Of a stretch of DNA of 64,000 nucleotides, positions 1-64,000 are shown piece after piece. The notes beneath the pieces were generated by a model. The model saw only the letters and a program-made list of their open reading frames with translations. It did not search any database and was not told where the DNA came from. The first letter of the stretch is position 1, and the number at the start of each line of letters is the position of its first letter. Origin of the DNA: Streptomyces diastaticus subsp. diastaticus (GTDB lineage Bacteria > Actinomycetota > Actinomycetes > Streptomycetales > Streptomycetaceae); the NCBI RefSeq assembly GCF_011170125.1, contig NZ_BLLN01000002.1, positions 963,501-1,027,500 on the forward strand, written 5' to 3'. The position numbers were made by a program, and so were the translations under genes.

Positions 1-810
1 GCCGTCGCCGTCGACGTCCGCGGGTACGGCCGTTCCTCCCGTCCCGCCGATCCGGCCGCGTACCGCATGACGGAGCTGGTCGCGGACAGCGTCGCCGTCG
101 TCCACGCCCTCGGCGAGCGCACCGCGGTCGTCGTCGGCCACGACTGGGGCTCGCGCATCGCCGCCGACGCGGCTCTGACGAGGCCGGACGTCTTCCGCGC
201 CGCCGCCCTCCTGAGCGTCCCCTACGAGCCGCACGGCGGGCCGCGTCCCAGTGAGGTGTTCGCGAGGATGGGCGGCGAGGACGAGTTCTACGTCTCGTAC
301 TTCCAGGAGCCCGGTCGCGCCGAGGCGGAGATCGAGCCGGACGTACGGGGCTGGCTCGGCGGGATCTACGCCGCGCTCTCCGCCGACACCATGCCCGGCC
401 CCGACGAGCCGGACCCGCACTTCGTCACCCGGGGCGGCACCATGCGCGGGCGCTTCCCGGCCGGTCGACGTCCCGCCTGGCTCACCGAGGCGGACCTGGA
501 CTTCTACGCGGGCGAGTTCGAACGGACCGGGCTGACCGGCGCGCTCAACCGCTACCGGAACATGGACCGCGACTGGGAGGACTTCGCCGCGTACGAGGGC
601 GCGCCGCTCACCCAGCCGACCCTCTTCCTCGGCGGTGCCCTCGACGCCTCCACCACCTGGCTCAGCGCCGCCATCGACGCCTACCCCCGCACGCTCCCCG
701 GGCTGGTCGCCTCGCACCTGCTCGACGGCAGCGGTCACTGGCTCCAGCAGGAACGCCCCGCCGAGGTGAACCACCTGCTGACCACCTGGCTCGCCGGGCT
801 GCCCGGCTGA
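1..810 (+). CDS. alpha/beta hydrolase, epoxide-hydrolase-like (5' end outside window)
   Basis: The reading frame is open from base 1, so the gene begins upstream and its N-terminus is missing. The visible part starts with DVRGYGRSSRP, the loop before the nucleophile in epoxide hydrolases. The nucleophile motif GHDWGS follows, with Asp as nucleophile, which favours epoxide hydrolase or haloalkane dehalogenase chemistry over esterase. A cap region rich in aromatic residues comes next. Near the C-terminus GSGHWLQQERP supplies the catalytic His. An internal ATG at 67 lies after a conserved motif and cannot be the true start. Substrate unknown; probably a soluble cytoplasmic enzyme. Confidence 0.85.
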   Translation, partial: AVAVDVRGYGRSSRPADPAAYRMTELVADSVAVVHALGERTAVVVGHDWGSRIAADAALTRPDVFRAAALLSVPYEPHGGPRPSEVFARMGGEDEFYVSYFQEPGRAEAEIEPDVRGWLGGIYAALSADTMPGPDEPDPHFVTRGGTMRGRFPAGRRPAWLTEADLDFYAGEFERTGLTGALNRYRNMDRDWEDFAAYEGAPLTQPTLFLGGALDASTTWLSAAIDAYPRTLPGLVASHLLDGSGHWLQQERPAEVNHLLTTWLAGLPG

Positions 811-945
811 GGGCGCGGCCCCTGGCCGGCCCTTGTCCCGGCAGGGTGCCGTCCCGAAGAATGCGGGCGGCCCGCGCCCAGGTCGTGCGGGCCTGCCGCA
901 GACCTCGCGCCCGCCCGCCGCGCGGGCCCCTCGACAGGAGTCACC

Positions 946-1404
946 GTGTCCGACCCCGCCTCCTCCGCCACGGCGGCCCGCTTCCGCGCCGCCGTCGAGA
1001 CCGCGACCACCACCGGCGACCTCACCGGGTTCCGCCCGCTGTTCCGCCCGGACGTCCGCCTGTACAGCCCCGTCTCCTTCAAGCCGTTCGAGGGCGAGGA
1101 GATGGTGCTCGGACTCCTCGGAGTCCTCGTCCGCACCTTCGAGGACTTCCGCTACATCGGAGCCTTCACCGGGGAGGCGGCCACCAGCCACGACCGCGAC
1201 GCCCCGGGCGGCCCGGCGGACGTCCTGCTGTTCCGGGCCGCCGTGGACGGCAAGGAGATCCATGGGATGGACCTGCTCCACTTCGACGAGGCCGGACTGA
1301 TCAAGGAGATCACCGTCATGGTCCGGCCCCAGTCGGCCGTCCAGGCCCTCGGCCAGGCGGTCCTGCGCGGCCTGGTGGAAGCGGGGCTCGTCCCCGGGGA
1401 GTGA
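946..1404 (+). CDS. NTF2-like / SnoaL-like domain protein
   Basis: A 152-aa protein starting at GTG, preceded by ACAGGAG seven to eight bases upstream. Length and the alternating helix and beta pattern (RFRAAVETAT, then FRPLFRPDVRLYSP, then FKPFEGEEMV, ending with IHGMDLLHFDEAGLIKEITV) fit the NTF2-like or SnoaL fold, a cone-shaped barrel used by many small-molecule enzymes and by binding proteins. The pocket residues needed to predict a reaction cannot be identified by eye. It follows the hydrolase after 135 bp on the same strand and may be co-transcribed. Function unassigned. Confidence 0.8.
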   Translation: MSDPASSATAARFRAAVETATTTGDLTGFRPLFRPDVRLYSPVSFKPFEGEEMVLGLLGVLVRTFEDFRYIGAFTGEAATSHDRDAPGGPADVLLFRAAVDGKEIHGMDLLHFDEAGLIKEITVMVRPQSAVQALGQAVLRGLVEAGLVPGE

Positions 1405-1598
1405 GGGAGCGGGGAACGGGCGAGCGGCACGGCTCCCCTGGCGCCCGGGGCGGCCACGACGGCCCCGGGCGCGTCATCCCAACGGCCCCCGCCAGATCGT
1501 GCCCGGCCCCGCAGCGCCGAAGGCTCACAGGACAGGACCGCTCAGGACCGCTCAGGGCTCAGCCGCCTCGAGTCCCGACCCTGCCGAGGAGCCACCCG

Positions 1599-2189
1599 AT
1601 GACCTCCCCGCCCGATCCCGGCGCCCACTCCGACCCCGAGCAGCCGCGCCCCGTACCGCCGGCTCCGCCCCAGTTCGGCAGCGGGCTGCCCGGGCTGGAG
1701 CAGGCGGACGAGCCGTGGCAGCGCCTCGACGGACCCTCCGCCCCGGCGCCCGCCCCCGACCCGCACGGCGGCTGGCGCACCGAGGGCCTGGTCTTCGCGG
1801 GCGTCCTGATGCTCTGCCAAGGCGTCCTCGCCGCCCTCCAGGGCGTCGCGGGCCTGGTCGGCGACCCGTTCTACGAGGAGGTGGCCGACTACACCTACCG
1901 GATCAGCCTCACCGGCTGGGGCGTCATCCACCTCGTCCTCGGCGTGGCCGTCGCCGTCACCGGCGCGGGCATCCTCCGGCGCGCCCGCTGGGCGAGGCTG
2001 CCCGGCCTCTTCTTCGCCGCGCTGAGCCTCGTCGCCCAGTTCCTCTTCCTGCCCTACCAGCCGGTGTGGTCGATCATCGTGATCGCCCTGGACGTCTTCA
2101 TCATCTGGGCCCTCGCCTCCGCTCCGGGCGGCGGAGCGGGGAACGGGCGCCGCCGCAAGGGCATCGCCCGTCCGAACCCCAGTCCGTAA
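1599..2189 (+). CDS. DUF7144-type integral membrane protein
   Basis: A 196-aa protein starting at ATG 1599 behind GAGGAG. The first ~65 residues are Pro-, Gly- and Asp-rich and probably disordered. Four hydrophobic segments follow: around VLMLCQGVLAALQGVAGL, WGVIHLVLGVAVAVTGA, LPGLFFAALSLVAQFLFL and SIIVIALDVFIIWALA. The GWGVIHL, RARWAR and YQPVWSIIVIALDVFIIWAL motifs are typical of the small actinobacterial DUF7144 membrane family, whose role is unknown. A longer upstream reading frame runs into the preceding intergenic region; the RBS and family length support this start. Confidence 0.8.
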   Translation: MTSPPDPGAHSDPEQPRPVPPAPPQFGSGLPGLEQADEPWQRLDGPSAPAPAPDPHGGWRTEGLVFAGVLMLCQGVLAALQGVAGLVGDPFYEEVADYTYRISLTGWGVIHLVLGVAVAVTGAGILRRARWARLPGLFFAALSLVAQFLFLPYQPVWSIIVIALDVFIIWALASAPGGGAGNGRRRKGIARPNPSP

Positions 2190-2199
2190 GATGCGGGCC

Positions 2200-2814
2200 A
2201 TGACGGCCGACGCCTCGAACACACCAGTCCCGCGGGACCAGCTCCGCGTCTCCCACGACGAGCGTGACAAGGTCGTGGAGCAGCTCCGCGACGCGGCCGC
2301 CGACGGGCGGCTGGACATCGACGAACTGGAGGACCGCGTCGGCCGCGCCCTCACCGCCAAGACCTACGGCGAGCTGGCCCCCCTCACCGCCGACCTCCCC
2401 GTGCCCGCGGCCCACACCCCGATCCCGCCGCTGGTCATCAAGAGCGGCATGCAGGGGGCCTCCCGTACCGGCCGCTGGAAGGTTCCCGCCAAGATCACCG
2501 CACACGGCGGCATGGCGGGTGTCCGCCTCGACTTCACCCGCGTCGAATGCCCTCTCCCCGAGGTCGAGATCGAGGCGTACGGCGAGATGGCCGGCGTGAC
2601 GATCGTCGTCCCCGAAGGCTGGTTCGTGGACTCCGACGGCGTCGACCCCGGCATAGGCGGCCTCCGCAACAAGACCCTCCACCCCGAGACCCGCACCCCC
2701 GGCACCCCCGTCATCCGCGTCACCGGTACCGGCGGCATGGCGGGCGTCACCATCCGCCACCCGAACTACCTGGAACGGCGGAGGCTGGAGAAGGCGAAGG
2801 CGCAGGGACGATAA
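2200..2814 (+). CDS. DUF1707 domain protein with LiaF-like C-terminal region
   Basis: A 204-aa protein. The N-terminus VPRDQLRVSHDERDKVVEQL begins the DUF1707 (SHOCT-like) helical domain, which continues through DGRLDIDELEDRVGRAL and ends near TYGELAPLTADLP. Residues ~80-195 form a beta-rich region with repeated GGMAGV and GEMAGVTIVVP motifs, like the C-terminal domain of LiaF/cell-wall-response proteins. ATG codons occur at 2191 and 2200; the second is preferred because most family members begin MTxx-S/N-TPVPRD. It starts 10 bp after the membrane protein, so the two are likely one transcript. The family is linked to membrane or envelope signalling, but no specific role can be given here. Confidence 0.85.
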   Translation: MTADASNTPVPRDQLRVSHDERDKVVEQLRDAAADGRLDIDELEDRVGRALTAKTYGELAPLTADLPVPAAHTPIPPLVIKSGMQGASRTGRWKVPAKITAHGGMAGVRLDFTRVECPLPEVEIEAYGEMAGVTIVVPEGWFVDSDGVDPGIGGLRNKTLHPETRTPGTPVIRVTGTGGMAGVTIRHPNYLERRRLEKAKAQGR

Positions 2815-2921
2815 GGGGACGCACGGCCCCACCGTGACAAGGGGGCCCGGGGAGTCGCCCACCACCACGGCCGGGGCGTCAGGTGCATGTCCCCGCGAGG
2901 GCGCGGTGTGAGGGCGCCGCC

Positions 2922-4019
2922 TCAGGCGGCGACGATCCCGGCCCTCGCGTCCTTTCCCTCCGACAGGAACATCGCCACGCCCCGCCCCTCCTCCGTCACC
3001 TCGTCCTTCTCCGCCCGCGTCAGCCGCCGCACAGGGCGCACCACCACCCCCGTCTCCCCGGCCGACCACGTCGCGGCCACGCGCCCGTCCACCAGCACCA
3101 TCCGCTCCCCGGCCACCGACAGCCCGCGGTGGGCGTCGTCGATGACGCGGGAGCGGTCGTGGTAGCCGAGGACGGCGTTGTCGAAGGCGGGCAGGAAGCG
3201 GACCGGGGCCGGAGTGCCGGAGTCGGGACGGGGAGCGTCGGGGAGGTCGAGGAGAAGGCGGCCGCGTTCGTCCCGGAAGGAGACCAGCTCGTCCCGGACG
3301 GCGGCCACCGCCGACGGCAGCCCGGCCAGGCCGCACCAGGCGCGCAGATCCGCGGAGGCGGCCGGACCGTACGCGGCCAGGTAGCGGCGTACCAGGGCCT
3401 CCCCGGCCCGGTCGGCCCCGCCCGGCGCCGGCGGCGGCGCGATGTCGCGGCCGAGCCAGGTGGTGAGCGGGAGGTTGCGGACGCCGGCCTTCTGGCGCCA
3501 CAGGCCGCGCGGCGGGAGCTGCGCCATCGGGACCAGCGCGGCCACCACCATCTCGCCGAGCGCCCGTTTCCCCGGCTCCGGCCAGCGGCCGACCAGTTCC
3601 CGCGCCACCTCGGCCATCGTGCGGGGCCGGCCGTCGGCCATGACCGCCCGGGCCGCCTCGGCCAGGTCGTCGAGGTCGACGCCGGCGAGTTCGGCGCGGT
3701 AGACCCCGAGGACCCGCTGGCGCAGCATCGCCTCGTGACGGCCGCGCCAGGCCAGCGCGTCCTCTGCGGTGACGAGGTGGACGGTGCGGCGCATGAGATG
3801 GGTCCGCACCACCTGCCGCCCGGTGAGCAGCGCCGACAACTCCGCCGGGGCGAAGGCGCGCAGCCGTGCGTGGAGGCCGACGTACGGCTCCTGCGGCTCC
3901 TGCGCCTGGAGGCCGCCGAGGTGGGACACGGCGTCGAGGGGCCGAAGGCCCGCCCGGTCCAGCAGCAGCTGGCGGGCCAGCGTGGCGCGGTTGAGCGCAC
4001 GGGTGGAGAGGACGGTCAT
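2922..4019 (-). CDS. winged-helix HTH_42 family protein (AlkZ/YcaQ-like fold)
   Basis: A 365-aa protein with an ATG start. The length, the N-terminal ARQLLLDR...VSHLGGLQAQEP segment and the winged-helix repeats match the HTH_42 family (PF06224). This family includes the DNA glycosylases AlkZ of Streptomyces sahachiroi and YcaQ/AlkX of E. coli. The short LQAQ segment near residue 36 resembles the catalytic Q-x-Q motif of AlkZ-type enzymes, so a base-excision role in alkylation or crosslink repair is possible, but many paralogues have no known activity. Conserved RTHLMRRTVHL and LPAFDNAVLGYHDRSR segments support membership. It is transcribed alone, convergent with the DUF1707 gene. Confidence 0.8.
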   Translation of the reverse strand: MTVLSTRALNRATLARQLLLDRAGLRPLDAVSHLGGLQAQEPQEPYVGLHARLRAFAPAELSALLTGRQVVRTHLMRRTVHLVTAEDALAWRGRHEAMLRQRVLGVYRAELAGVDLDDLAEAARAVMADGRPRTMAEVARELVGRWPEPGKRALGEMVVAALVPMAQLPPRGLWRQKAGVRNLPLTTWLGRDIAPPPAPGGADRAGEALVRRYLAAYGPAASADLRAWCGLAGLPSAVAAVRDELVSFRDERGRLLLDLPDAPRPDSGTPAPVRFLPAFDNAVLGYHDRSRVIDDAHRGLSVAGERMVLVDGRVAATWSAGETGVVVRPVRRLTRAEKDEVTEEGRGVAMFLSEGKDARAGIVAA

Positions 4020-4124
4020 CGTGGGTGACTCCCCGGGGCGGTCTCGTGCTCGTCCATGTCCCAGCCTCTCCTGTGTCGGGCGTGTGGCGTGTCGACGGGG
4101 GCGCCGCCCTCCGGGCCGGCTCGC

Positions 4125-4199
4125 GGCCGTGAGCCGGCTGCCGCCCGGCGGCCGTGAGCCGGCTGCCGGGCGGGGGCCGTGAGCCGGCTGCCGGGCGGG
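4125..4199. repeat. three tandem 25-bp repeats
   Basis: Three consecutive 25-bp units begin GGCCGTGAGCCGGCTGCC at 4125, 4150 and 4175. Units two and three are identical; unit one differs near its end (CCCGGC instead of GGGCGGG). They lie upstream of the HTH_42 gene start and downstream of the DinB-family stop. Probably slippage-derived; no protein or binding role is evident. Confidence 0.85.
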
Positions 4200-4222
4200 G
4201 GCGCCGGGCGGAGGACGGGAGG

Positions 4223-4801
4223 TCAGCTCGCGGTCCGCCCGTCGAGCGTCTCGCGGAGGATGTCGGCGTGGCCCGCGTGCTGCGCCGTCTCGGCGATGAT
4301 GTGCGCGATCACCCGGCGCACGCTGCGTACCTCACCCGGAGCGTGCCACGGCACTTCCGGCAGCGCGTACGTGGTCGACAGGTCGGGGACGGAGGCGATG
4401 ACCTCGTCGGTGCGCGCGGCCGCCTCCTCGTACCGCTCGACGACCCCCGCCAGCGTCTCGCCCGGCAGCATCCGGAACTCGTCCGCGCGCTCGGTCATCC
4501 AGCGGGGCAGTTCCCGGGCGGTGCCGGCGGCGATGTCGGCCCAGGTCACCCCGTCCGGCAGGTCGAACGGCAGCGCGGACGGGCCCTCGGCCATGAAGCG
4601 CGCCCACAGCTCCTCCACGGCGGTGACGTGCTTGACCAGCCCGCCCAGGCAGAGCGCGCTGACGGTCGGCCGCTGCCCGGCCTCGCCGTCGCCGAGCCCG
4701 GCCACCGCCGCGGCCAGCGCCCCGCGCACGGACGCGAGCGCCCCGAGCAGGTCGGTACGTTCCGGGTCGAGCGGGGTGGAAGTGGTGGTCGTCGCAGCCA
4801 C
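4223..4801 (-). CDS. DinB-family / mycothiol-dependent maleylpyruvate isomerase-like protein
   Basis: A 192-aa protein starting at GTG 4801 with AAGGAGG eight bases upstream. It has a four-helix DinB/DUF664 pattern. Likely metal ligands are His in GGLVKHVTAVEELW (about residue 57) and two His in HIIAETAQHAGHADILRE near the C-terminus, the classic three-His arrangement. In actinobacteria this superfamily includes mycothiol-S-transferases and maleylpyruvate isomerases, so a thiol-transfer role is possible; the substrate cannot be told. It is divergent from the WYL regulator, with a repeat-rich promoter region between them. Confidence 0.85.
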   Translation of the reverse strand: MAATTTTSTPLDPERTDLLGALASVRGALAAAVAGLGDGEAGQRPTVSALCLGGLVKHVTAVEELWARFMAEGPSALPFDLPDGVTWADIAAGTARELPRWMTERADEFRMLPGETLAGVVERYEEAAARTDEVIASVPDLSTTYALPEVPWHAPGEVRSVRRVIAHIIAETAQHAGHADILRETLDGRTAS

Positions 4802-4828
4802 AGGGGCCGCCTCCTTCGGGAAGGTGTG

Positions 4829-4930
4829 CGGATGTGCCGATGTGCCCAGGCACGCGGGTGCCGATGTGCCGATGTGCCGATGTGCGGAGGGCGTTCATGT
4901 GTGACCGCGCAGTCATGTGTGACCGCGCAG
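4829..4930. repeat. GATGTGCCG array and an 18-bp tandem duplication in a divergent promoter region
   Basis: Between the DinB-family and WYL-regulator genes, the 9-mer GATGTGCCG recurs as two copies near 4829-4846 and about three near 4859-4886. A perfect 18-bp tandem duplication, TCATGTGTGACCGCGCAG, follows at 4895-4912 and 4913-4930. The repeats could be operator sites for the adjacent transcription factor or simple slippage products. The array is too short and lacks the spacers expected of a CRISPR. Confidence 0.8.
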
Positions 4931-5108
4931 TCGCGCGCGCATGGCGGGCTCGCGGGTGGTGCAGGGGCCGACGCGGCGGCGGGCCGACGGATCGTCGGGG
5001 TCTTCCCGCCGGGCTGCCCCGGGATTGCTCTCTCGCCCCGCGCACACCCCCACCGTCGCACCGGAAGAGGCCAGGATGTGTCCGCTACTCCGGTGCACCA
5101 TGGGAGTC

Positions 5109-6173
5109 ATGCGGAAAACCTCGGCACGGCTGCTGGCCCTGCTCTCGCTGCTCCAGGCCCGACGGGAATGGCCGGGCGCGCTGCTCGCCGAACGCCTCGA
5201 CGTCAGCCCGCGCACCGTCCGCCGCGACGTCGACCGCCTGCGCGAACTCGGCTACCCCGTCGCCGCCGTGAAGGGCCCCGACGGCGGCTACCGGCTCGGC
5301 GCCGGTACGGAGTTGCCCCCGCTGCTCTTCGACGACGACCAGGCGGTCGCGCTCGCCGTCGCCCTCCAGACCGCCGCGATGACCGGAGCCGGGATCGAGG
5401 AGGCCGCGGCCCGCGCCCTGACCACCGTCCGCCAGGTCCTGCCCGCGCGGCTGCGCCACCGGATCGACGCCCTCCGGATCACCGCCGTCGACCGCCCCGG
5501 GAACGTCCTCGCCCCGCAGGCCGACACCGAGGTACTCCTCGCTCTCAGCACCGCCGTCCGCGCCCGCGAAACCCTCCGGTTCGACTACCGCGCACCGGAC
5601 CACGCCCCGGCGTCGCGCCCCGGCACGCCCCCGCCGCCACGCCGGGCGGAGCCGCACCACCTGGTCACCTGGGGCGGCCGCTGGTACCTCGTCGCCTGGG
5701 ACCTCGACCGCGAGGACTGGCGTACCTTCCGCGTCGACCGCCTCACCCCGCGCATCCCCACCGGCCCCCGCTTCACCCCGCGCGAGCTCCCCGGCGGTGA
5801 CGTGACCGCCTACGTCGCCACGCGCTTCCGGGGCGCACACCACCCCGACTCCGCCCCGGACTGGCCCTGCCGGGGAGAGGTCGTCCTCCACCGGCCCGCC
5901 CCCGAGGTCGCCGGCTTCGCCCACGACGGCGTCGTCGAGGAACTCGCCCCGGACCGCTGCCGGCTCACCCTCGGCTCCTGGTCCTGGCCGAGCCTCGCCG
6001 CGCTCATCGGCCGCTTCGACGCCGACTTCGAGATCGTGGGCCCACCGGAGCTGTCGGCGGCGTTCGCACGACTGGGCAGGCGCTACGCACAGGCGGCGGC
6101 CCGGAGCACACCCGGCACGCCCGGACCGCCCCACAGGCCCGGTACCTCGGACGCGCACGCCGACACCCCCTAA
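5109..6173 (+). CDS. YafY/DeoR-type transcriptional regulator with WYL domain
   Basis: About 354 aa from ATG 5109; in-frame ATGs at 5076 and 5100 are alternatives. The N-terminal winged HTH is clear: RLLALLSLLQARREWPGALLA, then VSPRTVRRDVDRLRELGYPV and GPDGGYRLGAG. A WYL domain follows, where LRFDYRAP and HLVTWGGRWYLVAWDLDREDW carry the strand and ligand-binding loop. A WCX-like C-terminal region begins near FTPRELPGGDVTAYV. WYL proteins sense nucleic acids or small ligands and usually repress or activate adjacent genes. The divergent DinB-family gene and the repeats between them are the obvious candidate targets. Its stop codon overlaps the stop of the convergent permease gene. Confidence 0.85.
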   Translation: MRKTSARLLALLSLLQARREWPGALLAERLDVSPRTVRRDVDRLRELGYPVAAVKGPDGGYRLGAGTELPPLLFDDDQAVALAVALQTAAMTGAGIEEAAARALTTVRQVLPARLRHRIDALRITAVDRPGNVLAPQADTEVLLALSTAVRARETLRFDYRAPDHAPASRPGTPPPPRRAEPHHLVTWGGRWYLVAWDLDREDWRTFRVDRLTPRIPTGPRFTPRELPGGDVTAYVATRFRGAHHPDSAPDWPCRGEVVLHRPAPEVAGFAHDGVVEELAPDRCRLTLGSWSWPSLAALIGRFDADFEIVGPPELSAAFARLGRRYAQAAARSTPGTPGPPHRPGTSDAHADTP

Positions 6174-8440
6174 TCCCGCCGCAGCACAGCAGGATCGAGG
6201 TGCCGCCGGGCCATCGGCAGCGCGGCCAGCGCGGCCACCAGCAGCACGCCGAGCCCGCTGAGCAACAACAACGGGAGTCCCTCCCCGTCCCAGAACACGG
6301 CCCCGCCGCCCGTGACCAGGTAACTGGACTCGGCCAGCCGCCCGGCCACCAGCGCCCCGCCGATCCCGACTCCCAGTGGCAACAACACCTGCGCGCACTG
6401 CGCGGCCCGCAGGGTCCGGGCCCGGATGCCGAGCAGGGTCAGAGTGGCCGTCCGGCGCCGCCGGTCCATGGCACGGTCCGCCGCCGACACCAGGAAGGCG
6501 GCCACCCCGATGACCAGACCGAGCACCATTCCGGCCCCCAGCAGGCCCTTGACCGCCTCCAGTTGACGGAGCGACTCGATCACGGTGCCGACGGGGTCGA
6601 TCTGCGCCGTGGGCGCGATCCCGGCGAGCCGGTCCAGCGTGGCGCGGACCGCTTCGGGTTCGGGAGCGCCACTGAGCAGGAGCTTGGCGTCGGCGAAGTG
6701 CGACCCGGGAGGCAGGGCCTTCGGCGGGACGAGGAGGACGGCTGAGGAGAGGTGGGAGGGCTGCGCGACGCTGAAGGTGACGGTCTCCTCCGGGACCGTG
6801 AACCGCGCGCTTCCCGCTGCCCGCCCCGCCGCGTTCCGCAACTCGACCGAGTGAGTGCTTCCGGGCCTCCGCGTGTCCTGCGGGTGCGCGACAGGATCGT
6901 GCAGGGCAAGGGTGCGGCCGTCCACGCAGCCGCGCATGGTCCCCGGCCGGACGAACTTCTCCAACTGCGCACAAGTGGCGCTCACGATCTCCCCGTCCCG
7001 CGACGCCACCTCGGCGACCACCGCGTGCCCGGAGATCCCCTCCGTCCCCGCCATCGCCGCCCGTTGCTCCGCCGGCGCCTCCACGAACGGGACCGCGTAC
7101 TCCTGGCTCGGCGCTGTCCGGCGGCTCACCTGGTCGATCTCGACGAGCACACCCTGGGTGAGGGAAGCCGCGTAGACCAGGAGGACGAGTCCGCTGACCA
7201 CGCGGAGGGCGGCGCCCGGTGCCGTCTCATGGCTCCGCATCGCCAAGGTGAGCGGCAGCCGCTGAGTGGTGGCGGCCACCCGGGCGGCCAGCCAGGCCGT
7301 GACCGGCGGCAGGGCGACCACGAGTCCCGCCCCGGTCAGCAGAGCACCGGCCGGCACCAGGAAGGAGGTGAGGGCGCTCGGCTCGACGTGGACACCGAGG
7401 ACCCCGAGGACGCAGTACGTGGTGACGATGCCAAGGCCCGGCAGGATCAGCAGCGCCGCCGGCCACCGCCGCGGTTCCGCCGGCCGCGCCTGGCGGCGGA
7501 CGGCCAGGGGACGCAGGGCGGCCTCCCCGGCATGCCTCCTCCCGGCGAGGTACGCCAGGGCGGGGCAGCCGAGCAGACAGGCGGCCAGCGTCCCGGCCGA
7601 CGCCGACCCGTCGGCCGGGTACCACGCGAGCCCCACCCAGCCGGTGGGCGCGACGAAGGCGTTGCCCAGCAGATGCAGCCCGATCCCCAGCACGGCCCCG
7701 ACGACGGCGGCGCAGAGAGTCTCCACCGCGCTCACCCGCATCGTGTCCCGCGCGCTCAGTCCGAGCAGCCGCAACGCCGCGAGCCGCCGCGACCGGGCCT
7801 CGGCGGAGAGCCGCACGCAGACCGACAGGTAGACGAAGAGCGGCAGCAGAACGAGGCAGCAGAGCGTGAATCGCAGTGGCGCGACGGTACCGTCATCGAT
7901 CGCCGCCTCGTCGGGCGACACCCAGCGAGACCCGTACCCGAGCACCCCCTCCGCCTCACCGGCCGGCAGTTGCGCCCGCGCGCGCCCCACGTACGCGTAC
8001 AACTCCTGCGGGCCGGTGAGCCCGGCGGGCCCGATGGTGCCGACGATGGCCCCGGGCAGCGCCGCCTTGAGCGCGGGGCGCTCGGCGAGCAGTTCCCGCA
8101 ACGCGGGGGAGACCACCACTTCGCCCGGCTCCGGAATTCGTTCCACCCCTGGCGGGACGGGGGCCGTCCCGCGCGTCGGCGGGGCGACGAAGACCCGGGT
8201 GAGCGGCCGGGAACCGAAGGGGTCCTTGCGTTCCAGGAGGAGCGCACCGGAGGTGGGCCCCTTCTGCGCCGTGCGCCCCGCCGCCCGGCCGTCGTGCGCG
8301 GCAAGGACCGCCGGAATGCTCAGCACGGCGGCGAGACACGCCACGCCGAGCGCGCAGCCGAGGACCATGAGCAGGAAACGGACGCGGGTGGCGCGGGAGC
8401 CCCGGACGACCAGCCGCAGGCCGAGGGAGAAGGGGGTCAC
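6170..8440 (-). CDS. FtsX/MacB-type ABC transporter permease
   Basis: A 756-aa membrane protein starting with a GTG that overlaps the ATPase stop (GTGA). It has the two-module layout of large FtsX-like permeases: an N-terminal TM segment (LLMVLGCALGVACLAAVLSI), an extracytoplasmic domain of ~150 residues, and a block of four TM helices with an RRLAALRLLGLSARDTMRV coupling loop. The second half repeats this: TM helices, a second extracytoplasmic region, then helices around GLVIGVAAFLVSAADRA with a RRRRTATLTLLGIRARTLR coupling loop. Such permeases act with a separate ATPase in peptide or lipid export, or in antimicrobial-peptide resistance. Coupling to the adjacent ATPase and secreted protein suggests export of, or self-protection from, that product (inference). 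Confidence 0.88.
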   Translation of the reverse strand: MTPFSLGLRLVVRGSRATRVRFLLMVLGCALGVACLAAVLSIPAVLAAHDGRAAGRTAQKGPTSGALLLERKDPFGSRPLTRVFVAPPTRGTAPVPPGVERIPEPGEVVVSPALRELLAERPALKAALPGAIVGTIGPAGLTGPQELYAYVGRARAQLPAGEAEGVLGYGSRWVSPDEAAIDDGTVAPLRFTLCCLVLLPLFVYLSVCVRLSAEARSRRLAALRLLGLSARDTMRVSAVETLCAAVVGAVLGIGLHLLGNAFVAPTGWVGLAWYPADGSASAGTLAACLLGCPALAYLAGRRHAGEAALRPLAVRRQARPAEPRRWPAALLILPGLGIVTTYCVLGVLGVHVEPSALTSFLVPAGALLTGAGLVVALPPVTAWLAARVAATTQRLPLTLAMRSHETAPGAALRVVSGLVLLVYAASLTQGVLVEIDQVSRRTAPSQEYAVPFVEAPAEQRAAMAGTEGISGHAVVAEVASRDGEIVSATCAQLEKFVRPGTMRGCVDGRTLALHDPVAHPQDTRRPGSTHSVELRNAAGRAAGSARFTVPEETVTFSVAQPSHLSSAVLLVPPKALPPGSHFADAKLLLSGAPEPEAVRATLDRLAGIAPTAQIDPVGTVIESLRQLEAVKGLLGAGMVLGLVIGVAAFLVSAADRAMDRRRRTATLTLLGIRARTLRAAQCAQVLLPLGVGIGGALVAGRLAESSYLVTGGGAVFWDGEGLPLLLLSGLGVLLVAALAALPMARRHLDPAVLRRD

Positions 8441-9234
8441 AGGGCGCTCCCGGAGGCGGGCCCGCCCGCGGTGTCCGTACGGACGCCTCGGCCGAGGCTG
8501 ATGCGGCCGTCACACATCTCGTATCGCCGGTCCGCGTGTGCGGCGACCCCTTCGTCATGCGTGACGAGCAGTACGGCGGTGCCGCGGTCCCTGGCGAGCG
8601 TGAGGAACTCGTCCAGCACCGCCGCCGCGTTGACGGAGTCCAGCGCACCCGTGGGCTCGTCGGCGAACACGACGGCGGGCTGGTGTGCCAACGCCCTGGC
8701 CACCGCGACCCGTTGAGCCTGCCCACCGGAGAGCTGGGAGACACGCCGGTCCGCGAACCCGCCCATCCCCAGCCGCTCCAGCACGGGCCTCACCGCCCGG
8801 TGGGCCGGGCCCTTCCGCCGGCCGGCGAGACGCAGCGGCAGCGAGGCGTTCTCCTCCACGGTCAGCTCGGGCAGCAGCTCGCCGTGCTGGAAGACGTAGC
8901 CGAAGCGCTCACGCCGCAGCGCGGACAACTCCTCGTCCCCGAGCGACCCGTACTCCCGCCCTCCGAAGCTCACCGAACCCGCGGACGGGGCCAGAACCCC
9001 GGCCAGGCAGTGCAGCAGGGAACTCTTGCCGGACCCGCTGCTGCCGGTGACCGCCACGACCTCTCCCGGCATGAGCGCCAGGTCGACGCCCCGCACGGCA
9101 CGCTGAGCGCCGTAGCGGACCTCAACGTTCACGGCACGGAGTACGGGGGAGGACTCGGGGACATGAAGGAGCTCTTCCTCGGCTGGTGAGCGGGCAGCGC
9201 CACCAGCGATCCACCTGATGACCGGATGGCTCAT
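8437..9234 (-). CDS. ABC transporter ATP-binding protein
   Basis: A 265-aa nucleotide-binding subunit with all core motifs: Walker A GSSGSGKSS, Q-loop YVFQHGELLPELTVEEN, signature LSGGQAQR, Walker B VVFADEPTGALD and switch His in LLVTHDEG. This is the MacB/LolD-type subclass that pairs with FtsX-like permeases. The ATG at 9234 overlaps the upstream stop as ATGA, which decides the start. A longer reading frame continues through the upstream gene on another frame and is not used. The ~35-residue extension before the core is poorly conserved in appearance. It pairs with the downstream permease and is translationally coupled on both sides. Confidence 0.9.
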   Translation of the reverse strand: MSHPVIRWIAGGAARSPAEEELLHVPESSPVLRAVNVEVRYGAQRAVRGVDLALMPGEVVAVTGSSGSGKSSLLHCLAGVLAPSAGSVSFGGREYGSLGDEELSALRRERFGYVFQHGELLPELTVEENASLPLRLAGRRKGPAHRAVRPVLERLGMGGFADRRVSQLSGGQAQRVAVARALAHQPAVVFADEPTGALDSVNAAAVLDEFLTLARDRGTAVLLVTHDEGVAAHADRRYEMCDGRISLGRGVRTDTAGGPASGSAL

Positions 9235-9641
9235 CGCTTGTGGTGCAGCGTCCGTGTGCAGTTGTCGGGACGCAGCGATCCGCGATCCCTGCAAGCCCGG
9301 ATCCAGGCGTTGCTCACGTACAGGGCCGCCCCGTCGTAGACCTCCTTCTGGATCCTGACGGTCTTCCTCTGCTGTCCGTTGAAGCGCCGCCAGCTGTAGC
9401 CCTCGACCCTCGCCTGCACGTAGACGTTGTGGCCGTCGGCAGCGTTGTCGTCCTGCAGGTCCACCTTGAACCCGAAGCCCCCATGCTTGGTGAACTTGGG
9501 ATACATCGTGTACTTGCCGTTCTTGAGGACGACTCCCTCGCTCCTCAGCTTGGGCATGGTGTGCCACGCGTCCGCCACAGCACTCCCCGCACCCGTGAGA
9601 AAGAGTCCAGCAGCCAGTACAGCCACCGCTGACCTGCGCAT
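9231..9641 (-). CDS. small secreted protein, first gene of an ABC-transporter operon
   Basis: A 136-aa protein with a clear Sec signal peptide (MRRSAVAVLAAGLFLTGAG, probable cleavage after AVADA). The mature ~111 residues are basic and aromatic, with motifs such as KYTMYPKFTKHGGFGFKVDL and NVYVQARVEGYSWRRF and two Cys (ACRDRG and DNCTRT) that could form a disulfide. The stop overlaps the ATPase start (ATGA). The layout of secreted peptide, ATPase and multi-TM permease resembles lactococcin-972-type bacteriocin loci, but the residue pattern does not clearly match that family. I do not recognise the family; bacteriocin-like, binding-protein or stress roles are all open. Confidence 0.8.
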   Translation of the reverse strand: MRRSAVAVLAAGLFLTGAGSAVADAWHTMPKLRSEGVVLKNGKYTMYPKFTKHGGFGFKVDLQDDNAADGHNVYVQARVEGYSWRRFNGQQRKTVRIQKEVYDGAALYVSNAWIRACRDRGSLRPDNCTRTLHHKR

Positions 9642-9934
9642 TGTTGCCTCCGACAGTGATGACGCAATCGATTAATCACGGAGAGTACGCGGCCGGTTGC
9701 CCAAAGCCGCCACCCTGCAAGGCCCTTCACCCGATGGGAGTGAGGCGGAACATTTCCGCAGGGCGCCCGGTTGCCAGAACCTCCTGTGAGCACGGCTGAC
9801 GGGGCGAGAGCAAGGCCCGGCCACCGGGCCGGTCACCGGGCCAACGGCCTCGCCCCTCCGCGGAACGGCCTGTCCGGTCCCGAGCTGGGCCCAACCGCCT
9901 GCGGAGCCTGATCAAGGGATGCCACAGTGCTGTC
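9642..9934. promoter_or_regulatory. divergent intergenic region between secreted-protein operon and helicase
   Basis: These 293 bp must hold the promoters of the leftward secreted-protein/ABC operon and the rightward helicase. The first ~50 bp, with GACGCAATCGATTAATCACGG near 9661-9681, is markedly less GC-rich than its surroundings, as expected for a promoter. No confident -35/-10 pair was identified. No open reading frame here looks coding. Confidence 0.4.
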
Positions 9935-12900
9935 ATGCGCGGTGACGAGGCTGGCAGGGGCGAGACCGTGGCCGAGCTGGCGCTGAGCAGATGGCAGGCC
10001 GTTCTCGCGGGACGGGGCCCGGCCCGGTTCGCGGAGCCCGGCTGGACGTACGGAGAAGTGGTCGTCCGCCCCTGCCCTCAGTGCGGCGGCGAACTGCACG
10101 CGCTGCGCAAGCCGTACGAGTCGAACGGACGCGGCTACCAGTACACGGCTCTCGTCTGCCCGGGCTGCTCGGCTCCCTTCACCCTCGCGGACCTCGGGGT
10201 GAAGCGGTACGACGAGCTGGCGGGTGGGGGCAAGCGGCGACCGGCGCCGGTGACGGTCCCGTTCGGTACGCCGCCGCACGGCCCCTGCCAGGAGAAACCG
10301 GGAGCCACCGGCACCGCCGTCAACGCGCCGGCCCAGCCGCGCCGGAGGAAGCCGGAAAGCGGCCCCGGCACGTGGCCGGAGGACCAGCCGGTCGCCGAGC
10401 GGCGCGAGAGCCGCGCCCTGTGGTGGTGCATGACGGCCGACCCGCGGTGGCGCCCGCCCGAGGCGGCGCTCGACGCGGCCGACGACGTACGCGTGATCCT
10501 GCCGGAAGACCCGCGGTACGAGGAGCTGAGGGGCTGGTTGCGGGCACGGGACGTCCCTTGTCGCGTCAGCCCGTACTGGGAGGAGACCGGCCTGGTGAGC
10601 ACGGTGAACGACCTGGGCGGGCGTACGGAGTTGCTGGTCGTCGGGGCTCCCGGGTCCGCACCGGCCGCCGGGCCGTGGGCGGTGGCGGCGCGGGACGCGT
10701 TCGCCGCCCAGTGGGACGCGCTCGACGAGCTGCCGCGGACCGACGCGGACGGTCACGTGCCGGTCGGCGAACTGGTGCCCGAGGAGTGGGCGCCCCTGCT
10801 GCCCTACCCGTCGTTCAACCCGATGCAGGCCGTCGCCGTCCCCGTCGTCCTCAAGGACTCCGCGCACCTGGTGGTCGTCGCGCCGACGGGGGCGGGCAAG
10901 ACCCCGATCGGGATGGTCGCCGCGCTCGACGCGTTCGCGCGGGGCCGCAAAGCGGCCTGGCTCGTGCCGCAGCGTTCGCTGACCGACGAACTCGACCGTG
11001 AGCTGGCGGCCTGGCGGCGCCGTGGCCTGCGCGTGGTCCGCCTCACCGGGGAGGCGGCCGTGGACACGGAACTCATCCGGTCGGCCGACGTGTGGGTCGC
11101 CACCACCGAGAAGTTCGAGGCGATCTGCCGCGCCGGATCACTGCGGGACGCCCTCGCGGAGGTCGCCTGCCTGGTCGTCGACGAGATCCATCTGCTCGGT
11201 GACCCCGTGCGCGGAGCCGTGCTGGAGGCGCTGCTCAGCCGCGTCAGGGAGGACAGCTCCGCCACCCGCATCGTCGGTCTCTCCGCGACGGTCGCCAACG
11301 CCGACGAGGTCGCCGAGTGGCTGGGCGCCCGCATACTCCGCACCACCTGGCGCCCCACCCGGCTCACCTGGCAACTGCCCGTGCTGACCCCGGTCGACGA
11401 GGCGGACTGGCAGGGCCGCGCCAGAGTGAGGACCGCCGCGGCCGTGCGTATCGCCCGGCAGGTCACCGAGGACGGCGGGAGCGTGCTCGTCTTCTGCGGC
11501 AGCAAGCGCCGCGTACGGTCGACGGCGCTCGCGCTGGCCGCCGACCGGGGCGTGCCCACCGCGGGGGCCGACGCCGACGACGCCGAGACGGTGGAACGAC
11601 TGTGCAGCGAGGCCGGAGTCCGGATCCACTACCGGGACTGGCCGTACAAGCGGGAGGCCGAGCAGGCGTTCCGGGCCCGTGAGGCGGAGGTCCTGGTCGC
11701 CACGTCCACCGTCGCCGCGGGGGTCAACCTCCCCGCCCGCGCGGTGATCGTCAGCGACACCACCATCGGCCTGGACCGGATCGAGGTCTCCATGGTCCAG
11801 CAGATGTTCGGCCGCGCCGGACGCATCGGTGCCGGGGAGCGCGAGGGCTGGGCCTTCCTGCTGACCGACCCGAGCGAACGCCCCCACTGGCAGGCCCGGT
11901 TGGCCGCGGGATACACCGTGCGGTCCCGCCTGGCCGATCGCCTGGCGGACCACCTCCTCGCCGAGGCCGTGCAGCAGCGGCTGTCGACGCTCGACGACGC
12001 GGAACGCTGGTGGAACGGCACCTTCGCCGCACACCAGGGCAACGACAGCGTCGAGCCCCTGCGCGAGACGGCACGCTTCCTCACCACGGCGGGCTGCCTG
12101 CGCCCCACCGGCGACACCGAACTGCTGGAGCCCAGCGCCCTCGGCCAGTTGACCAGCCGCTTCATGGCCGACACCGTCCTCGCCGACGAACTGACCACGG
12201 CCCTGGGGCGACTTCCCGTACCCGAGGACCCGTTCACCGCGGAACAACTCCTCACGACCGTACTCGGCCAACGCCTCCCCGCACTCGAACAAGCACCCTT
12301 CACCGACCGGGCCCGCGCCGCGCTGACCCGGGCGCTGCGGCAGATCGAGCGTGAGCGGGAGGGAGCCCACGCCGACGACCCGTGGAGCCTCGGCACGCCG
12401 CCGGCGCCCGACGAGGAGGAGACGGCCCCGCGTCCCGCCGACTTCTCCCGTGCCGTACTGCTGCTGACGGCCACCCGCCCCCACCTCTTCCGCGGCCGTC
12501 CCTCCTACGTCCTCGGTATCCCCGTCGAATCCATGACGGGGATCCTGGAGGAGGCCGAGCGCTATCTGGCCTGGCTGGGCGCTCAGGGGCAACTCGGCAC
12601 GGTCCACCCCTGGGTGGCGATCGTCGCCGGTGACCTCGCCAAACGCATCCGCTGGCGCTCCCTGGAGCCCGCCCGAGGCGCCGGCCGCCTGCTGTGGATG
12701 TGCGAACAGATGGCCACTCCGCCCTCCGCCCCCACCCTGGTCCCCCGCCTGTGGCACGCCGCCCGCCGCCGCGACATCACCACCCCCGACTGGCCCGGCA
12801 CCACCGCACCGACCGACTGCGCCCTGCCCCCCGACCGCTACCGCCGTCTCCTCACGGACCGGGCCGGCACCTCCCGGCTCACCCTCGACGTGGCCGCCCA

Positions 12901-13117
12901 CACAGCCGTGATCACCGCACCGCCCGGCACCACCGTCCGCCTGTGGAACGGGACGACTGCCACCCTCCACCACACGGAGACCGAGCCGACCACCCTGCCC
13001 CTGCCGCCACCATGGCCCGACGACACATCGGCCGGCCGGACCGGAGCAGCGCTCTTCACCCGGGGAGACCACCGGGCCACCGGGTGGCTGGAGGCTTACG
13101 GGGGCATACGGCCCTGA
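9935..13117 (+). CDS. Ski2-like DEAD/DEAH-box helicase with N-terminal zinc ribbon
   Basis: A 1060-aa protein. Residues ~45-85 form a zinc ribbon (CPQCGGEL ... CPGCSAPF). After a linker of ~200 residues comes the SF2 helicase core: Q-like motif NPMQAVAVPVVL, Walker A APTGAGKT, motif Ia VPQRSLTDEL, motif II DEIH, motif III GLSATVAN, motif V STVAAGVNLPARAVI and motif VI QMFGRAGRIG. This spacing matches the Ski2/Hel308/MER3 branch, which unwinds RNA or DNA 3' to 5'. About 450 residues follow, including a winged-helix-like region and an uncharacterised C-terminal tail. ATG 9935 is the likely start. It is a single gene next to a tRNA integration hotspot, a common position for defence or accessory genes, but no partner nuclease is present. 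Confidence 0.85.
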   Translation: MRGDEAGRGETVAELALSRWQAVLAGRGPARFAEPGWTYGEVVVRPCPQCGGELHALRKPYESNGRGYQYTALVCPGCSAPFTLADLGVKRYDELAGGGKRRPAPVTVPFGTPPHGPCQEKPGATGTAVNAPAQPRRRKPESGPGTWPEDQPVAERRESRALWWCMTADPRWRPPEAALDAADDVRVILPEDPRYEELRGWLRARDVPCRVSPYWEETGLVSTVNDLGGRTELLVVGAPGSAPAAGPWAVAARDAFAAQWDALDELPRTDADGHVPVGELVPEEWAPLLPYPSFNPMQAVAVPVVLKDSAHLVVVAPTGAGKTPIGMVAALDAFARGRKAAWLVPQRSLTDELDRELAAWRRRGLRVVRLTGEAAVDTELIRSADVWVATTEKFEAICRAGSLRDALAEVACLVVDEIHLLGDPVRGAVLEALLSRVREDSSATRIVGLSATVANADEVAEWLGARILRTTWRPTRLTWQLPVLTPVDEADWQGRARVRTAAAVRIARQVTEDGGSVLVFCGSKRRVRSTALALAADRGVPTAGADADDAETVERLCSEAGVRIHYRDWPYKREAEQAFRAREAEVLVATSTVAAGVNLPARAVIVSDTTIGLDRIEVSMVQQMFGRAGRIGAGEREGWAFLLTDPSERPHWQARLAAGYTVRSRLADRLADHLLAEAVQQRLSTLDDAERWWNGTFAAHQGNDSVEPLRETARFLTTAGCLRPTGDTELLEPSALGQLTSRFMADTVLADELTTALGRLPVPEDPFTAEQLLTTVLGQRLPALEQAPFTDRARAALTRALRQIEREREGAHADDPWSLGTPPAPDEEETAPRPADFSRAVLLLTATRPHLFRGRPSYVLGIPVESMTGILEEAERYLAWLGAQGQLGTVHPWVAIVAGDLAKRIRWRSLEPARGAGRLLWMCEQMATPPSAPTLVPRLWHAARRRDITTPDWPGTTAPTDCALPPDRYRRLLTDRAGTSRLTLDVAAHTAVITAPPGTTVRLWNGTTATLHHTETEPTTLPLPPPWPDDTSAGRTGAALFTRGDHRATGWLEAYGGIRP

Positions 13118-13264
13118 GCGGCACGCGACCGGACACACCGGTCACCGTCGAAGCGAGCCGGTGACCAACAGATCAGGCCGCTGAGCCCGGCCGACCCCGT
13201 GATCACGACCACCATCGACGGACGGTACCCGGGCCGTGGCCACGCGGAATCACGCACACGGAAA

Positions 13265-13304
13265 CAGGCGAGGTGCCCACCGGAACCGGTAGACACCTCA
13301 CCTG
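13265..13304 (-). terminator. hairpin terminator, probably the original tRNA-Pro terminator
   Basis: An 11-bp stem (CAGGCGAGGTG with CACCTCACCTG, one mismatch) encloses an inner ACCGG/CCGGT stem. Read on the minus strand it lies just downstream of the tRNA 3'-end fragment at 13315-13354. In the uninterrupted chromosome it would therefore have ended tRNA-Pro transcription; the element has moved it ~8.6 kb away from the gene. It could also end the helicase transcript. Confidence 0.6.
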
Positions 13305-13314
13305 CTGTTTCACC

Positions 13315-13354
13315 TGTCGGGGTGGCGGGATTTGAACCCACGACCTCTTCGTCC
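13315..13354 (-). other. attL: 40-bp duplicate of the tRNA-Pro 3' half
   Basis: These 40 bases are identical to 21957-21996 and comprise the tRNA-Pro 3' end from the anticodon arm through the acceptor stem and discriminator base. After base 13354 the sequence departs from the tRNA. An imperfect match (GCTGTTTC) also precedes both copies. This is the fragment left when a tRNA-targeting element integrates, so it is the distal attachment site. Confidence 0.9.
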
Positions 13355-13571
13355 TCGAATGAGGGTCGGGCGAGATCCTGAGCGGCCAAGATGGGTATCA
13401 GTGCTGGTCAGGGCCTTGGTCCTGAATGCTTTCGCGTGGTTTCGGCGAGCTTCCAGATGAAGATCATCTCCCAGATTTCTCCCACGCTGGGCGGCGATGA
13501 TGCCTGGGCAGCGATCGTGTGCAACGTTGCGTGAGCAAGTTTGCGCCAGGTGTTGGGATCCTTGACGCGCT

Positions 13572-13763
13572 TCAGCAGCGCGGTTGCCCCTCGGGGAAGA
13601 CTGTCGACCTGGATGCAGCAGTCATCATGGGGCGTGGGAGGAACTGGGCGAAGCCGGAGTCGATGGAGCTGCCTGCAGAGGCCACCAGCTTGATCGCGTC
13701 CTGTTTGAACTCTTCCGGATACCGAGCTGTACCCACCGCGCGCACCTCCACGTCGGATCGCAC
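13572..13763 (-). pseudogene. IS3-family transposase OrfA N-terminal remnant
   Basis: The minus strand reads ...VGTARYPEEFKQDAIKLVASAG, which matches the start of IS3-family OrfA (typically YPEEFKRDAVxLVRSSG). After ~20 residues the similarity stops and no HTH recognition helix or OrfB follows, so it is a truncated fragment. It directly abuts the IS5-like remnant to its right. A further open stretch on the same strand, 13408-13570 (containing KDPNTWRKLAHATLHTI), is not recognised. Confidence 0.6.
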
Positions 13764-13778
13764 GATCCGATGCTATGA

Positions 13779-14075
13779 AGATGTCTCGTCGAGCAGTACG
13801 TACTCCGGTTCGTGCTCGCGAAGCACCTTGAGCAGGCCAGGCGCGCACGGCTGGGAGGTCAATCACCGTGACGGTGTAGGCGTTGGCGGTGCCGACCGTA
13901 TTTCCAAGCCGGCCGCCATCTGGGTCAGGGTGTCTGTTTGTGCTTGCGCAGGTACACGAGACAGACGAGCGCGCGTTGGTGCGGCGGGAGCTTGCAGCGG
14001 CGGTCACCCTCGCGGGTGACGATGAGCCTAGTGACCCACTCGACCAACACGTGGGGCAGGTCGAGTGGGATACAA
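13779..14075 (-). pseudogene. decayed IS5-family transposase N-terminal half
   Basis: Read on the minus strand, this segment parallels the N-terminal ~95 residues of the intact transposase at 14293-15042. It has [40 protein letters not shown], then after frameshifts GTANAYTVTVIDL and [18 protein letters not shown]. Frameshifts and truncation at the IS3-remnant junction make it non-functional. It is diverged from the intact copy and in opposite orientation, so it is an older, independent insertion. Confidence 0.75.
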
Positions 14076-14230
14076 GACCCAGGAGGCACCTGTGCTGATG
14101 AGCTGAGACTTCGAACACCTTCCTCAACGGCACGGGTGCCTCGTGCGTTGCGTCCTCGTCGCCGTCACTCCATTAGTGAGCTTCTTCGAGTTGGCCACCG
14201 ATCGGGTGACGGTTTGCGTAGCGCAACGAG

Positions 14231-14293
14231 CGAGGCCCCCGAGCTGTTGATCGAGATGTCTGACGTCTCAACAACACTGCTCGGGGGCCTCGG
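14231..14293 (+). promoter_or_regulatory. long hairpin over the IS transposase translation start
   Basis: AGGCCCCCGAG pairs with CTCGGGGGCCT. The sequence between them continues pairing imperfectly (TGTTGA with TCAACA, AGATGTC with GACGTCT). The hairpin ends at the GTG start codon. Such 5' structures in IS elements sequester the ribosome site on transcripts entering from outside and so limit transposase made after impinging transcription (known for several IS families). The role here is inferred. Confidence 0.65.
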
Positions 14294-15042
14294 TGGTTAT
14301 CTATCCTGCCGCACTCGACCTGCCGCATGCCCTCGTGGAGTGGGTGACCATGCTGGTCGTCACCCGTGAGGGCGACCGGCGCTGCAAGCTCCGTCCGTCT
14401 CAGCGTGCGATGGCGGCACTGGTGTACCTGCGCGAGCACACCACCCTGGCGAAGATCGCTGCAGGTTTCGGCATCAGCGAGTCCACCGCGCACGCGTACA
14501 CCACTGCGGTCATCGACCTGCTCGCGGAACGCGCTCCGGGTCTGCTGAAAGTTCTGCGCGAGACCGACCCGGACTTCGCCCTGCTGGACGGCACGCTGGC
14601 CGAGTGCGACCGGGTCGGGGACGGCCGGGCCGACTACTCCCACAAACACCGCCGGCACGGAGTGAACGTGCAGTTGGTCACCGACCCCGGCGGCCGGCTG
14701 CTGTGGCTCTCCCCAGCACTGCCGGGCCGGACCCATGGCCTGACCGCCGCCCGCGCCCACCGGATTATCCGCATCTGCGAGCGTCAGGACGTCCCCCTCC
14801 TGGCGGATCTCGCCTACCAGGGCGGCGGGCCCTGGTTGACCACGGGCATCAAACGCAGACCCCTGCAGGACCTGACTCCTACCGAGAAGACCCTCAACAG
14901 GGCACTGGCCGAGGCGCGAGCACCGGTCGAGCGAGGCGTCGCCCGCCTGAAGTCCTGGCGCATTTTCCGCCGGTCCCGATGCAGTCCCAACCGCATGACG
15001 TCAATCGCCAAAGCCATCCTCACCCTGGAGCGTCAACGCTGA
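14293..15042 (+). CDS. IS5-family DDE transposase
   Basis: A 249-aa transposase starting at GTG. An N-terminal HTH-containing region has [25 protein letters not shown]. The DDE domain of the Transposase_4 type follows: [14 protein letters not shown] supplies the first Asp, [10 protein letters not shown] the second and [19 protein letters not shown] the Glu. Length and motif order match intact members of the ISL2/IS1647-like group common in Streptomyces. It appears functional. A diverged, broken relative lies at 13779-14075. Confidence 0.9.
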
Positions 15043-15073
15043 AGAAGCTCAGTGGGTCCGGCATCATCCCCAT

Positions 15074-15703
15074 GTGATTGTGATGCAAGCCGTTCTGGAG
15101 ATCTCCGCAGCCGACGACTTCGCGCTCTGGCCTGTTCGCGAGCACGAGTCATATGGCTACCTCGTGCTGAACGGGGAGCTCACTCCGGCGGAGGTCGGCA
15201 CGGCGGTTATGCAGATCGCCGACTGCAACGACTTCGAGCCGGAGGAGGAGCACGGGCCGTGCCCGACCGACCCGCTCGGCGCCTTCCTGCACGGCTTGCT
15301 CACCATGCCTGACTTGTTCGCCGCCGGCGGCTTCCGGGTGACCGACAACGCCACCGACATCGTCTTCGTCGAGCCGGGCTGCTGCAACGGCTTGGAGACC
15401 TGGCGCGACTGGCTGGAGGTGCTCAACGGCACCGGCTGCGCCTACTTCGGCCACGATCCGTCCTCGACGGCTGAACGTCTTGGAGACATCGTCCGGCTGA
15501 CGCTCGACGCCCACAAGACGGACAGCAGCCTGGTGATCGAGCTGTCGGTAGACCAGATAGGCACGCTCGTCACCGGCGCCCAGCAGGATTTGCAGGACTT
15601 CCTCAGCCTTGCCGAAACCTGGGCTGAACAACACCTGCCGGCACACGCTGCCGCCGTCACTGCCGCCCTGGCACGGGCACTGGACCTGGTGCCTACATCA
15701 TGA
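15074..15703 (+). CDS. hypothetical protein, element cargo
   Basis: A 209-aa acidic protein starting at GTG 15074 or ATG 15083. It begins with strand-like AVLEISAADDFALWPV, then HESYGYLVLNGELTP. A Cys/Glu-rich loop (DCNDFEPEEEHGPCPTD) and VEPGCCNGLETWRDWLEVL follow, and it ends with a helical region (DLQDFLSLAETWAEQHLPAHAAAVTAALARAL). No enzyme motif was found; the family is unrecognised. It is coupled to the next gene by ATGA, so the two products probably work together. The immediately preceding IS (ending at 15050) may have replaced its native promoter. Confidence 0.75.
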   Translation: MIVMQAVLEISAADDFALWPVREHESYGYLVLNGELTPAEVGTAVMQIADCNDFEPEEEHGPCPTDPLGAFLHGLLTMPDLFAAGGFRVTDNATDIVFVEPGCCNGLETWRDWLEVLNGTGCAYFGHDPSSTAERLGDIVRLTLDAHKTDSSLVIELSVDQIGTLVTGAQQDLQDFLSLAETWAEQHLPAHAAAVTAALARALDLVPTS

Positions 15704-16362
15704 CCAGCTTCGTGACCCACCGAGCTCGCGTGCACGACGCCCGGCTCCCTCTCCACCGGCGGCACAGCGCGTTGCGCACTTGCCTCACCATTTTTGCTCC
15801 CTACGGCTTGCGGGCGACATACCACCACCTCACGCTCAGCGCGGCGATCCCCCGTCGGTTGGAGGCGGACCCGGACGCGCTAGCTGTTCTGTCCGGGGCG
15901 GTGGAGGAACTGCACGAGGCGCGGGTGCTGTGGCTCGTGCGGGCAGACGAGTACGCAGCGCAGCGCCGGGCTGAGAAGCAGGCTGGGCGGCGGGCTGTAC
16001 CGAACCCTCGGCCGTGGTGGCTGCAGAGCTGGTGGGAAGGCCCCGACCGGGCCTGGTTCGAAGACCCGTTTCGCCACCCGTCGCTGCGTCTGTCCGAGTA
16101 CGTCCGGCGGCAGAACGCGATTTTGGACGGTGCTGATCCGCCCGGCTGCCCGGCTTGTGGGGATGAGGGACCACGAGTGCTGAGCTCGACCGGGCACGGT
16201 TGGGTCGAGCTGTGCCGTGGGTGCGCGCGGGCGCTGGCACCATGTCCGTGCGGGCAGCGGCACCGGTTCGTGCCGGAGACCCCGTTCCACTGGAACGAAA
16301 TCTGGCGACGGGCGCACATGAGCGATGACGGCACACCGAACCCACATTGGCCTGCGGGCTAG
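15700..16362 (+). CDS. hypothetical zinc-ribbon protein, coupled to upstream gene
   Basis: A 220-aa basic protein whose ATG overlaps the preceding stop. The N-terminal half is Arg/His-rich and helical (RAYHHLTLSAAIP-like stretch, VEELHEARVLWLVRADEY). Residues ~146-187 carry Cys pairs CPACGDEG, CRGCARAL and CPCGQRH that could bind one or two zinc ions. A Trp-rich segment (PWWLQSWWEG) precedes them. The combination suggests nucleic-acid or protein binding, but the family is not recognised. It forms a two-gene cargo unit with the 15074 gene. Confidence 0.75.
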   Translation: MTSFVTHRARVHDARLPLHRRHSALRTCLTIFAPYGLRATYHHLTLSAAIPRRLEADPDALAVLSGAVEELHEARVLWLVRADEYAAQRRAEKQAGRRAVPNPRPWWLQSWWEGPDRAWFEDPFRHPSLRLSEYVRRQNAILDGADPPGCPACGDEGPRVLSSTGHGWVELCRGCARALAPCPCGQRHRFVPETPFHWNEIWRRAHMSDDGTPNPHWPAG

Positions 16363-16489
16363 CCGGTTGGATGCGGCACGGGGGGCTTGAGTGTGGCTGA
16401 TCAGCTGGGTGGTGCGCTCTTCAGATCGTTGCCCGGCGCTCCTCGTAGCGAAGAGGTATCACGGACACTGCTGGGAGGTCGCCAGCTGG

Positions 16490-17002
16490 TCACCACACGT
16501 CGACGGACCAGACGTCGCCCCTCTGATGTCCGTCTGGATCTGGGTCGTCTGACCCGTATGGGTCAGGGTCAGCGACGACGTGGATGCGGGCGGCGGACGC
16601 GGATACGCGAAAGCAGTCCATGTCACTCGACGTGTTGTGCTTGTCGAGTTCGAACGTGTGACCCAGGGCCAGGATGGCGGTCTGCAGTTCCTTGAAGGGG
16701 ACTCTGGGTACAAATTCCCCGTACGCTCGCGAGAGCGGGGACGGCACGGTGCTCGGGGACTGGTCGTACAGCAGTCGTTGGATCTTCACGCCGAAGCCGA
16801 AGCACGACATCTGCCCTCCTGGCTGGTCCGGCGAGAAGTTGATTTCCACGAGCCCGTAGTCCCGCCGCAGTAGGCCACCACCGGGAACATCGAGGCATGT
16901 CGCCCCCAGGGCGGCTTCCCAGGTTTCCGGGGCGGCACCGAGGCCAACTCCCAGGACCTCACCGCAAACGGCGACGTGAGCGTAGAAGTCCAAAGCGGAC
17001 AC
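16490..17002 (-). CDS. small hypothetical protein, possible orphan immunity-type protein
   Basis: A 170-aa acidic soluble protein beginning MSALDFYAHVAVCGEVLG. It has motifs LDVPGGGLLRRDYGLVEINF, MSCFGFGVKIQRL, YGEFVPRVPF and VVADPDPYGSDDPDP. There is no signal peptide, TM helix or catalytic motif. Small acidic proteins of this appearance often occur in Streptomyces polymorphic-toxin loci as immunity genes, but no toxin is nearby, so that is inference only. It is oriented opposite to its neighbours within the element. The 16363-16489 gap to its left holds nothing identifiable. Confidence 0.65.
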   Translation of the reverse strand: MSALDFYAHVAVCGEVLGVGLGAAPETWEAALGATCLDVPGGGLLRRDYGLVEINFSPDQPGGQMSCFGFGVKIQRLLYDQSPSTVPSPLSRAYGEFVPRVPFKELQTAILALGHTFELDKHNTSSDMDCFRVSASAARIHVVADPDPYGSDDPDPDGHQRGDVWSVDVW

Positions 17003-17330
17003 CCGCCAACTCCCTCAACTATCCGGACAGGGCACCCCTTGCTGATCTCCGCACAGGACAGGCGGACCAGCGCCCAGTATTCGGTGATCGTACAGAGCAG
17101 CCTGTCAGGGCAGTCGCCAGGTGAGTTCGTCGCCGTCGGCGAAGCCGAAGTCCCAGGCGGGATGCGTCTTTCAGATCAGCTGTGGTCTTCCCGATCCTCC
17201 TGGCAGAACCGGGCTTCGCTCACCATGTTCCGTCAGCTAGCCCGGAACCCGCGCGTGGGACCGCCGCAGCCATCAGCTGGCATGCAGGTTCCGGCTTACC
17301 AACCTTCAGGATTCCGGGAACCGGCGCGCT
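17003..17330. other. gene-poor junction with a C-terminal coding remnant
   Basis: No intact gene is visible. On the minus strand at about 17108-17173 a short open stretch ends with PAWDFGFADGDELTWRLP and a stop, closed upstream by another stop. It looks like the C-terminal tail of a lost gene. Its right edge joins abruptly to the GGDEF coding sequence near 17331, which suggests a deletion or recombination junction. Confidence 0.45.
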
Positions 17331-17696
17331 TCCGACCTGGACGACTTCAAGGCCGTCAACGACACCCACGGCCACGCCGCCGGCGACGCCGTCATCACCG
17401 CCACCGCCCACCGGCTCACCCGCTGGACCGGCGCCCACGGCATCACCGCCCGACTCGGCGGAGACGAGTTCGCCACCGCCCTCACCAGCCTCACCCCCAC
17501 CACCGGCCTGGCCGCACTCCGCGAAGCCCTGCACCGCCCCGTCGCCCACCACGGCCGGTGGATCGACACCAGCGCCTCCCTCGGCATCTGCCACCTGACC
17601 GACCTCCCGGCCCCCACCCTCACCGACGCCCTCGCCGCAGCCGACGCGGACATGTACGCGGACAAGGGCCACGGCCGCCGCAACAACCACCACTGA
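17331..17696 (+). pseudogene. 5'-truncated GGDEF-domain (diguanylate cyclase) gene
   Basis: The frame reads SDLDDFKAVNDTHGHAAGD, then TARLGGDEFATAL, IDTSASLGICHL and DADMYADKGHGR before the stop. These are the Mg/GTP-binding Asp-Phe-Lys and Asn-Asp motifs, the GGDEF signature and the C-terminal helix of a diguanylate cyclase. The first ~40 residues of the domain, any sensor region and a credible start are missing; similarity begins near 17331. The catalytic residues themselves are intact. It may still be expressed by fusion to an upstream start, but is most likely inactive. Confidence 0.8.
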
Positions 17697-17716
17697 CCAG
17701 CAAAGGAGCAACCACG

Positions 17717-17956
17717 ATGGGCCTCTTCCGCCGCGACAACAACGACTCCCCGGCCAACCCCGCCATGGCCGAACTCGGCCGCGAATTCGCCATCGCCCGC
17801 CGCCACCGGGACCGCAAGACCATGCGCCGCATCGGCCGCGAGTACGACGCCACCGCCACCACCGACGCCGACGCCGCCTCGTTCCAGCACGGCCAGCAGA
17901 CCTACGACGCCATCCCCCCGATCAAGCGCCCGCGCCGCAACCAGCGCCGCCGCTGA
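17717..17956 (+). CDS. small mobile-element protein
   Basis: A 79-aa protein starting at ATG 17717 behind a good AAAGGAG site. It is highly charged: FRRDNN near the start, AELGREFAIARRHRDRKTMRR in the middle and KRPRRNQRRR at the end. There are no Cys pairs, TM helices or signal. Similar short basic proteins occur between transfer and replication modules of Streptomyces integrative elements; function unknown. The Arg-rich tail could contact nucleic acid. It is the first intact gene of the right-hand module. Confidence 0.7.
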   Translation: MGLFRRDNNDSPANPAMAELGREFAIARRHRDRKTMRRIGREYDATATTDADAASFQHGQQTYDAIPPIKRPRRNQRRR

Positions 17957-18044
17957 ACAGCCCCCGGGGCGGCCTCGGTCGCCAAACTTCCGCCGCCCCG
18001 GGGGTGGCCCCTCCAGATCCCAACAGACCCGAAAGGGAAACCCC

Positions 18045-18231
18045 ATGATGCCCCAGCCCAAGCCCGCCATGCCCATCTGCGGCGACTGCGACGGCCCCCC
18101 CCGTCGTCCACATCACCACCGGCACCACCACCCCCGCCGGCCAGCGCCACACCCTCCCCGCCACCTGCCCCACCTGCCACGGCACCGGCCACCGCACCAC
18201 CCGCCGCGCCGCGATCCAGGCCGGACGGTGA
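18045..18231 (+). pseudogene. frameshifted small zinc-ribbon protein (C8 homopolymer)
   Basis: Starting at ATG 18045 the frame reads MMPQPKPAMPICGDCDGPP and enters a run of eight C near 18095-18102. With seven C it would continue VVHITTGTT ... LPATCPTCHGTGHRTTRRAA and stop at 18229-18231, giving a ~61-aa protein with CxxC...CxxC zinc-binding pairs of the DnaJ-type CxxCxGxG pattern. As written, the frame slips and runs into a His/Pro/Arg-rich reading. Either a true frameshift or a sequencing error in the homopolymer. Confidence 0.7.
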
Positions 18232-18236
18232 CCACC

Positions 18237-18431
18237 ATGGCCGACCTGACCCCCACCCCCGACCGCCCTGGCCTCCACGTCACCAAGCCGGACCCCACGA
18301 CCCCGGCCACCGCCACCGCCGTCTGCCACTGCGGCGCCACGGCCACCGCCACCGGCGACAACCAGGTCCGCGCCCTGGTCGAGGGCTACACCGCGAACCA
18401 CGGTCCCGCCCACAGCAAGGGGGCCAAGTGA
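18237..18431 (+). CDS. small mobile-element protein
   Basis: A 64-aa protein from ATG 18237 to the TGA at 18429-18431. It has a TAVCHCGATATATGD segment with two Cys and ends in LVEGYTANHGPAHSKGAK. Short proteins of this type are typical of the region upstream of rep in Streptomyces integrative elements. Function unknown. Its stop overlaps the start region of the methylase, so the two were translationally coupled. Confidence 0.65.
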   Translation: MADLTPTPDRPGLHVTKPDPTTPATATAVCHCGATATATGDNQVRALVEGYTANHGPAHSKGAK

Positions 18432-19096
18432 TGGCTGCCACGCTCTCCAATGGCCTGCGGGTGCTGGACCTGTACTGCTGCCAGGGCGGCGCCGCCGCCG
18501 GATACGCCGCGGCCGGCTTCGAAGTGACCGGCGTCGATATCGCCCCGCAGCCCCGCTACCCCTACCGCTTCATCCAGGCCGACGCCATCGCCTTCGCCCG
18601 CGAGCACGGAGCCGAGTTCGACTTCATCCACGCCTCCCCGCCCTGCCAGCTCGACTCCGACTGCCAGCGGCTCCAGGGCAACACCCACCCCGACCTCATC
18701 GGACCCACCCGCACCGCACTCGAAGCCACCGGCCGCCCGTTCGTCATCGAGAACGTACGCGGCGCCCTGCCCAAACTCCGCAACCCCACCCTGTTGTGCG
18801 GCGCCATGTTCAGCCTGCGCACATACCGCCACCGCTACTTCGAGCCCGGCGGCGGCCTCACCATCCCTCAGCCCGGCCACCCCGCCCACACAGCGCTCCA
18901 GGCCAAAATGGGCTGACCCGTCCCGCCCGGGCACTACGGCCAGTTCGTCGGCAACTTCTCCGGCGTCTCCCTGGCCCGACAGGTCATGAGCGTGACCTGG
19001 ATGAACCGCGACGGCATCCGCGAATGCATCCCCCCGGCCTACACCCACCACATCGCCCGCACCCTGGCCACCGCCCGCCAAGAGGTGGCCGCATGA
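18431..19096 (+). pseudogene. DNA (cytosine-5) methyltransferase-like gene split by an in-frame TGA
   Basis: From ATG 18431 (or GTG 18428) the frame encodes motif I LDLYCCQGGAAAGYAAAGFEV, catalytic SPPCQ, ENVRGALPKL and TYRHRYFEPGG. It then meets TGA at 18914-18916 after QAKMG. The same frame continues without further stops as PVPPGHYGQFVGNFSGVSLA ... HHIARTLATARQEVAA to the TGA at 19094-19096. One base substitution (for example CGA to TGA) therefore truncates a ~221-aa protein to ~161. Core catalytic motifs remain, so partial activity or readthrough (TGA followed by C) is conceivable. Such methylases often protect mobile elements from restriction. Confidence 0.8.
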
Positions 19097-20482
19097 CCCA
19101 CCCCGCCCTCCAGGCGGCGGGCCTGGACCCGGCCACCCTCACCGACGTGTGCAAGGTGGCCGGATCCCCCGGCTTCGACCGCTGGCAAGACCAGATCCGC
19201 CGCGCCGGCGGCTGCTCCGACCCCATCCGCCTCACCGGCACCACCAAAACCCTCGACGCCGCCACCCGCCGAGTCCTCCACACTTACACCACCGACCACG
19301 AACCCGGCGCCGTCCTGCGCATCGCCTGCGGCAACCGCCGCGCCTCCCGCTGCCCCGCCTGCGCCTGGACCTACGCCGGCGACACCTACCACCTCATCCG
19401 CGCCGGCCTCAGCGGCGACCCCGCCAAAGGCACTCCCCACACCATCCGCGACCACCCCCGCGTCTTCGCCACACTCACCGCCCCGTCGTTCGGCCCGGTT
19501 CACAACCGGCCTGGCACCCGCACCTGCCGCTGCGGTACCCAGCACTCGGAGGACGCCCCGGAGCTGGGCACACCGCTCGACCCGGACACGTACGACTACG
19601 CCGGCGCGGTGCTCTGGAACAACCACGCCCCCGACCTGTGGCGCTACTTCACGATCTACCTCCGCCGCGAAATCGCCCGCCGCGCTGGCCTCACCCAGAA
19701 AGCCGTCGAAACGGATGACGGCGTGGAAGTGGACGGCGCCGCGCTTCTGGTATTCGGCGACCTTGCCGAAGGACACCCGGGACTGTTCGTGGGGACCGGA
19801 CGGACCCGACTCGCCCCCACCCGCATGGGCCACCCTCGACCTCCTCACCGACGCCATCCACGCCGCCGCCAGCCGCGCACAAGTCGACCTGCCCCCGTCC
19901 GGCAACCACCCCGCCCGCACCCTGCGGTGGGGCACCCAGCTCGACGTACGCCCCATCCGCGCCTTCGACAGCGGAGAGGACATCACCGAACAGGCCGTCG
20001 CCTCCTACGTCGCCAAATACGCCACCAAAGCCGCCGAAACCACCGGCACCGTCGACCGCCGCATCGGCAACAAAGAAGCCCTCCCCCTCCTCAACATTGC
20101 CGACCACCCCCGCCGCCTCATCGAAGCCTGCCTCGACCTCCACCCCCACTACCCCGACCGCAAACTCCGCGACTGGGCCCACATGCTCGGCTTCCGCGGC
20201 CACTTCTCCACCAAATCCCGCCACTACTCCACCACCCTCGGCGAACTGCGCCAGACCCGCGCCGACTACCGCGCAACCCAACAACGCGCCGCACTCGGCC
20301 CCCCCGACCCCGACGACGAACAAGCCACCACGCTCACCCTCGCCCACTGGACCTACGCCGGCCACGGCCACACCCCCGGCGAATCCTGGCTCGCCGCCAA
20401 CATCCACCGCGACCTCCAACACAACCGCGAAACCGCCCGCGAACACCGCGCCGAACTGCTGTGTGCTGAGGAGGAATGGTGA
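19093..20482 (+). pseudogene. RepSA-like replication initiator disrupted by an internal inversion
   Basis: The ATG overlaps the methylase stop (ATGA). The frame encodes a RepSA-type N-terminal region: CGNRRASRCPACAWTYAGDTYHLIRAGL, FATLTAPSFGPVH, RTCRCGTQH, then WRYFTIYLRREIARRAGLTQK. At about 19703 sense is lost, and from ~19798 it resumes in a different frame: PDGPDSPPPAWATLDLL, VASYVAKYATKAAETTG and HMLGFRGHFSTKSRHYSTTL to the stop at 20482. The missing central piece, including the metal-binding HUH motif, is found on the opposite strand of the intervening ~95 bp. RepSA proteins replicate AICEs by a rolling-circle-like mechanism; this copy should be inactive. Confidence 0.88.
19703..19797 (-). 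other. ~95-bp micro-inversion carrying the HUH motif of the rep gene
   Basis: The reverse complement of this segment encodes RVSFGKVAEYQKRG followed by AVHFHAVIRFDG, the HUH (His-hydrophobic-His) metal-binding core of RepSA-type initiators. The flanking forward sequence encodes the parts expected immediately before (GLTQK) and after (PDGPDSPPPAWAT). Re-inverting the segment restores a continuous protein apart from a one-base frame discrepancy. Junctions are ambiguous by ~3 bp because GAC/GTC and CCGG micro-homologies occur at both ends. Confidence 0.85.
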
Positions 20483-20697
20483 CCGTACTCGACATGGGAG
20501 GACCGGTGATCCCGCCGGCCCTGTACCGCGTGCCCGACGCTGTGAAGGTGTTGGGGCTGAGCCGGAGCGTCGTTTACGACTTGATCCGGGCCGGTCGTCT
20601 TCGGACCGTCAAGGAAGGCCGGACCCGTCTCGTGCCGACTTCCGCCATCACTGACTACGTTGCGTTCCTGGAGCGGGAAGCCGGGGCCGAGCAGTGA
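20476..20697 (+). CDS. xis: excisionase-family HTH protein (Xis)
   Basis: A 73-aa protein of the MerR-like/AlpA HTH_17 type: LYRVPDAVKVLGLSRSVVYDLIRAGRLRTVKEGRTRLVP is the winged-helix core. Its ATG overlaps the end of rep, and its stop overlaps the integrase start. This rep-xis-int order is characteristic of AICEs. Xis directs the integrase toward excision by binding the attachment-site arms. It appears intact, so excision may still be possible if the integrase is expressed. Confidence 0.88.
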   Translation: MVTVLDMGGPVIPPALYRVPDAVKVLGLSRSVVYDLIRAGRLRTVKEGRTRLVPTSAITDYVAFLEREAGAEQ

Positions 20698-21863
20698 CCA
20701 AGCGGCGCAGTCGTGGTGATGGTGGCCTGCACTGGGACGAGAAGCGGCAACGGTGGATCGCCACGGCGAATCTGGGCTTCCATCCGAGCGGAAAGCGGAT
20801 CGTGAAGCGGGGGAGTGGCAAGACCAAGACGGAGGCGAAGAACAAGCTTAAGGAGGTGTTGCGGGACCACGAGGACGGTCTCGCGATCGCGCCCACCAAC
20901 TACACGGGCAAGGACGCTGTGACGGACTGGCTCACGTACGGCCTGGTGGGCATCGACCCCAGCACGGCCAAGACCTGCGCGATCCTGAGTCAGACGCATG
21001 TCATCCCGCCCCTCGGCGCTCGCAAGCTCCGTGACCTGAGCGCTGAGGATGTCGACCGCTGGCTGGCCGCGAAGGCGAAGACGCTCAGCACACGCACCCT
21101 TCAGGCGATCCACTCGTGCCTTAACCGCGCGGTCAAGCGGGCCATGGCTCGGGACAAGGTGAAGCGCAACGTCGTCGAGTTGTGCTCGGTCCCCCAGGGG
21201 CGAGCCGGGCGCCCCTCAAAGGCGCTCGCCTTCGCTCAGGCTGAGGCCGTGCTCAAGGGGGCTGAGGGGACCTCGATGTACGCGTACATCGTCGTTGCCC
21301 TGCTGACTGGTGCCCGTACCGAGGAATTGCGGGCGCTCACCTGGGACCACGTCTTCCTCAAGGGCAAGCCGGACGTGGACCCGCCGCAGCCTCCGCACAT
21401 CGCGGTGTGGCGCTCGGTCCGGCGAGGTGGGGACACCAAGACGCGGAAGTCCCGGCGCACGCTCGCTCTGCCGGAGCGGTGCGTCGAAGCCCTCTGGCAG
21501 CAGTTCGAAGATCAGGGCTGGGATCGGCTCGCCGCGGGCGACAGATGGGAGGAACACGGGCTTGTTTTCGCCTCGGCCATGGGCAAGCCGTTGGACGCTG
21601 CCAACGTCCGCCGAGCCTTCCGCCAGGCGCTCAAGGGCATCGCCGGGATCAACGCCGACGAGTGGACGCCCCGAGAACTCCGGCACAGCTTCGTGTCCCT
21701 GCTGTCCGACCGCGGCGTCCCGCTGGAAGTGATCTCCCGGCTTGTCGGGCACTCCGGGACGGCCGTGACCGAGGAGGTCTATCGGAAGCAGATCCGGCCC
21801 GTGATCCAGACTGGCGCTGTAGTCATGGACGGGATCTTCGGCGCAGATCCGCAGCGGCCGTAG
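20694..21863 (+). CDS. int: tyrosine site-specific integrase
   Basis: A 389-aa tyrosine recombinase. The N-terminus is an arm-binding AP2-like region (HWDEKRQRWIATANLGF, KTEAKNKLKEVLRDHEDGL). The core-binding domain begins near TVTDWLTYGL-like residues and DLSAEDVDRWLAAKAKTLS. The catalytic domain has Arg I in LLTGARTEELRALTW, the box-II region TPRELRHSFVSLL, LVGHSG and the nucleophile in TEEVYRKQIRP. It ends 95 bp before attR, as usual for integrases that use the tRNA next to them. The xis stop overlaps its start, so they are co-translated. It looks complete. Confidence 0.92.
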   Translation: MTKRRSRGDGGLHWDEKRQRWIATANLGFHPSGKRIVKRGSGKTKTEAKNKLKEVLRDHEDGLAIAPTNYTGKDAVTDWLTYGLVGIDPSTAKTCAILSQTHVIPPLGARKLRDLSAEDVDRWLAAKAKTLSTRTLQAIHSCLNRAVKRAMARDKVKRNVVELCSVPQGRAGRPSKALAFAQAEAVLKGAEGTSMYAYIVVALLTGARTEELRALTWDHVFLKGKPDVDPPQPPHIAVWRSVRRGGDTKTRKSRRTLALPERCVEALWQQFEDQGWDRLAAGDRWEEHGLVFASAMGKPLDAANVRRAFRQALKGIAGINADEWTPRELRHSFVSLLSDRGVPLEVISRLVGHSGTAVTEEVYRKQIRPVIQTGAVVMDGIFGADPQRP

Positions 21864-21910
21864 ACACGCGGGAAGCAGTAGTCACGCAGATAGACACGCA
21901 CAAAGCAGAT

Positions 21911-21942
21911 CGCCCATCCTACTCGCGTGAGTAGGATGGGCG
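21911..21942. terminator. perfect 14-bp-stem hairpin between int and attR
   Basis: CGCCCATCCTACTC and GAGTAGGATGGGCG form a perfect 14-bp stem around a GCGT loop, followed by CTGCTGTTTCTCTG. It probably ends int transcription from the left. It also supplies a terminator for the tRNA-Pro transcript from the right, replacing the native one displaced to 13265-13304. Confidence 0.75.
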
Positions 21943-21956
21943 ACCTGCTGTTTCTC

Positions 21957-21996
21957 TGTCGGGGTGGCGGGATTTGAACCCACGACCTCTTCGTCC
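21957..21996 (-). other. attR within the intact tRNA-Pro
   Basis: These 40 bases are identical to 13315-13354 and include the tRNA 3' half. The tRNA at this end is complete, so the element carried a copy of the 3' half that restored the gene on integration. The crossover must lie within these 40 bp, most likely near the anticodon loop. Confidence 0.88.
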
Positions 21997-22032
21997 CGAA
22001 CGAAGCGCGCTGCCAAGCTGCGCTACACCCCG
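21959..22032 (-). tRNA. tRNA-Pro (anticodon CGG)
   Basis: On the minus strand a 74-nt cloverleaf folds. The acceptor stem is CGGGGTG/CACCCCG with discriminator A, and the D-arm is GCGC...GCGC. The anticodon stem CTTCG/CGAAG holds the loop TTCGGGA, giving anticodon CGG. The T-arm is GTGGG/CCCGC with loop TTCAAAT. No CCA is encoded, as is usual in Streptomyces. It serves as the integration site of the element to its left. Confidence 0.95.
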
Positions 22033-22171
22033 ATGTCGTCCGCGTTGCGGTGACACCGTTACTTTAGCGGACGGGGGCCCAGAGGTGAAATCCGGTTCTC
22101 GGGGGTGGTCGGGTGGTCGCGCGCAGCCAGGTGCGGCTGGTCAGCCCGGCCCCGGCTGGGGGGGGCGGGGT

Positions 22172-23107
22172 TCAGCCCCGGGCCTCGTGTTCCGTGAGGG
22201 TCAGGAGGGTGGCCTCGGGGGGGCAGGCGAAGCGGACCGGGGTGTAGCGGTTGGTGCCGCAGCCGGCGGAGACGTGGAGGTAGGCGGTGCGGCCGTCCTC
22301 GGTGTGGGTGGAGAGGCCCTTGACGCGGTCGGTGTCCAGGTCGCAGTTGGTGACGAGGGCGCCGTAGAAGGGGATGCAGAGCTGTCCGCCGTGGGTGTGG
22401 CCGGCCAGGATCAGGGGGTAGCCGTCGGAGGTGAAGGCGTCCAGGGTGCGCAGGTAGGGGGCGTGGACCACGGCGAGGGAGAAGTCGTCGGAGGGAGCGG
22501 GGCCGCCGGCCACGTGGGCGTAGCGGTCGCGCTTGATGTGCGGGTCGTCCAGGCCGGTGAGGCCGATGGTGTGGCCGTCGATCTTGAGGGTGCCGCGGGT
22601 GTTGGTGAGGTTGAGCCAGCCGGCCTCGTCGAAGGCGTCGCGCATCGGCTCCCACGGGTTGTGGACGGCGCCGGTGACGGGCTCGTTGCCGTTGAGGCCG
22701 TGGCGGCCCTGGATCTTCTCGACGAGGTAGCGGCCGGGGTTGCGCAGCCGGGGTCCGTAGTAGTCGTTGGAGCCGAAGACGTAGGCGCCGGGGAACTCCA
22801 TGAGGGGGCCCAGGGCGTCGAGGACCTCGGGGACGCCTTCGGGGTCGGAGAGGTTGTCGCCGGTGTTGATCACGAAGTCCGGGCGCAGGCCCGCCAGGGA
22901 CTGGAGCCAGGCGCGCTTCTTGCGCTGGCCGGAGACCATGTGGATGTCGGAGACCTGGAGGACGCGCAGGGGGCGCATGCCTCGGGGGAGGACGGGGATC
23001 GTGACCCGGCGGAGCCGGAAGGAGCGGGCCTCGAACCCGGCCGAGTAGGCGAGTCCGGCGGCCGCGGCCGCCGTGATTCCCAGGGGTACTCCGTATCGCG
23101 CGCGCAT
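22172..23107 (-). CDS. membrane-anchored metallophosphoesterase (YkuE-like)
   Basis: A 311-aa protein starting at ATG 23107. An N-terminal hydrophobic stretch (PLGITAAAAAGLAYSAG) is a signal anchor. The calcineurin-like phosphoesterase motifs are complete: SDIHM, INTGDN, FGSNDYY, VVHAPYL and AGHTHGGQ, which bind two metal ions. The order and spacing match the YkuE group, proposed to act on phosphorylated lipids or cell-envelope substrates; the substrate here is unknown. It is divergent from the GatB/YqeY gene with a short shared promoter region. A longer upstream reading frame overlaps that gene and is rejected. Confidence 0.88.
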   Translation of the reverse strand: MRARYGVPLGITAAAAAGLAYSAGFEARSFRLRRVTIPVLPRGMRPLRVLQVSDIHMVSGQRKKRAWLQSLAGLRPDFVINTGDNLSDPEGVPEVLDALGPLMEFPGAYVFGSNDYYGPRLRNPGRYLVEKIQGRHGLNGNEPVTGAVHNPWEPMRDAFDEAGWLNLTNTRGTLKIDGHTIGLTGLDDPHIKRDRYAHVAGGPAPSDDFSLAVVHAPYLRTLDAFTSDGYPLILAGHTHGGQLCIPFYGALVTNCDLDTDRVKGLSTHTEDGRTAYLHVSAGCGTNRYTPVRFACPPEATLLTLTEHEARG

Positions 23108-23183
23108 GGGCTCATCGTCGCAGACGGCGGGGGAGGGGGAAATCCGCGGGCGGCCCGGGCGGCGCACCTGAGAGACTGGCGTC

Positions 23184-23648
23184 ATGACCACGCTCAAGTC
23201 CAGGCTCCATGAAGACCTCACCGCGGCGATTCGCGACCGTGCTGAGCTGCGTTCGGCCACGTTGCGGCTGACACTGGCCGCGATCACCAAGGAGGAGGTC
23301 GCGGGCAAGCAGGCGCGTGAGCTCTCCGACGACGAGGTGCGGAAGGTGATCGCCAAGGAGGCGAAGAAGCGTCGCGAGGCCGCGGAGGCGTTCGGCCAGG
23401 CCGGCCGCACCGAGCAGGCCGAGCGGGAGCGGGCGGAGGGCGAGGTGCTCGCCGAGTACCTGCCCAAGCAGCTCTCCGACGAGGAGCTGGGCCGGATCGT
23501 CACCCAGGCCGTCGAGGAGGCGCGTGCGGCCGGGGCCGAGGGGCCGCGGGCGATGGGCCAGGTCATGAAGATCGTCAACCCGAAGGTGGCCGGCCGAGCC
23601 GAGGGCGGCCGGGTCTCGGCGCTGGTCAAGCAGCAGCTCGCCGGCTGA
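23184..23648 (+). CDS. GatB/YqeY domain protein
   Basis: A 154-aa, largely helical protein: TTLKSRLHEDLTAAIRDR, ATLRLTLAAITKEEV, then RKVIAKEAKKRREAAEAF and EYLPKQLSDEELGRIVTQAVEEA, ending GGRVSALVKQQLAG. This is the full YqeY fold, related to the tRNA-binding tail domain of GatB. Stand-alone YqeY proteins are widespread and thought to bind tRNA or aminoacyl-tRNA complexes; the exact role is unsettled. ATG start; a strong terminator follows. Confidence 0.9.
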   Translation: MTTLKSRLHEDLTAAIRDRAELRSATLRLTLAAITKEEVAGKQARELSDDEVRKVIAKEAKKRREAAEAFGQAGRTEQAERERAEGEVLAEYLPKQLSDEELGRIVTQAVEEARAAGAEGPRAMGQVMKIVNPKVAGRAEGGRVSALVKQQLAG

Positions 23649-23672
23649 GGCGAGCCTGTCGTACGGGAACGG

Positions 23673-23706
23673 AAGGGCGCCCCCGGTCGGTACCGGGGGC
23701 GCCCTT
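23673..23706. terminator. bidirectional intrinsic terminator
   Basis: AAGGGCGCCCCCGGT pairs with ACCGGGGGCGCCCTT around a short loop, followed by CTCGTG. It separates the convergent YqeY and PBP genes and probably ends both transcripts. Confidence 0.85.
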
Positions 23707-23737
23707 CTCGTGTGCCGGTCGGCTGCTCAGCGGGGTG

Positions 23738-25945
23738 TCAGCGGCCCTCGCCGCCGCCGAACAGGTCGGACGGGAGCTCGATGTCCGGGAGCCTGTTGTC
23801 CCCGCCTCCGGGCCGGTTCCCGCCCGGCTTGTCGTTGCCGCCGCCGTTGCCGTTGCCCGGGCGCTTGGGCTTCTTCTTTCCGGGCTTGTCCGGCTCGGGG
23901 ATGTTCACCAGGTTGAAGCCGGGGGCTTCCTTGCCCTCCAGCGCGCCGGCCATCGCGGTCTTCCAGATCGGTCCGGGGACCTCGCCGCCGAAGACCTTCT
24001 CGTGGTACTGGCCGCCGATGTTGATGTCGACCATCTGGCGCTTGTGCTGCGGGTCGCCGACCCAGACCGCGCCGGAGAGGTTCGGGGTGTAGCCGGCGAA
24101 CCAGGCGGCGTAGCGGAAGTCGGTGGTACCGGTCTTGCCGGCGCTGGCGCGGCCGTCGAGCCCCGCCTGGCGGCCGGTGCCGTCCTCGACCACGCCGCGC
24201 AGCAGGGTGTTGACGGTGTCGGCGGTCTTCTCCGACATGACCTTGGTGCAGGTCGACTTCGGCACCGGCACGGACTTCTTGTCCGGGCCGGTGATGGAGG
24301 CGATGGCGATCGGCGAGCAGTACGTGCCGCGCGTCGCGAAGGTGGCGTACGCGGAGGCCATCGTCAGCGGCGACACCTCCTCGGTGCCCAGCGCGATCGA
24401 CGGGCCCTGCCCGAAGTCGTTGCCGTCGGAGCGCTCGATGCCCATCTTCTTCGACAGCTCGACGACCGGGCAGGTGCCGATCTCGCTGATCATCTGCACG
24501 AAGTAGGTGTTGACCGAGAGGGCGGTCGCCTCCTTCATGGAGTACGGGCCGACCTCCTTGTCGTTCTCGTTGGCCAGCTCCTCCGAGGAGGTGTTGACGT
24601 AGTTGCCGGAGCAGGTCGCGACCGGGCTCGGGTACTGCATCTCGTACGGCGAGGAGTACGTCTTCGTCACCGGCATACCGCGTTCCAGGGCCGCCGCGGC
24701 CACGATGGGCTTGAAGGTGGAGCCGGGCTGGTAGCCGGCGCCGCCGCCCATGCTCGCGTTGACGGAGAGGTTCATCTCCATCTCGTTCTCGCCGTACCCG
24801 TACGGCCTGGACTGGCCCATGCCGGTGATCTTGCCGGTGCCGGGCTCGACCAGGGCGACCGCGGTGGCGACGTCGTCGTCCTGGTTGACGCCGTTCTCTA
24901 TGGCCGCCTGCACCGACTCCTGGGCCTTCGGCTCCAGGGTGGTGCGGATCGTCAGGCCGCCCCGGCGCCAGGTCTTCTGGCGGTCCTCGGGGGTCTTGCC
25001 GAAGACCGGGTCGGAGAGGAAGGCGCGGCGGACGTAGTCGCAGAAGAAGCCGGCGCCCTTGACGGCGGTGATGCAGCCGCTGCTGGGGCGGCTGATCTTC
25101 AGGCCGAGCGGGGACTTCTTCGCCTTCTCGGCCTCCTCCGGGGTGATGTCGCGGACGGCCGCCATCCGCTGGATGACGGTGTTGCGCCGCTTGGTCGCCT
25201 CCTGCTCGTCGTTGACCGGGTCGTACCGGCTGGGCGACTGGACCAGGCCGGCGAGGAGCGCCGACTCCTGGAGGTTCAGGTCCTTGGCGGGCTTGGAGAA
25301 GTAGCGCTGGGCTGCGGCCTCGACGCCGTAGGCCTGCTGCCCGAAGAAGGTGATGTTCAGGTAGTTCTCGAGGATGCCCTTCTTGCCGAGTTCCTCCTCG
25401 ATCTGGATGGCGAACTTCAGCTCGCGCACCTTGCGGCCGATCGTCTGCTGGGTGGCCTCGGCGACCTTGTCGGCGTCGTCACCGGCCTCCTCGACGAAGA
25501 CGTTCTTCACGTACTGCTGGGTCAGCGTCGAGGCGCCCTGGGAGACGCCGCCGCTCTGCGCGTTCTCGTTGACCGCGCGGAGGATGCCCTTGAGGTCGAT
25601 CGCGCCGTGCTCGTAGAAGCGCGAGTCCTCGATGGCGACGATCGCCTTCTGCATGTACGGCGAGATGTCCTTGAGGGGGACGACGGTGCGGTCCCGGTCG
25701 TACACGGTGGCGATCTTGCCGCCCTCCGCGTCCAGGATGGTGCTGCGCTGACTCAGCGGTGGCGTCTTGAGGTTGGCCGGCAGCTCGTCGAATCCCTCGA
25801 CCGAACCCTTCGCGGCCAGACCCAGGGCACCGGCGGCCGGCAGGGCGATACCCGCGAGCACCGCGCCGGCCACCACGCTGACCCCGAGGAACTTGGCGGC
25901 CTGCTGGGCCGGAGACAGGCCGCCGCCCGAGCGCTTGTTTCCCAT
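23738..25945 (-). CDS. bifunctional class A penicillin-binding protein
   Basis: A 735-aa peptidoglycan synthase. Residues ~15-45 are a signal anchor (FLGVSVVAGAVLAGIALPAAGALGL). The GT51 glycosyltransferase domain has IVAIEDSRFYEHG (catalytic Glu, about residue 106) and QGASTLTQQYVKN. The transpeptidase domain carries all three active-site motifs: STFK (409-412), SVN (477-479) and KTG (604-606). The C-terminal ~45 residues are Gly/Pro/Asn/Lys-rich and probably disordered. It works at the outer face of the membrane. It lies next to and divergent from wblA, an arrangement I remember from other streptomycetes (SCO3580/SCO3579). Confidence 0.95.
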   Translation of the reverse strand: MGNKRSGGGLSPAQQAAKFLGVSVVAGAVLAGIALPAAGALGLAAKGSVEGFDELPANLKTPPLSQRSTILDAEGGKIATVYDRDRTVVPLKDISPYMQKAIVAIEDSRFYEHGAIDLKGILRAVNENAQSGGVSQGASTLTQQYVKNVFVEEAGDDADKVAEATQQTIGRKVRELKFAIQIEEELGKKGILENYLNITFFGQQAYGVEAAAQRYFSKPAKDLNLQESALLAGLVQSPSRYDPVNDEQEATKRRNTVIQRMAAVRDITPEEAEKAKKSPLGLKISRPSSGCITAVKGAGFFCDYVRRAFLSDPVFGKTPEDRQKTWRRGGLTIRTTLEPKAQESVQAAIENGVNQDDDVATAVALVEPGTGKITGMGQSRPYGYGENEMEMNLSVNASMGGGAGYQPGSTFKPIVAAAALERGMPVTKTYSSPYEMQYPSPVATCSGNYVNTSSEELANENDKEVGPYSMKEATALSVNTYFVQMISEIGTCPVVELSKKMGIERSDGNDFGQGPSIALGTEEVSPLTMASAYATFATRGTYCSPIAIASITGPDKKSVPVPKSTCTKVMSEKTADTVNTLLRGVVEDGTGRQAGLDGRASAGKTGTTDFRYAAWFAGYTPNLSGAVWVGDPQHKRQMVDINIGGQYHEKVFGGEVPGPIWKTAMAGALEGKEAPGFNLVNIPEPDKPGKKKPKRPGNGNGGGNDKPGGNRPGGGDNRLPDIELPSDLFGGGEGR

Positions 25946-26680
25946 GAGGGGCAGCCTAATCCGTCAAGTGTGCTGTTCCGAGGGAGCGGGGCCCTGGGAG
26001 GAGGGCGGTACCGGACTGTGACATCCGGTTGGCTCAGGCGGGTGGAAAACGGACGGTACGCGGGCTCGCGCGGCGGTGTGCCGAGGGCGGGCGCCGGGTC
26101 TCGCGCGCGCGGACGCGGCTCCCGGCGCGGAGGTGGGCATTCGCCGGACAGGGGCGCAAACCTTGGCCTAAGGTATCCACAACTGTCACAGCACAGCCCT
26201 GCCGTAGCAAGCCCCCGTGCACGATGCGAGCGTGGACCGCGCATGACCAGAGCCTGAGACCGAGCCGCACACGGGCCCCGACGGTGCCGCCCTCCTCCCG
26301 GACTCCCGAATCCCGGTGTGGCGGTGCGTCCCCGGCGGGCGTCCGGCCCCGCAAGCCGTGTTCTCGAACAGCCGTCACCCGAGGACCGGCCGGCCCACCT
26401 GCCCCACCACCGCCGCCCGGCGGCGTTGTGCGGGTGTTCGTGTGCTGATGTCCTCCATGTCCCAGGTGGAACGTCCTCATGCGCCGGGAAGGTCCCGCAT
26501 GTCCTCAGGTCACTCCGTTGGGTGATCTGCCGCGTACGCATAGTCCGTTCGGGCCATTCAAGATTGGGCCCGCTGGGGGTGTTGTGCTGTGCCCGGCTTC
26601 CGTAACGTCCTCAACTGGCTGCGGTGAATATGCCGCTGCCGCCGTGGGGGAGCCTCGATTCGGGAGAGGACGGCGCCGGT
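25946..26680. promoter_or_regulatory. long intergenic region upstream of PBP and wblA
   Basis: 735 bp separate the divergent PBP and wblA starts. The PBP promoter should lie at the left, near 25950-26030. The right ~250 bp must carry the wblA promoter and leader, including the palindrome listed at 26510-26525. A GTATCCACA motif, one mismatch from a DnaA-box consensus, occurs at about 26173-26181. Several long GC-rich open frames here have no start context or recognisable content and are not called. The unusual length agrees with complex developmental control of wblA. Confidence 0.5.
26510..26525. promoter_or_regulatory. 16-bp palindrome upstream of wblA, BldM-like
   Basis: TCAC-TCCGTTGG-GTGA is an interrupted palindrome ~155 bp before the wblA start. 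As I recall it, the BldM homodimer consensus is TCAC-CCGNNCGG-GTGA; this site has the same length, both half-sites and the inner GG. BldM is an atypical response regulator of Streptomyces development, and wblA would be a plausible target. Assignment rests on memory of the motif only. Confidence 0.4.
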
Positions 26681-27055
26681 ATGGGCTGGGTGACCGACTG
26701 GAGTGCGCAGGCCGCCTGCCGCACTACCGATCCGGATGAACTGTTCGTACAAGGAGCAGCGCAGAACAGGGCCAAGGCGGTGTGCACCGGATGTCCGGTG
26801 CGCACGGAGTGCCTGGCGGACGCGCTGGACAACCGCGTCGAGTTCGGCGTGTGGGGTGGCATGACCGAGCGGGAGCGCCGAGCGCTGCTGCGCCGTCGGC
26901 CCACCGTCACGTCGTGGCGCAGGTTGCTGGAGACCGCGCGAGTGGAGTACGAGCGCGGGGTGGGCCTGCTGCCCGCCGACGCGGAGGTGAACGACAACTC
27001 CGCACTGACCGCCGACGACCGCGAGGTCTACGCGCGGCTGCTCGCCGTCGGGTAG
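26681..27055 (+). CDS. wblA: WhiB-like Fe-S transcriptional regulator WblA
   Basis: About 124 aa from ATG 26681 (MGWVTDWSAQAAC), preceded by GGGAGAGGA; ATGs at 26624 and 26630 give longer variants. Four conserved Cys ligate a [4Fe-4S] cluster: AACRTTD, AVCTGCPVRTEC. The WhiB turn motif GVWGGMTERERRALLRRRP follows. The sequence and its place beside the PBP gene match S. coelicolor WblA (SCO3579). That protein acts with a sigma factor to repress antibiotic genes and is needed for sporulation of aerial hyphae (known). The C-terminal extension after residue ~95 is variable. It is convergent with the ArsA-type gene. Confidence 0.93.
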   Translation: MGWVTDWSAQAACRTTDPDELFVQGAAQNRAKAVCTGCPVRTECLADALDNRVEFGVWGGMTERERRALLRRRPTVTSWRRLLETARVEYERGVGLLPADAEVNDNSALTADDREVYARLLAVG

Positions 27056-27318
27056 CCCCCGGGCGGCCGTCCGCCGGTCGGCTCGGCCGGCCGGGCGCGA
27101 GCGGGGAGTACGGGAGACGGGCGCGGGCCGATCGCCGGCCGGGCGCCCGGTCCCGGTGACGTACGTGGGTACGGGTGTGTCGCCGGACCGCCGGCCGCCG
27201 GGTGCGAGCACCGAGGGCGCGGCACGGGTGTGGCCGCCGCCGAACCGGACGCCCCGCGCCACGAGGCGCGGCGTGCGCGGTCGTGGCGTCCGCGTCCCCC
27301 GCCGCGCGCCAGGGGGGC

Positions 27319-28674
27319 TCAGGCTTGCGGGACGTCCTCGGGCGCGGGGCCGGCCTCGGCGAGGCAGGCGCCGATGGCGCGCAGCCCCGCGAGGTCGTGG
27401 ACGTCGCCCGGCAGGGCCGCCACCTCGGCGACGGGCACCTCGGGGTGCCGGGCCGTGAAGCGGTCGCGGGTGCGCTGCTCGCGGGCGAGCAGCATCATGC
27501 GCTCGGCGTGCAGGCGCAGCAGCCCCACCGTCAACTCCTCGACCGTAACCGTGTCTTCCTCGTCCGAACCCCTCCCGTCCCCTTCCGCCCCGGTCGCCAC
27601 TTCCGGGCGCGCACCGTCCTGACCGGCGGGGGAGCCGGGGCCGGGGGCGGCGCGATCGGAGGCGGCTGCGGCCGCGCTCGGGCGCGTACCGGAGTTACCG
27701 ACGAGTCCAGCTTTCCCGGGCGGCTGATCCACAATGCCGCCGCCGTCAAGATTTTCCGCCGCCGCCAGCGCCTGCTCGGCGGAGAGCTGGGCGGCGCCGC
27801 TGGAGTGCACGCGGTTGAGGACCAGGCCGGCCAGCGGCATCCTCTCGGCGCCGAGGCGCTCCACGAAGTAGGCGGCCTCGCGCAGGGCGTCCCGCTCCGG
27901 CACGGCGACCACCAGGAAGGCCGTCCCCGGCGCCTGGAGGAGCTGGAAGGTGGCGTCGGCGCGGGTGCGGAAACCGCCGAACATGGAGTCCATGGCGGCC
28001 ACGAAGGTCTGCACGTCGCGCAGGAGCTGGCCGCCGAGGAGCTTGCCGAGAACGCCGGTCATCATCGACATCCCGGCGTTGAGGAACTTCATCCCGGCCC
28101 GGCCGCCGACCTTGGCGGGCGCCATCAGCAGCCGGATCAGCTTGCCGTCGAGGAACGAGCCGAGCCGCTTGGGCGCGTCCAGGAAGTCCAGGGCCGAGCG
28201 CGAGGGCGGGGTGTCGACGACGATGAGGTCCCATTCCTCGGTGGCCCGGAGCTGCCCCAGCTTCTCCATCGCCATGTACTCCTGCGTCCCGGCGAACCCG
28301 GCCGACAGCGACTGGTAGAAGGGGTTCTCCAGGATCGCCCGGGCCCGCTCCGGGTCGGCGTGGGCCTCGACGATCTCGTCGAAGGTCCGCTTCATGTCGA
28401 GCATCATCGCGTGCAGTTCGCCCTCGCCCTCGACACCGGGGACCTGGCGCGGCACGTTGTCCAGCGAGTCGATGCCCATGGACTGGGCGAGGCGGCGGGC
28501 CGGGTCGATGGTGAGCACGACGACCCGGCGGCCGCGCTCGGCGGCGCGTAGGCCGAGGGCGGCGGCGGTCGTCGTCTTGCCGACACCGCCCGAGCCGCAG
28601 CAGACCACGATCCGGGTCTCCGGGTCGTCCAGCAGCGGATCGACGGCGAGCGGATTCGCCGGTTCCAGACTCAC
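27319..28674 (-). CDS. ArsA/GET3-family ATPase (second of a pair)
   Basis: 451 aa from GTG 28674, which has AGGAGGA seven bases upstream; an upstream ATG in frame overlaps the preceding gene and is disfavoured. The signature P-loop is CCGSGGVGKTTTAAALGL, followed by VVVLTIDPARRLAQSMG (switch I) and LIVVDTPPSRSALDFLDAP (switch II). An insert of ~90 low-complexity residues (Ala, Gly, Asp, Pro) near 330-420 splits the C-terminal part. No metal-binding Cys triad typical of arsenite pumps is present, so arsenic transport is unlikely. In actinobacteria this pair is conserved and of unknown role. Transcribed 31 bp downstream of its paralogue. Confidence 0.88.
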   Translation of the reverse strand: MSLEPANPLAVDPLLDDPETRIVVCCGSGGVGKTTTAAALGLRAAERGRRVVVLTIDPARRLAQSMGIDSLDNVPRQVPGVEGEGELHAMMLDMKRTFDEIVEAHADPERARAILENPFYQSLSAGFAGTQEYMAMEKLGQLRATEEWDLIVVDTPPSRSALDFLDAPKRLGSFLDGKLIRLLMAPAKVGGRAGMKFLNAGMSMMTGVLGKLLGGQLLRDVQTFVAAMDSMFGGFRTRADATFQLLQAPGTAFLVVAVPERDALREAAYFVERLGAERMPLAGLVLNRVHSSGAAQLSAEQALAAAENLDGGGIVDQPPGKAGLVGNSGTRPSAAAAASDRAAPGPGSPAGQDGARPEVATGAEGDGRGSDEEDTVTVEELTVGLLRLHAERMMLLAREQRTRDRFTARHPEVPVAEVAALPGDVHDLAGLRAIGACLAEAGPAPEDVPQA

Positions 28675-28705
28675 CTGGGGTCCTCCTCGCTCGGGGCTCA
28701 CCGCG

Positions 28706-29695
28706 TCATGCCCCGGCCCCGACACCCTGCTCGCGCAGGAGCGCCGACAGTTCGTGGACACCGGCCAGGTCCATGCCCCCGGTGAGCAGCGGCAGCTCGT
28801 GCAGGGGCAGGCCGAGGCCGGTCAGGACCGAGTGCTGGGCGCGCTCCAGGGTGTGCCGTTCGGCGTACTCGGCGGCCTGCTCCAGCAGGGGGGCGACCAG
28901 GCGTTCGGCCTTGCCGCCGCGGCGGGCGCCGCCGAGGCCGGCGGCGGAGAGCGCCTTGGCGACGGCGGCGGGCGGCGGGCCCTCCACCGCGGTACGCAGC
29001 GCCGCCCCGCCGAGCAGGGCGGGGCGGACCATGTTGACCGCGACGCGGCCGACCGGCAGGCCGGCGGCGCGCAGCTCGGCGATGCCGTCGACGGTCTCCT
29101 GGACCGGCATCTCCTCCAGCAGGGTGACCAGGTGGACCTGGGTCTGCGAAGACTTCAGGACGCCCATCACCGCCTGGGCCTGATGATGTATCGGGCCGAC
29201 CCTGGCGAGCCCGGCGACCTCGTCGTTGACGTTGAGGAAGCGGGTGACGCGGCCCGTGGGCGGGGCGTCCATGACCACGTGGTCGTAGGCGTACCTGCCG
29301 GTCTTCCCCTTGCGGCGGACCGCCTCGCACGCCTTGCCGGTGAGCAGGACGTCGCGCAGGCCGGGGGCGACGGTGGTGGCGAAGTCGATGGCGCCGAGCT
29401 TCTTCAGGGCCCGGCCCGCGCCGCCGAGCTTGTAGAACATCTGGAGGTAGTCGAGGAGGGCCAGCTCCGGGTCGATCGCCAGCGCGTACACCTCGCCGCC
29501 GCCCGGCACCGCCGCGATCTTCCGCTCCTCGTAGGGCAGCGGCTCGGTCTCGAAGACCTGGGCGATGCCCTGCCGGCCCTCGACCTCGACCAGCAGGGTC
29601 CGCCCTCCCCGCGCGGCGAGGGCGAGCGCGAGTGCGGCGGCGACCGTCGTCTTGCCGGTCCCGCCCTTGCCGCTGACGACCTGGAGCCTGCTCAC
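28706..29695 (-). CDS. ArsA/GET3-family ATPase (first of a pair)
   Basis: 329 aa from GTG 29695 (VSRLQVVSGKGGTGKTT). The P-loop SGKGGTGKTTVAAALAL, RTLLVEVEGRQG and HVVMDAPPTGRVTRFLN are the nucleotide-binding motifs. Here the switch-I Asp of ArsA (ILxDxDPA) is replaced by VEVEGR, as is usual in the actinobacterial two-subunit family. The adjacent, paired paralogue suggests a heterodimer. No arsenic-resistance gene lies nearby. It is divergent from the DUF4177/RidA operon. Confidence 0.88.
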   Translation of the reverse strand: MSRLQVVSGKGGTGKTTVAAALALALAARGGRTLLVEVEGRQGIAQVFETEPLPYEERKIAAVPGGGEVYALAIDPELALLDYLQMFYKLGGAGRALKKLGAIDFATTVAPGLRDVLLTGKACEAVRRKGKTGRYAYDHVVMDAPPTGRVTRFLNVNDEVAGLARVGPIHHQAQAVMGVLKSSQTQVHLVTLLEEMPVQETVDGIAELRAAGLPVGRVAVNMVRPALLGGAALRTAVEGPPPAAVAKALSAAGLGGARRGGKAERLVAPLLEQAAEYAERHTLERAQHSVLTGLGLPLHELPLLTGGMDLAGVHELSALLREQGVGAGA

Positions 29696-29776
29696 GCCAT
29701 CGAGCCTAACCACTGGGGCGTCGCGGTACGCATGGGCCCGCGCGGGGCGGGCGGGCGGAGCCGTTACAGTCGCCGT

Positions 29777-29938
29777 ATGACCAAGAAATTCGAGTACGCG
29801 ACGGTGCCGCTCCTCGTGCACGCGACCAAGCAGATCCTGGACACCTGGGGCGAGGACGGCTGGGAGCTGGTGCAGGTCGTGCCCGGTCCCAACCCCGAGC
29901 AGCTCGTCGCCTACCTCAAGCGCGAGAAGCAGGCGTGA
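29777..29938 (+). CDS. DUF4177 small protein
   Basis: A 53-aa protein: [48 protein letters not shown]. This is the complete DUF4177 pattern, a strand-helix-strand-strand mini domain with the WGxxGWELVxV core. Role unknown. Its stop overlaps the RidA start (GTGA), so they are translated together; the pair is conserved in Streptomyces as far as I recall. Confidence 0.88.
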
Positions 29939-30402
29939 GCGCGGTCGAGGCGCGCATCACCGAACTGGGGCTGACCCTGCCCGACGTGGTGCCGCCGCTC
30001 GCCTCGTACCAGCCCGCGGTGACCTCCGGGGTGTACGTGTACACCTCGGGCCAGCTGCCCATGGTGGACGGTGTCCTCCCGCTGACCGGCAAGGTCGGTG
30101 CCGAGGTGACGCCGGAGGACGCCAAGGACCTGGCCCGGGTCTGCGCGCTGAACGCCCTGGCGGCCGTGAAGTCGGTCGCCGGTGACCTGGACCGGGTCGC
30201 CCGGGTGGTGAAGGTCACCGGGTTCGTCGCCTCGGCCCCGGACTTCACCGGCCAGCCCGCCGTGCTCAACGGCGCCAGCGAACTCCTCGGCGAGATCCTC
30301 GGCGACAAGGGCGTGCACGCCCGCAGCGCCGTCGGCGTGGCCGTGCTGCCGCTGGACGCGCCGGTCGAGGTGGAGATCCAGGTGGAGCTGGCCTCGGCCT
30401 GA
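29935..30402 (+). CDS. RidA family (YjgF/YER057c/UK114) protein
   Basis: A 155-aa protein starting at GTG, coupled to the DUF4177 gene. Features of the RidA fold: [45 protein letters not shown] and [29 protein letters not shown]. The C-terminal [20 protein letters not shown] contains the substrate-binding Arg seen in imine deaminases. True RidA hydrolyses reactive enamine/imine intermediates. The long N-terminus and the 155-aa length place this in a divergent subgroup, so deaminase activity is plausible but unproven. Confidence 0.88.
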
Positions 30403-30427
30403 CCCCGCGCCCACCGCCGTACGTGTA

Positions 30428-30457
30428 CGCGCCGTTCCCCCCGGGGGGAACGGCGCG
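30428..30457 (+). terminator. intrinsic terminator after RidA gene
   Basis: A perfect 30-bp palindrome, CGCGCCGTTCCCCCC followed by its complement, with no loop spacer, lies 26 bp after the RidA stop. It has no T-tract, which is normal for GC-rich actinobacterial terminators. Confidence 0.7.
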
Positions 30458-30525
30458 TTCCGCGTCCCCGGGGCGGCCGGCCGGTGGCTCTCGAACAATC
30501 GAGCCACACCGGATAGCCTCCGGCC

Positions 30526-31416
30526 ATGGCGAACGGTCAGTGGTACCCGCCCGAATGGCCCGCCCGCATCAGGGCGCTGGCCAGCGGCGAACTCACCCCG
30601 GCGGCCCCGCGGCGGGCCGCCACGGTCATGCTCCTGCGCGACGGGCCCGACGGCACGGGGCCGCGCGTGCACATGGTGCGCCGCCGCGCCTCGATGGCCT
30701 TCGCGGGCGGTGCGTACGCCTACCCCGGCGGCGGCGTCGACCCGCGCGACGACCGGCCCGTGCGGTGGGCCGGGCCCTCGCTGGAGAGCTGGGGCGAGCG
30801 GCTCGGGGTGAGCCCGGCCGAGGCGCAGGCGGTGGTCTGCGCGGCCGTGCGGGAGACCTTCGAGGAGGCCGGGGTCCTGCTGGCAGGCCCCGGTCCGGAC
30901 AGCGTCGTCGCCGACACCACGGGCGAGGAGTGGGCGGCCGACCGGGCCGCGCTGGAGGCGCACGAGCTGTCGTTCGCCGACTTCCTCGACCGGCGGGGCC
31001 TGGTCCTGCGCTCCGACCTGCTCGCCGCCTGGGCGCGCTGGATCACCCCGGAGTTCGAGCCCCGCCGCTACGACACCTGGTTCTTCGCCGCCGTGCTGCC
31101 CGTCGGACAGGTCACCGTCGAGACCTCCGGCGAGGCCGACCGCACCGAATGGGCCCGGCCCGCCGACGCCGCCGCCCGCTACGACCGGGGCGAGCTGCTG
31201 ATGATGCCGCCCACCATCGCGACCCTGCGCGCGCTGCTGCCGTACACGAGCGCCGCCGAGGCGCTCGCGGGCGCCGCCGACCAGGACCTGACGCCGGTGG
31301 TGGCCGAGGCCGAGCTGCGCGGCGAGGAGGTCGTGCTGACCTGGCCGGGGCACGAGGAGTTCACCAGGCACGTGCCCACCGGGCCGCGCGCACCGCTGGA
31401 AGGGCGTCGGTCATGA
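30526..31416 (+). CDS. NUDIX hydrolase (NUDT19-like)
   Basis: A 296-aa protein. The Nudix box is split, as in the NUDT19/RP2 group: FAGGAYAYPGGGVDP, an insert of ~45 residues, then VCAAVRETFEEAGVLL carrying the catalytic Glu residues. NUDT19-type enzymes cleave CoA or acyl-CoA esters in animals; the bacterial substrates are uncertain. A C-terminal segment (ELLMMPPTIATLRALL) is typical of the group. Its stop overlaps the ATG of the MBL-fold gene, suggesting one operon. Confidence 0.88.
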   Translation: MANGQWYPPEWPARIRALASGELTPAAPRRAATVMLLRDGPDGTGPRVHMVRRRASMAFAGGAYAYPGGGVDPRDDRPVRWAGPSLESWGERLGVSPAEAQAVVCAAVRETFEEAGVLLAGPGPDSVVADTTGEEWAADRAALEAHELSFADFLDRRGLVLRSDLLAAWARWITPEFEPRRYDTWFFAAVLPVGQVTVETSGEADRTEWARPADAAARYDRGELLMMPPTIATLRALLPYTSAAEALAGAADQDLTPVVAEAELRGEEVVLTWPGHEEFTRHVPTGPRAPLEGRRS

Positions 31417-32231
31417 CCGACGCGGCAGCCCTCCCCGGGCAGCCCCGGGGCGCCGTCGCGGGACCGGCCACCGCCCGTGCCGTGAACGTCCTCGCGCCCA
31501 ACCCCTCGGCGATGACGCTGGACGGCACCAACACCTGGCTCCTCGCCGAGCCCGACTCGGAGCTGGCCGTCGTCATCGACCCCGGCCCGCTCCACGAGGG
31601 GCACCTGCGGGCGGTCGTCGCCACCGCCGAGGCGGCCGGGCGGCGGATCGGGCTGACCCTGCTCACGCACGGCCACCCCGACCACGCCGAGGGCGCCGCC
31701 CGCTTCGCCGAGCTGACCGGCACCAAGGTGCGCGCCCTCGACCCGGCGCTGCGGCTGGGCGACGAGGGGCTCGGCGCCGGGGACGTCGTCACCACCGGCG
31801 GGCTGGAGCTGCGGGTCGTGCCGACCCCCGGGCACACCGCCGACTCGCTCAGCTTCCACCTGCCCGCCGACCGGGCCGTGCTGACGGGGGACACCGTTCT
31901 CGGGCGGGGCACCACGATGGTCTCCCACCCCGACGGCGGCCTCGGCGACTATCTCGACTCGCTGAGGCGGCTGCACTGCCTGACGACCGACGACGGCGTC
32001 AGCACCGTCCTGCCGGGCCACGGGCCCGTCCTCGACGACGCGCAGGGGGCGCTGGAGTTCTACCTCAGCCACCGCGCCGCCCGCCTCGACCAGGTCAGGG
32101 CCGCGGTGGAGGCGGGGGTGACCGAGCCGGGCGAGGTCGTCGCGCTGGTCTACGCGGCCGTGGACCGCAGCCTGTGGCCGGCGGCCGAGCTGTCGGTGCG
32201 GGCGCAGCTGGAGTACCTGCTGGGCGGCTGA
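31413..32231 (+). CDS. MBL-fold metallo-hydrolase (LACTB2-like)
   Basis: 272 aa from ATG 31413, overlapping the NUDIX stop. The metal-binding motif is THGHPDHAEG (HxHxDH), with further ligands in PTPGHTADSLSFHL, LTGDTVLG and VLPGHGP. The C-terminal helical region (ALEFYLSHRAARLDQVRAAV) matches the LACTB2/glyoxalase-II-like subgroup, which in animals is a ribonuclease and in bacteria is mostly uncharacterised. It is a cytoplasmic enzyme of unknown substrate, co-translated with the NUDIX protein. Confidence 0.88.
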   Translation: MTDAAALPGQPRGAVAGPATARAVNVLAPNPSAMTLDGTNTWLLAEPDSELAVVIDPGPLHEGHLRAVVATAEAAGRRIGLTLLTHGHPDHAEGAARFAELTGTKVRALDPALRLGDEGLGAGDVVTTGGLELRVVPTPGHTADSLSFHLPADRAVLTGDTVLGRGTTMVSHPDGGLGDYLDSLRRLHCLTTDDGVSTVLPGHGPVLDDAQGALEFYLSHRAARLDQVRAAVEAGVTEPGEVVALVYAAVDRSLWPAAELSVRAQLEYLLGG

Positions 32232-32250
32232 GGGCCGTCCGGGCACGCCG

Positions 32251-32299
32251 GAGGGCCGGGCGGCCGGCACCGGTGCCGGTGCGGCCCCGCCCGGCCCTC
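32251..32299. terminator. bidirectional terminator between MBL gene and crp
   Basis: GAGGGCCGGGCGGCC... pairs with ...GGCCCCGCCCGGCCCTC with one bulge, enclosing the inner palindrome GGCACCGGTGCC. It lies between convergent genes. Confidence 0.75.
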
Positions 32300-32308
32300 G
32301 GGGGTGGG

Positions 32309-32983
32309 TCAGCGCGAGCGCTTCGCCAGGCGCTCGACGTCGAGCAGGATGACCGCGCGGGCCTCCAGGCGCAGCCAGCCGCGCCCGGCGAAGTCCGCGA
32401 GGGCCTTGTTGACCGTCTCGCGGGAGGCGCCGACGAGCTGGGCCAGCTCCTCCTGGGTGAGGTCGTGCACGACGTGGATGCCTTCCTCGGACTGCACCCC
32501 GAAGCGCCGGGAGAGGTCCAGGAGGGCCCGGGCCACGCGGCCGGGTACGTCGGAGAAGACCAGGTCGGACATCTGATCGTTGGTCTTGCGCAGGCGCCGG
32601 GCGACGGCGCGCAGCAGGGCGGAGGCCACCTCGGGCCGGGCGTTGAGCCACGGCTGGAGGTCGCCGTGGCCCAGGCCGAGGAGCTTGACCTCGGTCAGAG
32701 CGCTGGCGGTGGCCGTGCGGGGGCCGGGGTCGAAGAGCGACAGCTCACCGATCAGCTCGCCGGGGCCGAGCACGGCCAGCATGTTCTCCCGGCCGTCGGG
32801 GGATGTGCGGTGGAGCTTCACCTTGCCCTCGGTGACCACGTAGAGGCGGTCGCCGGGGTCGCCTTCGTGGAACAACGCGTCGCCACGGGCGAGGGTCGCC
32901 TCGCTCATGGAGGCGCGGAGCTCCGCGGCCTGCTCGTCGTCGAGCGCCGCGAAGAGCGGCGCGCGCCGCAGAACATCGTCCAC
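32309..32983 (-). CDS. crp: Crp/Fnr-family regulator, cAMP receptor protein
   Basis: A 224-aa protein. The N-terminal cyclic-nucleotide domain has GDALFHEGDPGDRLYVVTEGKVKL, GPGELIGELSLFDPGPRTATASAL (phosphate-binding cassette GELSLF...RTATA) and the dimerisation helix RPEVASALLRAVARRLRKTNDQM. The C-terminal winged helix has DLTQEELAQLVGASRETVNKALADFAGRGWLRL, with the recognition helix SRETVNKAL. It corresponds by sequence and place (next to nth) to S. coelicolor Crp (SCO3571), which controls germination and antibiotic production (known). Transcribed alone, divergent from nth. Confidence 0.95.
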   Translation of the reverse strand: MDDVLRRAPLFAALDDEQAAELRASMSEATLARGDALFHEGDPGDRLYVVTEGKVKLHRTSPDGRENMLAVLGPGELIGELSLFDPGPRTATASALTEVKLLGLGHGDLQPWLNARPEVASALLRAVARRLRKTNDQMSDLVFSDVPGRVARALLDLSRRFGVQSEEGIHVVHDLTQEELAQLVGASRETVNKALADFAGRGWLRLEARAVILLDVERLAKRSR

Positions 32984-33577
32984 GAGTTCTCTCCTATGTC
33001 GACCTGCTCAGGGAACCGTGGTCCCCATTTTGCCGGACGGGTCAAACAGTGCGATCAATCACAAGGATGCCGGACGGGTGTGCCGTTCTGTGCGGCAGGG
33101 GGCCGAACAGGGGGTCCCAGGGCCCGGACGAGGCCGTCCGGGTGACGGACGGGCAGGCGCTGGAGCCCTTGCGGGAAGCGGCGAGAGCGCAGGCCACGGC
33201 GGTCGGACGGGAGGGCACGGCCCGTCGTTGCGCTGTGGGCGAACGCCCCCGCGTCCGGGGGTGCCGAAGGTAAAAGGACAGCAAAACGAGCACCTCCCGC
33301 CGGTGCGTCCGATAGGCGGACGCGCGTCACCGAACAGCGCAACGCGAAGGCCGCACCGACGGCGGCGCCACCGCCGCCGCCCGGACGGCCTACCCGCCCT
33401 TCGCCCGCCCACACGCACCGTCACCTCGTACACACGTACGGGTGTACGCGCGGGTGGGCGGCGCGGCGCGACGGGGCGGGCGGGACAGGGGGGCGCGGAG
33501 CCGTCCGCGCCGTCGCCGGGTGCGGGTCCTCGTGCGGATTCCGCCGGGCGCCGGTCCTCCGGCGTAGCCTTCCTCCC
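32984..33577. promoter_or_regulatory. crp-nth divergent intergenic region with an inverted repeat
   Basis: 594 bp lie between crp and nth. The left ~80 bp, moderately AT-rich (GTGCGATCAATCACAAGG), should hold the crp promoter. At 33427-33448 an inverted repeat, CGTACAC-(8)-GTGTACG, lies ~130 bp before nth and could be an operator. Open frames in the middle (33049-33273 plus and 33055-33414 minus) lack RBS and family features and are not called. Confidence 0.5.
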
Positions 33578-34516
33578 ATGGCCAAGAGCACGGGGCGTGA
33601 GCCCGCCGCGAAGAAGCCGGACGACGCCGGGAAGCCGCCGCCCGTCGTGCGGGAGCCGGCCGCGTCCCCGGACGCGGCGAAGCGCCCCGCCGCGGCCAAG
33701 GGCGGTGCGTCGACTTCCGTCCAGGGGGCCGCCCTCGGCGGCAAGCCCTGGCGCGAGTCGCGTCTCGCGATGGTCCGCAGGGCCCGCCGGACCAACCGCG
33801 AGCTGGCCGAGGTCTACCCGTACGCCCACCCGGAGCTGGACTTCGAGAACCCCTTCCAGTTGCTGGTCGCCACGGTGCTCTCGGCGCAGACCACCGACCT
33901 GAGGGTGAACCAGACGACGCCCGCGCTCTTCGCGAAGTACCCGACGCCCGAGGACCTGGCCGCCGCCCCGCCGGAGGAGCTGGAGGAGATCATCCGGCCC
34001 ACCGGGTTCTTCCGCGCCAAGGCCCGCTCGCTGCTGGGCCTCTCGGCCGCCCTGCGGGACCGGTTCGACGGCGAGGTGCCGGGGAGGCTGGACGACCTGG
34101 TCTCGCTGCCCGGCGTCGGCCGCAAGACCGCCTTCGTCGTGCTCGGCAACGCCTTCGGCGTCCCCGGCCTCACCGTGGACACCCACTTCGGCCGGCTGGT
34201 GCGCCGCTGGAAGTGGACCGAGGAGACCGACCCCGAGAAGGTCGAGGCGGCCGTCGCCGCGATCTTCCCCAAGAAGGACTGGACGATGCTCTCGCACCGC
34301 GTCATCTTCCACGGCCGCCGCATCTGCCACTCCCGCAAGCCCGCCTGCGGAGCCTGCCCGATCGCCCACCTCTGCCCCTCCTACGGCGAGGGCGAGACCG
34401 ACCCGGAGAAGGCGAGGAAGCTGCTGAAGTACGAGAAGGGCGGCTTCCCCGGCCAGCGCCTGAAGCCCCCGCCGGACTACCCGGGCCGGCCCGCTCCGGA
34501 ACTGGGGGCGCGTTGA
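33578..34516 (+). CDS. nth: endonuclease III
   Basis: 312 aa, ~60 residues longer than E. coli Nth because of a Lys/Ala/Pro-rich N-terminal extension. The HhH-GPD core is intact: [10 protein letters not shown], the hairpin [17 protein letters not shown] with catalytic Lys183, and [11 protein letters not shown] with catalytic Asp201. The [4Fe-4S] ligands are C250, C257, C260 and C266 (C-X6-C-X2-C-X5-C). It excises oxidised pyrimidines and cleaves the abasic site. ATG 33578 is used; a start nearer residue 55 cannot be excluded. Confidence 0.95.
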
Positions 34517-34607
34517 CGGGCCGAGCGGGTGTCCGCGCCCCGCGCGGTGTCCGGCCGGAACGATCCGCGGGGCGCTCCGCGTTGTGCTCACAGAGACGGG
34601 GGTGCCG

Positions 34608-35339
34608 ATGATCCGGACCGGCGGAATCGACCAGGACGTCCACAGTGGCGGCCGCGAGGAGGAGCGCGAGGACCGCGTGACGGTGAGCGACAAGGGCCTG
34701 CCCGAGTGGCTGCGGCCGGTGGCGCACGTCGTCGACACGGTGCGCCCGCGCCAGCTGAGCAGCTATCTCCCGCCCGAGAGCGGAGCGGGCCGCCAGTCGG
34801 CGGTCCTGGTCCTCTTCGGCGAGGGCGCGCGGGGGCCCGAGCTCCTGCTCATAGAGCGCGCCGCCAAGCTCCGCTCCCACGCCGGTCAGCCCTCCTTCCC
34901 CGGCGGCTCCCTCGACCCGGAGGACGGCGACCCGCTGGCGGAGGGCCCGCTGCGGGCCGCCCTGCGGGAGGCCGAGGAGGAGACCGGTCTCGACCCGCTG
35001 GGCGTCCAGCCCTTCGGCGTCCTGCCGAAGCTGTACATCCCGGTCAGCGGCTTCGTGGTGACGCCGGTGGTCGCCTGGTGGCGCGAGCCCACCCCGGTCC
35101 GCGTCGTGGACCCCGGCGAGACGGCCCGCGTCTTCACCGTGCCGGTGGCCGACCTCACCGACCCGGCCAACCGTGCCACCGCCGTCCACCCGCTGGGCCA
35201 CGCGGGCCCCGCCTTCCTCGTCGAGTCGGCGCTGGTCTGGGGTTTCACCGCCGGCGTGATCGACCGCATCCTGCACTACGCGGGCTGGGAGCAGCCCTGG
35301 GACCGTACGAAGCAGGTCACGCTCGACCGGCACGCATGA
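34608..35339 (+). CDS. NUDIX hydrolase, CoA pyrophosphatase-like
   Basis: About 243 aa from ATG 34608; GTGs at 34677 and 34683 (behind GAGGAGGAG) give shorter forms. The motif RSHAGQPSFPGGSLDPEDGD precedes RAALREAEEETGLDP. This is the Nudix box with the upstream NuCoA signature (LRSHAGQxxFPGG) of CoA diphosphatases of the NUDT7/YeaB/NudL type. These split CoA into phosphopantetheine and 3',5'-ADP. Downstream of nth by ~90 bp and followed closely by the MarP gene; the three may share a transcript. Confidence 0.88.
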   Translation: MIRTGGIDQDVHSGGREEEREDRVTVSDKGLPEWLRPVAHVVDTVRPRQLSSYLPPESGAGRQSAVLVLFGEGARGPELLLIERAAKLRSHAGQPSFPGGSLDPEDGDPLAEGPLRAALREAEEETGLDPLGVQPFGVLPKLYIPVSGFVVTPVVAWWREPTPVRVVDPGETARVFTVPVADLTDPANRATAVHPLGHAGPAFLVESALVWGFTAGVIDRILHYAGWEQPWDRTKQVTLDRHA

Positions 35340-35614
35340 CAAGGTGACGGGGTGTGCGGCCGCCGACGGCCCCTGACGGGGTCCGGCCGGCCGCGTGAAG
35401 TTGTGGCGCGGCCCCGGTCTCGGCCCGGCGTCCGCGGTGCCCGGGGCCGTCCGCCCCGGGTGCGCGGGACGCCGCCGTGGTGGCGGGCCGCGCACCCGGT
35501 GCCGCCGTGTGACCGAACCCACGGGACGTGACGGCGTGATCCGGTGCCGACCGGACAGCAGCTTCCAGGCAACGACCAGGTGCCCAGGCACGACTAATGG
35601 AGAGGGCAGATTCG

Positions 35615-36814
35615 GTGAACGTGCTGGACATCCTGCTGCTGATCGCCGCCGTGTGGTTCGCGGTGGTCGGATACCGCCAGGGATTCGTCATCGGCGTCCT
35701 GTCGGTGATCGGCTTCCTCGGCGGCGGACTGGCCGCCGTCATGCTGCTGCCCGTCCTCTGGGACGCCGTCACCGACGACGCCGAGGTCACCACGGTCGTC
35801 GCCGTCGTCGCGGTGGTCATCGTCATCGTCTGCGCCTCCGTCGGCCAGGCCCTCACCACCCATCTCGGCAACAAGCTCCGCCGCCACATCACCTGGACCC
35901 CGGCCCGCGCCCTGGACGCCACCGGCGGCGCCGTGGTCAACGTCGTCGCCATGCTCCTGGTCGCCTGGCTGATCGGCGGGCTCCTGGCCGGCACGACCCT
36001 GCCGACCGTCGGCAAGGAGGTGCGCGGCTCCAAGGTGCTCCAGGGCATCGACCGGGCCCTGCCCCAGCAGGCCAACAGCTGGTTCGCCGACTTCCGCTCC
36101 GTCCTCGCGCAGAACGGCTTCCCGCAGGTCTTCAGCCCGTTCGCCAACGAGCCGATCACCGAGGTCCAGCCGCCCGACTCCGGTCTGGCCGCCAGTCCCG
36201 TGGCGCAGAAGGCGAAGCGTTCCATCGTGAAGGTCGTCGGCACCGCGCAGAGTTGCGGCAAGGTCCTGGAGGGCACCGGCTTCGTCTTCGACGAGCGGCG
36301 CGTGATGACCAACGCCCACGTCGTCGGCGGCGTCGACGAGCCGACCGTCCAGATCGGCGGCGAGGGCCGCCGCTACGACGCCACGGTCGTCCTCTACGAC
36401 TGGGAGAAGGACATCGCCGTCCTGGACGTCCCCGAGCTCCAGGCGCCCGCCCTCGACTTCGCCTCCCAGGACGCCGAGCGCGGCGACAGCGCCATCGTCG
36501 CCGGCTTCCCGGAGAACGGCGGCTACGACGTCCGCGCCGCCCGCGTCCGCGGCCGCATCACCGCCGACGGCCCCGACATCTACCGCCGCGGCACCGTCAG
36601 CCGCGACGTCTTCTCGCTCTACGCGACCGTCCGCCAGGGCAACTCCGGCGGCCCGCTCCTCACCCCGAAGGGCGAGGTCTACGGCGTCATCTTCGCCAAG
36701 TCCCTGGACGACCCCGACACGGGCTACGCCCTCACCGCCGACGAGGTCCGCGAGGACGTGCGCGAGGGCCGCCGGGCCGTTCAGCCGGTGTCCAGCGACG
36801 CCTGCGCCATGTAG
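35615..36814 (+). CDS. marP: MarP-type membrane serine protease with CvpA domain
   Basis: 399 aa from GTG 35615, chosen because GGAGAGG lies nine bases upstream. The N-terminal CvpA/colicin-V domain has four TM segments (LDILLLIAAVWFAVVGY, GVLSVIGFLGGGLAAVML, VVAVVAVVIVIVCASVG, VVNVVAMLLVAWLIGGLL). The periplasmic trypsin-like domain has the triad His in MTNAHVVGG, Asp in WEKDIAVLDV and Ser in RQGNSGGPLL. M. tuberculosis MarP (Rv3671c) is the characterised relative and processes the peptidoglycan hydrolase RipA under acid stress (known). Two Cys in the linker/protease region (QSCGKV, SSDACAM) could form the redox disulfide described for MarP. Confidence 0.92.
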   Translation: MNVLDILLLIAAVWFAVVGYRQGFVIGVLSVIGFLGGGLAAVMLLPVLWDAVTDDAEVTTVVAVVAVVIVIVCASVGQALTTHLGNKLRRHITWTPARALDATGGAVVNVVAMLLVAWLIGGLLAGTTLPTVGKEVRGSKVLQGIDRALPQQANSWFADFRSVLAQNGFPQVFSPFANEPITEVQPPDSGLAASPVAQKAKRSIVKVVGTAQSCGKVLEGTGFVFDERRVMTNAHVVGGVDEPTVQIGGEGRRYDATVVLYDWEKDIAVLDVPELQAPALDFASQDAERGDSAIVAGFPENGGYDVRAARVRGRITADGPDIYRRGTVSRDVFSLYATVRQGNSGGPLLTPKGEVYGVIFAKSLDDPDTGYALTADEVREDVREGRRAVQPVSSDACAM

Positions 36815-36965
36815 CGCGGGCGGGGCCCGTGCGCCCATGAGCAAGCCCGCCCTGTGTCGGGGGCGGGCTCGGTGGGGCGCGGGTGTCGGGTCGGGGAAAG
36901 GGTGTGTGCGGGGCGAGCCGCGTGGGCAGGCGCCTCTTCGAGGCGGTCAGGCCACGGAAGCCGGC

Positions 36966-37154
36966 TCAGTCGCGGGTGTGCCGCAGCCGCGCCGAGACCC
37001 AGCGGGCGCGGCGGCGGAGGATGCGGGGAATGCCGATCTCCCGGGAATCGGGGTCGAGCCCCCGGTCCCGGAGGCCACCCCGGCGGCGCGTGCCCGGCGC
37101 GGCGGCCAGGCGGCGGTTGCGTGCTACGTCGTTGTAGTCGTGCGTCCAGCCCAT
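36966..37154 (-). CDS. small conserved-looking protein
   Basis: A 62-aa basic protein: MGWTHDYNDVARNRRLA at the start, GGLRDRGLDPDSREIGIPRILRRRARWVSARL near the end. The regular pattern and low fraction of low-complexity residues differ from the surrounding shadow frames, and the GIPRILRRRARWVSARLRHTRD tail looks structured. I do not know its family. It is located alone between marP and the alpha/beta hydrolase; the remaining bases 36815-36965 and 37155-37307 hold nothing recognisable. Confidence 0.5.
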   Translation of the reverse strand: MGWTHDYNDVARNRRLAAAPGTRRRGGLRDRGLDPDSREIGIPRILRRRARWVSARLRHTRD

Positions 37155-37307
37155 ACCCGGACGTGTGCCCGCCCCCCATGGTCGGTAATCGCGGCCGGGG
37201 CGCCCAATTGGCGTATGCGCGGGGCAAGTAGCGCCGGAGCGACCAGGTGTGCCGGGGAGCGTGCGTATGCCCGGCGCGCGCCCCGCGGGCGGAGTCGCGG
37301 CGGGGGG

Positions 37308-38246
37308 TCAGCGGTCCGGCTCGGGGTCCTTCAGCCAGCTGATCAGCTCGTGCGAGAAGAGCTCGGGGTCCTCCTCGTGCGGGAAGTGGCCGAGCCCCTC
37401 GAAGAGCCGCCAGCGGTAGGGCGCCTCCACGTACTCCCCGGAACCGGCGGCGCTGCGGGTGCGCATCACCGGGTCGAGCGCGCCGTGCAGGTGCAGTGTG
37501 GGGACGCGTACCGGCAGCTTCATGCGGCGGTTGAACTGGGCGCCGTCGGGCCGCGCCATCGACCGCACCATCCAGCGGTACGGCTCGATCGAGCAGTGCG
37601 CCGTGGACGGGATGCTGATCGCCTGCCGGTAGGTGTCGACCGCCTCGTCGTCCGGGAGCCTCGGCCCGGACCACTCGCGGATCAGCCGCCCGGCCAACGC
37701 CGCCCCGTCCGCCACCAGCTGACGCTCCGGGACCCACGGCCGCTGGAACCCCCAGATGTACGACCCGGCCCGGGTCTGCCGCATGTCCCTCAGCATCGCC
37801 GAGCGCCATCGGCGGGGGTGCGGCATCGAGGAGACCGCCAGCCGGCGCACCAGCTTGGGCCGCATCACGGCGGCGGTCCACGCCAGGTAGCCGCCGAGGT
37901 CGTGGCCGACCAGGGCGGCGTCCGGCTCACCGAGGGAGCGGATGACGCCGGTGACGTCGAGGGCGAGGTTGGCCGGGTCGTAGCCGCGCGGGGTGCGGTC
38001 GCTGCCGCCGACCCCGCGCAGGTCCATCGCGACGGCCCGGTACCCGGCGTCGGCGAGCGCCGTGAGCTGGTGCCGCCAGCTCCACCAGAACTGCGGGAAG
38101 CCGTGCAGCAGCAGGACGAGTGGCCCCTCACCGGCCTCGGCGATGTGGAAGCGCGCACCGTTGGCCGCGACGTCCCGGTGGGTCCAGGGTCCGTCGGGGC
38201 GGATGATCGTCGCGGGTTGGGCCGGATGGGTGGCGGGGTCCGTCAT
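37308..38246 (-). CDS. alpha/beta hydrolase, epoxide-hydrolase-like
   Basis: 312 aa from ATG 38246. Motifs: oxyanion HGFPQFWWSWRHQL, then MDLRGVGGSDRTPRGYD, nucleophile VGHDLGGYLAW (Asp), cap region FQRPWVPERQL, and catalytic His in FEGLGHFPHEEDPELF. The HGFP and GHDLGG pairs are typical of epoxide hydrolases; M. tuberculosis EphE-type proteins look similar. Location beside the holin-like gene, whose start it follows by ~25 bp, suggests a shared transcript. Substrate unknown. Confidence 0.88.
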   Translation of the reverse strand: MTDPATHPAQPATIIRPDGPWTHRDVAANGARFHIAEAGEGPLVLLLHGFPQFWWSWRHQLTALADAGYRAVAMDLRGVGGSDRTPRGYDPANLALDVTGVIRSLGEPDAALVGHDLGGYLAWTAAVMRPKLVRRLAVSSMPHPRRWRSAMLRDMRQTRAGSYIWGFQRPWVPERQLVADGAALAGRLIREWSGPRLPDDEAVDTYRQAISIPSTAHCSIEPYRWMVRSMARPDGAQFNRRMKLPVRVPTLHLHGALDPVMRTRSAAGSGEYVEAPYRWRLFEGLGHFPHEEDPELFSHELISWLKDPEPDR

Positions 38247-38272
38247 GGGGACGAGCGTGCCACAGCCGTGCC

Positions 38273-38785
38273 TCACGCACCGCCCCGGTCGGGGTGGGCG
38301 CCCTTCGCCTCGACGGCGGCGGCGGGGTAGGGGCGGCCCGAGACGTCGGGCAGCACGCCGACCGGCTCCGGGCGCGGGTGGGGCTTGGCGTTCTGGAGGA
38401 CGGCGGCCGTCTGCTTGGCGGAGGCCACGGTCTTCTGCGGGCCCTTGCCCTTCTTGGCCTTCTTCATGAAGACGAACGCGATCATGCCGAGCAGCCCTGC
38501 GACCACGACGTTGACGGCGAAGGACAGCAGGAAGCAGATCGCCATGTTCAGGCCGGTCCAGGTACGGAAGCCGTAGGCGAGCGCGAAGCTCAGCATCGGC
38601 AGGGAGAAGATCAGTACCGTGAGGGCGGCGATGCCGACCGCGCTGCCGATCAGGCCCCGCTGCGCATCCTGCTTGAGCTGCTTCTTCGCCAGCGCGATCT
38701 CGTCGTGCACCAGCGCGGACAGCTCGGCGGTGGCCGAGGCCACCAGCTGGCCGAGGCTGCGGTCTGCGCCTACGGGTGCGCTCAT
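38273..38785 (-). CDS. DUF1469 / phage holin superfamily III membrane protein
   Basis: 170 aa from ATG 38785 behind AGAGGGAG. An N-terminal amphipathic helix (SLGQLVASATAELSALVHDEIALAKKQL) precedes two TM segments (GIAALTVLIFSLPMLSFALAYGF and AICFLLSFAVNVVVAGLLGMIAFVFM). A Lys-rich linker and a Pro-rich tail follow. This is the Actinobacteria_holin_X/DUF1469 pattern. Despite the name, there is no phage context; these are chromosomal proteins of unknown role, probably envelope-associated. It lies just upstream of the alpha/beta hydrolase. Confidence 0.85.
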   Translation of the reverse strand: MSAPVGADRSLGQLVASATAELSALVHDEIALAKKQLKQDAQRGLIGSAVGIAALTVLIFSLPMLSFALAYGFRTWTGLNMAICFLLSFAVNVVVAGLLGMIAFVFMKKAKKGKGPQKTVASAKQTAAVLQNAKPHPRPEPVGVLPDVSGRPYPAAAVEAKGAHPDRGGA

Positions 38786-39064
38786 CGCGATCTCCCTCTT
38801 CTCTCCCGGTGTCCCCACCGGCATCTCGTCCGACGTCCGCTCCGGCGTCTTCCGCTCCTGCCCGGCCGCACGGCGGTGGCTCCCGGGGGCCTGCCCCGCG
38901 CGTCCGGTTCTTGTGGTTACTGCTCCGTCAGATCATGCCGGACGGCGGCGCCCAGCGCTTCCTCACGGTGCGGACGACCGGCCCGCACACCACCGGCGTA
39001 CGCCCGGTCCTCCGCCTCGGCGCATCCCCGTCAGGACGCGGAACATGCCTGCCCGGGCCGGGGA

Positions 39065-39089
39065 ACCGGTGGCCGCGGCGGCCACCGGT
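39065..39089 (-). terminator. terminator after nhaA
   Basis: ACCGGTGGCC pairs perfectly with GGCCACCGGT around GCGGC, ten bases after the nhaA stop. The rest of the 38786-39064 gap holds only the promoter region of the DUF1469 gene; nothing else was recognised. Confidence 0.75.
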
Positions 39090-39098
39090 GGCGGGCCG

Positions 39099-40487
39099 TC
39101 AGGTGCCGGGCGGCGGATTCGGCGTGTCGCCCGCCTCCAGGGCCTCGGCGCGGGCCCGGTGCTCGGCGGCGCGCTTCTCGTACCGGGCCGCCAGGCGGCG
39201 GTGGTGCGCGGGGTCGTCCTGCTCCTCTATGTCGGGGACCGCGTTCTCGTCCTCGTCGCGCTCCTCGGCCTCCCAGAGCGTGCGGTACTTGGCGTTCCGC
39301 ATCCGCAGCAGCACGGTGGCGACGAGGGTGGCGGTGAGCGAGCCGACCAGGACGGACGCCTTGATCTCGTCGGCCAGGGCCGGGTCGTCGGCGAAGGCCA
39401 GCTCGCCGATGAGCAGGGAGACGGTGAAGCCGATCCCGGCCAGGGTGGCGACGGCGAAGATGTCCGGCCAGGCCAGGTCGTCGCTGAGCGAGGCCCGGGT
39501 GAAGCGGGCGGTCAGCCAGGTGCCGCCGAAGATGCCGAGCGCCTTGCCGACGACCAGGCCGAGCACGACGCCGAGCGTCTCCGGCCGGGTGAAGATGTCG
39601 GCCAGCGCCTCCCCGGAGACCGAGACGCCCGCCGCGAACAGGGCGAACAGGGGAACGGCGAAGCCCGCCGAGACCGGCCGCACCAGGTGTTCGACGTGCT
39701 CGCCGGGGGAGTGCTCCTCACCCTCGCGGGTGGTGCAGCGCAGCATCAGGCCCATCGCGACGCCGGCGATCGTGGCGTGGATGCCGCTGTTGTACATCAG
39801 CGCCCAGACGGTGACGGCGAGCGGCAGGTAGACGTACCAGCCGCGGACGCCGGTGCGCAGGAGGAACCAGAAGAGGGCCAGACCCGCCACGGCACCGCCG
39901 AGGGCGAGGAAGTCCAGGTCGCTGGTGAAGAAGACCGCGATGATCAGGATGGCGAAGAGGTCGTCGACCACGGCGAGGGTCAGCAGGAACGCCCGGAGCG
40001 CCGAGGGCAGCGAGGTGCCGAGGACGGCGAGCACCGCCAGGGCGAAGGCGATGTCGGTGGCGGTGGGGACCGCCCAGCCGGTGAGCGCGCCGCCGCCGGA
40101 GACGTTGACGAGGACGTACACCAGAGCCGGTGCCACCATGCCGCAGACGGCGGCGACCACCGGGAGCAGCGCGCGGCGCGGGTCGCGCAGCTCGCCCGCG
40201 ACCAGCTCCCGCTTCAGCTCCACGCCCGCGACGAAGAAGAAGACGGCGAGCAGGCCGTCGGCCGCCCAGTGCCCGACCGACAGGTCGAGGCCGAGGGCGG
40301 CCGGGCCGAAGTGGAAGTCGCGGACCGCGGCGTAACTGCCGGCGGCGGTGTTGGCCCAGATCAGGGCGGCGACGGCGGCGACGAGCAGCAGCACCCCGCC
40401 GACCGTCTCGGTCCGCAGGGCGTCGGCGAGCCGCAGGCGTTCGCGCAGCGGGGGGCGCGGGAAAGCGGTGGGGGTGGAGCCGGGCAT
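39099..40487 (-). CDS. nhaA: Na+/H+ antiporter NhaA
   Basis: About 462 aa from ATG 40487 (an upstream ATG at 40532 adds 15 residues). Twelve or so TM helices; the antiporter active site is in the helix TLAVVDDLFAILIIAVFF with the paired Asp. Other family motifs: VFFFVAGVELKREL, PTATDIAFALAVLAVLGTSLPSALR and AGIGFTVSLLIGELAF. A cytoplasmic tail after ~residue 420 is Glu/Arg-rich (EEERDEDENAVPDIEEQDD-like) and longer than in E. coli. It exchanges external H+ for internal Na+ and helps pH and salt tolerance. Transcribed leftward just downstream of acsA but after its own promoter region. Confidence 0.93.
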   Translation of the reverse strand: MPGSTPTAFPRPPLRERLRLADALRTETVGGVLLLVAAVAALIWANTAAGSYAAVRDFHFGPAALGLDLSVGHWAADGLLAVFFFVAGVELKRELVAGELRDPRRALLPVVAAVCGMVAPALVYVLVNVSGGGALTGWAVPTATDIAFALAVLAVLGTSLPSALRAFLLTLAVVDDLFAILIIAVFFTSDLDFLALGGAVAGLALFWFLLRTGVRGWYVYLPLAVTVWALMYNSGIHATIAGVAMGLMLRCTTREGEEHSPGEHVEHLVRPVSAGFAVPLFALFAAGVSVSGEALADIFTRPETLGVVLGLVVGKALGIFGGTWLTARFTRASLSDDLAWPDIFAVATLAGIGFTVSLLIGELAFADDPALADEIKASVLVGSLTATLVATVLLRMRNAKYRTLWEAEERDEDENAVPDIEEQDDPAHHRRLAARYEKRAAEHRARAEALEAGDTPNPPPGT

Positions 40488-40648
40488 GGGGAGAGGCCCT
40501 TCGTCGGAGTCAGGGTACGGCTGCGGTGGCATCGTCGCGATGCCGTGCCGACCAGACTTCCCGGCGTCCCCTCTGCGGTTGTCCCAGCTCCCGGGGCGCG
40601 AGCCAGGGGGAGCCGTGCCGTCACCCTACCGGGTGAGCCGGGTGCACG

Positions 40649-40687
40649 CCGGGGCCCGGCCGCGCGCGGTGCGTGGCCGGGCCCCGG
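40649..40687 (-). terminator. terminator after acsA
   Basis: CCGGGGCCCGGCC pairs with GGCCGGGCCCCGG around a CGCG-rich loop, 22 bases after the acsA stop. High GC and no T-tract, as usual here. Confidence 0.75.
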
Positions 40688-40708
40688 TGCCGTACGGGTG
40701 CGGTGGGC

Positions 40709-42664
<1,956 letters not shown>

Positions 42665-42980
42665 GACATCTCCCTTTCCCAGGGTGTCCGTTGTGTCCCA
42701 GGCCACAGCTCATCATCCGCGGCCCCAGGTGACAAGGGGTGTCGGCGAATTGGTTTAGACCTGTGTGCGTGGTCGGCGTGCGGTACGTGGTGCGCTCCCC
42801 GCCCGCGCGGGGGGTACTCCCTGACACGGGCCCGGGAAGCGCCGGGTTCAACCGGGCCGGGTCCCCCACCTGGGCGGGTACGCCCGCCCGGCCCCGAGGA
42901 CCGGCCCGCCGGACGGTGCCGGGCGCGTACCCGCCACCGGCGGCCGCCACTCCGCGCGCGCCCCGGGAGGTGGTCCGGAG
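42665..42980. other. intergenic region upstream of acsA
   Basis: This region carries the acsA promoter on the minus strand; the lower-GC stretch CGGCGAATTGGTTTAGACCTGTG near 42744-42766 is the best candidate location. Short open frames on both strands are GC-driven and have no family features. Confidence 0.4.
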
Positions 42981-43026
42981 GGTGGGCCGGGGCCGCCCGT
43001 TTCACCCGGGCGGCCCCGGCCCCACC
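42981..43026 (-). terminator. terminator after the SulP-carbonic anhydrase gene
   Basis: GGTGGGCCGGGGCCGCCCG pairs with CGGGCGGCCCCGGCCCCACC (one bulged C) across a short TTTCAC loop, immediately after the stop of the leftward gene. Confidence 0.8.
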
Positions 43027-43029
43027 GGC

Positions 43030-45462
43030 TCAGCGCGCCGCGTCCGCCACCCTTCCGGAGGTGTCCGGCGGTGCGGCGCCGGCGGCGGATGCGCCGGCCA
43101 GGGGCACGTCGGTGGCCGGCGCCGCGTCCGGGCCGCCCGGCGCGGGGGAGGCGACGACCCGGTCGAAGAGATCCAGCGAGGGGGAGAGCAGGTACGCCTG
43201 CGCCTCCCCGACGTGGAAGTACATGCCCTGGAGCTGGAGCCCGCCCTCGGCCAGGCGGCGGGCGACGGCCTCGTGCGCCCGCAGGTGCTCCAGCTGCTGG
43301 ACGACGTTGGCCAGGCAGAGCCGTTCGGCGGCGTCGGCGGGGGGCCGGCCTTCGAGCATGGCCCACGTACCGCCCTCGGCGGCCATCCGGTCCAGGCTGG
43401 GCAGGCCGTGCCGCAGCCAGCGGCCGAGCGGCGTCACCGGTTCGCCCTCGGCCGGGGGAGCGTTGAGCAGCGCCTGCATCGCGCCGCAGCCGGAGTGGCC
43501 GCAGACGGTGATCGAGCCGACCTCCAGGACGTCGACGGCGTACTCGATGGCCGCCGCCACCGAGTCGTCACCGGCCTCGGTGCCCGGGACCGGCACCAGA
43601 TTGCCCACGTTCCGGACGGTGAAGAGGTCGCCGGGGCCGCTGGCGGTGATCATGCTCGTGACCAGTCGCGAGTCGGAGCAGGTCAGGAAGAGGTGGGCGG
43701 GCCGCTGCCCCTCGCGGGCGAGCCTCGCCAGTTCTTCCCGCACATGGGGCGCGGTGTCCCGCTGGAAGGCGCCGAGGCCGTCGGCCAGTTCGCGGACGCG
43801 GACCGGCTCCGGGCGGTGTCCGGGCAGGACGGAGGCGGCGGGCTCCCCGCAACGGTGGTCGCGCCACGGGGCCCATGGGCGGCAGCAGGAGTGGGTGGGG
43901 GAGGCGGGCGCGGCGACCGGGGTCCCCGCGCGGCCGGTCACCTCGGCCTCGCCGCCCCGCGCGGTGTGGGTGGCCTGCCAGTCCTGGAGCGCCTCGTGGG
44001 CGGCGTGGTCCAGGAACGAGCCGTCGAGTTCCACCACGGCCCGGCTGCCGCGCGGCACCTGGTGCAGGGCGCGGGTGAGCCGGGGCACCGCGAGGAAGGT
44101 CAACTGGCCGCGCACCCGGACGTGGTGGACGCCGTCCGCCTCCCGGTGCGTGATGCGGGTGCGGGTCAGCCGGTGCAGGGCGACGGCGACGGCGACGGCG
44201 ATGCCGAGGGCGACGCCCTCCAGCACGCCGAGGAGGACCACACCGAGCGTCGTCACGAGGTAGACGGCGGTCTCGCGGTGCCGGGTCACGGTCCGGATGT
44301 GGTTCAGGCTCACCATGCGCACGCCGACCGCCGCCACCAGGGAGGCGAGTGCCGCCAGCGGGATCAGGTCCAGCACGGGGACGAGCAGCAGGGCGGCGAC
44401 GATCACCCAGAGGCCGTGCAGCATGGTGGAGGCGCGGCTGACCGCCCCGGCGGCGACATTGGCCGAACTGCGGACGGCGACGCCGGAGACGGGCAGGCCG
44501 CCCAGGGCGCCGGAGACGATGTTGGCCGTGCCCTGCCCCACCAGTTCGCGGTCCAGGTCGGAGCGGGGGACGGGGGTGTCGTCGTCCCGGGCGCTGATCA
44601 GCTTGTCCACGGCGACCGCGCCGAGCAGCGACTGCACGCTGGTCACCAGGGTGACGGCGACCACGGCGGTGACCAGCCCGGTCACCGGCCCGGTCGGGAA
44701 CCCGGCCAGGGCGTGGCTGCTCCACGACGGCAGGTCGACCCGGGGCAGCCGCACACCCGCGAGCTGCGCGGCGGCGGTGGCCCCGGCGACCGCGACCAGC
44801 GGGGCGGGGAGAAGACCGGCGAGCCGCGCGCCCCGGCCGGGCAGCCGCGGCCAGACCAGCAGCAGGCCCAGGGTGAGCGCGCTGACCAGGACGGCTTCGG
44901 GCCGCACCGAGGCCAGCTGGGCCGGCAGGGCGAGGAGGTTGTCGACGACCGAGCTGGCGGGGGTGCCCCCGAGCACGATGTGCGCCTGGGCGACGGCGAT
45001 GGTGATGCCGATACCGGCCAGCATGCCGTGGACGATGGCGGGGCTGACGGCGAGCGCGGAGCGGGCGACCCGCAGTGCGGCGAGGCCGATCTGGGCGAAC
45101 CCGGCGAGCACGGTGATGGCGCAGGTGGTCCGCCAGCCGTACTGGACGATGAGGTCGGCGGTGACCACGGTGAGCCCGGCGGCGGGCCCGCTGACCTGGA
45201 GCGGGGAGCCGCCGATCCGACCGGCGACCAGCCCGCCGCAGGCGGCGGCGACCAGCCCGGCCTGGAGCGGGGCGCCGGTGGCCAGCGCGATGCCGAGCGA
45301 GAGCGGCAGGGAGATCAGGAAGACCGCGAGGGAGGCGGAGAGATCGGCGCCGCTGACGCGGAACCGGGCGCCGCCCGGCGGCCCGTGCGGCTCCTGCTCC
45401 CGGGACGGCGGCGACAGATCCGCCGTGTCGTGGGGGTTGATGGTGGCGGGGGAGGCGGCCAT
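43030..45462 (-). CDS. SulP-family anion transporter fused to STAS and beta-carbonic anhydrase
   Basis: 810 aa from ATG 45462 behind AAAGGA. Residues ~30-420 are a SulP transporter with 10-14 TM helices and the motifs SGADLSASLAVFLISLPLSLGIAL, GGSPLQVSGPAAGL and SVQSLLGAVAVDKL. A STAS domain (VRVRGQLTFLAVPRLTRAL, VVELDGSFLDHAAHEAL) spans about 450-520. A complete beta-carbonic anhydrase follows, with zinc/active-site residues C595 and D597 (TCSDSR) and H656 and C659 (GHSGCGAM). Fusions of this layout are known and suggest bicarbonate uptake coupled to CO2/HCO3- interconversion. It is transcribed alone, upstream of a 1.5-kb gene-poor region. Confidence 0.92.
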   Translation of the reverse strand: MAASPATINPHDTADLSPPSREQEPHGPPGGARFRVSGADLSASLAVFLISLPLSLGIALATGAPLQAGLVAAACGGLVAGRIGGSPLQVSGPAAGLTVVTADLIVQYGWRTTCAITVLAGFAQIGLAALRVARSALAVSPAIVHGMLAGIGITIAVAQAHIVLGGTPASSVVDNLLALPAQLASVRPEAVLVSALTLGLLLVWPRLPGRGARLAGLLPAPLVAVAGATAAAQLAGVRLPRVDLPSWSSHALAGFPTGPVTGLVTAVVAVTLVTSVQSLLGAVAVDKLISARDDDTPVPRSDLDRELVGQGTANIVSGALGGLPVSGVAVRSSANVAAGAVSRASTMLHGLWVIVAALLLVPVLDLIPLAALASLVAAVGVRMVSLNHIRTVTRHRETAVYLVTTLGVVLLGVLEGVALGIAVAVAVALHRLTRTRITHREADGVHHVRVRGQLTFLAVPRLTRALHQVPRGSRAVVELDGSFLDHAAHEALQDWQATHTARGGEAEVTGRAGTPVAAPASPTHSCCRPWAPWRDHRCGEPAASVLPGHRPEPVRVRELADGLGAFQRDTAPHVREELARLAREGQRPAHLFLTCSDSRLVTSMITASGPGDLFTVRNVGNLVPVPGTEAGDDSVAAAIEYAVDVLEVGSITVCGHSGCGAMQALLNAPPAEGEPVTPLGRWLRHGLPSLDRMAAEGGTWAMLEGRPPADAAERLCLANVVQQLEHLRAHEAVARRLAEGGLQLQGMYFHVGEAQAYLLSPSLDLFDRVVASPAPGGPDAAPATDVPLAGASAAGAAPPDTSGRVADAAR

Positions 45463-46968
45463 GGACCGTCCTTTCGTAGTGGTTCCCTCACGAGGCGCCG
45501 GCGTCGGCACCGAGCACGCGTCGTGCGGGCGTGCGGGGCGTAGTGGTCCGCCGCGGGGTGAGGTCGAGGAGGGCGCGGAGGGTGCCCGCGCCCGGGGGTG
45601 GCTTCGCGCAGCCCGGTGGGGCGCGGTGCCCTCGGGGAGGGCCGCGTGCTCGGGCACGGGTGCGGTGCGGCGCGACCGGGTTCTTGTCGGCCGGCGCGCG
45701 GGGTGTGGCCGGGCCGTCGGCGCGTGGCTCCGGGTGCGGTGGCGGGTGCGGCGGCGCGTGCGGCGGGGCTCCGCCGCCCGTGAGGCGTGGGGCCTCGCGT
45801 GCGGCGGGGGCCGGGACCCTCGGTGCCGGTCTCCGTGCCGGGCACCCGGGGGCCGGTGCCGGGCACCCGGGGGAGCGAGCAGGCTGCGGAACGGGGCCGA
45901 GCCCTCCGGCGGCCGTGCGGCCGGGGCCGGGCTCTGTGGCCGGGACCGTGCCGTGGGGCTTGGCGGCGCCGCGGGGCGGGGCCGGGCCCGGTGGCGGGCG
46001 GCGGGCCGGCGGGGGCGCGGGTCCCCTGGCGTACCGGTCCTGGTCACTCATCTGTCGCTGGCACCGTCCGTGCTCCTGTCATCGACTCCTGCCGTGGTGC
46101 TTGCGTCCTGCCGTGGTGCCTGCGTGCTGCCGTGCGTGGGCGGCGGCGTGGCTCGGCGGTGGGGGAGCCGTCGTGGCCGGCCCCGCTGTCGCTCCGTCCG
46201 GGCCATCGCCTCGTTCCTCCACACCCGCCCGCCCGCCCGCCGTGCCCCGCCGGCGCCGGGTTCCGCCCTCGCCGGACGGCGCCTGCCGAGAGCGGGACAC
46301 GGGTGCCCGGGTCGGCGGCCCCCGGGCCGCTCGTGCGCCCCTCCCCCATGCCCTGCGGTGGTGCCGGGTACGGACTGCCGACCCGGTGCTGAGGCGCCCG
46401 TTCTTCGACGGGAGCCGGAGCCGGCCTCGGTGCCCCCTGGTGCCGCCGCCGGGCGACCCGGCCGGAGGGAGAACCCCTGTGACGGCCCCCGCCCACCTCG
46501 CGGCCCCACCCGGGCGCGAGGTGGGCGGTGCCGAGCAGCGGACCACCGAGGACCGCTCCGCCTCCGGCCGCCGGACCGTGACCCGAGCTCCCGGCCGGGA
46601 GCGGGCCGACGCCGGACGGGGCAGGGGTGACGGAGGCGGGGCAGCCGTACCGGGGACGGTGTCGCGGTGCGGGCGACGACGCCGGGACCCGCCCCCACTT
46701 CCAACTCTGGGTAAACGGACCGTAATGCAGAGTAAAGGGAGAGGTGGGGCGAGAGGCGTGAATGGGTCAGCTGTTCACTCGCGCGAGCGAATAGTGGGCT
46801 TATATGCGGCCTTGTCATGGCTGGGCCGGAACCCGCCCGTGCGACCTTGACGGCGCATGCGGCTGGGCCTGGAGGTCCCGGCGGCCCCGGGGGCGGCGCC
46901 CTCGGCGGCGCGACCGGACGAGCGCGGGCGAGCCGGAGACCCCCGACCCAAGGAAGAGGTGTGCCGAG
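45463..46968. other. 1.5-kb GC-extreme region without a convincing gene
   Basis: Very GC-rich sequence in which several frames on both strands stay open by composition. One minus-strand frame at 45488-46051 begins MSDQDRYARG and is Pro/Arg/Ala-rich to its end; another minus-strand frame (46044-46496) just overlaps it. Neither has a good RBS or a recognisable domain, so neither is called. Direct repeats occur: a 19-bp motif, CTGCCGTGGTGC(T/C)TGCGT(C/G), about 2.5 times near 46092-46138, and GGTGCCGGGCACCCGGGGG twice near 45830-45876. The right ~250 bp (from ~46700) turns lower in GC and carries the deacetylase promoter. Confidence 0.5.
46774..46791. promoter_or_regulatory. 18-bp near-perfect palindrome upstream of the deacetylase gene
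   Basis: TTCACTCGC followed by GCGAGCGAA is a palindrome with one mismatch, ~180 bp before the deacetylase start and close to a TTATAT sequence (46799-46804) that could be part of a -10 element. It resembles the developmental BldM-type site (TCAC...GTGA) imperfectly. Likely an operator; the regulator is unknown. Confidence 0.4.
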
Positions 46969-48243
46969 ATGGCCGCCACCAGGAGGATCACCGTCGGCGT
47001 CGTCACCGCAGCGGTCTGCGCCGCGGGCCTGGCGGGCTGCGGTACGGAGCGCGGCACCGGCGCCGGGCAGGAGCCCGGCAGCAAGGCGACCCCCGCCCCG
47101 GCCCCCGACAACGCCGTACGCCTCATCGGCGACGGCTCCACCGCCCACACCGGCGTCCAGCCGCACCAGCCGCGCCCCCAGCGGCTCAAGCCCGGCCAGA
47201 AGCCGCCGCAGTTCGTCGTCTTCTCCTGGGACGGCGCCGGCGAGGACAGCCAGAAGCTGTTCTCGCACTTCCGCGAGGTCGGCAAGGCCAACAACGCGAC
47301 CATGACCTACTTCCTCAGCGGCGTGTACCTGCTGCCGGAGGAGCTGAAGGACAAGTACCAGGCGCCGCAGCACGGCCCGGGCCGCTCCGACATCGGCTTC
47401 AACGACACCGAGGGCATCGCCGACACCGTCCGCGAGGTCCGTGGCGCGTGGCTGGACGGCAACGAGATCGGCACCCACTTCAACGGACACTTCTGCGGCC
47501 CCGAGGGCGGCGTCGGCACCTGGTCCGTGGCCGAGTGGAAGAGCGAGATCGCCCAGGCCAAGAGCTTCGTCAAGACCTGGAAGTCGCACAGCGGCCTCAA
47601 GGACGCCGAACCGCTCCCCTTCGACTACGACAAGGAGCTGATCGGCGCCCGCACCCCCTGCCTGGAGGGCCAGGAGAACTTCGTCAGCGCCGCCGCCGAC
47701 CTCGGCTTCCGCTACGACTCCAGCGGCATCGGCAACCAGGTCTGGCCCGGCAGGAAGAAGGGGCTCTGGGACATCCCCCTCCAGCTCGTTCCGCTGCCCG
47801 GGCGCGAGTTCGAGACGCTCTCCATGGACTACAACTTCATGGTCAACCAGTCCGGGACCACCACCCAGGGCGACCCGGCCATGCACGAGGCCTGGGGTGA
47901 CCAGCTCCGCGACGGCCTCATCCAGGCGTACGACCGGGCCCACCGGGGCAACCGCGCGCCGCTGATCATCGGCAACCACTTCGAGTCCTGGAACGGCGGC
48001 ACCTACATGCGCGCCATCGAGGAGACGATCGAGCACGTCTGCAACAAGCCCGAGACCCGCTGCGTGTCGTTCCGCCAGCTCGTCGAGTGGCTGGACGCCC
48101 AGGACCCGAAGGTCCTCGCCCAGCTCCGCGACCTGAAGGTCGGCAAGGCCCCCGAGGGGGGATGGGAGAAGTTCCCGGCGAAGACCCCGGCCGGGTCCGC
48201 CGAGTCCGGTGGTTCGGGCAAGGAGCGGGCCGAGGGCGCGTAG
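46969..48243 (+). CDS. lipoprotein polysaccharide deacetylase
   Basis: 424 aa from ATG 46969 with AAGGAAGAGG upstream. A lipoprotein signal peptide ends at the lipobox LAGC (Cys24). A flexible Pro-rich linker precedes the NodB-like deacetylase domain: QFVVFSWDGAGED holds the catalytic Asp pair region, GNEIGTHFNGHFCGP gives the metal-binding His residues, ARTPCL the conserved Arg, and NHFESWNGG a late motif. It is anchored outside the membrane and probably removes acetyl groups from a cell-wall or extracellular polysaccharide; the target is not known. The C-terminal tail is low complexity. Confidence 0.9.
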   Translation: MAATRRITVGVVTAAVCAAGLAGCGTERGTGAGQEPGSKATPAPAPDNAVRLIGDGSTAHTGVQPHQPRPQRLKPGQKPPQFVVFSWDGAGEDSQKLFSHFREVGKANNATMTYFLSGVYLLPEELKDKYQAPQHGPGRSDIGFNDTEGIADTVREVRGAWLDGNEIGTHFNGHFCGPEGGVGTWSVAEWKSEIAQAKSFVKTWKSHSGLKDAEPLPFDYDKELIGARTPCLEGQENFVSAAADLGFRYDSSGIGNQVWPGRKKGLWDIPLQLVPLPGREFETLSMDYNFMVNQSGTTTQGDPAMHEAWGDQLRDGLIQAYDRAHRGNRAPLIIGNHFESWNGGTYMRAIEETIEHVCNKPETRCVSFRQLVEWLDAQDPKVLAQLRDLKVGKAPEGGWEKFPAKTPAGSAESGGSGKERAEGA

Positions 48244-48266
48244 CCGGGCCGGTGCCCGAGGGCACA

Positions 48267-48307
48267 CCGGCGGTCCCCGGCCGTCGCGTACGGCCGGGGA
48301 CCGCCGG
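48267..48307. terminator. bidirectional terminator between deacetylase and CooC-like gene
   Basis: CCGGCGGTCCCCGGCCGT pairs perfectly with ACGGCCGGGGACCGCCGG around CGCGT. It lies between convergent genes and should end both transcripts. Confidence 0.85.
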
Positions 48308-48333
48308 GCGTGCGCGACCGGGCCGCGCGCCGG

Positions 48334-49326
48334 TCAGCCCGGCAGGGCGAGGAGGGCGTTCTCGTCGAGGGTGAACTCCGGGTCGATCTGCGCGGCGAGG
48401 TCGGCCCCGGTCCGCTCGTTCCCCCAGCTCTCGGCGTTCTTCCGGTGGAAGTGGACCATCTGCCGGGTGTAGCGCTCCCAGTCGCGCCGGCCGTACGCCG
48501 CGTCCGCGGTGGCCAGCAGGGTCTCCAGCGCGGCCCGGTTCTCCGCCTCCAGCGCGCCGAAGTGCGGCGGACGCCCCTTCTCCATCGCGCGGACCCACTC
48601 CGAGTGGCCCACCGTCACCAGCAGGTCCTCGCCCACCTCGTCGCGGAGGAACTCCAGGTCGTCGCGGCCCTGCACCTTGTTGCCGACCACGCGCAGGGCG
48701 ACGCCGTAGTCCCGGGCGTACTCGCGGTACTGGCGGTAGACCGACACGCCCTTGCGGGTCGGCTCCGCGACCAGGAACGTCATGTCGAAGCGGGTGAACA
48801 TGCCCGAGGCGAACGAGTCCGACCCCGCCGTCATGTCCACCACGACGTACTCGCCGGCACCGTCGACCAGGTGGTTGAGGCAGAGCTCCACCGCGCCGAC
48901 CTTGGAGTGGTAGCAGGCCACCCCGAGGTCCGACTCGGTGAACGGCCCGGTCGCCATCAGCCGCACCTCGCCGCCGTCCAGGCGCACCGGCCGGGCGCAG
49001 GCCGCGTAGACCGGGTTCTCCTCGTCCACCCGCAGCAGGCGGGAGCCGCGGCCGGGCGGGGTGGTCTTGATCATGGTGTCCGCGGAGGCGATGCGGGGGT
49101 TGTCGCCGCGCAGGTACTCCTTGATGAGCGGCAGATGGCCGCCCATCGGGGGCAGCGCGGCGGCCTCCGCGTCGGTCAGGCCGAGGGCGGGACCGAGGTG
49201 CTGGTTGATGTCGGCGTCCACGGCGACGACGGGCGCGCGGGTGGTGGCCAGGTGGCGGATGAACAGGGAGGACAGCGTGGTCTTGCCGCTGCCGCCCTTC
49301 CCGACGAAAGCGATCTTCATGTTCAC
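48334..49326 (-). CDS. CooC/ParA-like P-loop ATPase
   Basis: 330 aa. The deviant Walker A is AFVGKGGSGKTTLSSLFIRHL with the signature Lys (GKGGSGKTT). PVVAVDADINQHLGPALGL gives the switch-I Asp, and YVVVDMTAGSDSFASGMFTRFD the Walker B region. The closest described relatives are the CooC/MinD-type maturation ATPases (a nickel-insertion factor in CO dehydrogenase), but the locus lacks such an enzyme. An ion- or cofactor-handling role is only a guess. It is divergent from the Fic-like gene with a 95-bp intergenic region. Confidence 0.88.
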   Translation of the reverse strand: MNMKIAFVGKGGSGKTTLSSLFIRHLATTRAPVVAVDADINQHLGPALGLTDAEAAALPPMGGHLPLIKEYLRGDNPRIASADTMIKTTPPGRGSRLLRVDEENPVYAACARPVRLDGGEVRLMATGPFTESDLGVACYHSKVGAVELCLNHLVDGAGEYVVVDMTAGSDSFASGMFTRFDMTFLVAEPTRKGVSVYRQYREYARDYGVALRVVGNKVQGRDDLEFLRDEVGEDLLVTVGHSEWVRAMEKGRPPHFGALEAENRAALETLLATADAAYGRRDWERYTRQMVHFHRKNAESWGNERTGADLAAQIDPEFTLDENALLALPG

Positions 49327-49421
49327 GTAGCGTAGTGCGCCGGGTGCGGTGCGTGGCGAACCGGCGTGAAGAAGACCACTCCATCGTGGGGCGGCGACGA
49401 GCGTTGCGTACTGTCGTACCC

Positions 49422-50270
49422 ATGAGTACGTCAGGTGCGTCCGCAGGCCCCTCGCCCGCCGGAGGACCGGCCGATCCCCTGGTCGCCCTCGGCGAGCTGC
49501 CCGGGGTGCCCGAAGCCGTGGAATCCGTGCGCAAGTCCGTCGACCGCGTCTACGGTCACCGCGTCATGCGGCGCCGCAGCACGGAGATCACCTCCGAGGC
49601 GGCGCTGCGCGGAGCCCGTGCCTCCGCCGCTCTCGCGGGCGCCGACTGGGCTCTGGAGGAGCTGCGCCGCCGCAGCGACTTCAGCCTCGGCGAGGACCGG
49701 ACGGTCGGCGCGGCGCTGCGGCTGACCGCCGAGGCGGGCCAGCTCCTGTCCATCTGGCGCCAGTCGCCGCTGCGTGTCCTCGCCCGCCTCCACCTCGTCG
49801 CCGCCGCCGACAGCGATGAGGCCGTCGGCCGCCCGCGCAAGGCGGGCGAGCGCGCCGACGAGCCGCTGATCGAGCTGGTCGAGCCCGACGCGGACGAGGT
49901 CGCCGGACGTCTCGACGGGCTCAGTTCGCTGCTTCTCGCCGGCTCCGCGGCCCCCGCACTGGTCACCGCCGCCGTCGTGCACGGTGAACTGCTTGCGCTG
50001 CGCCCCTTCACCTCGCACAACGGCCTGATCGCGCGCGCCGCCGAACGTATCGTGCTGGTCGGCAGCGGCCTCGACCCGAAGTCGATCTGCCCCGCCGAGG
50101 TCGGCCACGCGGAACTGGGCCGGGCCGCCTACGTCGCCGCCCTCGACGGCTACGTCTCCGGCACGCCGGAGGGGATGGCCGCCTGGATCACCCACTGCGG
50201 CAAGGCCCTCGAACTGGGCGCCCGCGAGTCCACCGCCGTCTGCGAGGCGCTCCAGCGCGGCGCCGCCTGA
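49422..50270 (+). CDS. Fic-fold protein with degenerate catalytic motif
   Basis: 282 aa from ATG 49422. The central region GELLALRPFTSHNGLIARAAERIVL aligns with the Fic motif HPFxxGNGRxxR: the leading His is replaced by Arg, GNGR becomes HNGL, and the final Arg is kept. The helices before it (ALVTAAVVHGELLAL) and after it fit the Fic/Doc fold. Standard AMP transfer needs the missing His, so the protein is likely an inactive or altered homologue. I recall similar proteins near ssd in other streptomycetes. It stands alone, with a terminator after it. Confidence 0.75.
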   Translation: MSTSGASAGPSPAGGPADPLVALGELPGVPEAVESVRKSVDRVYGHRVMRRRSTEITSEAALRGARASAALAGADWALEELRRRSDFSLGEDRTVGAALRLTAEAGQLLSIWRQSPLRVLARLHLVAAADSDEAVGRPRKAGERADEPLIELVEPDADEVAGRLDGLSSLLLAGSAAPALVTAAVVHGELLALRPFTSHNGLIARAAERIVLVGSGLDPKSICPAEVGHAELGRAAYVAALDGYVSGTPEGMAAWITHCGKALELGARESTAVCEALQRGAA

Positions 50271-50304
50271 ACGGCCCACGGGCGGCACGCGCGGCGGACG
50301 AAGA

Positions 50305-50334
50305 AGCAGCGGTACGCGTACGCGTACCGCTGCT
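50305..50334. terminator. terminator after the Fic-like gene
   Basis: A perfect 30-bp palindrome built from AGCAGCGGTACGCGT and its complement lies 34 bp past the stop. The 50335-50604 stretch behind it holds nothing else recognisable. Confidence 0.75.
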
Positions 50335-50604
50335 CCGCAGGGCCGTCGGGTTACCAAGCGTCCCTCGCTGATGGCCGCCCGGCCGGAGTCTTCGCCCGGT
50401 GCCCGGAACGGCTCACCCGATTCGTCGGGTCATGCGTGGCGTGGGTACTCGGCGGTCCTGTGCGGTCCGTGGGGCCTTACTGCGTGAAAGGTCATCCTCT
50501 CGGATGTCCCTGGTCTCGCGGGCCGTGATTCCTTTGTACTCCTTCCACCGCCGAAGCGGAAGCGGAGCGGCCGCTCCCTTCCGGCGGCCGCCCTCGCCCG
50601 TGCC

Positions 50605-51444
50605 TCAGGCGGCGGCCGGACCCCGCCGCGAGCGGGCGGTCAGCCAGACGATCCCGGCCGTGACGGCTGCCGCGCCCACCGCCGCCGCGGCGACCAGGGC
50701 CGGCCGCGGGGCGCGGGAGAGGGAGGGGAGGCGCTGCTTGAGGCGGACCGGCCGGTGGAAGTCGAGAACCGGCCACTCCCGGGACACCGCCTCCTTGCGG
50801 AGCGCCCGGTCGGGATTGACCGCGTGCGGGTGGCCGACCGCCTCCAGCATGGGCAGGTCGGTGGCCGAGTCGCTGTACGCGTAGCAGCGCGCCAGGTCGT
50901 ACCCCTCGCTCTCGGCCAGCTCGCGCACCGCCTCGGCCTTGGTCGGGCCGTAGGCGTAGTACGCGATGTCGCCGGTGTAGCAGCCGTCCTCACCCACCAC
51001 CATGCGGGTGGCCACCACGCGGTCGGCGCCGAGGAGTTCGCCGATGGGCTCGACCACCTCGGCGCCCGAGGTGGAGACGATCACCACGTCCCGTCCGGCG
51101 GCGTGGTGCTCCTCGATCAGGGAGGCGGCCTCGTCGTAGATGATCGGGTCGATCAGATCGTGCAGCGTCTCCGCGACGATCTCCTTCACCTGCCGCACAT
51201 TCCAGCCACGGCAGAGCGCCGACAGGTAGGCGCGCATGCGCTCCATCTGATCGTGGTCGGCGCCGCCCGCGAGGAAGACGAACTGTGTGTACGCGGTGCG
51301 CAGTACGGCGCGGCGGTTGATGAGGCCGCCTTGGTAGAAGGACTTGCTGAAGGTGAGTGTGCTCGACTTCGCAATGACCGTCTTGTCCAGGTCGAAGAAG
51401 GCTGCGGTGCGGGGCAGGGAGCGGTTTTCCACGGGGTCGAGCAT
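50605..51444 (-). CDS. HAD-superfamily subfamily IB hydrolase, SerB-like
   Basis: 279 aa. Motif I is AAFFDLDKTVI with the nucleophile Asp18 and acid/base Asp20. Motif II is VIVSTSGAEVVEPIGELLGAD, motif III includes GPTKAEAVRELAESE and motif IV YAYSDSATDLPMLEAVGHPHAVNPD. It matches the HAD-IB-hyp1/SerB-like family often annotated as morphological-differentiation-associated in Streptomyces. A single C-terminal TM segment (ALVAAAAVGAAAVTAGIVWLTA) would anchor it in the membrane. Substrate unknown; phosphoserine or a phospholipid has been suggested for relatives. Confidence 0.88.
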   Translation of the reverse strand: MLDPVENRSLPRTAAFFDLDKTVIAKSSTLTFSKSFYQGGLINRRAVLRTAYTQFVFLAGGADHDQMERMRAYLSALCRGWNVRQVKEIVAETLHDLIDPIIYDEAASLIEEHHAAGRDVVIVSTSGAEVVEPIGELLGADRVVATRMVVGEDGCYTGDIAYYAYGPTKAEAVRELAESEGYDLARCYAYSDSATDLPMLEAVGHPHAVNPDRALRKEAVSREWPVLDFHRPVRLKQRLPSLSRAPRPALVAAAAVGAAAVTAGIVWLTARSRRGPAAA

Positions 51445-51579
51445 AGGCGCCCACCATTCGGCGTAAGGTGTGGCGCGTGGGTTTGCCTGAGAAGGCCGTC
51501 GGGTACACCATGGACGTCACGGATCGTTCGCGACCGTGCTACCCCGGTCCGGCTCCTCCCCCCCCGAGTCGGCCGTGGG

Positions 51580-51614
51580 GACGACCCCCGCTCTCCCCCC
51601 CGGCGGGGGTCGTC
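51580..51614. terminator. strong hairpin in gene-free region
   Basis: GACGACCCCCGC pairs with GCGGGGGTCGTC around an 11-base C-rich loop. It lies between divergent genes, so it ends neither of their transcripts; it may belong to an unrecognised small RNA. Confidence 0.6.
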
Positions 51615-51648
51615 GCATGTCCGGGCGCGTCTGACGGGCCCGGACCCA

Positions 51649-51687
51649 CCGAAGGCGTCTTGCGCGAGCCGCGCGAGGCGCCTTCGG
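51649..51687. terminator. second strong hairpin in gene-free region
   Basis: CCGAAGGCG pairs with CGCCTTCGG, with additional pairing inside (TGCGCGAG region). Thirty-five bases to the right of the previous hairpin, again with no gene to terminate. Confidence 0.55.
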
Positions 51688-52515
51688 CATATGCCCGTCC
51701 TGTCTGGCGTTCGATTACGCACCGTCAGGGCGCCGGCGTGCGGACGACATGCTCGGGTTCGTCACTCTTGTCTCCTCCCGTCCCGCCTCTACCGGCGAGG
51801 GTGCGCGGTTGAGGAGTTCTTCCGCCATGTTCATGGAGATCGGGATGCCGCTCTTCGGCAGTTCTCCGGGAGTTCCCGGCGGGCGGTTCTCGTCCGGGTG
51901 ACGGAGTTATTCACAACCTCCGAGTAGTCCACGGTTTTCGACCAAGATCCACATCATTTCCCAGGCTTCTGCAAGGTGAATGCCGTGACCGGAGTTCGGA
52001 CGCGAGTTCTCGCGACTTCGCCCCGACTTTGTGTCGGCGACGGGTCGAGTTCCCGGCGAACGGGCCTGGGGGCGTCGGCTTTCGGCCACGGGGCGCCGGC
52101 GTTTCCGTCGGCTTCCCGGCGGAGAGCGAGGCCCGGTCGAGCAGCCCGTGGCCGGAAGCGGACCACCGGTACGGAGTGCGCGTGAGCGAACACCCGGGCA
52201 CGGCCCGCGGTGCGCGGCGCGGTGGACGCGCGTCCCGCTGCACGGCGACGGACGGACGAGGACGAGCGAGGAAGGGCGAGGGCGCCATGACAGGGAGCGG
52301 GGGAGCAACGGGGCGTGTGAGGGCGGTGGCTTGAGGGCGACGGTCCGGTGCTTGGCGCGAACCGGCAGGTGCGGCACGGGCCGGGTGGGCCGCGGGCGCG
52401 GTGCTCGTGGTGGCCGGGCCCGCTACGCGCTGAGTCGTGCGCGCGGAGAAGGCCAGGCAGGCGGTGTGCGGGACAGGGCCGCGACGGCGGGACGAGAGGA
52501 CGAGGAGGAAGCGGC

Positions 52516-53913
52516 GTGGCGATGACCGGCCGACGAGGAGAGGGCGAAGGCGTGGGACGGGAGACGGGGTCGGGGATGCGTGCGGGTGCGGGGGCTCACG
52601 GGGAGGCCGGCGGGGGCGTGCGTGGCGGGCCGGGGCGCGCTCGTCCGGGTGGCCCCGGTGGAGTGCCCCGTCCCGGGTGGGGTTCGGGTGACCGGGGAGG
52701 GGGAGCCGCGGCGCCCGGTGGCGCGCCGGACGGGGGGACGGGGCCGCTGATCGTGACCGAGGACCCCGGGCTGCTGGACGATCTGCTGCGGCTGTGCGCC
52801 GCCGCCGGGGCCCGGCCGCTCGTCCTGCACACGCTGCCGGAGCGGCGCGGCGAATGGGAGGCCGCGCCGCTGGTGCTGATCGGGGACGACGCGGCGGCGC
52901 GGGTGGACGCGGCGCCCCGGCGACAGGGCGTGCTCCTCGTCGGGCGGGACCGGTGGGAGCCGGCCGTCTGGCAGTGGGCCGTGCGGGTCGGCGCCGAGCA
53001 CGTGCTGCGGCTGCCCGAGGCGGAGGCGTGGCTGGTGGACCGGATCGCCGACGTGGTGGAGGGGGCCGGTCGCAGCGCCCGCACCGTGGGGGTCGTCGGC
53101 GGGCGCGGCGGCGCGGGGGCGTCGACGCTCGCCTGCGCGCTGGCCGTGACGGCGGCGGCCGGGGGCAGCCGCACCGTCCTCGTCGACGCCGACCCGCTGG
53201 GCGGCGGACTCGACGTGCTGCTCGGCGGTGAACAGGCCGAGGGCCTGCGCTGGCCGGCGTTCGCCCGGTCCCGGGGCCGGGTGGCCCGCCGAGCGCTGGA
53301 GGAGGCGCTGCCGGAGGTGCACGGACTGCGGCTGCTCAGCTGGGACCGGAGCGACACGGCCGCCGTCGCCCCGCAGGCGGTACGCGCGGTGCTCGGTGCG
53401 GCCCGGCGAGGCGGTGGCACGGTCGTCGTGGACCTGCCGCGCCGGGCCGGCGGGGAGGTGGCCGAGGCGCTGGCCCAGCTCGACCTGGCGCTGCTCGTCG
53501 TACCGGCGGAGTTGCGCGCCGTGGCGGCCGCCCGGCGCATGGCCGCGGTGCTCATCCCCGAGGTGCGGGACCTGCGCGTCGTCGTCCGGCCCGCGGGCGC
53601 GCCCGGTGTGCCCGGCCACGGGCTGGCCTCCGGCTCGGTGGCCGGACTGCTCGGCCTCCCCCTCGCCGGGGTGCTGCCGCACGATCCGGCCGCCGTCGAG
53701 GCCCAGGAGACGGGCCCGCCGCCGGGCAGCGGGCCACGCGGCCCGCTGGCGCGGTTCTGCCGCGAACTGTGGGACCGCGCCGCCGGCCCCGGCCCGGTGC
53801 CGGACGACGCGCCGGAGGCGGACGCCCGCGAGGCGACGCCGGGCCGGGGCGGCCTGCTCCGGTCCGCGTTCGGCGGGAACCGGACCGCGACACCCTCGGG
53901 CGCCACCGCATGA
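52516..53913 (+). CDS. ssd: TadZ/CpaE-like septum-site-determining protein (Ssd-type)
   Basis: About 465 aa from GTG 52516 (AGGAGG seven bases upstream; ATG 52522 also possible). The first ~80 residues are Gly/Arg-rich. Then a receiver-like region (GPLIVTEDPGLLDDLLRLCAAAG) precedes a MinD/ParA-type ATPase domain: VVGGRGGAGASTLACAL, TVLVDADPLGGGLDVLLGG, TVVVDLPR. The Walker A lacks the usual GKT/GKS Lys (GAGAST), as in Ssd proteins, so ATP hydrolysis may be altered. First gene of the tad operon; TadZ-type proteins localise Tad machinery and in Streptomyces/Mycobacterium are tied to septum placement. Confidence 0.85.
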   Translation: MAMTGRRGEGEGVGRETGSGMRAGAGAHGEAGGGVRGGPGRARPGGPGGVPRPGWGSGDRGGGAAAPGGAPDGGTGPLIVTEDPGLLDDLLRLCAAAGARPLVLHTLPERRGEWEAAPLVLIGDDAAARVDAAPRRQGVLLVGRDRWEPAVWQWAVRVGAEHVLRLPEAEAWLVDRIADVVEGAGRSARTVGVVGGRGGAGASTLACALAVTAAAGGSRTVLVDADPLGGGLDVLLGGEQAEGLRWPAFARSRGRVARRALEEALPEVHGLRLLSWDRSDTAAVAPQAVRAVLGAARRGGGTVVVDLPRRAGGEVAEALAQLDLALLVVPAELRAVAAARRMAAVLIPEVRDLRVVVRPAGAPGVPGHGLASGSVAGLLGLPLAGVLPHDPAAVEAQETGPPPGSGPRGPLARFCRELWDRAAGPGPVPDDAPEADAREATPGRGGLLRSAFGGNRTATPSGATA

Positions 53914-55079
53914 GCGCGGTCGTCGCCGAGGCCGGGCTGCTGGACGCCGTCCGGCGCCACCTGGCCGAGGAGGGCGCGGAACCCACCGAGGCGCGGGTCG
54001 CCCAGGCGCTGCGCGAACAGGGCCGCATGCTGGGCGGCGCCGAAGTGCTGCGGACGGCGGCCCGGCTGCGCTCCGAGATCGCGGGGGCGGGCCCGCTCGA
54101 ACCTTTCCTCGCCGACCCGGAGGTCACCGACGTCCTGGTCTGCGCCCCGGACCGGGTGTGGGTCGACCGGGGTGGCGGGCTGGAGCTGAGCGGGGTGCGG
54201 TTCGCCGACGCCGAGGCGGTGCGCGGACTGGCCCGGCGACTGGCGGCCGTGGCCGGGCGGCGGCTGGACGACGCCCGGCCGTGGGTGGACGCCCGGCTTC
54301 CGGACGGCACCCGGCTGCACGCCGTGCTGCCCCCGGTCGCCGTCGGCTGCACCTGCCTCTCCCTGCGGGTCGTCCGCCCCAAGGCGTTCACCCTCGCCGA
54401 ACTGGTCGCAGCGGGCACCTTGCCGCCCGGGGGAGACCGCCTGCTGGCGGCCTTGGTCGGAGCGCGGCTCTCCTTCCTCATCAGCGGGGGCACCGGAAGC
54501 GGCAAGACGACGCTGCTCTCGGCCCTGCTCGGGCTGGTCGGCCCGGCGGAACGCATCGTCCTGGCCGAGGACTCGGCCGAACTGCGCCCGGATCACCCGC
54601 ATGTCGTCCGCCTGGAGACCCGGCCCGCCAACCAGGAGGGCCGTGGCGCCGTGGCCCTGGACGACCTGGTCCGCCAGGCGCTGCGGATGCGTCCGGACCG
54701 GCTGGTGGTCGGCGAGGTCCGGGGCGCCGAGGTCCTCCACCTCCTGGCAGCCCTCAACACCGGTCATCAGGGCGGCGCGGGGACCGTGCACGCCAATGCC
54801 GCCGCCGACGTCCCGGCCCGGCTGGAGGCGCTGGGCACGGCGGCCGGACTGGACCGCGCCGCGCTCCACAGCCAGGTCGCGGCCGCCTTGTCGGTCGTGC
54901 TCCACCTGGCACGGGACCCGGACGGCAGACGAAGGCTGGCCGAGATCCACGTCCTGGCCAGGGACCCGGCGGGGCTGGTGGTGACGGTCCCGGCGCTGCG
55001 CTGGGGCGTGGACGGGTTCGCCGGGGATGAGGGATGGCCGCGGTTGCGGGCGCTGCTGGGGCGCGGAGGCGGGGGGTGA
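53910..55079 (+). CDS. tadA: TadA/CpaF-family secretion ATPase
   Basis: 389 aa from ATG 53910, overlapping the ssd stop (ATGA). An N-terminal region of ~60 residues precedes the VirB11-like ATPase: EPFLADPEVTDVLVCAPDRVWVDRGG, Walker A LISGGTGSGKTTLLSALLG, an Asp box (RIVLAEDSAELRP), Walker B RMRPDRLVVGEVRG, and His-box GHQGGAGTVHANAAAD. All motifs look complete, so it should hydrolyse ATP. It powers assembly of Flp-type pili or the export of pseudopilins together with TadB and TadC. Confidence 0.93.
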   Translation: MSAVVAEAGLLDAVRRHLAEEGAEPTEARVAQALREQGRMLGGAEVLRTAARLRSEIAGAGPLEPFLADPEVTDVLVCAPDRVWVDRGGGLELSGVRFADAEAVRGLARRLAAVAGRRLDDARPWVDARLPDGTRLHAVLPPVAVGCTCLSLRVVRPKAFTLAELVAAGTLPPGGDRLLAALVGARLSFLISGGTGSGKTTLLSALLGLVGPAERIVLAEDSAELRPDHPHVVRLETRPANQEGRGAVALDDLVRQALRMRPDRLVVGEVRGAEVLHLLAALNTGHQGGAGTVHANAAADVPARLEALGTAAGLDRAALHSQVAAALSVVLHLARDPDGRRRLAEIHVLARDPAGLVVTVPALRWGVDGFAGDEGWPRLRALLGRGGGG

Positions 55080-55162
55080 GGGAGGGCGCGGCGGGTGCGG
55101 GGCTGAGCCGTCGGACCTCAGCACGTGTGGTGACGGCAGGGCAGCGGACGGGAGGCGGAACG

Positions 55163-56020
55163 ATGAGTGTCGGCGTGGTCGGTGTGGCCGTGGTGAGCGG
55201 GCTGCTCTGGAGCGCGGAACCGGCTGTCCGGCGGGTGCGCGTCCGGGCGGGGCTGCGGCACAGGGCGGCCCGGATCGCGGGCGCGGCGGGAGTCGACAGC
55301 CGCTGGACGGTGCAGGCGGCATGGCGCTGGGCCGGGGCCCGGCCCGAGTGGGCCTGCCTGGTGGCCGGCGCGGTGCTGGCCGGTGCGGGTCAGTCGGTCC
55401 TGCCGCTGCTGGCCGGCGGCGCGGGGGTGCCGTTGGTACGGCGGAGGCTGGCGGCCCGGGCGGCGGCGAGGGCGCGGAACCGGCGGGCCGAGGCGGTGCG
55501 GGAGCTCTGCGGGGCGCTCGCGCTGGAGGTGCGGTCGGGGCGTCAGCCCGTGGCGGCCCTGCTGCACGCGGTCGGCGAGGCGCGTGGGCTCGGTGGTGCC
55601 GAGGCCGGGGTGCTGGCGGCCGCGCGCTTCGGCGGGGACGTGGCGGCGGCGCTGCGGGAGGCATCGGCGGAACCGGGGGCCGAGGGGTTGTCCGGGCTGG
55701 CCGCCTGCTGGCAGGTGGCGGTCGACCGGGGCGCGGGCCTGGCGGCGGGTGCGGAACAGCTGGCGGCGGCGCTGCGGGCCGAGCGCGACCAGGCGGCCGA
55801 CCTGGCGGCGCAGTTGGCCGGGGCCCGGTCGACGGTGCTGATGCTGGCGGCGCTGCCGCTGCTCGGCCTGGCGCTGGGCTGGGCGATGGGAGCCGACCCG
55901 CTGCGCGTCCTGCTGCACACGCCGGCGGGTCTGGCCTGCCTCCTGCTCGGCTCGGCACTGGAGTCGGCGGGGCTGTGGTGGGCGCTGGGGATCGTGCGAC
56001 GGGCGGGGGTGCCGCGGTGA
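55163..56020 (+). CDS. tadB: TadB-like type II/IV secretion inner-membrane protein
   Basis: 285 aa from ATG 55163 behind GGAGGCGG. It carries the T2SF domain: LCGALALEVRSGRQPVAALLHAVGEA, AALREASAEPGAEGLSGLAACWQVAVDRGAGLA and TM segments near the C-terminus (STVLMLAALPLLGLALGWAMG and AGLACLLLGSALESAGLWWAL). It follows TadA after 83 bp and overlaps the TadC start (GTGA). Forms the platform complex in the membrane with TadC. The N-terminal half has hydrophobic stretches typical of the family. Confidence 0.88.
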   Translation: MSVGVVGVAVVSGLLWSAEPAVRRVRVRAGLRHRAARIAGAAGVDSRWTVQAAWRWAGARPEWACLVAGAVLAGAGQSVLPLLAGGAGVPLVRRRLAARAAARARNRRAEAVRELCGALALEVRSGRQPVAALLHAVGEARGLGGAEAGVLAAARFGGDVAAALREASAEPGAEGLSGLAACWQVAVDRGAGLAAGAEQLAAALRAERDQAADLAAQLAGARSTVLMLAALPLLGLALGWAMGADPLRVLLHTPAGLACLLLGSALESAGLWWALGIVRRAGVPR

Positions 56021-56844
56021 GCGCCGGAGTTGTCCACAGGCTGGGGGCGGCGCTGTGGGTCCTGGTGCCGCCGGTGGGCTGGGGCGCGTGGCTCAGAGCG
56101 CGCCGCTGCGCGCGGGCGCGGTGGCGAGCGCTGCACGGACAGGTGCCCAGCGGTCCGCCGTCGCCCGTGCTGACGTGGGCGGCGGGCCGGGCCGCCTGGG
56201 CATGGGTGCTGGCCGGTGTCGCCCTCGTGGCGCTGACGGGCGGCGGGCTCCCGGAGGCGCTCGCCGGCGGTGCCGCCGGATGGTGGGTCCGGCGCTGGGC
56301 GTCCCGGCACGGCGCGGCGCGGGACGCCGCGGCTTCCTCGGGCCGAGGGCGGCGGCCGCCAGGCTTTCCGGCGTGGCGGCCCGGCGCGGGGCGTTCGGTG
56401 GTGGACGCGCGGCTGCCCCTTGCCGCCGATCTCGTCGCGGCCTGCGTGGCGGCAGGGGCGGAGCCGGTGGAGGCGGCACGCGCGGTCGGCGCCTCGGTCG
56501 GTGGACCCGTGGGCGAGGGTCTCGGCAGGGCCGCCGCCGATGTCCGGCTCGGTGGCGACCCGGAGGCGGCCTGGCGCCACGTCGCCGAGGTCCCCGGTGC
56601 CTCGGCGCTGGCCCGCTGCCTGGAACGCGCCGCCACCTCCGGGGCACCGGCCGCCGAACCGCTGGCCCGGCTCGCCGCCGAGGCACGGGCCGACTGGAAC
56701 CGGGCGGCCACCGAACGGGCCCGGCGGGCGGCGGTCGCGGTGACCGCGCCGGTGGGGCTCTGCTTCCTGCCCGCCTTTCTCGCCCTGGGGGTGGCCCCGG
56801 TGGTCATCGGCCTGGCGAGCGGGTTGCTGGGCGGAGGTGGCTGA
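56017..56844 (+). CDS. tadC: TadC-like inner-membrane protein
   Basis: 275 aa from GTG 56017, overlapping the TadB stop. N-terminal TM segments (RLGAALWVLVPPVGWGAWL and AWAWVLAGVALVALTGGG) precede the T2SF domain: LPLAADLVAACVAAGAEPVEAARAVGASVGG, ALARCLERAATSGAPAAEPLARLAAEARADWN. A final TM pair (VAVTAPVGLCFLPAFLALGVAPVVIGLA) ends the protein. Partner of TadB. The ~50 residues around RGRRPPGFPAWRPG form a basic linker. Confidence 0.88.
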   Translation: MSAGVVHRLGAALWVLVPPVGWGAWLRARRCARARWRALHGQVPSGPPSPVLTWAAGRAAWAWVLAGVALVALTGGGLPEALAGGAAGWWVRRWASRHGAARDAAASSGRGRRPPGFPAWRPGAGRSVVDARLPLAADLVAACVAAGAEPVEAARAVGASVGGPVGEGLGRAAADVRLGGDPEAAWRHVAEVPGASALARCLERAATSGAPAAEPLARLAAEARADWNRAATERARRAAVAVTAPVGLCFLPAFLALGVAPVVIGLASGLLGGGG

Positions 56845-57004
56845 CGTGCGGGACGGGGCCACCTCCCGGGCCCGGGGGCCGCCGACGAGGGCCGGCGGGC
56901 CGGCGTACCGGCCGTCGGGCGCAGGGAGAGCGACCGGCGGCGGTGTGGAAGGGCAGGGGTGACCGCTCCTGCCCGAGGGATGCGAAGCGGTTTCGACGTT
57001 CGAG

Positions 57005-57739
57005 ATGCGGAATGAGGGTGCTGGCGTGAGGAGTGCGGAGATGAGCGGTTCCGGGATGTGCGGTTCGGGGACGAGCGGGTGCGAGACGGAGGGGGCAGTG
57101 AGGCGGCACGAGGTCGTGGAAGGAGCGGTCGTCACCGCGGGCCGGCGCATGGCCACGGACGCGCGGGAGGGGCGACCGGCCGAGGACGCCTCCTCCGCCG
57201 GGCGGGGCGCGGGTGACGTCGCGGCCGGGGCACCGACCTCGGGAGGGGCGGGAGATCCGGTGCCTTCGTCCGCACCTCTGCCTGTGCCTGTGCCTCGGTC
57301 TGTGCCTGCACCTGTGCCGGGTAGGGCTTTGGCGCGGTTGCGCGCTCGGGAGGCGGTCCGGCTCCGGGAGGGGGCCGGTGAAGGTTCCGGAACGCGGGAC
57401 CGGGGTCAGGAGCGACCGGTCCGGCTGCTGGTCGTGCCGGACGTGGACGATCCCAGGGTGCGCGTCCGGGACGGCTCGCGCCGGTCGGCCGGCGGGCCCG
57501 GGCGTCGGAGGGCGGCCGGGCGCGGGCCGGGGGCGCGTGGGGGCGAGGGCGCTCGGCGGCACCGGAGGCCACCGCGGGAGAGGGCGCGCCGGGACGCCGG
57601 GATGGCCACCTCGGAGTACGCGATGGCCCTGCTGGCGGCGGTGGCCTTCGCCGGGGTGCTGTACAAGATCGTGACGGGGGGCGCGGTGGCGTCCGCCTTG
57701 CAGTCGGCGGTGGAGAAGGCACTCGATGCGCCGTTCTGA
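57005..57739 (+). CDS. DUF4244 protein, Flp-pilin-like
   Basis: The C-terminal ~50 residues are the DUF4244 pilin-like core: RDAG-MATSEYAMALLAAVAFAGVLYKIV. The Gly followed by MATSEY has Glu at +5 and Tyr at +6 of the hydrophobic segment, the type IVb (Flp) prepilin cleavage signature. The long upstream part (MRNEGAGVRSAEMSG... to ~residue 190) is Gly/Arg/Pro/Ala-rich. Family members known to me are much shorter, so a downstream GTG or ATG may be the real start. Likely the pilin or pseudopilin assembled by the TadABC machinery. It overlaps the TadE gene by 14 bp. Confidence 0.75.
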   Translation: MRNEGAGVRSAEMSGSGMCGSGTSGCETEGAVRRHEVVEGAVVTAGRRMATDAREGRPAEDASSAGRGAGDVAAGAPTSGGAGDPVPSSAPLPVPVPRSVPAPVPGRALARLRAREAVRLREGAGEGSGTRDRGQERPVRLLVVPDVDDPRVRVRDGSRRSAGGPGRRRAAGRGPGARGGEGARRHRRPPRERARRDAGMATSEYAMALLAAVAFAGVLYKIVTGGAVASALQSAVEKALDAPF

Positions 57740-58385
57740 CGGGGTGGAGTGGCCGGGGCGCGGGCCCGTGCGGCGCTGGGCCCCGGCCACCGCAGGGCGG
57801 GCGCCGGGCCGCCGCTGCCGGCGGGCCGGTACCGGTCCGCGCAGGGACGGGCAGCGCGGGGCGGTGACCGCTGAGACGGCGGTCGTGCTGCCGACGCTGG
57901 TGGTGTTCCTGCTGGCGCTGCTGTGGGCCCTCCTGGCGGTCGCCGCGCACATCCAGTGCGTGGACGCGGCGCGGGCCGGTGCCCGAGCCGCGGCTCGGCA
58001 GGACCCACCCGAGGCGGTCGTCGAGACCGCCCTCCAGGCGGCACCCGAGGGAGCGGACGTGACGGTCGGCCGCACCGGCGACCTGGTGCAGGTCGAGGTG
58101 CGGGCCCGCACCCCGGGGCTCGGGGCGCTGACGGTCGGTCTGCGCGCGAGGGCGGTGGCGTCGGCGGAGGAGACGGTGGGCGCGGACGCCCCGGTCGACG
58201 CCCCGGGCGCCGGCGAGGCCGCCGGGGCCGGACTCGCCGACGGAGCGCAAGGGCGCGCGGAGGGAGCTCTCCGGCCGGACGCCGAGGCGGGCGGCGACGG
58301 CGGTCCCGCCGCGAACTCCTCGCAGACCACACGGACCTGGGACGCGCGGGTTACCGGCGGCAGCGGCAAGGGAGCGGACCGATGA
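57726..58385 (+). CDS. tadE: TadE-like pseudopilin
   Basis: 219 aa. The TadE motif is QRG-AVTAETAVVLPTLVVFLLALLWALLAVA: cleavage after Gly would leave Ala+1 and Glu+5, followed by a ~20-residue hydrophobic helix. IQCVDAARAGARAAARQD then begins the globular part, rich in Arg and Ala. The tail after ~residue 145 is low complexity (Ala/Gly/Glu). The 40 residues before the motif are Arg/Gly-rich. It overlaps both neighbours (DUF4244 by 14 bp, next gene by 4 bp). Confidence 0.85.
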   Translation: MRRSDGVEWPGRGPVRRWAPATAGRAPGRRCRRAGTGPRRDGQRGAVTAETAVVLPTLVVFLLALLWALLAVAAHIQCVDAARAGARAAARQDPPEAVVETALQAAPEGADVTVGRTGDLVQVEVRARTPGLGALTVGLRARAVASAEETVGADAPVDAPGAGEAAGAGLADGAQGRAEGALRPDAEAGGDGGPAANSSQTTRTWDARVTGGSGKGADR

Positions 58386-59071
58386 ACGACCGCCCTGCCC
58401 CCGTGCCACGAAAGTCGACGCGCTCCAGGCCCTTGGGCGCCCCGCCGCCCTGGACGACCACCTCTCGCCCGGCCTTGTTCCGGCCCGCACGCTCGTTCCG
58501 GCCGGCGCGAGGGGACGGTCGGCCACCGGAGGTGAGGCGGGAGCGGGCACGACAAAGAGCCCACGATCCTGAGACCGGGCGTCCGCCCCCGCCCGAAGCC
58601 ACGCGGCGCTCCTGCCGCGCAGGACCGCCCCGGCCGGCTCTCCACCGGTCCCGGCCTCTGCCGGCTGCCCGCCGCCCAGTCCTCGCGGGTGGTGGGAGCG
58701 CCCGGCTACGAGGCGCCACCCCGGGCCGAGGCGCCACCCCCGACCGAGGCGCCGCCACGGTCTGGGCGGCGGTGGCCTCGGCGGCGCTCTGCGCGGTGTT
58801 CGCCGGGCTGCTGACGATGGGGCACGCCGTCGCCGTACGCCATCAGGCCGGAGGCGTGGCCGATCTCGCCGCTCTCGCGGCGGCCGACCACTGGGCCGAG
58901 GGGGAGCCCGGCGCGTGCGCCCGGGCCCGCCGGGTGGCGGCCGCGCAGGGGGCCGAGGTGGTGCGGTGCGTGGTGCGCGGCGAGGTGTCCGACGTGACCG
59001 CCGAGGCCGGGTCGGGGCCGTTCGCGGTCCGTGTCAGGGCGCGGGCGGGGCCCCCTGGAGGAGCACCGTGA
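58382..59071 (+). CDS. Rv3654c-type TadE-like protein
   Basis: 229 aa, ATG coupled to the TadE stop (ATGA). The first ~115 residues are Pro/Arg-rich and unlike relatives, so the true start may be internal. The core RG-AATVWAAVASAALCAVFAGLLTMGHAVAVRHQAGGVADLAALAAADH matches the Rv3654c/TadE-like family: a prepilin-type Gly, a hydrophobic helix and the ADLAALAAA motif. A CARARRVAAAQGAEVVRC segment could form a disulfide. Its end overlaps the convergent helicase stop by 38 bp. Confidence 0.82.
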   Translation: MNDRPAPVPRKSTRSRPLGAPPPWTTTSRPALFRPARSFRPARGDGRPPEVRRERARQRAHDPETGRPPPPEATRRSCRAGPPRPALHRSRPLPAARRPVLAGGGSARLRGATPGRGATPDRGAATVWAAVASAALCAVFAGLLTMGHAVAVRHQAGGVADLAALAAADHWAEGEPGACARARRVAAAQGAEVVRCVVRGEVSDVTAEAGSGPFAVRVRARAGPPGGAP

Positions 59072-61475
59072 GCAGCCGGAGGGCGGCCCGTTTGTGCAGC
59101 GGCTCGTTGCCGTTGCCGCACTTGGGCGACTGGATGCAGGAGGGGCAGCCCGCGTCGCACTCGCAGGCGGCGATGGCCTCGCGGGTGGCGGTGAGCCACT
59201 CCCGTGCGGTGTGGAAGGCCCGTTCGGCGAAGCCGGCGCCGCCCGGGTGGCCGTCGTAGACGAAGACCGTGGGAAGGAGGGTGTCGGGGTGCAGTGGTGT
59301 GGAGACGCCGCCGATGTCGCGCCGGTCGCAGGTCGCGAAGAGCGGGAGCATGCCGATGGAGGCGTGCTCGGCGGCGTGCAGGGCGCCGCCGAGCTGCTCC
59401 GGGTTGATCCTGGCCGCGTCGAGCTGGTCCTCGGTGACCGTCCACCACACGGCCCGGGTGCGCAGGGTGCGCGGTGGCAGGTCGAGTTTGGTCTCGCCGA
59501 GGACCTCGCCGGTGATCAGGCGTCGGCGGAGGAAGGAGACGACCTGGTTGGTGACCTCCGCCGAGCCGTAGCAGAGCCGTCCGTCGCCCCAGGGGATCTC
59601 GGCGTCCGTCTCCAGCACGGAGATGGCGGTGGTGTCACGGGCGGTGGTCGAGTAGGACGGCGTGGCCTGCTCCACCAGGGCGACGGACTCCTCCAGATCG
59701 AGGTCGCGGACCAGGTAGGTGCGGCCCTGGTGGAGATGGACGGCGCCGGGGTGGACCGAGCCGTGGGCGGCGGCCGCGTCCACGGTGCCCAGCAGCCGGC
59801 CGGTGCCCGCCTCGACGATCTGCACGGGCCGGCCCCCGCCGCCCCGGATGTCGGCCAGGTCGGCGGCCGAGTCACGGCGCGTCCAGTGCCACCCGTGGGT
59901 CCGTCGGCGCAGCAGCTCGGCCGCCTCCAGCTGCGGCAGCAGCTCCCGGGTGGCCGGACCGAACAGGGCCAGGTCCTCCTCGGTCAGCGGCAGCTCCGCG
60001 GCGGCGGCGCACAGGTGGGGCGCGAGGACGTACGGGTTGTCGGGGTCGAGCACGGTCGACTCCACCGGCTGGTCGAAGATCGCCTCCGGGTGGTGGACGA
60101 GATAGGTGTCCAGCGGGTCGTCGCGGGCCACCATGACGGCCAGCGCCCCCTGCCCGGAGCGCCCCGCACGGCCCGCCTGCTGCCACAGGGAGGCCCGCGT
60201 ACCGGGATAACCGCAGATCAGGACCGCGTCGAGGCCGGAGACGTCGACGCCCAGCTCCAGGGCGGTGGTGGCGGCGAGGCCGAGGAGGTCGCCGGAGTGC
60301 AGGGCGCGCTCCAGGGCGCGGCGCTCCTCGGGGAGGTAGCCGCCCCGGTACGCCGCGACCCGGCGGGCGAGGGCGCGGTCCACCTCCGCCAGCCGCTCCT
60401 GGGCGATCACCGCGACCAGCTCCGCTCCGCGCCGCGAGCGGACGAAGGCCACGGTGCGGACCGACTGGACCGCGAGGTCGGTGAGGATGCCGGCGGTCTC
60501 GGCGGTCGCCGTGCGGCGTACCGGAGCGCCGTTCTCCCCGTGGTGCTCGGTCAGTGGCGGCTCCCACAGGGCGAAGACCAGCTCGCCCCGGGGCGAGGCG
60601 TCGTCGTCCACGGCGCTGACCGGCAGCCCGGTCAGCCGTCCGGCGGCCACCGCCGGCTCGGCCGCGGTGGCCGAGGCGAGCAGGAAGACGGGATCGGAGC
60701 CGTACCGGGCGCACAGGCGGCGCAGGCGGCGGATCACCTGGGCGACGTGCGAGCCGAAGACGCCCCGGTACGTGTGGCTCTCGTCGACCACGACGTAGCG
60801 CAGGGCGCGCAGGAAGGAGGACCAGCGCGGATGCGACGGCAGGATGCCTCGGTGCAGCATGTCGGGGTTGGTGAGGACGAGGTTGGCGTACTGGCGGATC
60901 CATTCGCGCTCCTCGACCGGGGTGTCACCGTCGTGGACGGCGGGCCGGACCGCCGTGCCGAGCGGGGCCGCCAGTTCCTTCACGGCCCGTAGCTGGTCGG
61001 CGGCGAGCGCCTTGGTGGGGGAGAGGTACAGGGCGGTGGCGCCGCGTCCGTTGGGGGCCTCCGAGCCGTCGAGCAGGCCGGAGAGGACCGGGACGAGGTA
61101 GGCGAGGGACTTGCCGGAGGCGGTGCCGGTGGCGACGATCACCGACCGGCCGTCGAGGGCGTGCTCGGCGACGGCCGCCTGGTGCGCCCACGGGTCGGCG
61201 ATGCCCGCCTTCTGGACCGCCGCGATCACCTGCGGACGAATCCGGTCCGGCCAGACGGCATGACGTCCGGCTCGCGGGGGCAAGTGCTCCGTATGAGTGA
61301 TGCGGGATTCCGGCGTCGTGGCCGGTCCGCCGCCTTCGTGAGCCCCCTCGGCGGGCGCGGCGAAACCGTGGCCGCTGCCCTGTCGGGAGGCCACCAGGCG
61401 GTCAAGGACCGTGCGAGGCGTGGGGCGAGGAGCTCCGCCCCCATCGGGACGGCTCGGCCGGGAGAACTCGGTCAT
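59034..61475 (-). CDS. DEAD/DEAH-box helicase with DUF1998 (MrfA-like)
   Basis: 813 aa from ATG 61475 (GTG 61493 possible). SF2 core: Walker A VATGTASGKSLAYLVP, LYLSPTKALAADQL, motif II VVDESHTYRG, VFLLASATAAEP, and C-terminal VSGLDAVLICGYPGTRASLWQQAGRAGRSGQG. The MZB/DUF1998 region near the end has four zinc-binding Cys in CECDAGCPSCIQSPKCGNGNE. This is the architecture of Bacillus subtilis MrfA/YprA, a mitomycin-repair helicase, and of related Hrq1-type enzymes. It converges on the tad operon and is divergent from bldG. Confidence 0.9.
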   Translation of the reverse strand: MTEFSRPSRPDGGGAPRPTPRTVLDRLVASRQGSGHGFAAPAEGAHEGGGPATTPESRITHTEHLPPRAGRHAVWPDRIRPQVIAAVQKAGIADPWAHQAAVAEHALDGRSVIVATGTASGKSLAYLVPVLSGLLDGSEAPNGRGATALYLSPTKALAADQLRAVKELAAPLGTAVRPAVHDGDTPVEEREWIRQYANLVLTNPDMLHRGILPSHPRWSSFLRALRYVVVDESHTYRGVFGSHVAQVIRRLRRLCARYGSDPVFLLASATAAEPAVAAGRLTGLPVSAVDDDASPRGELVFALWEPPLTEHHGENGAPVRRTATAETAGILTDLAVQSVRTVAFVRSRRGAELVAVIAQERLAEVDRALARRVAAYRGGYLPEERRALERALHSGDLLGLAATTALELGVDVSGLDAVLICGYPGTRASLWQQAGRAGRSGQGALAVMVARDDPLDTYLVHHPEAIFDQPVESTVLDPDNPYVLAPHLCAAAAELPLTEEDLALFGPATRELLPQLEAAELLRRRTHGWHWTRRDSAADLADIRGGGGRPVQIVEAGTGRLLGTVDAAAAHGSVHPGAVHLHQGRTYLVRDLDLEESVALVEQATPSYSTTARDTTAISVLETDAEIPWGDGRLCYGSAEVTNQVVSFLRRRLITGEVLGETKLDLPPRTLRTRAVWWTVTEDQLDAARINPEQLGGALHAAEHASIGMLPLFATCDRRDIGGVSTPLHPDTLLPTVFVYDGHPGGAGFAERAFHTAREWLTATREAIAACECDAGCPSCIQSPKCGNGNEPLHKRAALRLLTVLLQGAPPAP

Positions 61476-61637
61476 CGCCTTCGAGTCTGCCACTGGCGTG
61501 ACGGACAATGAGGTGAAGGCGTCGTGCACGCCTGCTGGTAAGTGATTGAATGCCAACGCGGCTGGCGAACCGTCCCGGGGGATCAAGCCGAGGTGTCCCG
61601 AGGGATGACCGCTCGATAGCAAGGTGCTGGAGGATCC

Positions 61638-61979
61638 GTGGACCTGTCCCTGTCGACCCACACCGTCGATGATCGTACGGTTGTCGAGGTCGGTGGCGAA
61701 ATCGATGTGTACACCGCGCCCAAGCTGCGGGAGCAGCTGGTCGAGCTGGTGAACGACGGCAATTTCCATCTGGTCGTCGACATGGAGAACGTCGACTTCC
61801 TCGACTCGACCGGCCTCGGTGTGCTGGTGGGTGGACTGAAGCGTGTGCGGGCCCACGAGGGCTCCCTGCGCCTGGTCTGCAACCAGGAGCGCATCCTCAA
61901 GATCTTCCGGATCACGGGGCTCACCAAGGTCTTCCCGATCCACCAGTCGGTCGACGAGGCCATCGCGGCCACCGACTGA
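61638..61979 (+). CDS. bldG: anti-sigma-factor antagonist BldG
   Basis: 113 aa from GTG 61638 with GGAGG six bases upstream. STAS-domain features: [49 protein letters not shown] and [23 protein letters not shown]. The phosphorylatable Ser57 lies in DSTGLG. It matches S. coelicolor BldG (SCO3549), which must cycle between phosphorylated and free states for aerial growth and antibiotic production (known). It binds anti-sigma factors when unphosphorylated. The 160 bp upstream, shared with the helicase gene, should hold its promoters. Confidence 0.95.
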
Positions 61980-62265
61980 GACGCGGAGCGTGCACCGGGC
62001 CCGTCCCGGTGCACGCTGCCGTCGGTGGGCGGCCGTTCGCGCGACCGCCCGCCGCCCGCCCGATGCTCGCGCGTCGCGTACGGGGCGCCGGCCCGGCGTG
62101 TCCGCGTTCCTGACCGGTCGCGGCTTCTCGCGGACGTGGTTCGCCACGCCCGCCGTCGGCCGTACCCATGGCACGTGGCAGGCTCGGGCCCACAGCAACG
62201 GGAGTCGCCGGACTTCGGTGAGCCGGTTCTCCCGGAGAGCACTCCCGTACATCCGAGGGGGACGC

Positions 62266-62694
62266 ATGGCCACCGTTGAGCTCCGTTTCACCCCGCTGCC
62301 CGAGCACGTGCGGACGGCACGTCTGGTCGGGGCCGCGATGGCGCGCCGCGCCGGGGTGGCGGAGGCGGCCCTCGACGAGGTGCGGCTCGCCGTCGGCGAG
62401 GCGTGCACCCGTGCCGTGGGGCTCCACCAGCTCCACGAGGTGGCCGAGCCGGTGCAGGTGCGGCTCATCGAGGACGAGAAGCAGTTCTCCATCGAGGTGG
62501 CGGACGAGGCGCCGCACGCGGTGCCCACCGACATCGAGGCCGGTGCGGCGGGACTGCCCGTCACCGAGGACCCCGAGGGCGAGGACGAGATGGGACTCGC
62601 CGTCATCAGCGGCCTCGTCGACGACGTGCAGGTGAAGACCGGTGAGTCCGGCGGCCTGATCCGGATGACCTGGCCGACCGTTCCCTCCGCCTGA
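62266..62694 (+). CDS. RsbW-type anti-sigma factor / kinase adjacent to bldG
   Basis: 142 aa from ATG 62266 behind GAGGGGG. A GHKL-type ATPase domain: LDEVRLAVGEACTRAVGLHQ is the N-box, DEAPHAV the G1-like box and EDEMGLAVISGLVDDV the G2 region. It corresponds to the gene next to bldG in S. coelicolor (SCO3548), whose product interacts with BldG (known). Likely binds a sigma factor and phosphorylates BldG at Ser57. The gap of ~285 bp to bldG is long for this pair and may hold a second promoter. Confidence 0.9.
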   Translation: MATVELRFTPLPEHVRTARLVGAAMARRAGVAEAALDEVRLAVGEACTRAVGLHQLHEVAEPVQVRLIEDEKQFSIEVADEAPHAVPTDIEAGAAGLPVTEDPEGEDEMGLAVISGLVDDVQVKTGESGGLIRMTWPTVPSA

Positions 62695-62942
62695 CACCCC
62701 GTTCGACGACCGCCCGTATCCCCCGCTGACCTGCGACGCGCCTTCGTCGCGCGGTCAACCGCCTTCGCTCGGGCCGGTGTTGACGGGGTAGGAATTCCCG
62801 TCGATGTTGTGCGGGGTTCGTGAGCCTTGTCTCTCTTGGGCCAAAGGGCTTCAAATGGGCAGGTACCGGACGCCCGCGTGAGGGTTGGTGCCCGGGGGCC
62901 GTGTAAGTTCCGGGGCCGAGAGCCACGGAAGGGACCAATCCG

Positions 62943-63518
62943 GTGAACAAGAAGCTCGCAGCCGCACTGTCCGGCGGTGCGGTACTGGCGATGGCGCTGA
63001 CGGGATGCGGCGACGACAAGGAAGAGAAGCTCGACGCGTGGGCCAAGCAGGTCTGCGACGACGTGCAGCCGCAGGCCAAGAAGATCTCGGACGCGAATGC
63101 CGCGATCCAGGAGCAGACCTCGGACAACAGCAGTCCCGAGGACGTCCAGAAGACGGACTCGAAGGCGTTCGGCGACATGTCCGCCGCCTACAAGGCGATC
63201 GGTTCCGCGGTGAAGAAGGCCGGTGCCCCGCCGGTCGAGGACGGCGAGAAGACGAAGAACGACGCCGTGAAGGAACTCAACGGCATCTCCACGTCCTACG
63301 GCGACCTGAAGAAGCAGATCGACGACCTGGACACCGACGACCAGGGTGAGTTCGCGGACGGCCTCAAGGACATCGCCGGGGAGCTGTCGAAGATCAGCAA
63401 GAGCGGCAACGAGGCCCTGGAGAAGCTCCAGTCCGGCGAGGTCGGCGAGGCGATGAAGAACCAGGAGTCCTGCAAGAGCTCCACCACGTCCCCGGCCCCG
63501 TCGCCGTCGGGCGCCTGA
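62943..63518 (+). CDS. small lipoprotein
   Basis: 191 aa starting at GTG 62943. Lipoprotein signal peptide with lipobox LTGC at Cys22. The mature part is acidic, helical and Lys/Asp-rich (KLDAWAKQVCDDVQPQAKKI, SYGDLKKQIDDLDTDDQGEF, ELSKISKSGNEALEKL), with a second Cys pair (VCDD and ESCKSS) that may bridge. It ends in a Ser/Pro-rich tail. It is unusually AT-tolerant for this window. Family known only as a conserved Streptomyces lipoprotein; function unknown. Confidence 0.85.
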   Translation: MNKKLAAALSGGAVLAMALTGCGDDKEEKLDAWAKQVCDDVQPQAKKISDANAAIQEQTSDNSSPEDVQKTDSKAFGDMSAAYKAIGSAVKKAGAPPVEDGEKTKNDAVKELNGISTSYGDLKKQIDDLDTDDQGEFADGLKDIAGELSKISKSGNEALEKLQSGEVGEAMKNQESCKSSTTSPAPSPSGA

Positions 63519-64000
63519 GCCGGCGTCACCGGCTCGCCCGGCCACTCGCCCCGGGGGCGACCCTTCGAGCTCACGTCCTGAGGGCCGCCTGACGTGGCCG
63601 GCGCGCGGTCAGGTGCGTGCTCGTCACCACGCGTGCGCCCTGGCCGAGGTGACTCGCCATCGGGCGAGGTCCTCCGGGCTGGGACCGCCGGCTGAGATCG
63701 CCGGGCTGGGATCGCCGGGCTGGGATCGCCGGGCTGGGATCGCCGGGCCGTGGCTACGGGGTTCTCGCCGCCGGTTGAACCGGCCGGTCGGACGGCAGGG
63801 AGTGACGTCGGCCCGGTCCGGCCCTTCCCGTCCCCCGCTTCGGCGCCGGGGCGCCCCCACCGCTTCGAAGTCCTCGGCGAAGCCGGACTCGTCAGGTGGG
63901 TGCCTCAGCCGAGCTGCCCCCGCCGGGCGCCCGCGCGAGCCGCCGCCGCCGGGCGCTCCCGCGAGCCGCCCCCTTGCCGCCGCACCCAGCCCCCAGCCCC
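63519..64000. repeat. gene-free right edge with a 13-14-bp tandem repeat
   Basis: No convincing gene begins here before the window ends. At 63676-63744 the unit GGGCTGGGATCGCC recurs five times (13-14 bp each; one unit GGCTGAGATCGCC). Near 63916-63971 a second imperfect pair, GCCGGGCGC(C/T)C(C)CGCGAGCCGCC, occurs. A minus-strand frame at 63624-63860 spans the repeat; its ...PSPEDLARWRVTSARAHAW end is not recognised. Confidence 0.6.

Follow-up and report, generated by a model that had tools for sequence, protein, structure and literature searches.

The window, a stretch of 64,000 nucleotides of Streptomyces diastaticus subsp. diastaticus DNA, carries at positions 19093–20482 a RepSA-type (PF20199) replication initiator gene whose native start is the ATG at 19093. 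The gene belongs to an 8.7-kb element enclosed by att repeats at a tRNA-Pro gene (Table 1). Of the features by which an AICE is recognised, the integrase, the att repeats at a tRNA gene and Rep are all present, the last in broken form. None of the six FtsK/SpoIIIE (PF01580) matches of the genome falls within the element, and in view of this lack of an FtsK/SpoIIIE-type Tra inside we regard it as a remnant rather than a full AICE. Its left part (15050–17398) is 95.9% identical to the Streptomyces linear plasmid NZ_CP107900.1, and positions 17333–17695 gave no Pfam match. The methyltransferase-like gene upstream of rep is interrupted by a nonsense codon at 18914–18916, where five aligned relatives have CGN, two of the five with an alignment gap in or beside the codon. 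Judged by its gene content, the element is a decaying AICE remnant in which the damage to rep, an inversion, is one of several lesions.

Table 1. Features of the element and of its initiator gene (positions in the window)
Feature	Position	Strand	Basis and remarks
att repeat, far end of element	13300–13354	+	96% over 55 nt to 21942–21996
DDE transposase gene	14293–15042		Profile search
Methyltransferase-like gene upstream of rep, TGA at 18914	18428–19096	+	Weak Methyltransf_23 match below the Pfam cut-off
Initiator gene, 5' part	19093–19704	+	204 codons without stop; PF20199 2–197, E 7.4e-70; identity to P0001 199/204
ORF left from native ATG	19093–20469	+	204 native residues, inverted stretch, out-of-frame residues; 458 codons + stop
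Inverted segment with HUH (HFH) metal-binding core	19706–19793	-	~88 nt; homologue comparison, PF20199 minus-strand match
Initiator gene, 3' part	19796–20482	+	Frame differs from 5' part; PF20199 230–437, E 8.3e-61; identity to P0001 212/221
Small helix-turn-helix (xis-like) gene, open	20479–20697	+	72 codons + stop; HTH_17, E 2.5e-10
Tyrosine integrase gene, open	20694–21863	+	389 aa; Phage_integrase, E 1.2e-19
att repeat overlapping tRNA gene 3' end	21942–21996	+	96% over 55 nt to 13300–13354
tRNA-Pro (CGG), integration target	21958–22032	-	3' end overlapped by att repeat 21942–21996

The RepSA profile is covered over almost its full length, by two forward matches (the second spanning 19796–20479) and by a third on the opposite strand (profile positions 173–233); in a search of the own genome this minus-strand match lies over the junction, flanked by the two plus-strand ones. 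The 3' part contains the sequence YVAKYATK, which we take to be motif 3. The metal-binding (HUH) and tyrosine motifs do not share a frame, as the HUH core is encoded by the other strand and the two flanks are read in different frames. The reverse complement of 19705–19791 reads HEQSRVSFGKVAEYQKRGAVHFHAVIRFD and agrees in 29 of 29 residues with the core of P0001, the nearest relative, whereas the three forward readings of the middle match this protein poorly (4/6, 5/14 and 5/10 at best) and reach at most 8/17 against P0001–P0007. A preceding sequence-only reading had described both flanks as RepSA-like in forward direction and the middle as the missing HUH core in reverse complement, in agreement with these data.

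The breakpoints were placed by comparison with the homologous locus L002. The upstream alignment stops at 19705 and the downstream one begins at 19793, with the middle aligned in reverse between 19793 and 19703; L002 has 90 nt where the window has 88, which gives a net loss of 2 nt. Bases fitting both sides number three at the left junction (19703–19705) and one at the right (19793), and by these the ends of the inverted segment are uncertain. Both overlaps are judged against relatives, not against the true ancestor. The inversion proposed from the letters alone is thus upheld, although its extent, given there as 19703–19797, is slightly shorter (~88 nt, 19706–19793), and 3–4 bases of micro-homology at both junctions were not recovered. 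As a 3-nt match is common by chance, microhomology is compatible with the junctions but not demonstrated by them.

Because of the net loss of 2 nt, the two flanks stand in different frames, and the downstream frame forms a separate ORF starting at 19715. The damage is hidden because no stop interrupts the upstream frame for 458 codons, a length close to the 462–466 residues of P0001–P0007; in the open reading frame list it is enclosed by an ORF at 18796–20469. Motif 2 is described as a putative divalent-cation site and motif 3 as the carrier of the catalytic tyrosine in PMC3218068. A protein for which no metal site can be built would presumably be unable to nick the origin, and from the loss of motif 2 together with the frame shift we infer that the element has lost its self-replication. 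The sequence-only reading had likewise held replication to be destroyed and the integration and excision genes to be spared; the integrase and helix-turn-helix frames are indeed open, with their domains detected. That reading did not include the loss of 2 nt, the frame shift, the chimaeric ORF of nearly full length or the decay elsewhere in the element. Apparently, a GC-rich genome can conceal a dead gene behind an open frame of nearly full length, and such an initiator could pass as intact where genes are annotated by length or from an N-terminal match.

Homologous loci were collected by a DNA search with the gene and a search with its N-terminal part and supplemented with the second copy of the own genome (L123); a sample drawn by searches with the gene itself favours relatives. 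When the three pieces of the window's gene were located by blastn, the middle one aligned in the direction opposite to both flanks in 108 of 111 loci, which therefore have the normal orientation and include one duplicate (L060 equals L003). The remaining three comprise the window itself (L001 and L111) and L029, which has no upstream match and whose middle is normal relative to its downstream part. One frame is open across the three pieces in 106 of 110 loci, three being broken otherwise (L050, L059 and L123) and L029 unusable. In a subset of 40 of these 110 loci, the spacing between upstream piece and core is 3 nt throughout, and that between core and downstream piece is 3 nt in 38 (exceptions L013 and L030). 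Scanning the opposite strand of 108 rep genes returned no match at the core; all 40 matches fell at nt 62–137, where a hairpin lies close to the start of the gene. We saw no homologue naturally devoid of the core among the 120 proteins most similar to the initiator out of 2272 hits, each of which keeps at least 20 of the 29 core identities. Twenty plasmid records match the initiator gene, eight of them over at least 80% of its length, and its N-terminal part found no match in phage records. The alignment to intact RepSA homologues which the earlier reading had proposed confirmed the inversion, at the level of sequence, relative to the homologues surveyed.

Three of the surveyed genes carry lesions of their own. 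In L059 (6636–6793, Streptomyces resistomycificus DSM 40133) an exact 79-bp tandem duplication over the same HUH core breaks the frame. In L050 (Streptomyces hyderabadensis) the C-terminal half of the rep frame is broken by a different lesion; this locus had been considered as an intact element with Tra and was dismissed, as the sole match of its 516-aa ORF, to DndB, stayed below threshold. The second RepSA copy of the own assembly (L123, G000:C3:69047–70238) is divided into two frames by an apparent extra base in a C run, possibly a sequencing error. Together with the inversion in the window this means that neither RepSA gene of the assembly is intact.

Such a possible error in the second copy, and the state of the genome as a 7.08-Mb assembly of nine contigs, would be in keeping with an assembly or read-chimaera artefact, the DNA of the strain having the normal orientation. 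We consider this unlikely: the breakpoints have no inverted repeat that could let an assembler flip the piece, the site lies deep within a contig of 1.57 Mb, of which the window occupies positions 963501–1027500, and the only other own-genome match among those listed (three of five) is 82% identical. The loss of 2 nt, moreover, would be unlike the clean flip of an assembly block. That the inversion is real in the strain is, in our judgement, probable.

An intact core on the opposite strand could also suggest a reversible intragenic inverton that toggles replication of the element, and intragenic inversions have been reported from bacteria (Chanin et al. 2024, mentioned in PMC11868660). Up to 10 nt from the breakpoints, perfect inverted repeats reach no more than 5 nt, a length that 77 of 300 control positions match or surpass, in line with the earlier impression that the repeats are too short for a switch; repeats with one or two mismatches, or in wider flanks, are matched or surpassed at no fewer than 149 of 300. 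Within 19640–19860 no pair of at least 6 nt connects both breakpoints, and the att core shares a stretch of at most 7 nt with the junctions. No flipped state was seen among the other 108 loci that could be used. A 31-nt junction pattern (up to three mismatches) was present in one of 392 Streptomyces genomes, namely the own one, a search that more diverged copies could escape, and an exact 24-mer of the junction had no counterpart in viral contigs. The chimaeric stretch shared words with 574 candidate proteins, a listing outside which genes annotated as pseudogenes fall, and none scored; a second isolate with the same junction was thus not found among these genomes and proteins. Both the lack of inverted repeats above chance and the restriction of the junction pattern to the own genome speak against a switch, and, given the net difference of 2 nt from the relatives, flipping the segment back would by itself leave the flanks out of one frame. 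On repeats, frame and survey we reject the reversible switch, whose probability appears close to negligible.

Among the matches listed, the named proteins closest to the product of the initiator gene come from S. albidoflavus. P0001–P0007, drawn from the best 120 of 2272 hits, comprise five S. albidoflavus and two Streptomyces sp. proteins with identities of 192–199/204 upstream, 28 or 29/29 in the reversed core and 210–215/220–225 downstream. The five S. albidoflavus proteins listed have the core in normal order at 94–98% upstream identity. As all 29 core residues equal those of the nearest relative and near relatives keep intact copies, the inversion looks recent from these comparisons. The pN/pS of the core is 0.040 against the 20 nearest loci, which leave out the S. 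albidoflavus proteins, and 0.073 within those 20; the former value indicates that constraint on the core lasted until recent times. In the flanks pN/pS is slightly raised (0.37 and 0.39 versus 0.32 and 0.34), a weak signal.

The 5' coding part of repSA contains in addition a strong hairpin (window 19101–19190, about codons 9–30). Compared with synonymous-codon shuffles, the hairpin has a median z of -3.9, and 85 of the 106 loci examined lie below -2, against 9 of 106 for a control segment; the loci are related, include one duplicate pair and are hence not independent. The hairpin of the window was matched in stability by 2 of 500 shuffles. A role as replication origin or in translation control is possible for this candidate structure.

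Whether the loss of rep was selected can be discussed with regard to pSAM2, where the operon of repSA, xis and int is switched on by Pra, whose gene pra is in turn repressed by KorSA (PMC8584621). If the element had lost its regulators, loss of rep might have been favoured. The plasmid-like left part, the absence of an FtsK/SpoIIIE match from the element and the breakage of other rep genes in 3 of 109 loci with all three pieces would fit such a history, but neutral decay accounts for the same facts and we regard selection as improbable. A further proposal, that the repSA HUH segment is a rearrangement hot spot through which elements repeatedly shut down or toggle their replication with int and xis left open, draws on the inversion described here and the exact 79-nt tandem duplication in S. 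resistomycificus; it seems very improbable to us.

The reading we prefer, and hold with considerable confidence, is a single, recent, non-programmed inversion of ~88 nt with a net loss of 2 nt in the repSA-type gene of a tRNA-Pro AICE remnant. On this reading the event is a one-off of nearly reciprocal geometry and probably arose through two template switches at a replication fork or through break repair with end joining. In starving E. coli, inversions have been described that are likewise nearly reciprocal, their junctions carrying small deletions or insertions, and that were explained by paired template switches (PMC3161906), and 8 of 59 definite human–chimpanzee microinversions have flanking inverted repeats of only 3 nt (PMC8755829). 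In coding genes of yeast, spacer inversions by template switching occurred only with repeat arms of more than 9 bp (PMC8604942). Arms of this length are absent from the breakpoints in the window, which counts against template switching. End joining is possible, as a Ku gene is present in the genome, and in S. ambofaciens NHEJ genes were reported to be of importance for resistance to damage (PMC5124664).

Compared with the RepSA-type rolling-circle initiators of AICEs (pSAM2; PF20199), the gene resembles the family in its flanks, in its reverse-complemented core and in the adjoining helix-turn-helix, tyrosine integrase and tRNA genes; it differs in the inverted HUH core and the shifted frame, by which it would no longer be a working member. 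The inversions of starving E. coli (PMC3161906) likewise lack long repeats, have inexact junctions and lose few bases. There, a few tens of bp were deleted or inserted near lac in an experimental setting, whereas here 2 nt were lost around an 88-nt segment within one gene and the mechanism is deduced. Human–chimpanzee microinversions (PMC8755829) also turn a short segment into its reverse complement, some with 3-nt repeats; those described measure 17–33 nt, while the present one is bacterial, ~88 nt long and accompanied by the loss of 2 nt. With bacterial intragenic invertons (Chanin et al. 2024) the window shares an inversion inside a coding sequence but, unlike them, has ends without inverted repeats above chance, no second state in 108 loci and flanks in different frames. 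Our literature search returned no comparable micro-inversion in a bacterial gene, which does not imply absence from print; PMC2483231, considered as a bacterial case, was set aside, as the term concerns mammals there. Most likely, then, the inversion is no switch but a mutation of the ordinary sort. It is a known kind of event, well resolved here in a bacterium by close intact relatives, a data point on how integrative elements lose mobility and a clean example of how a mobile element can die.
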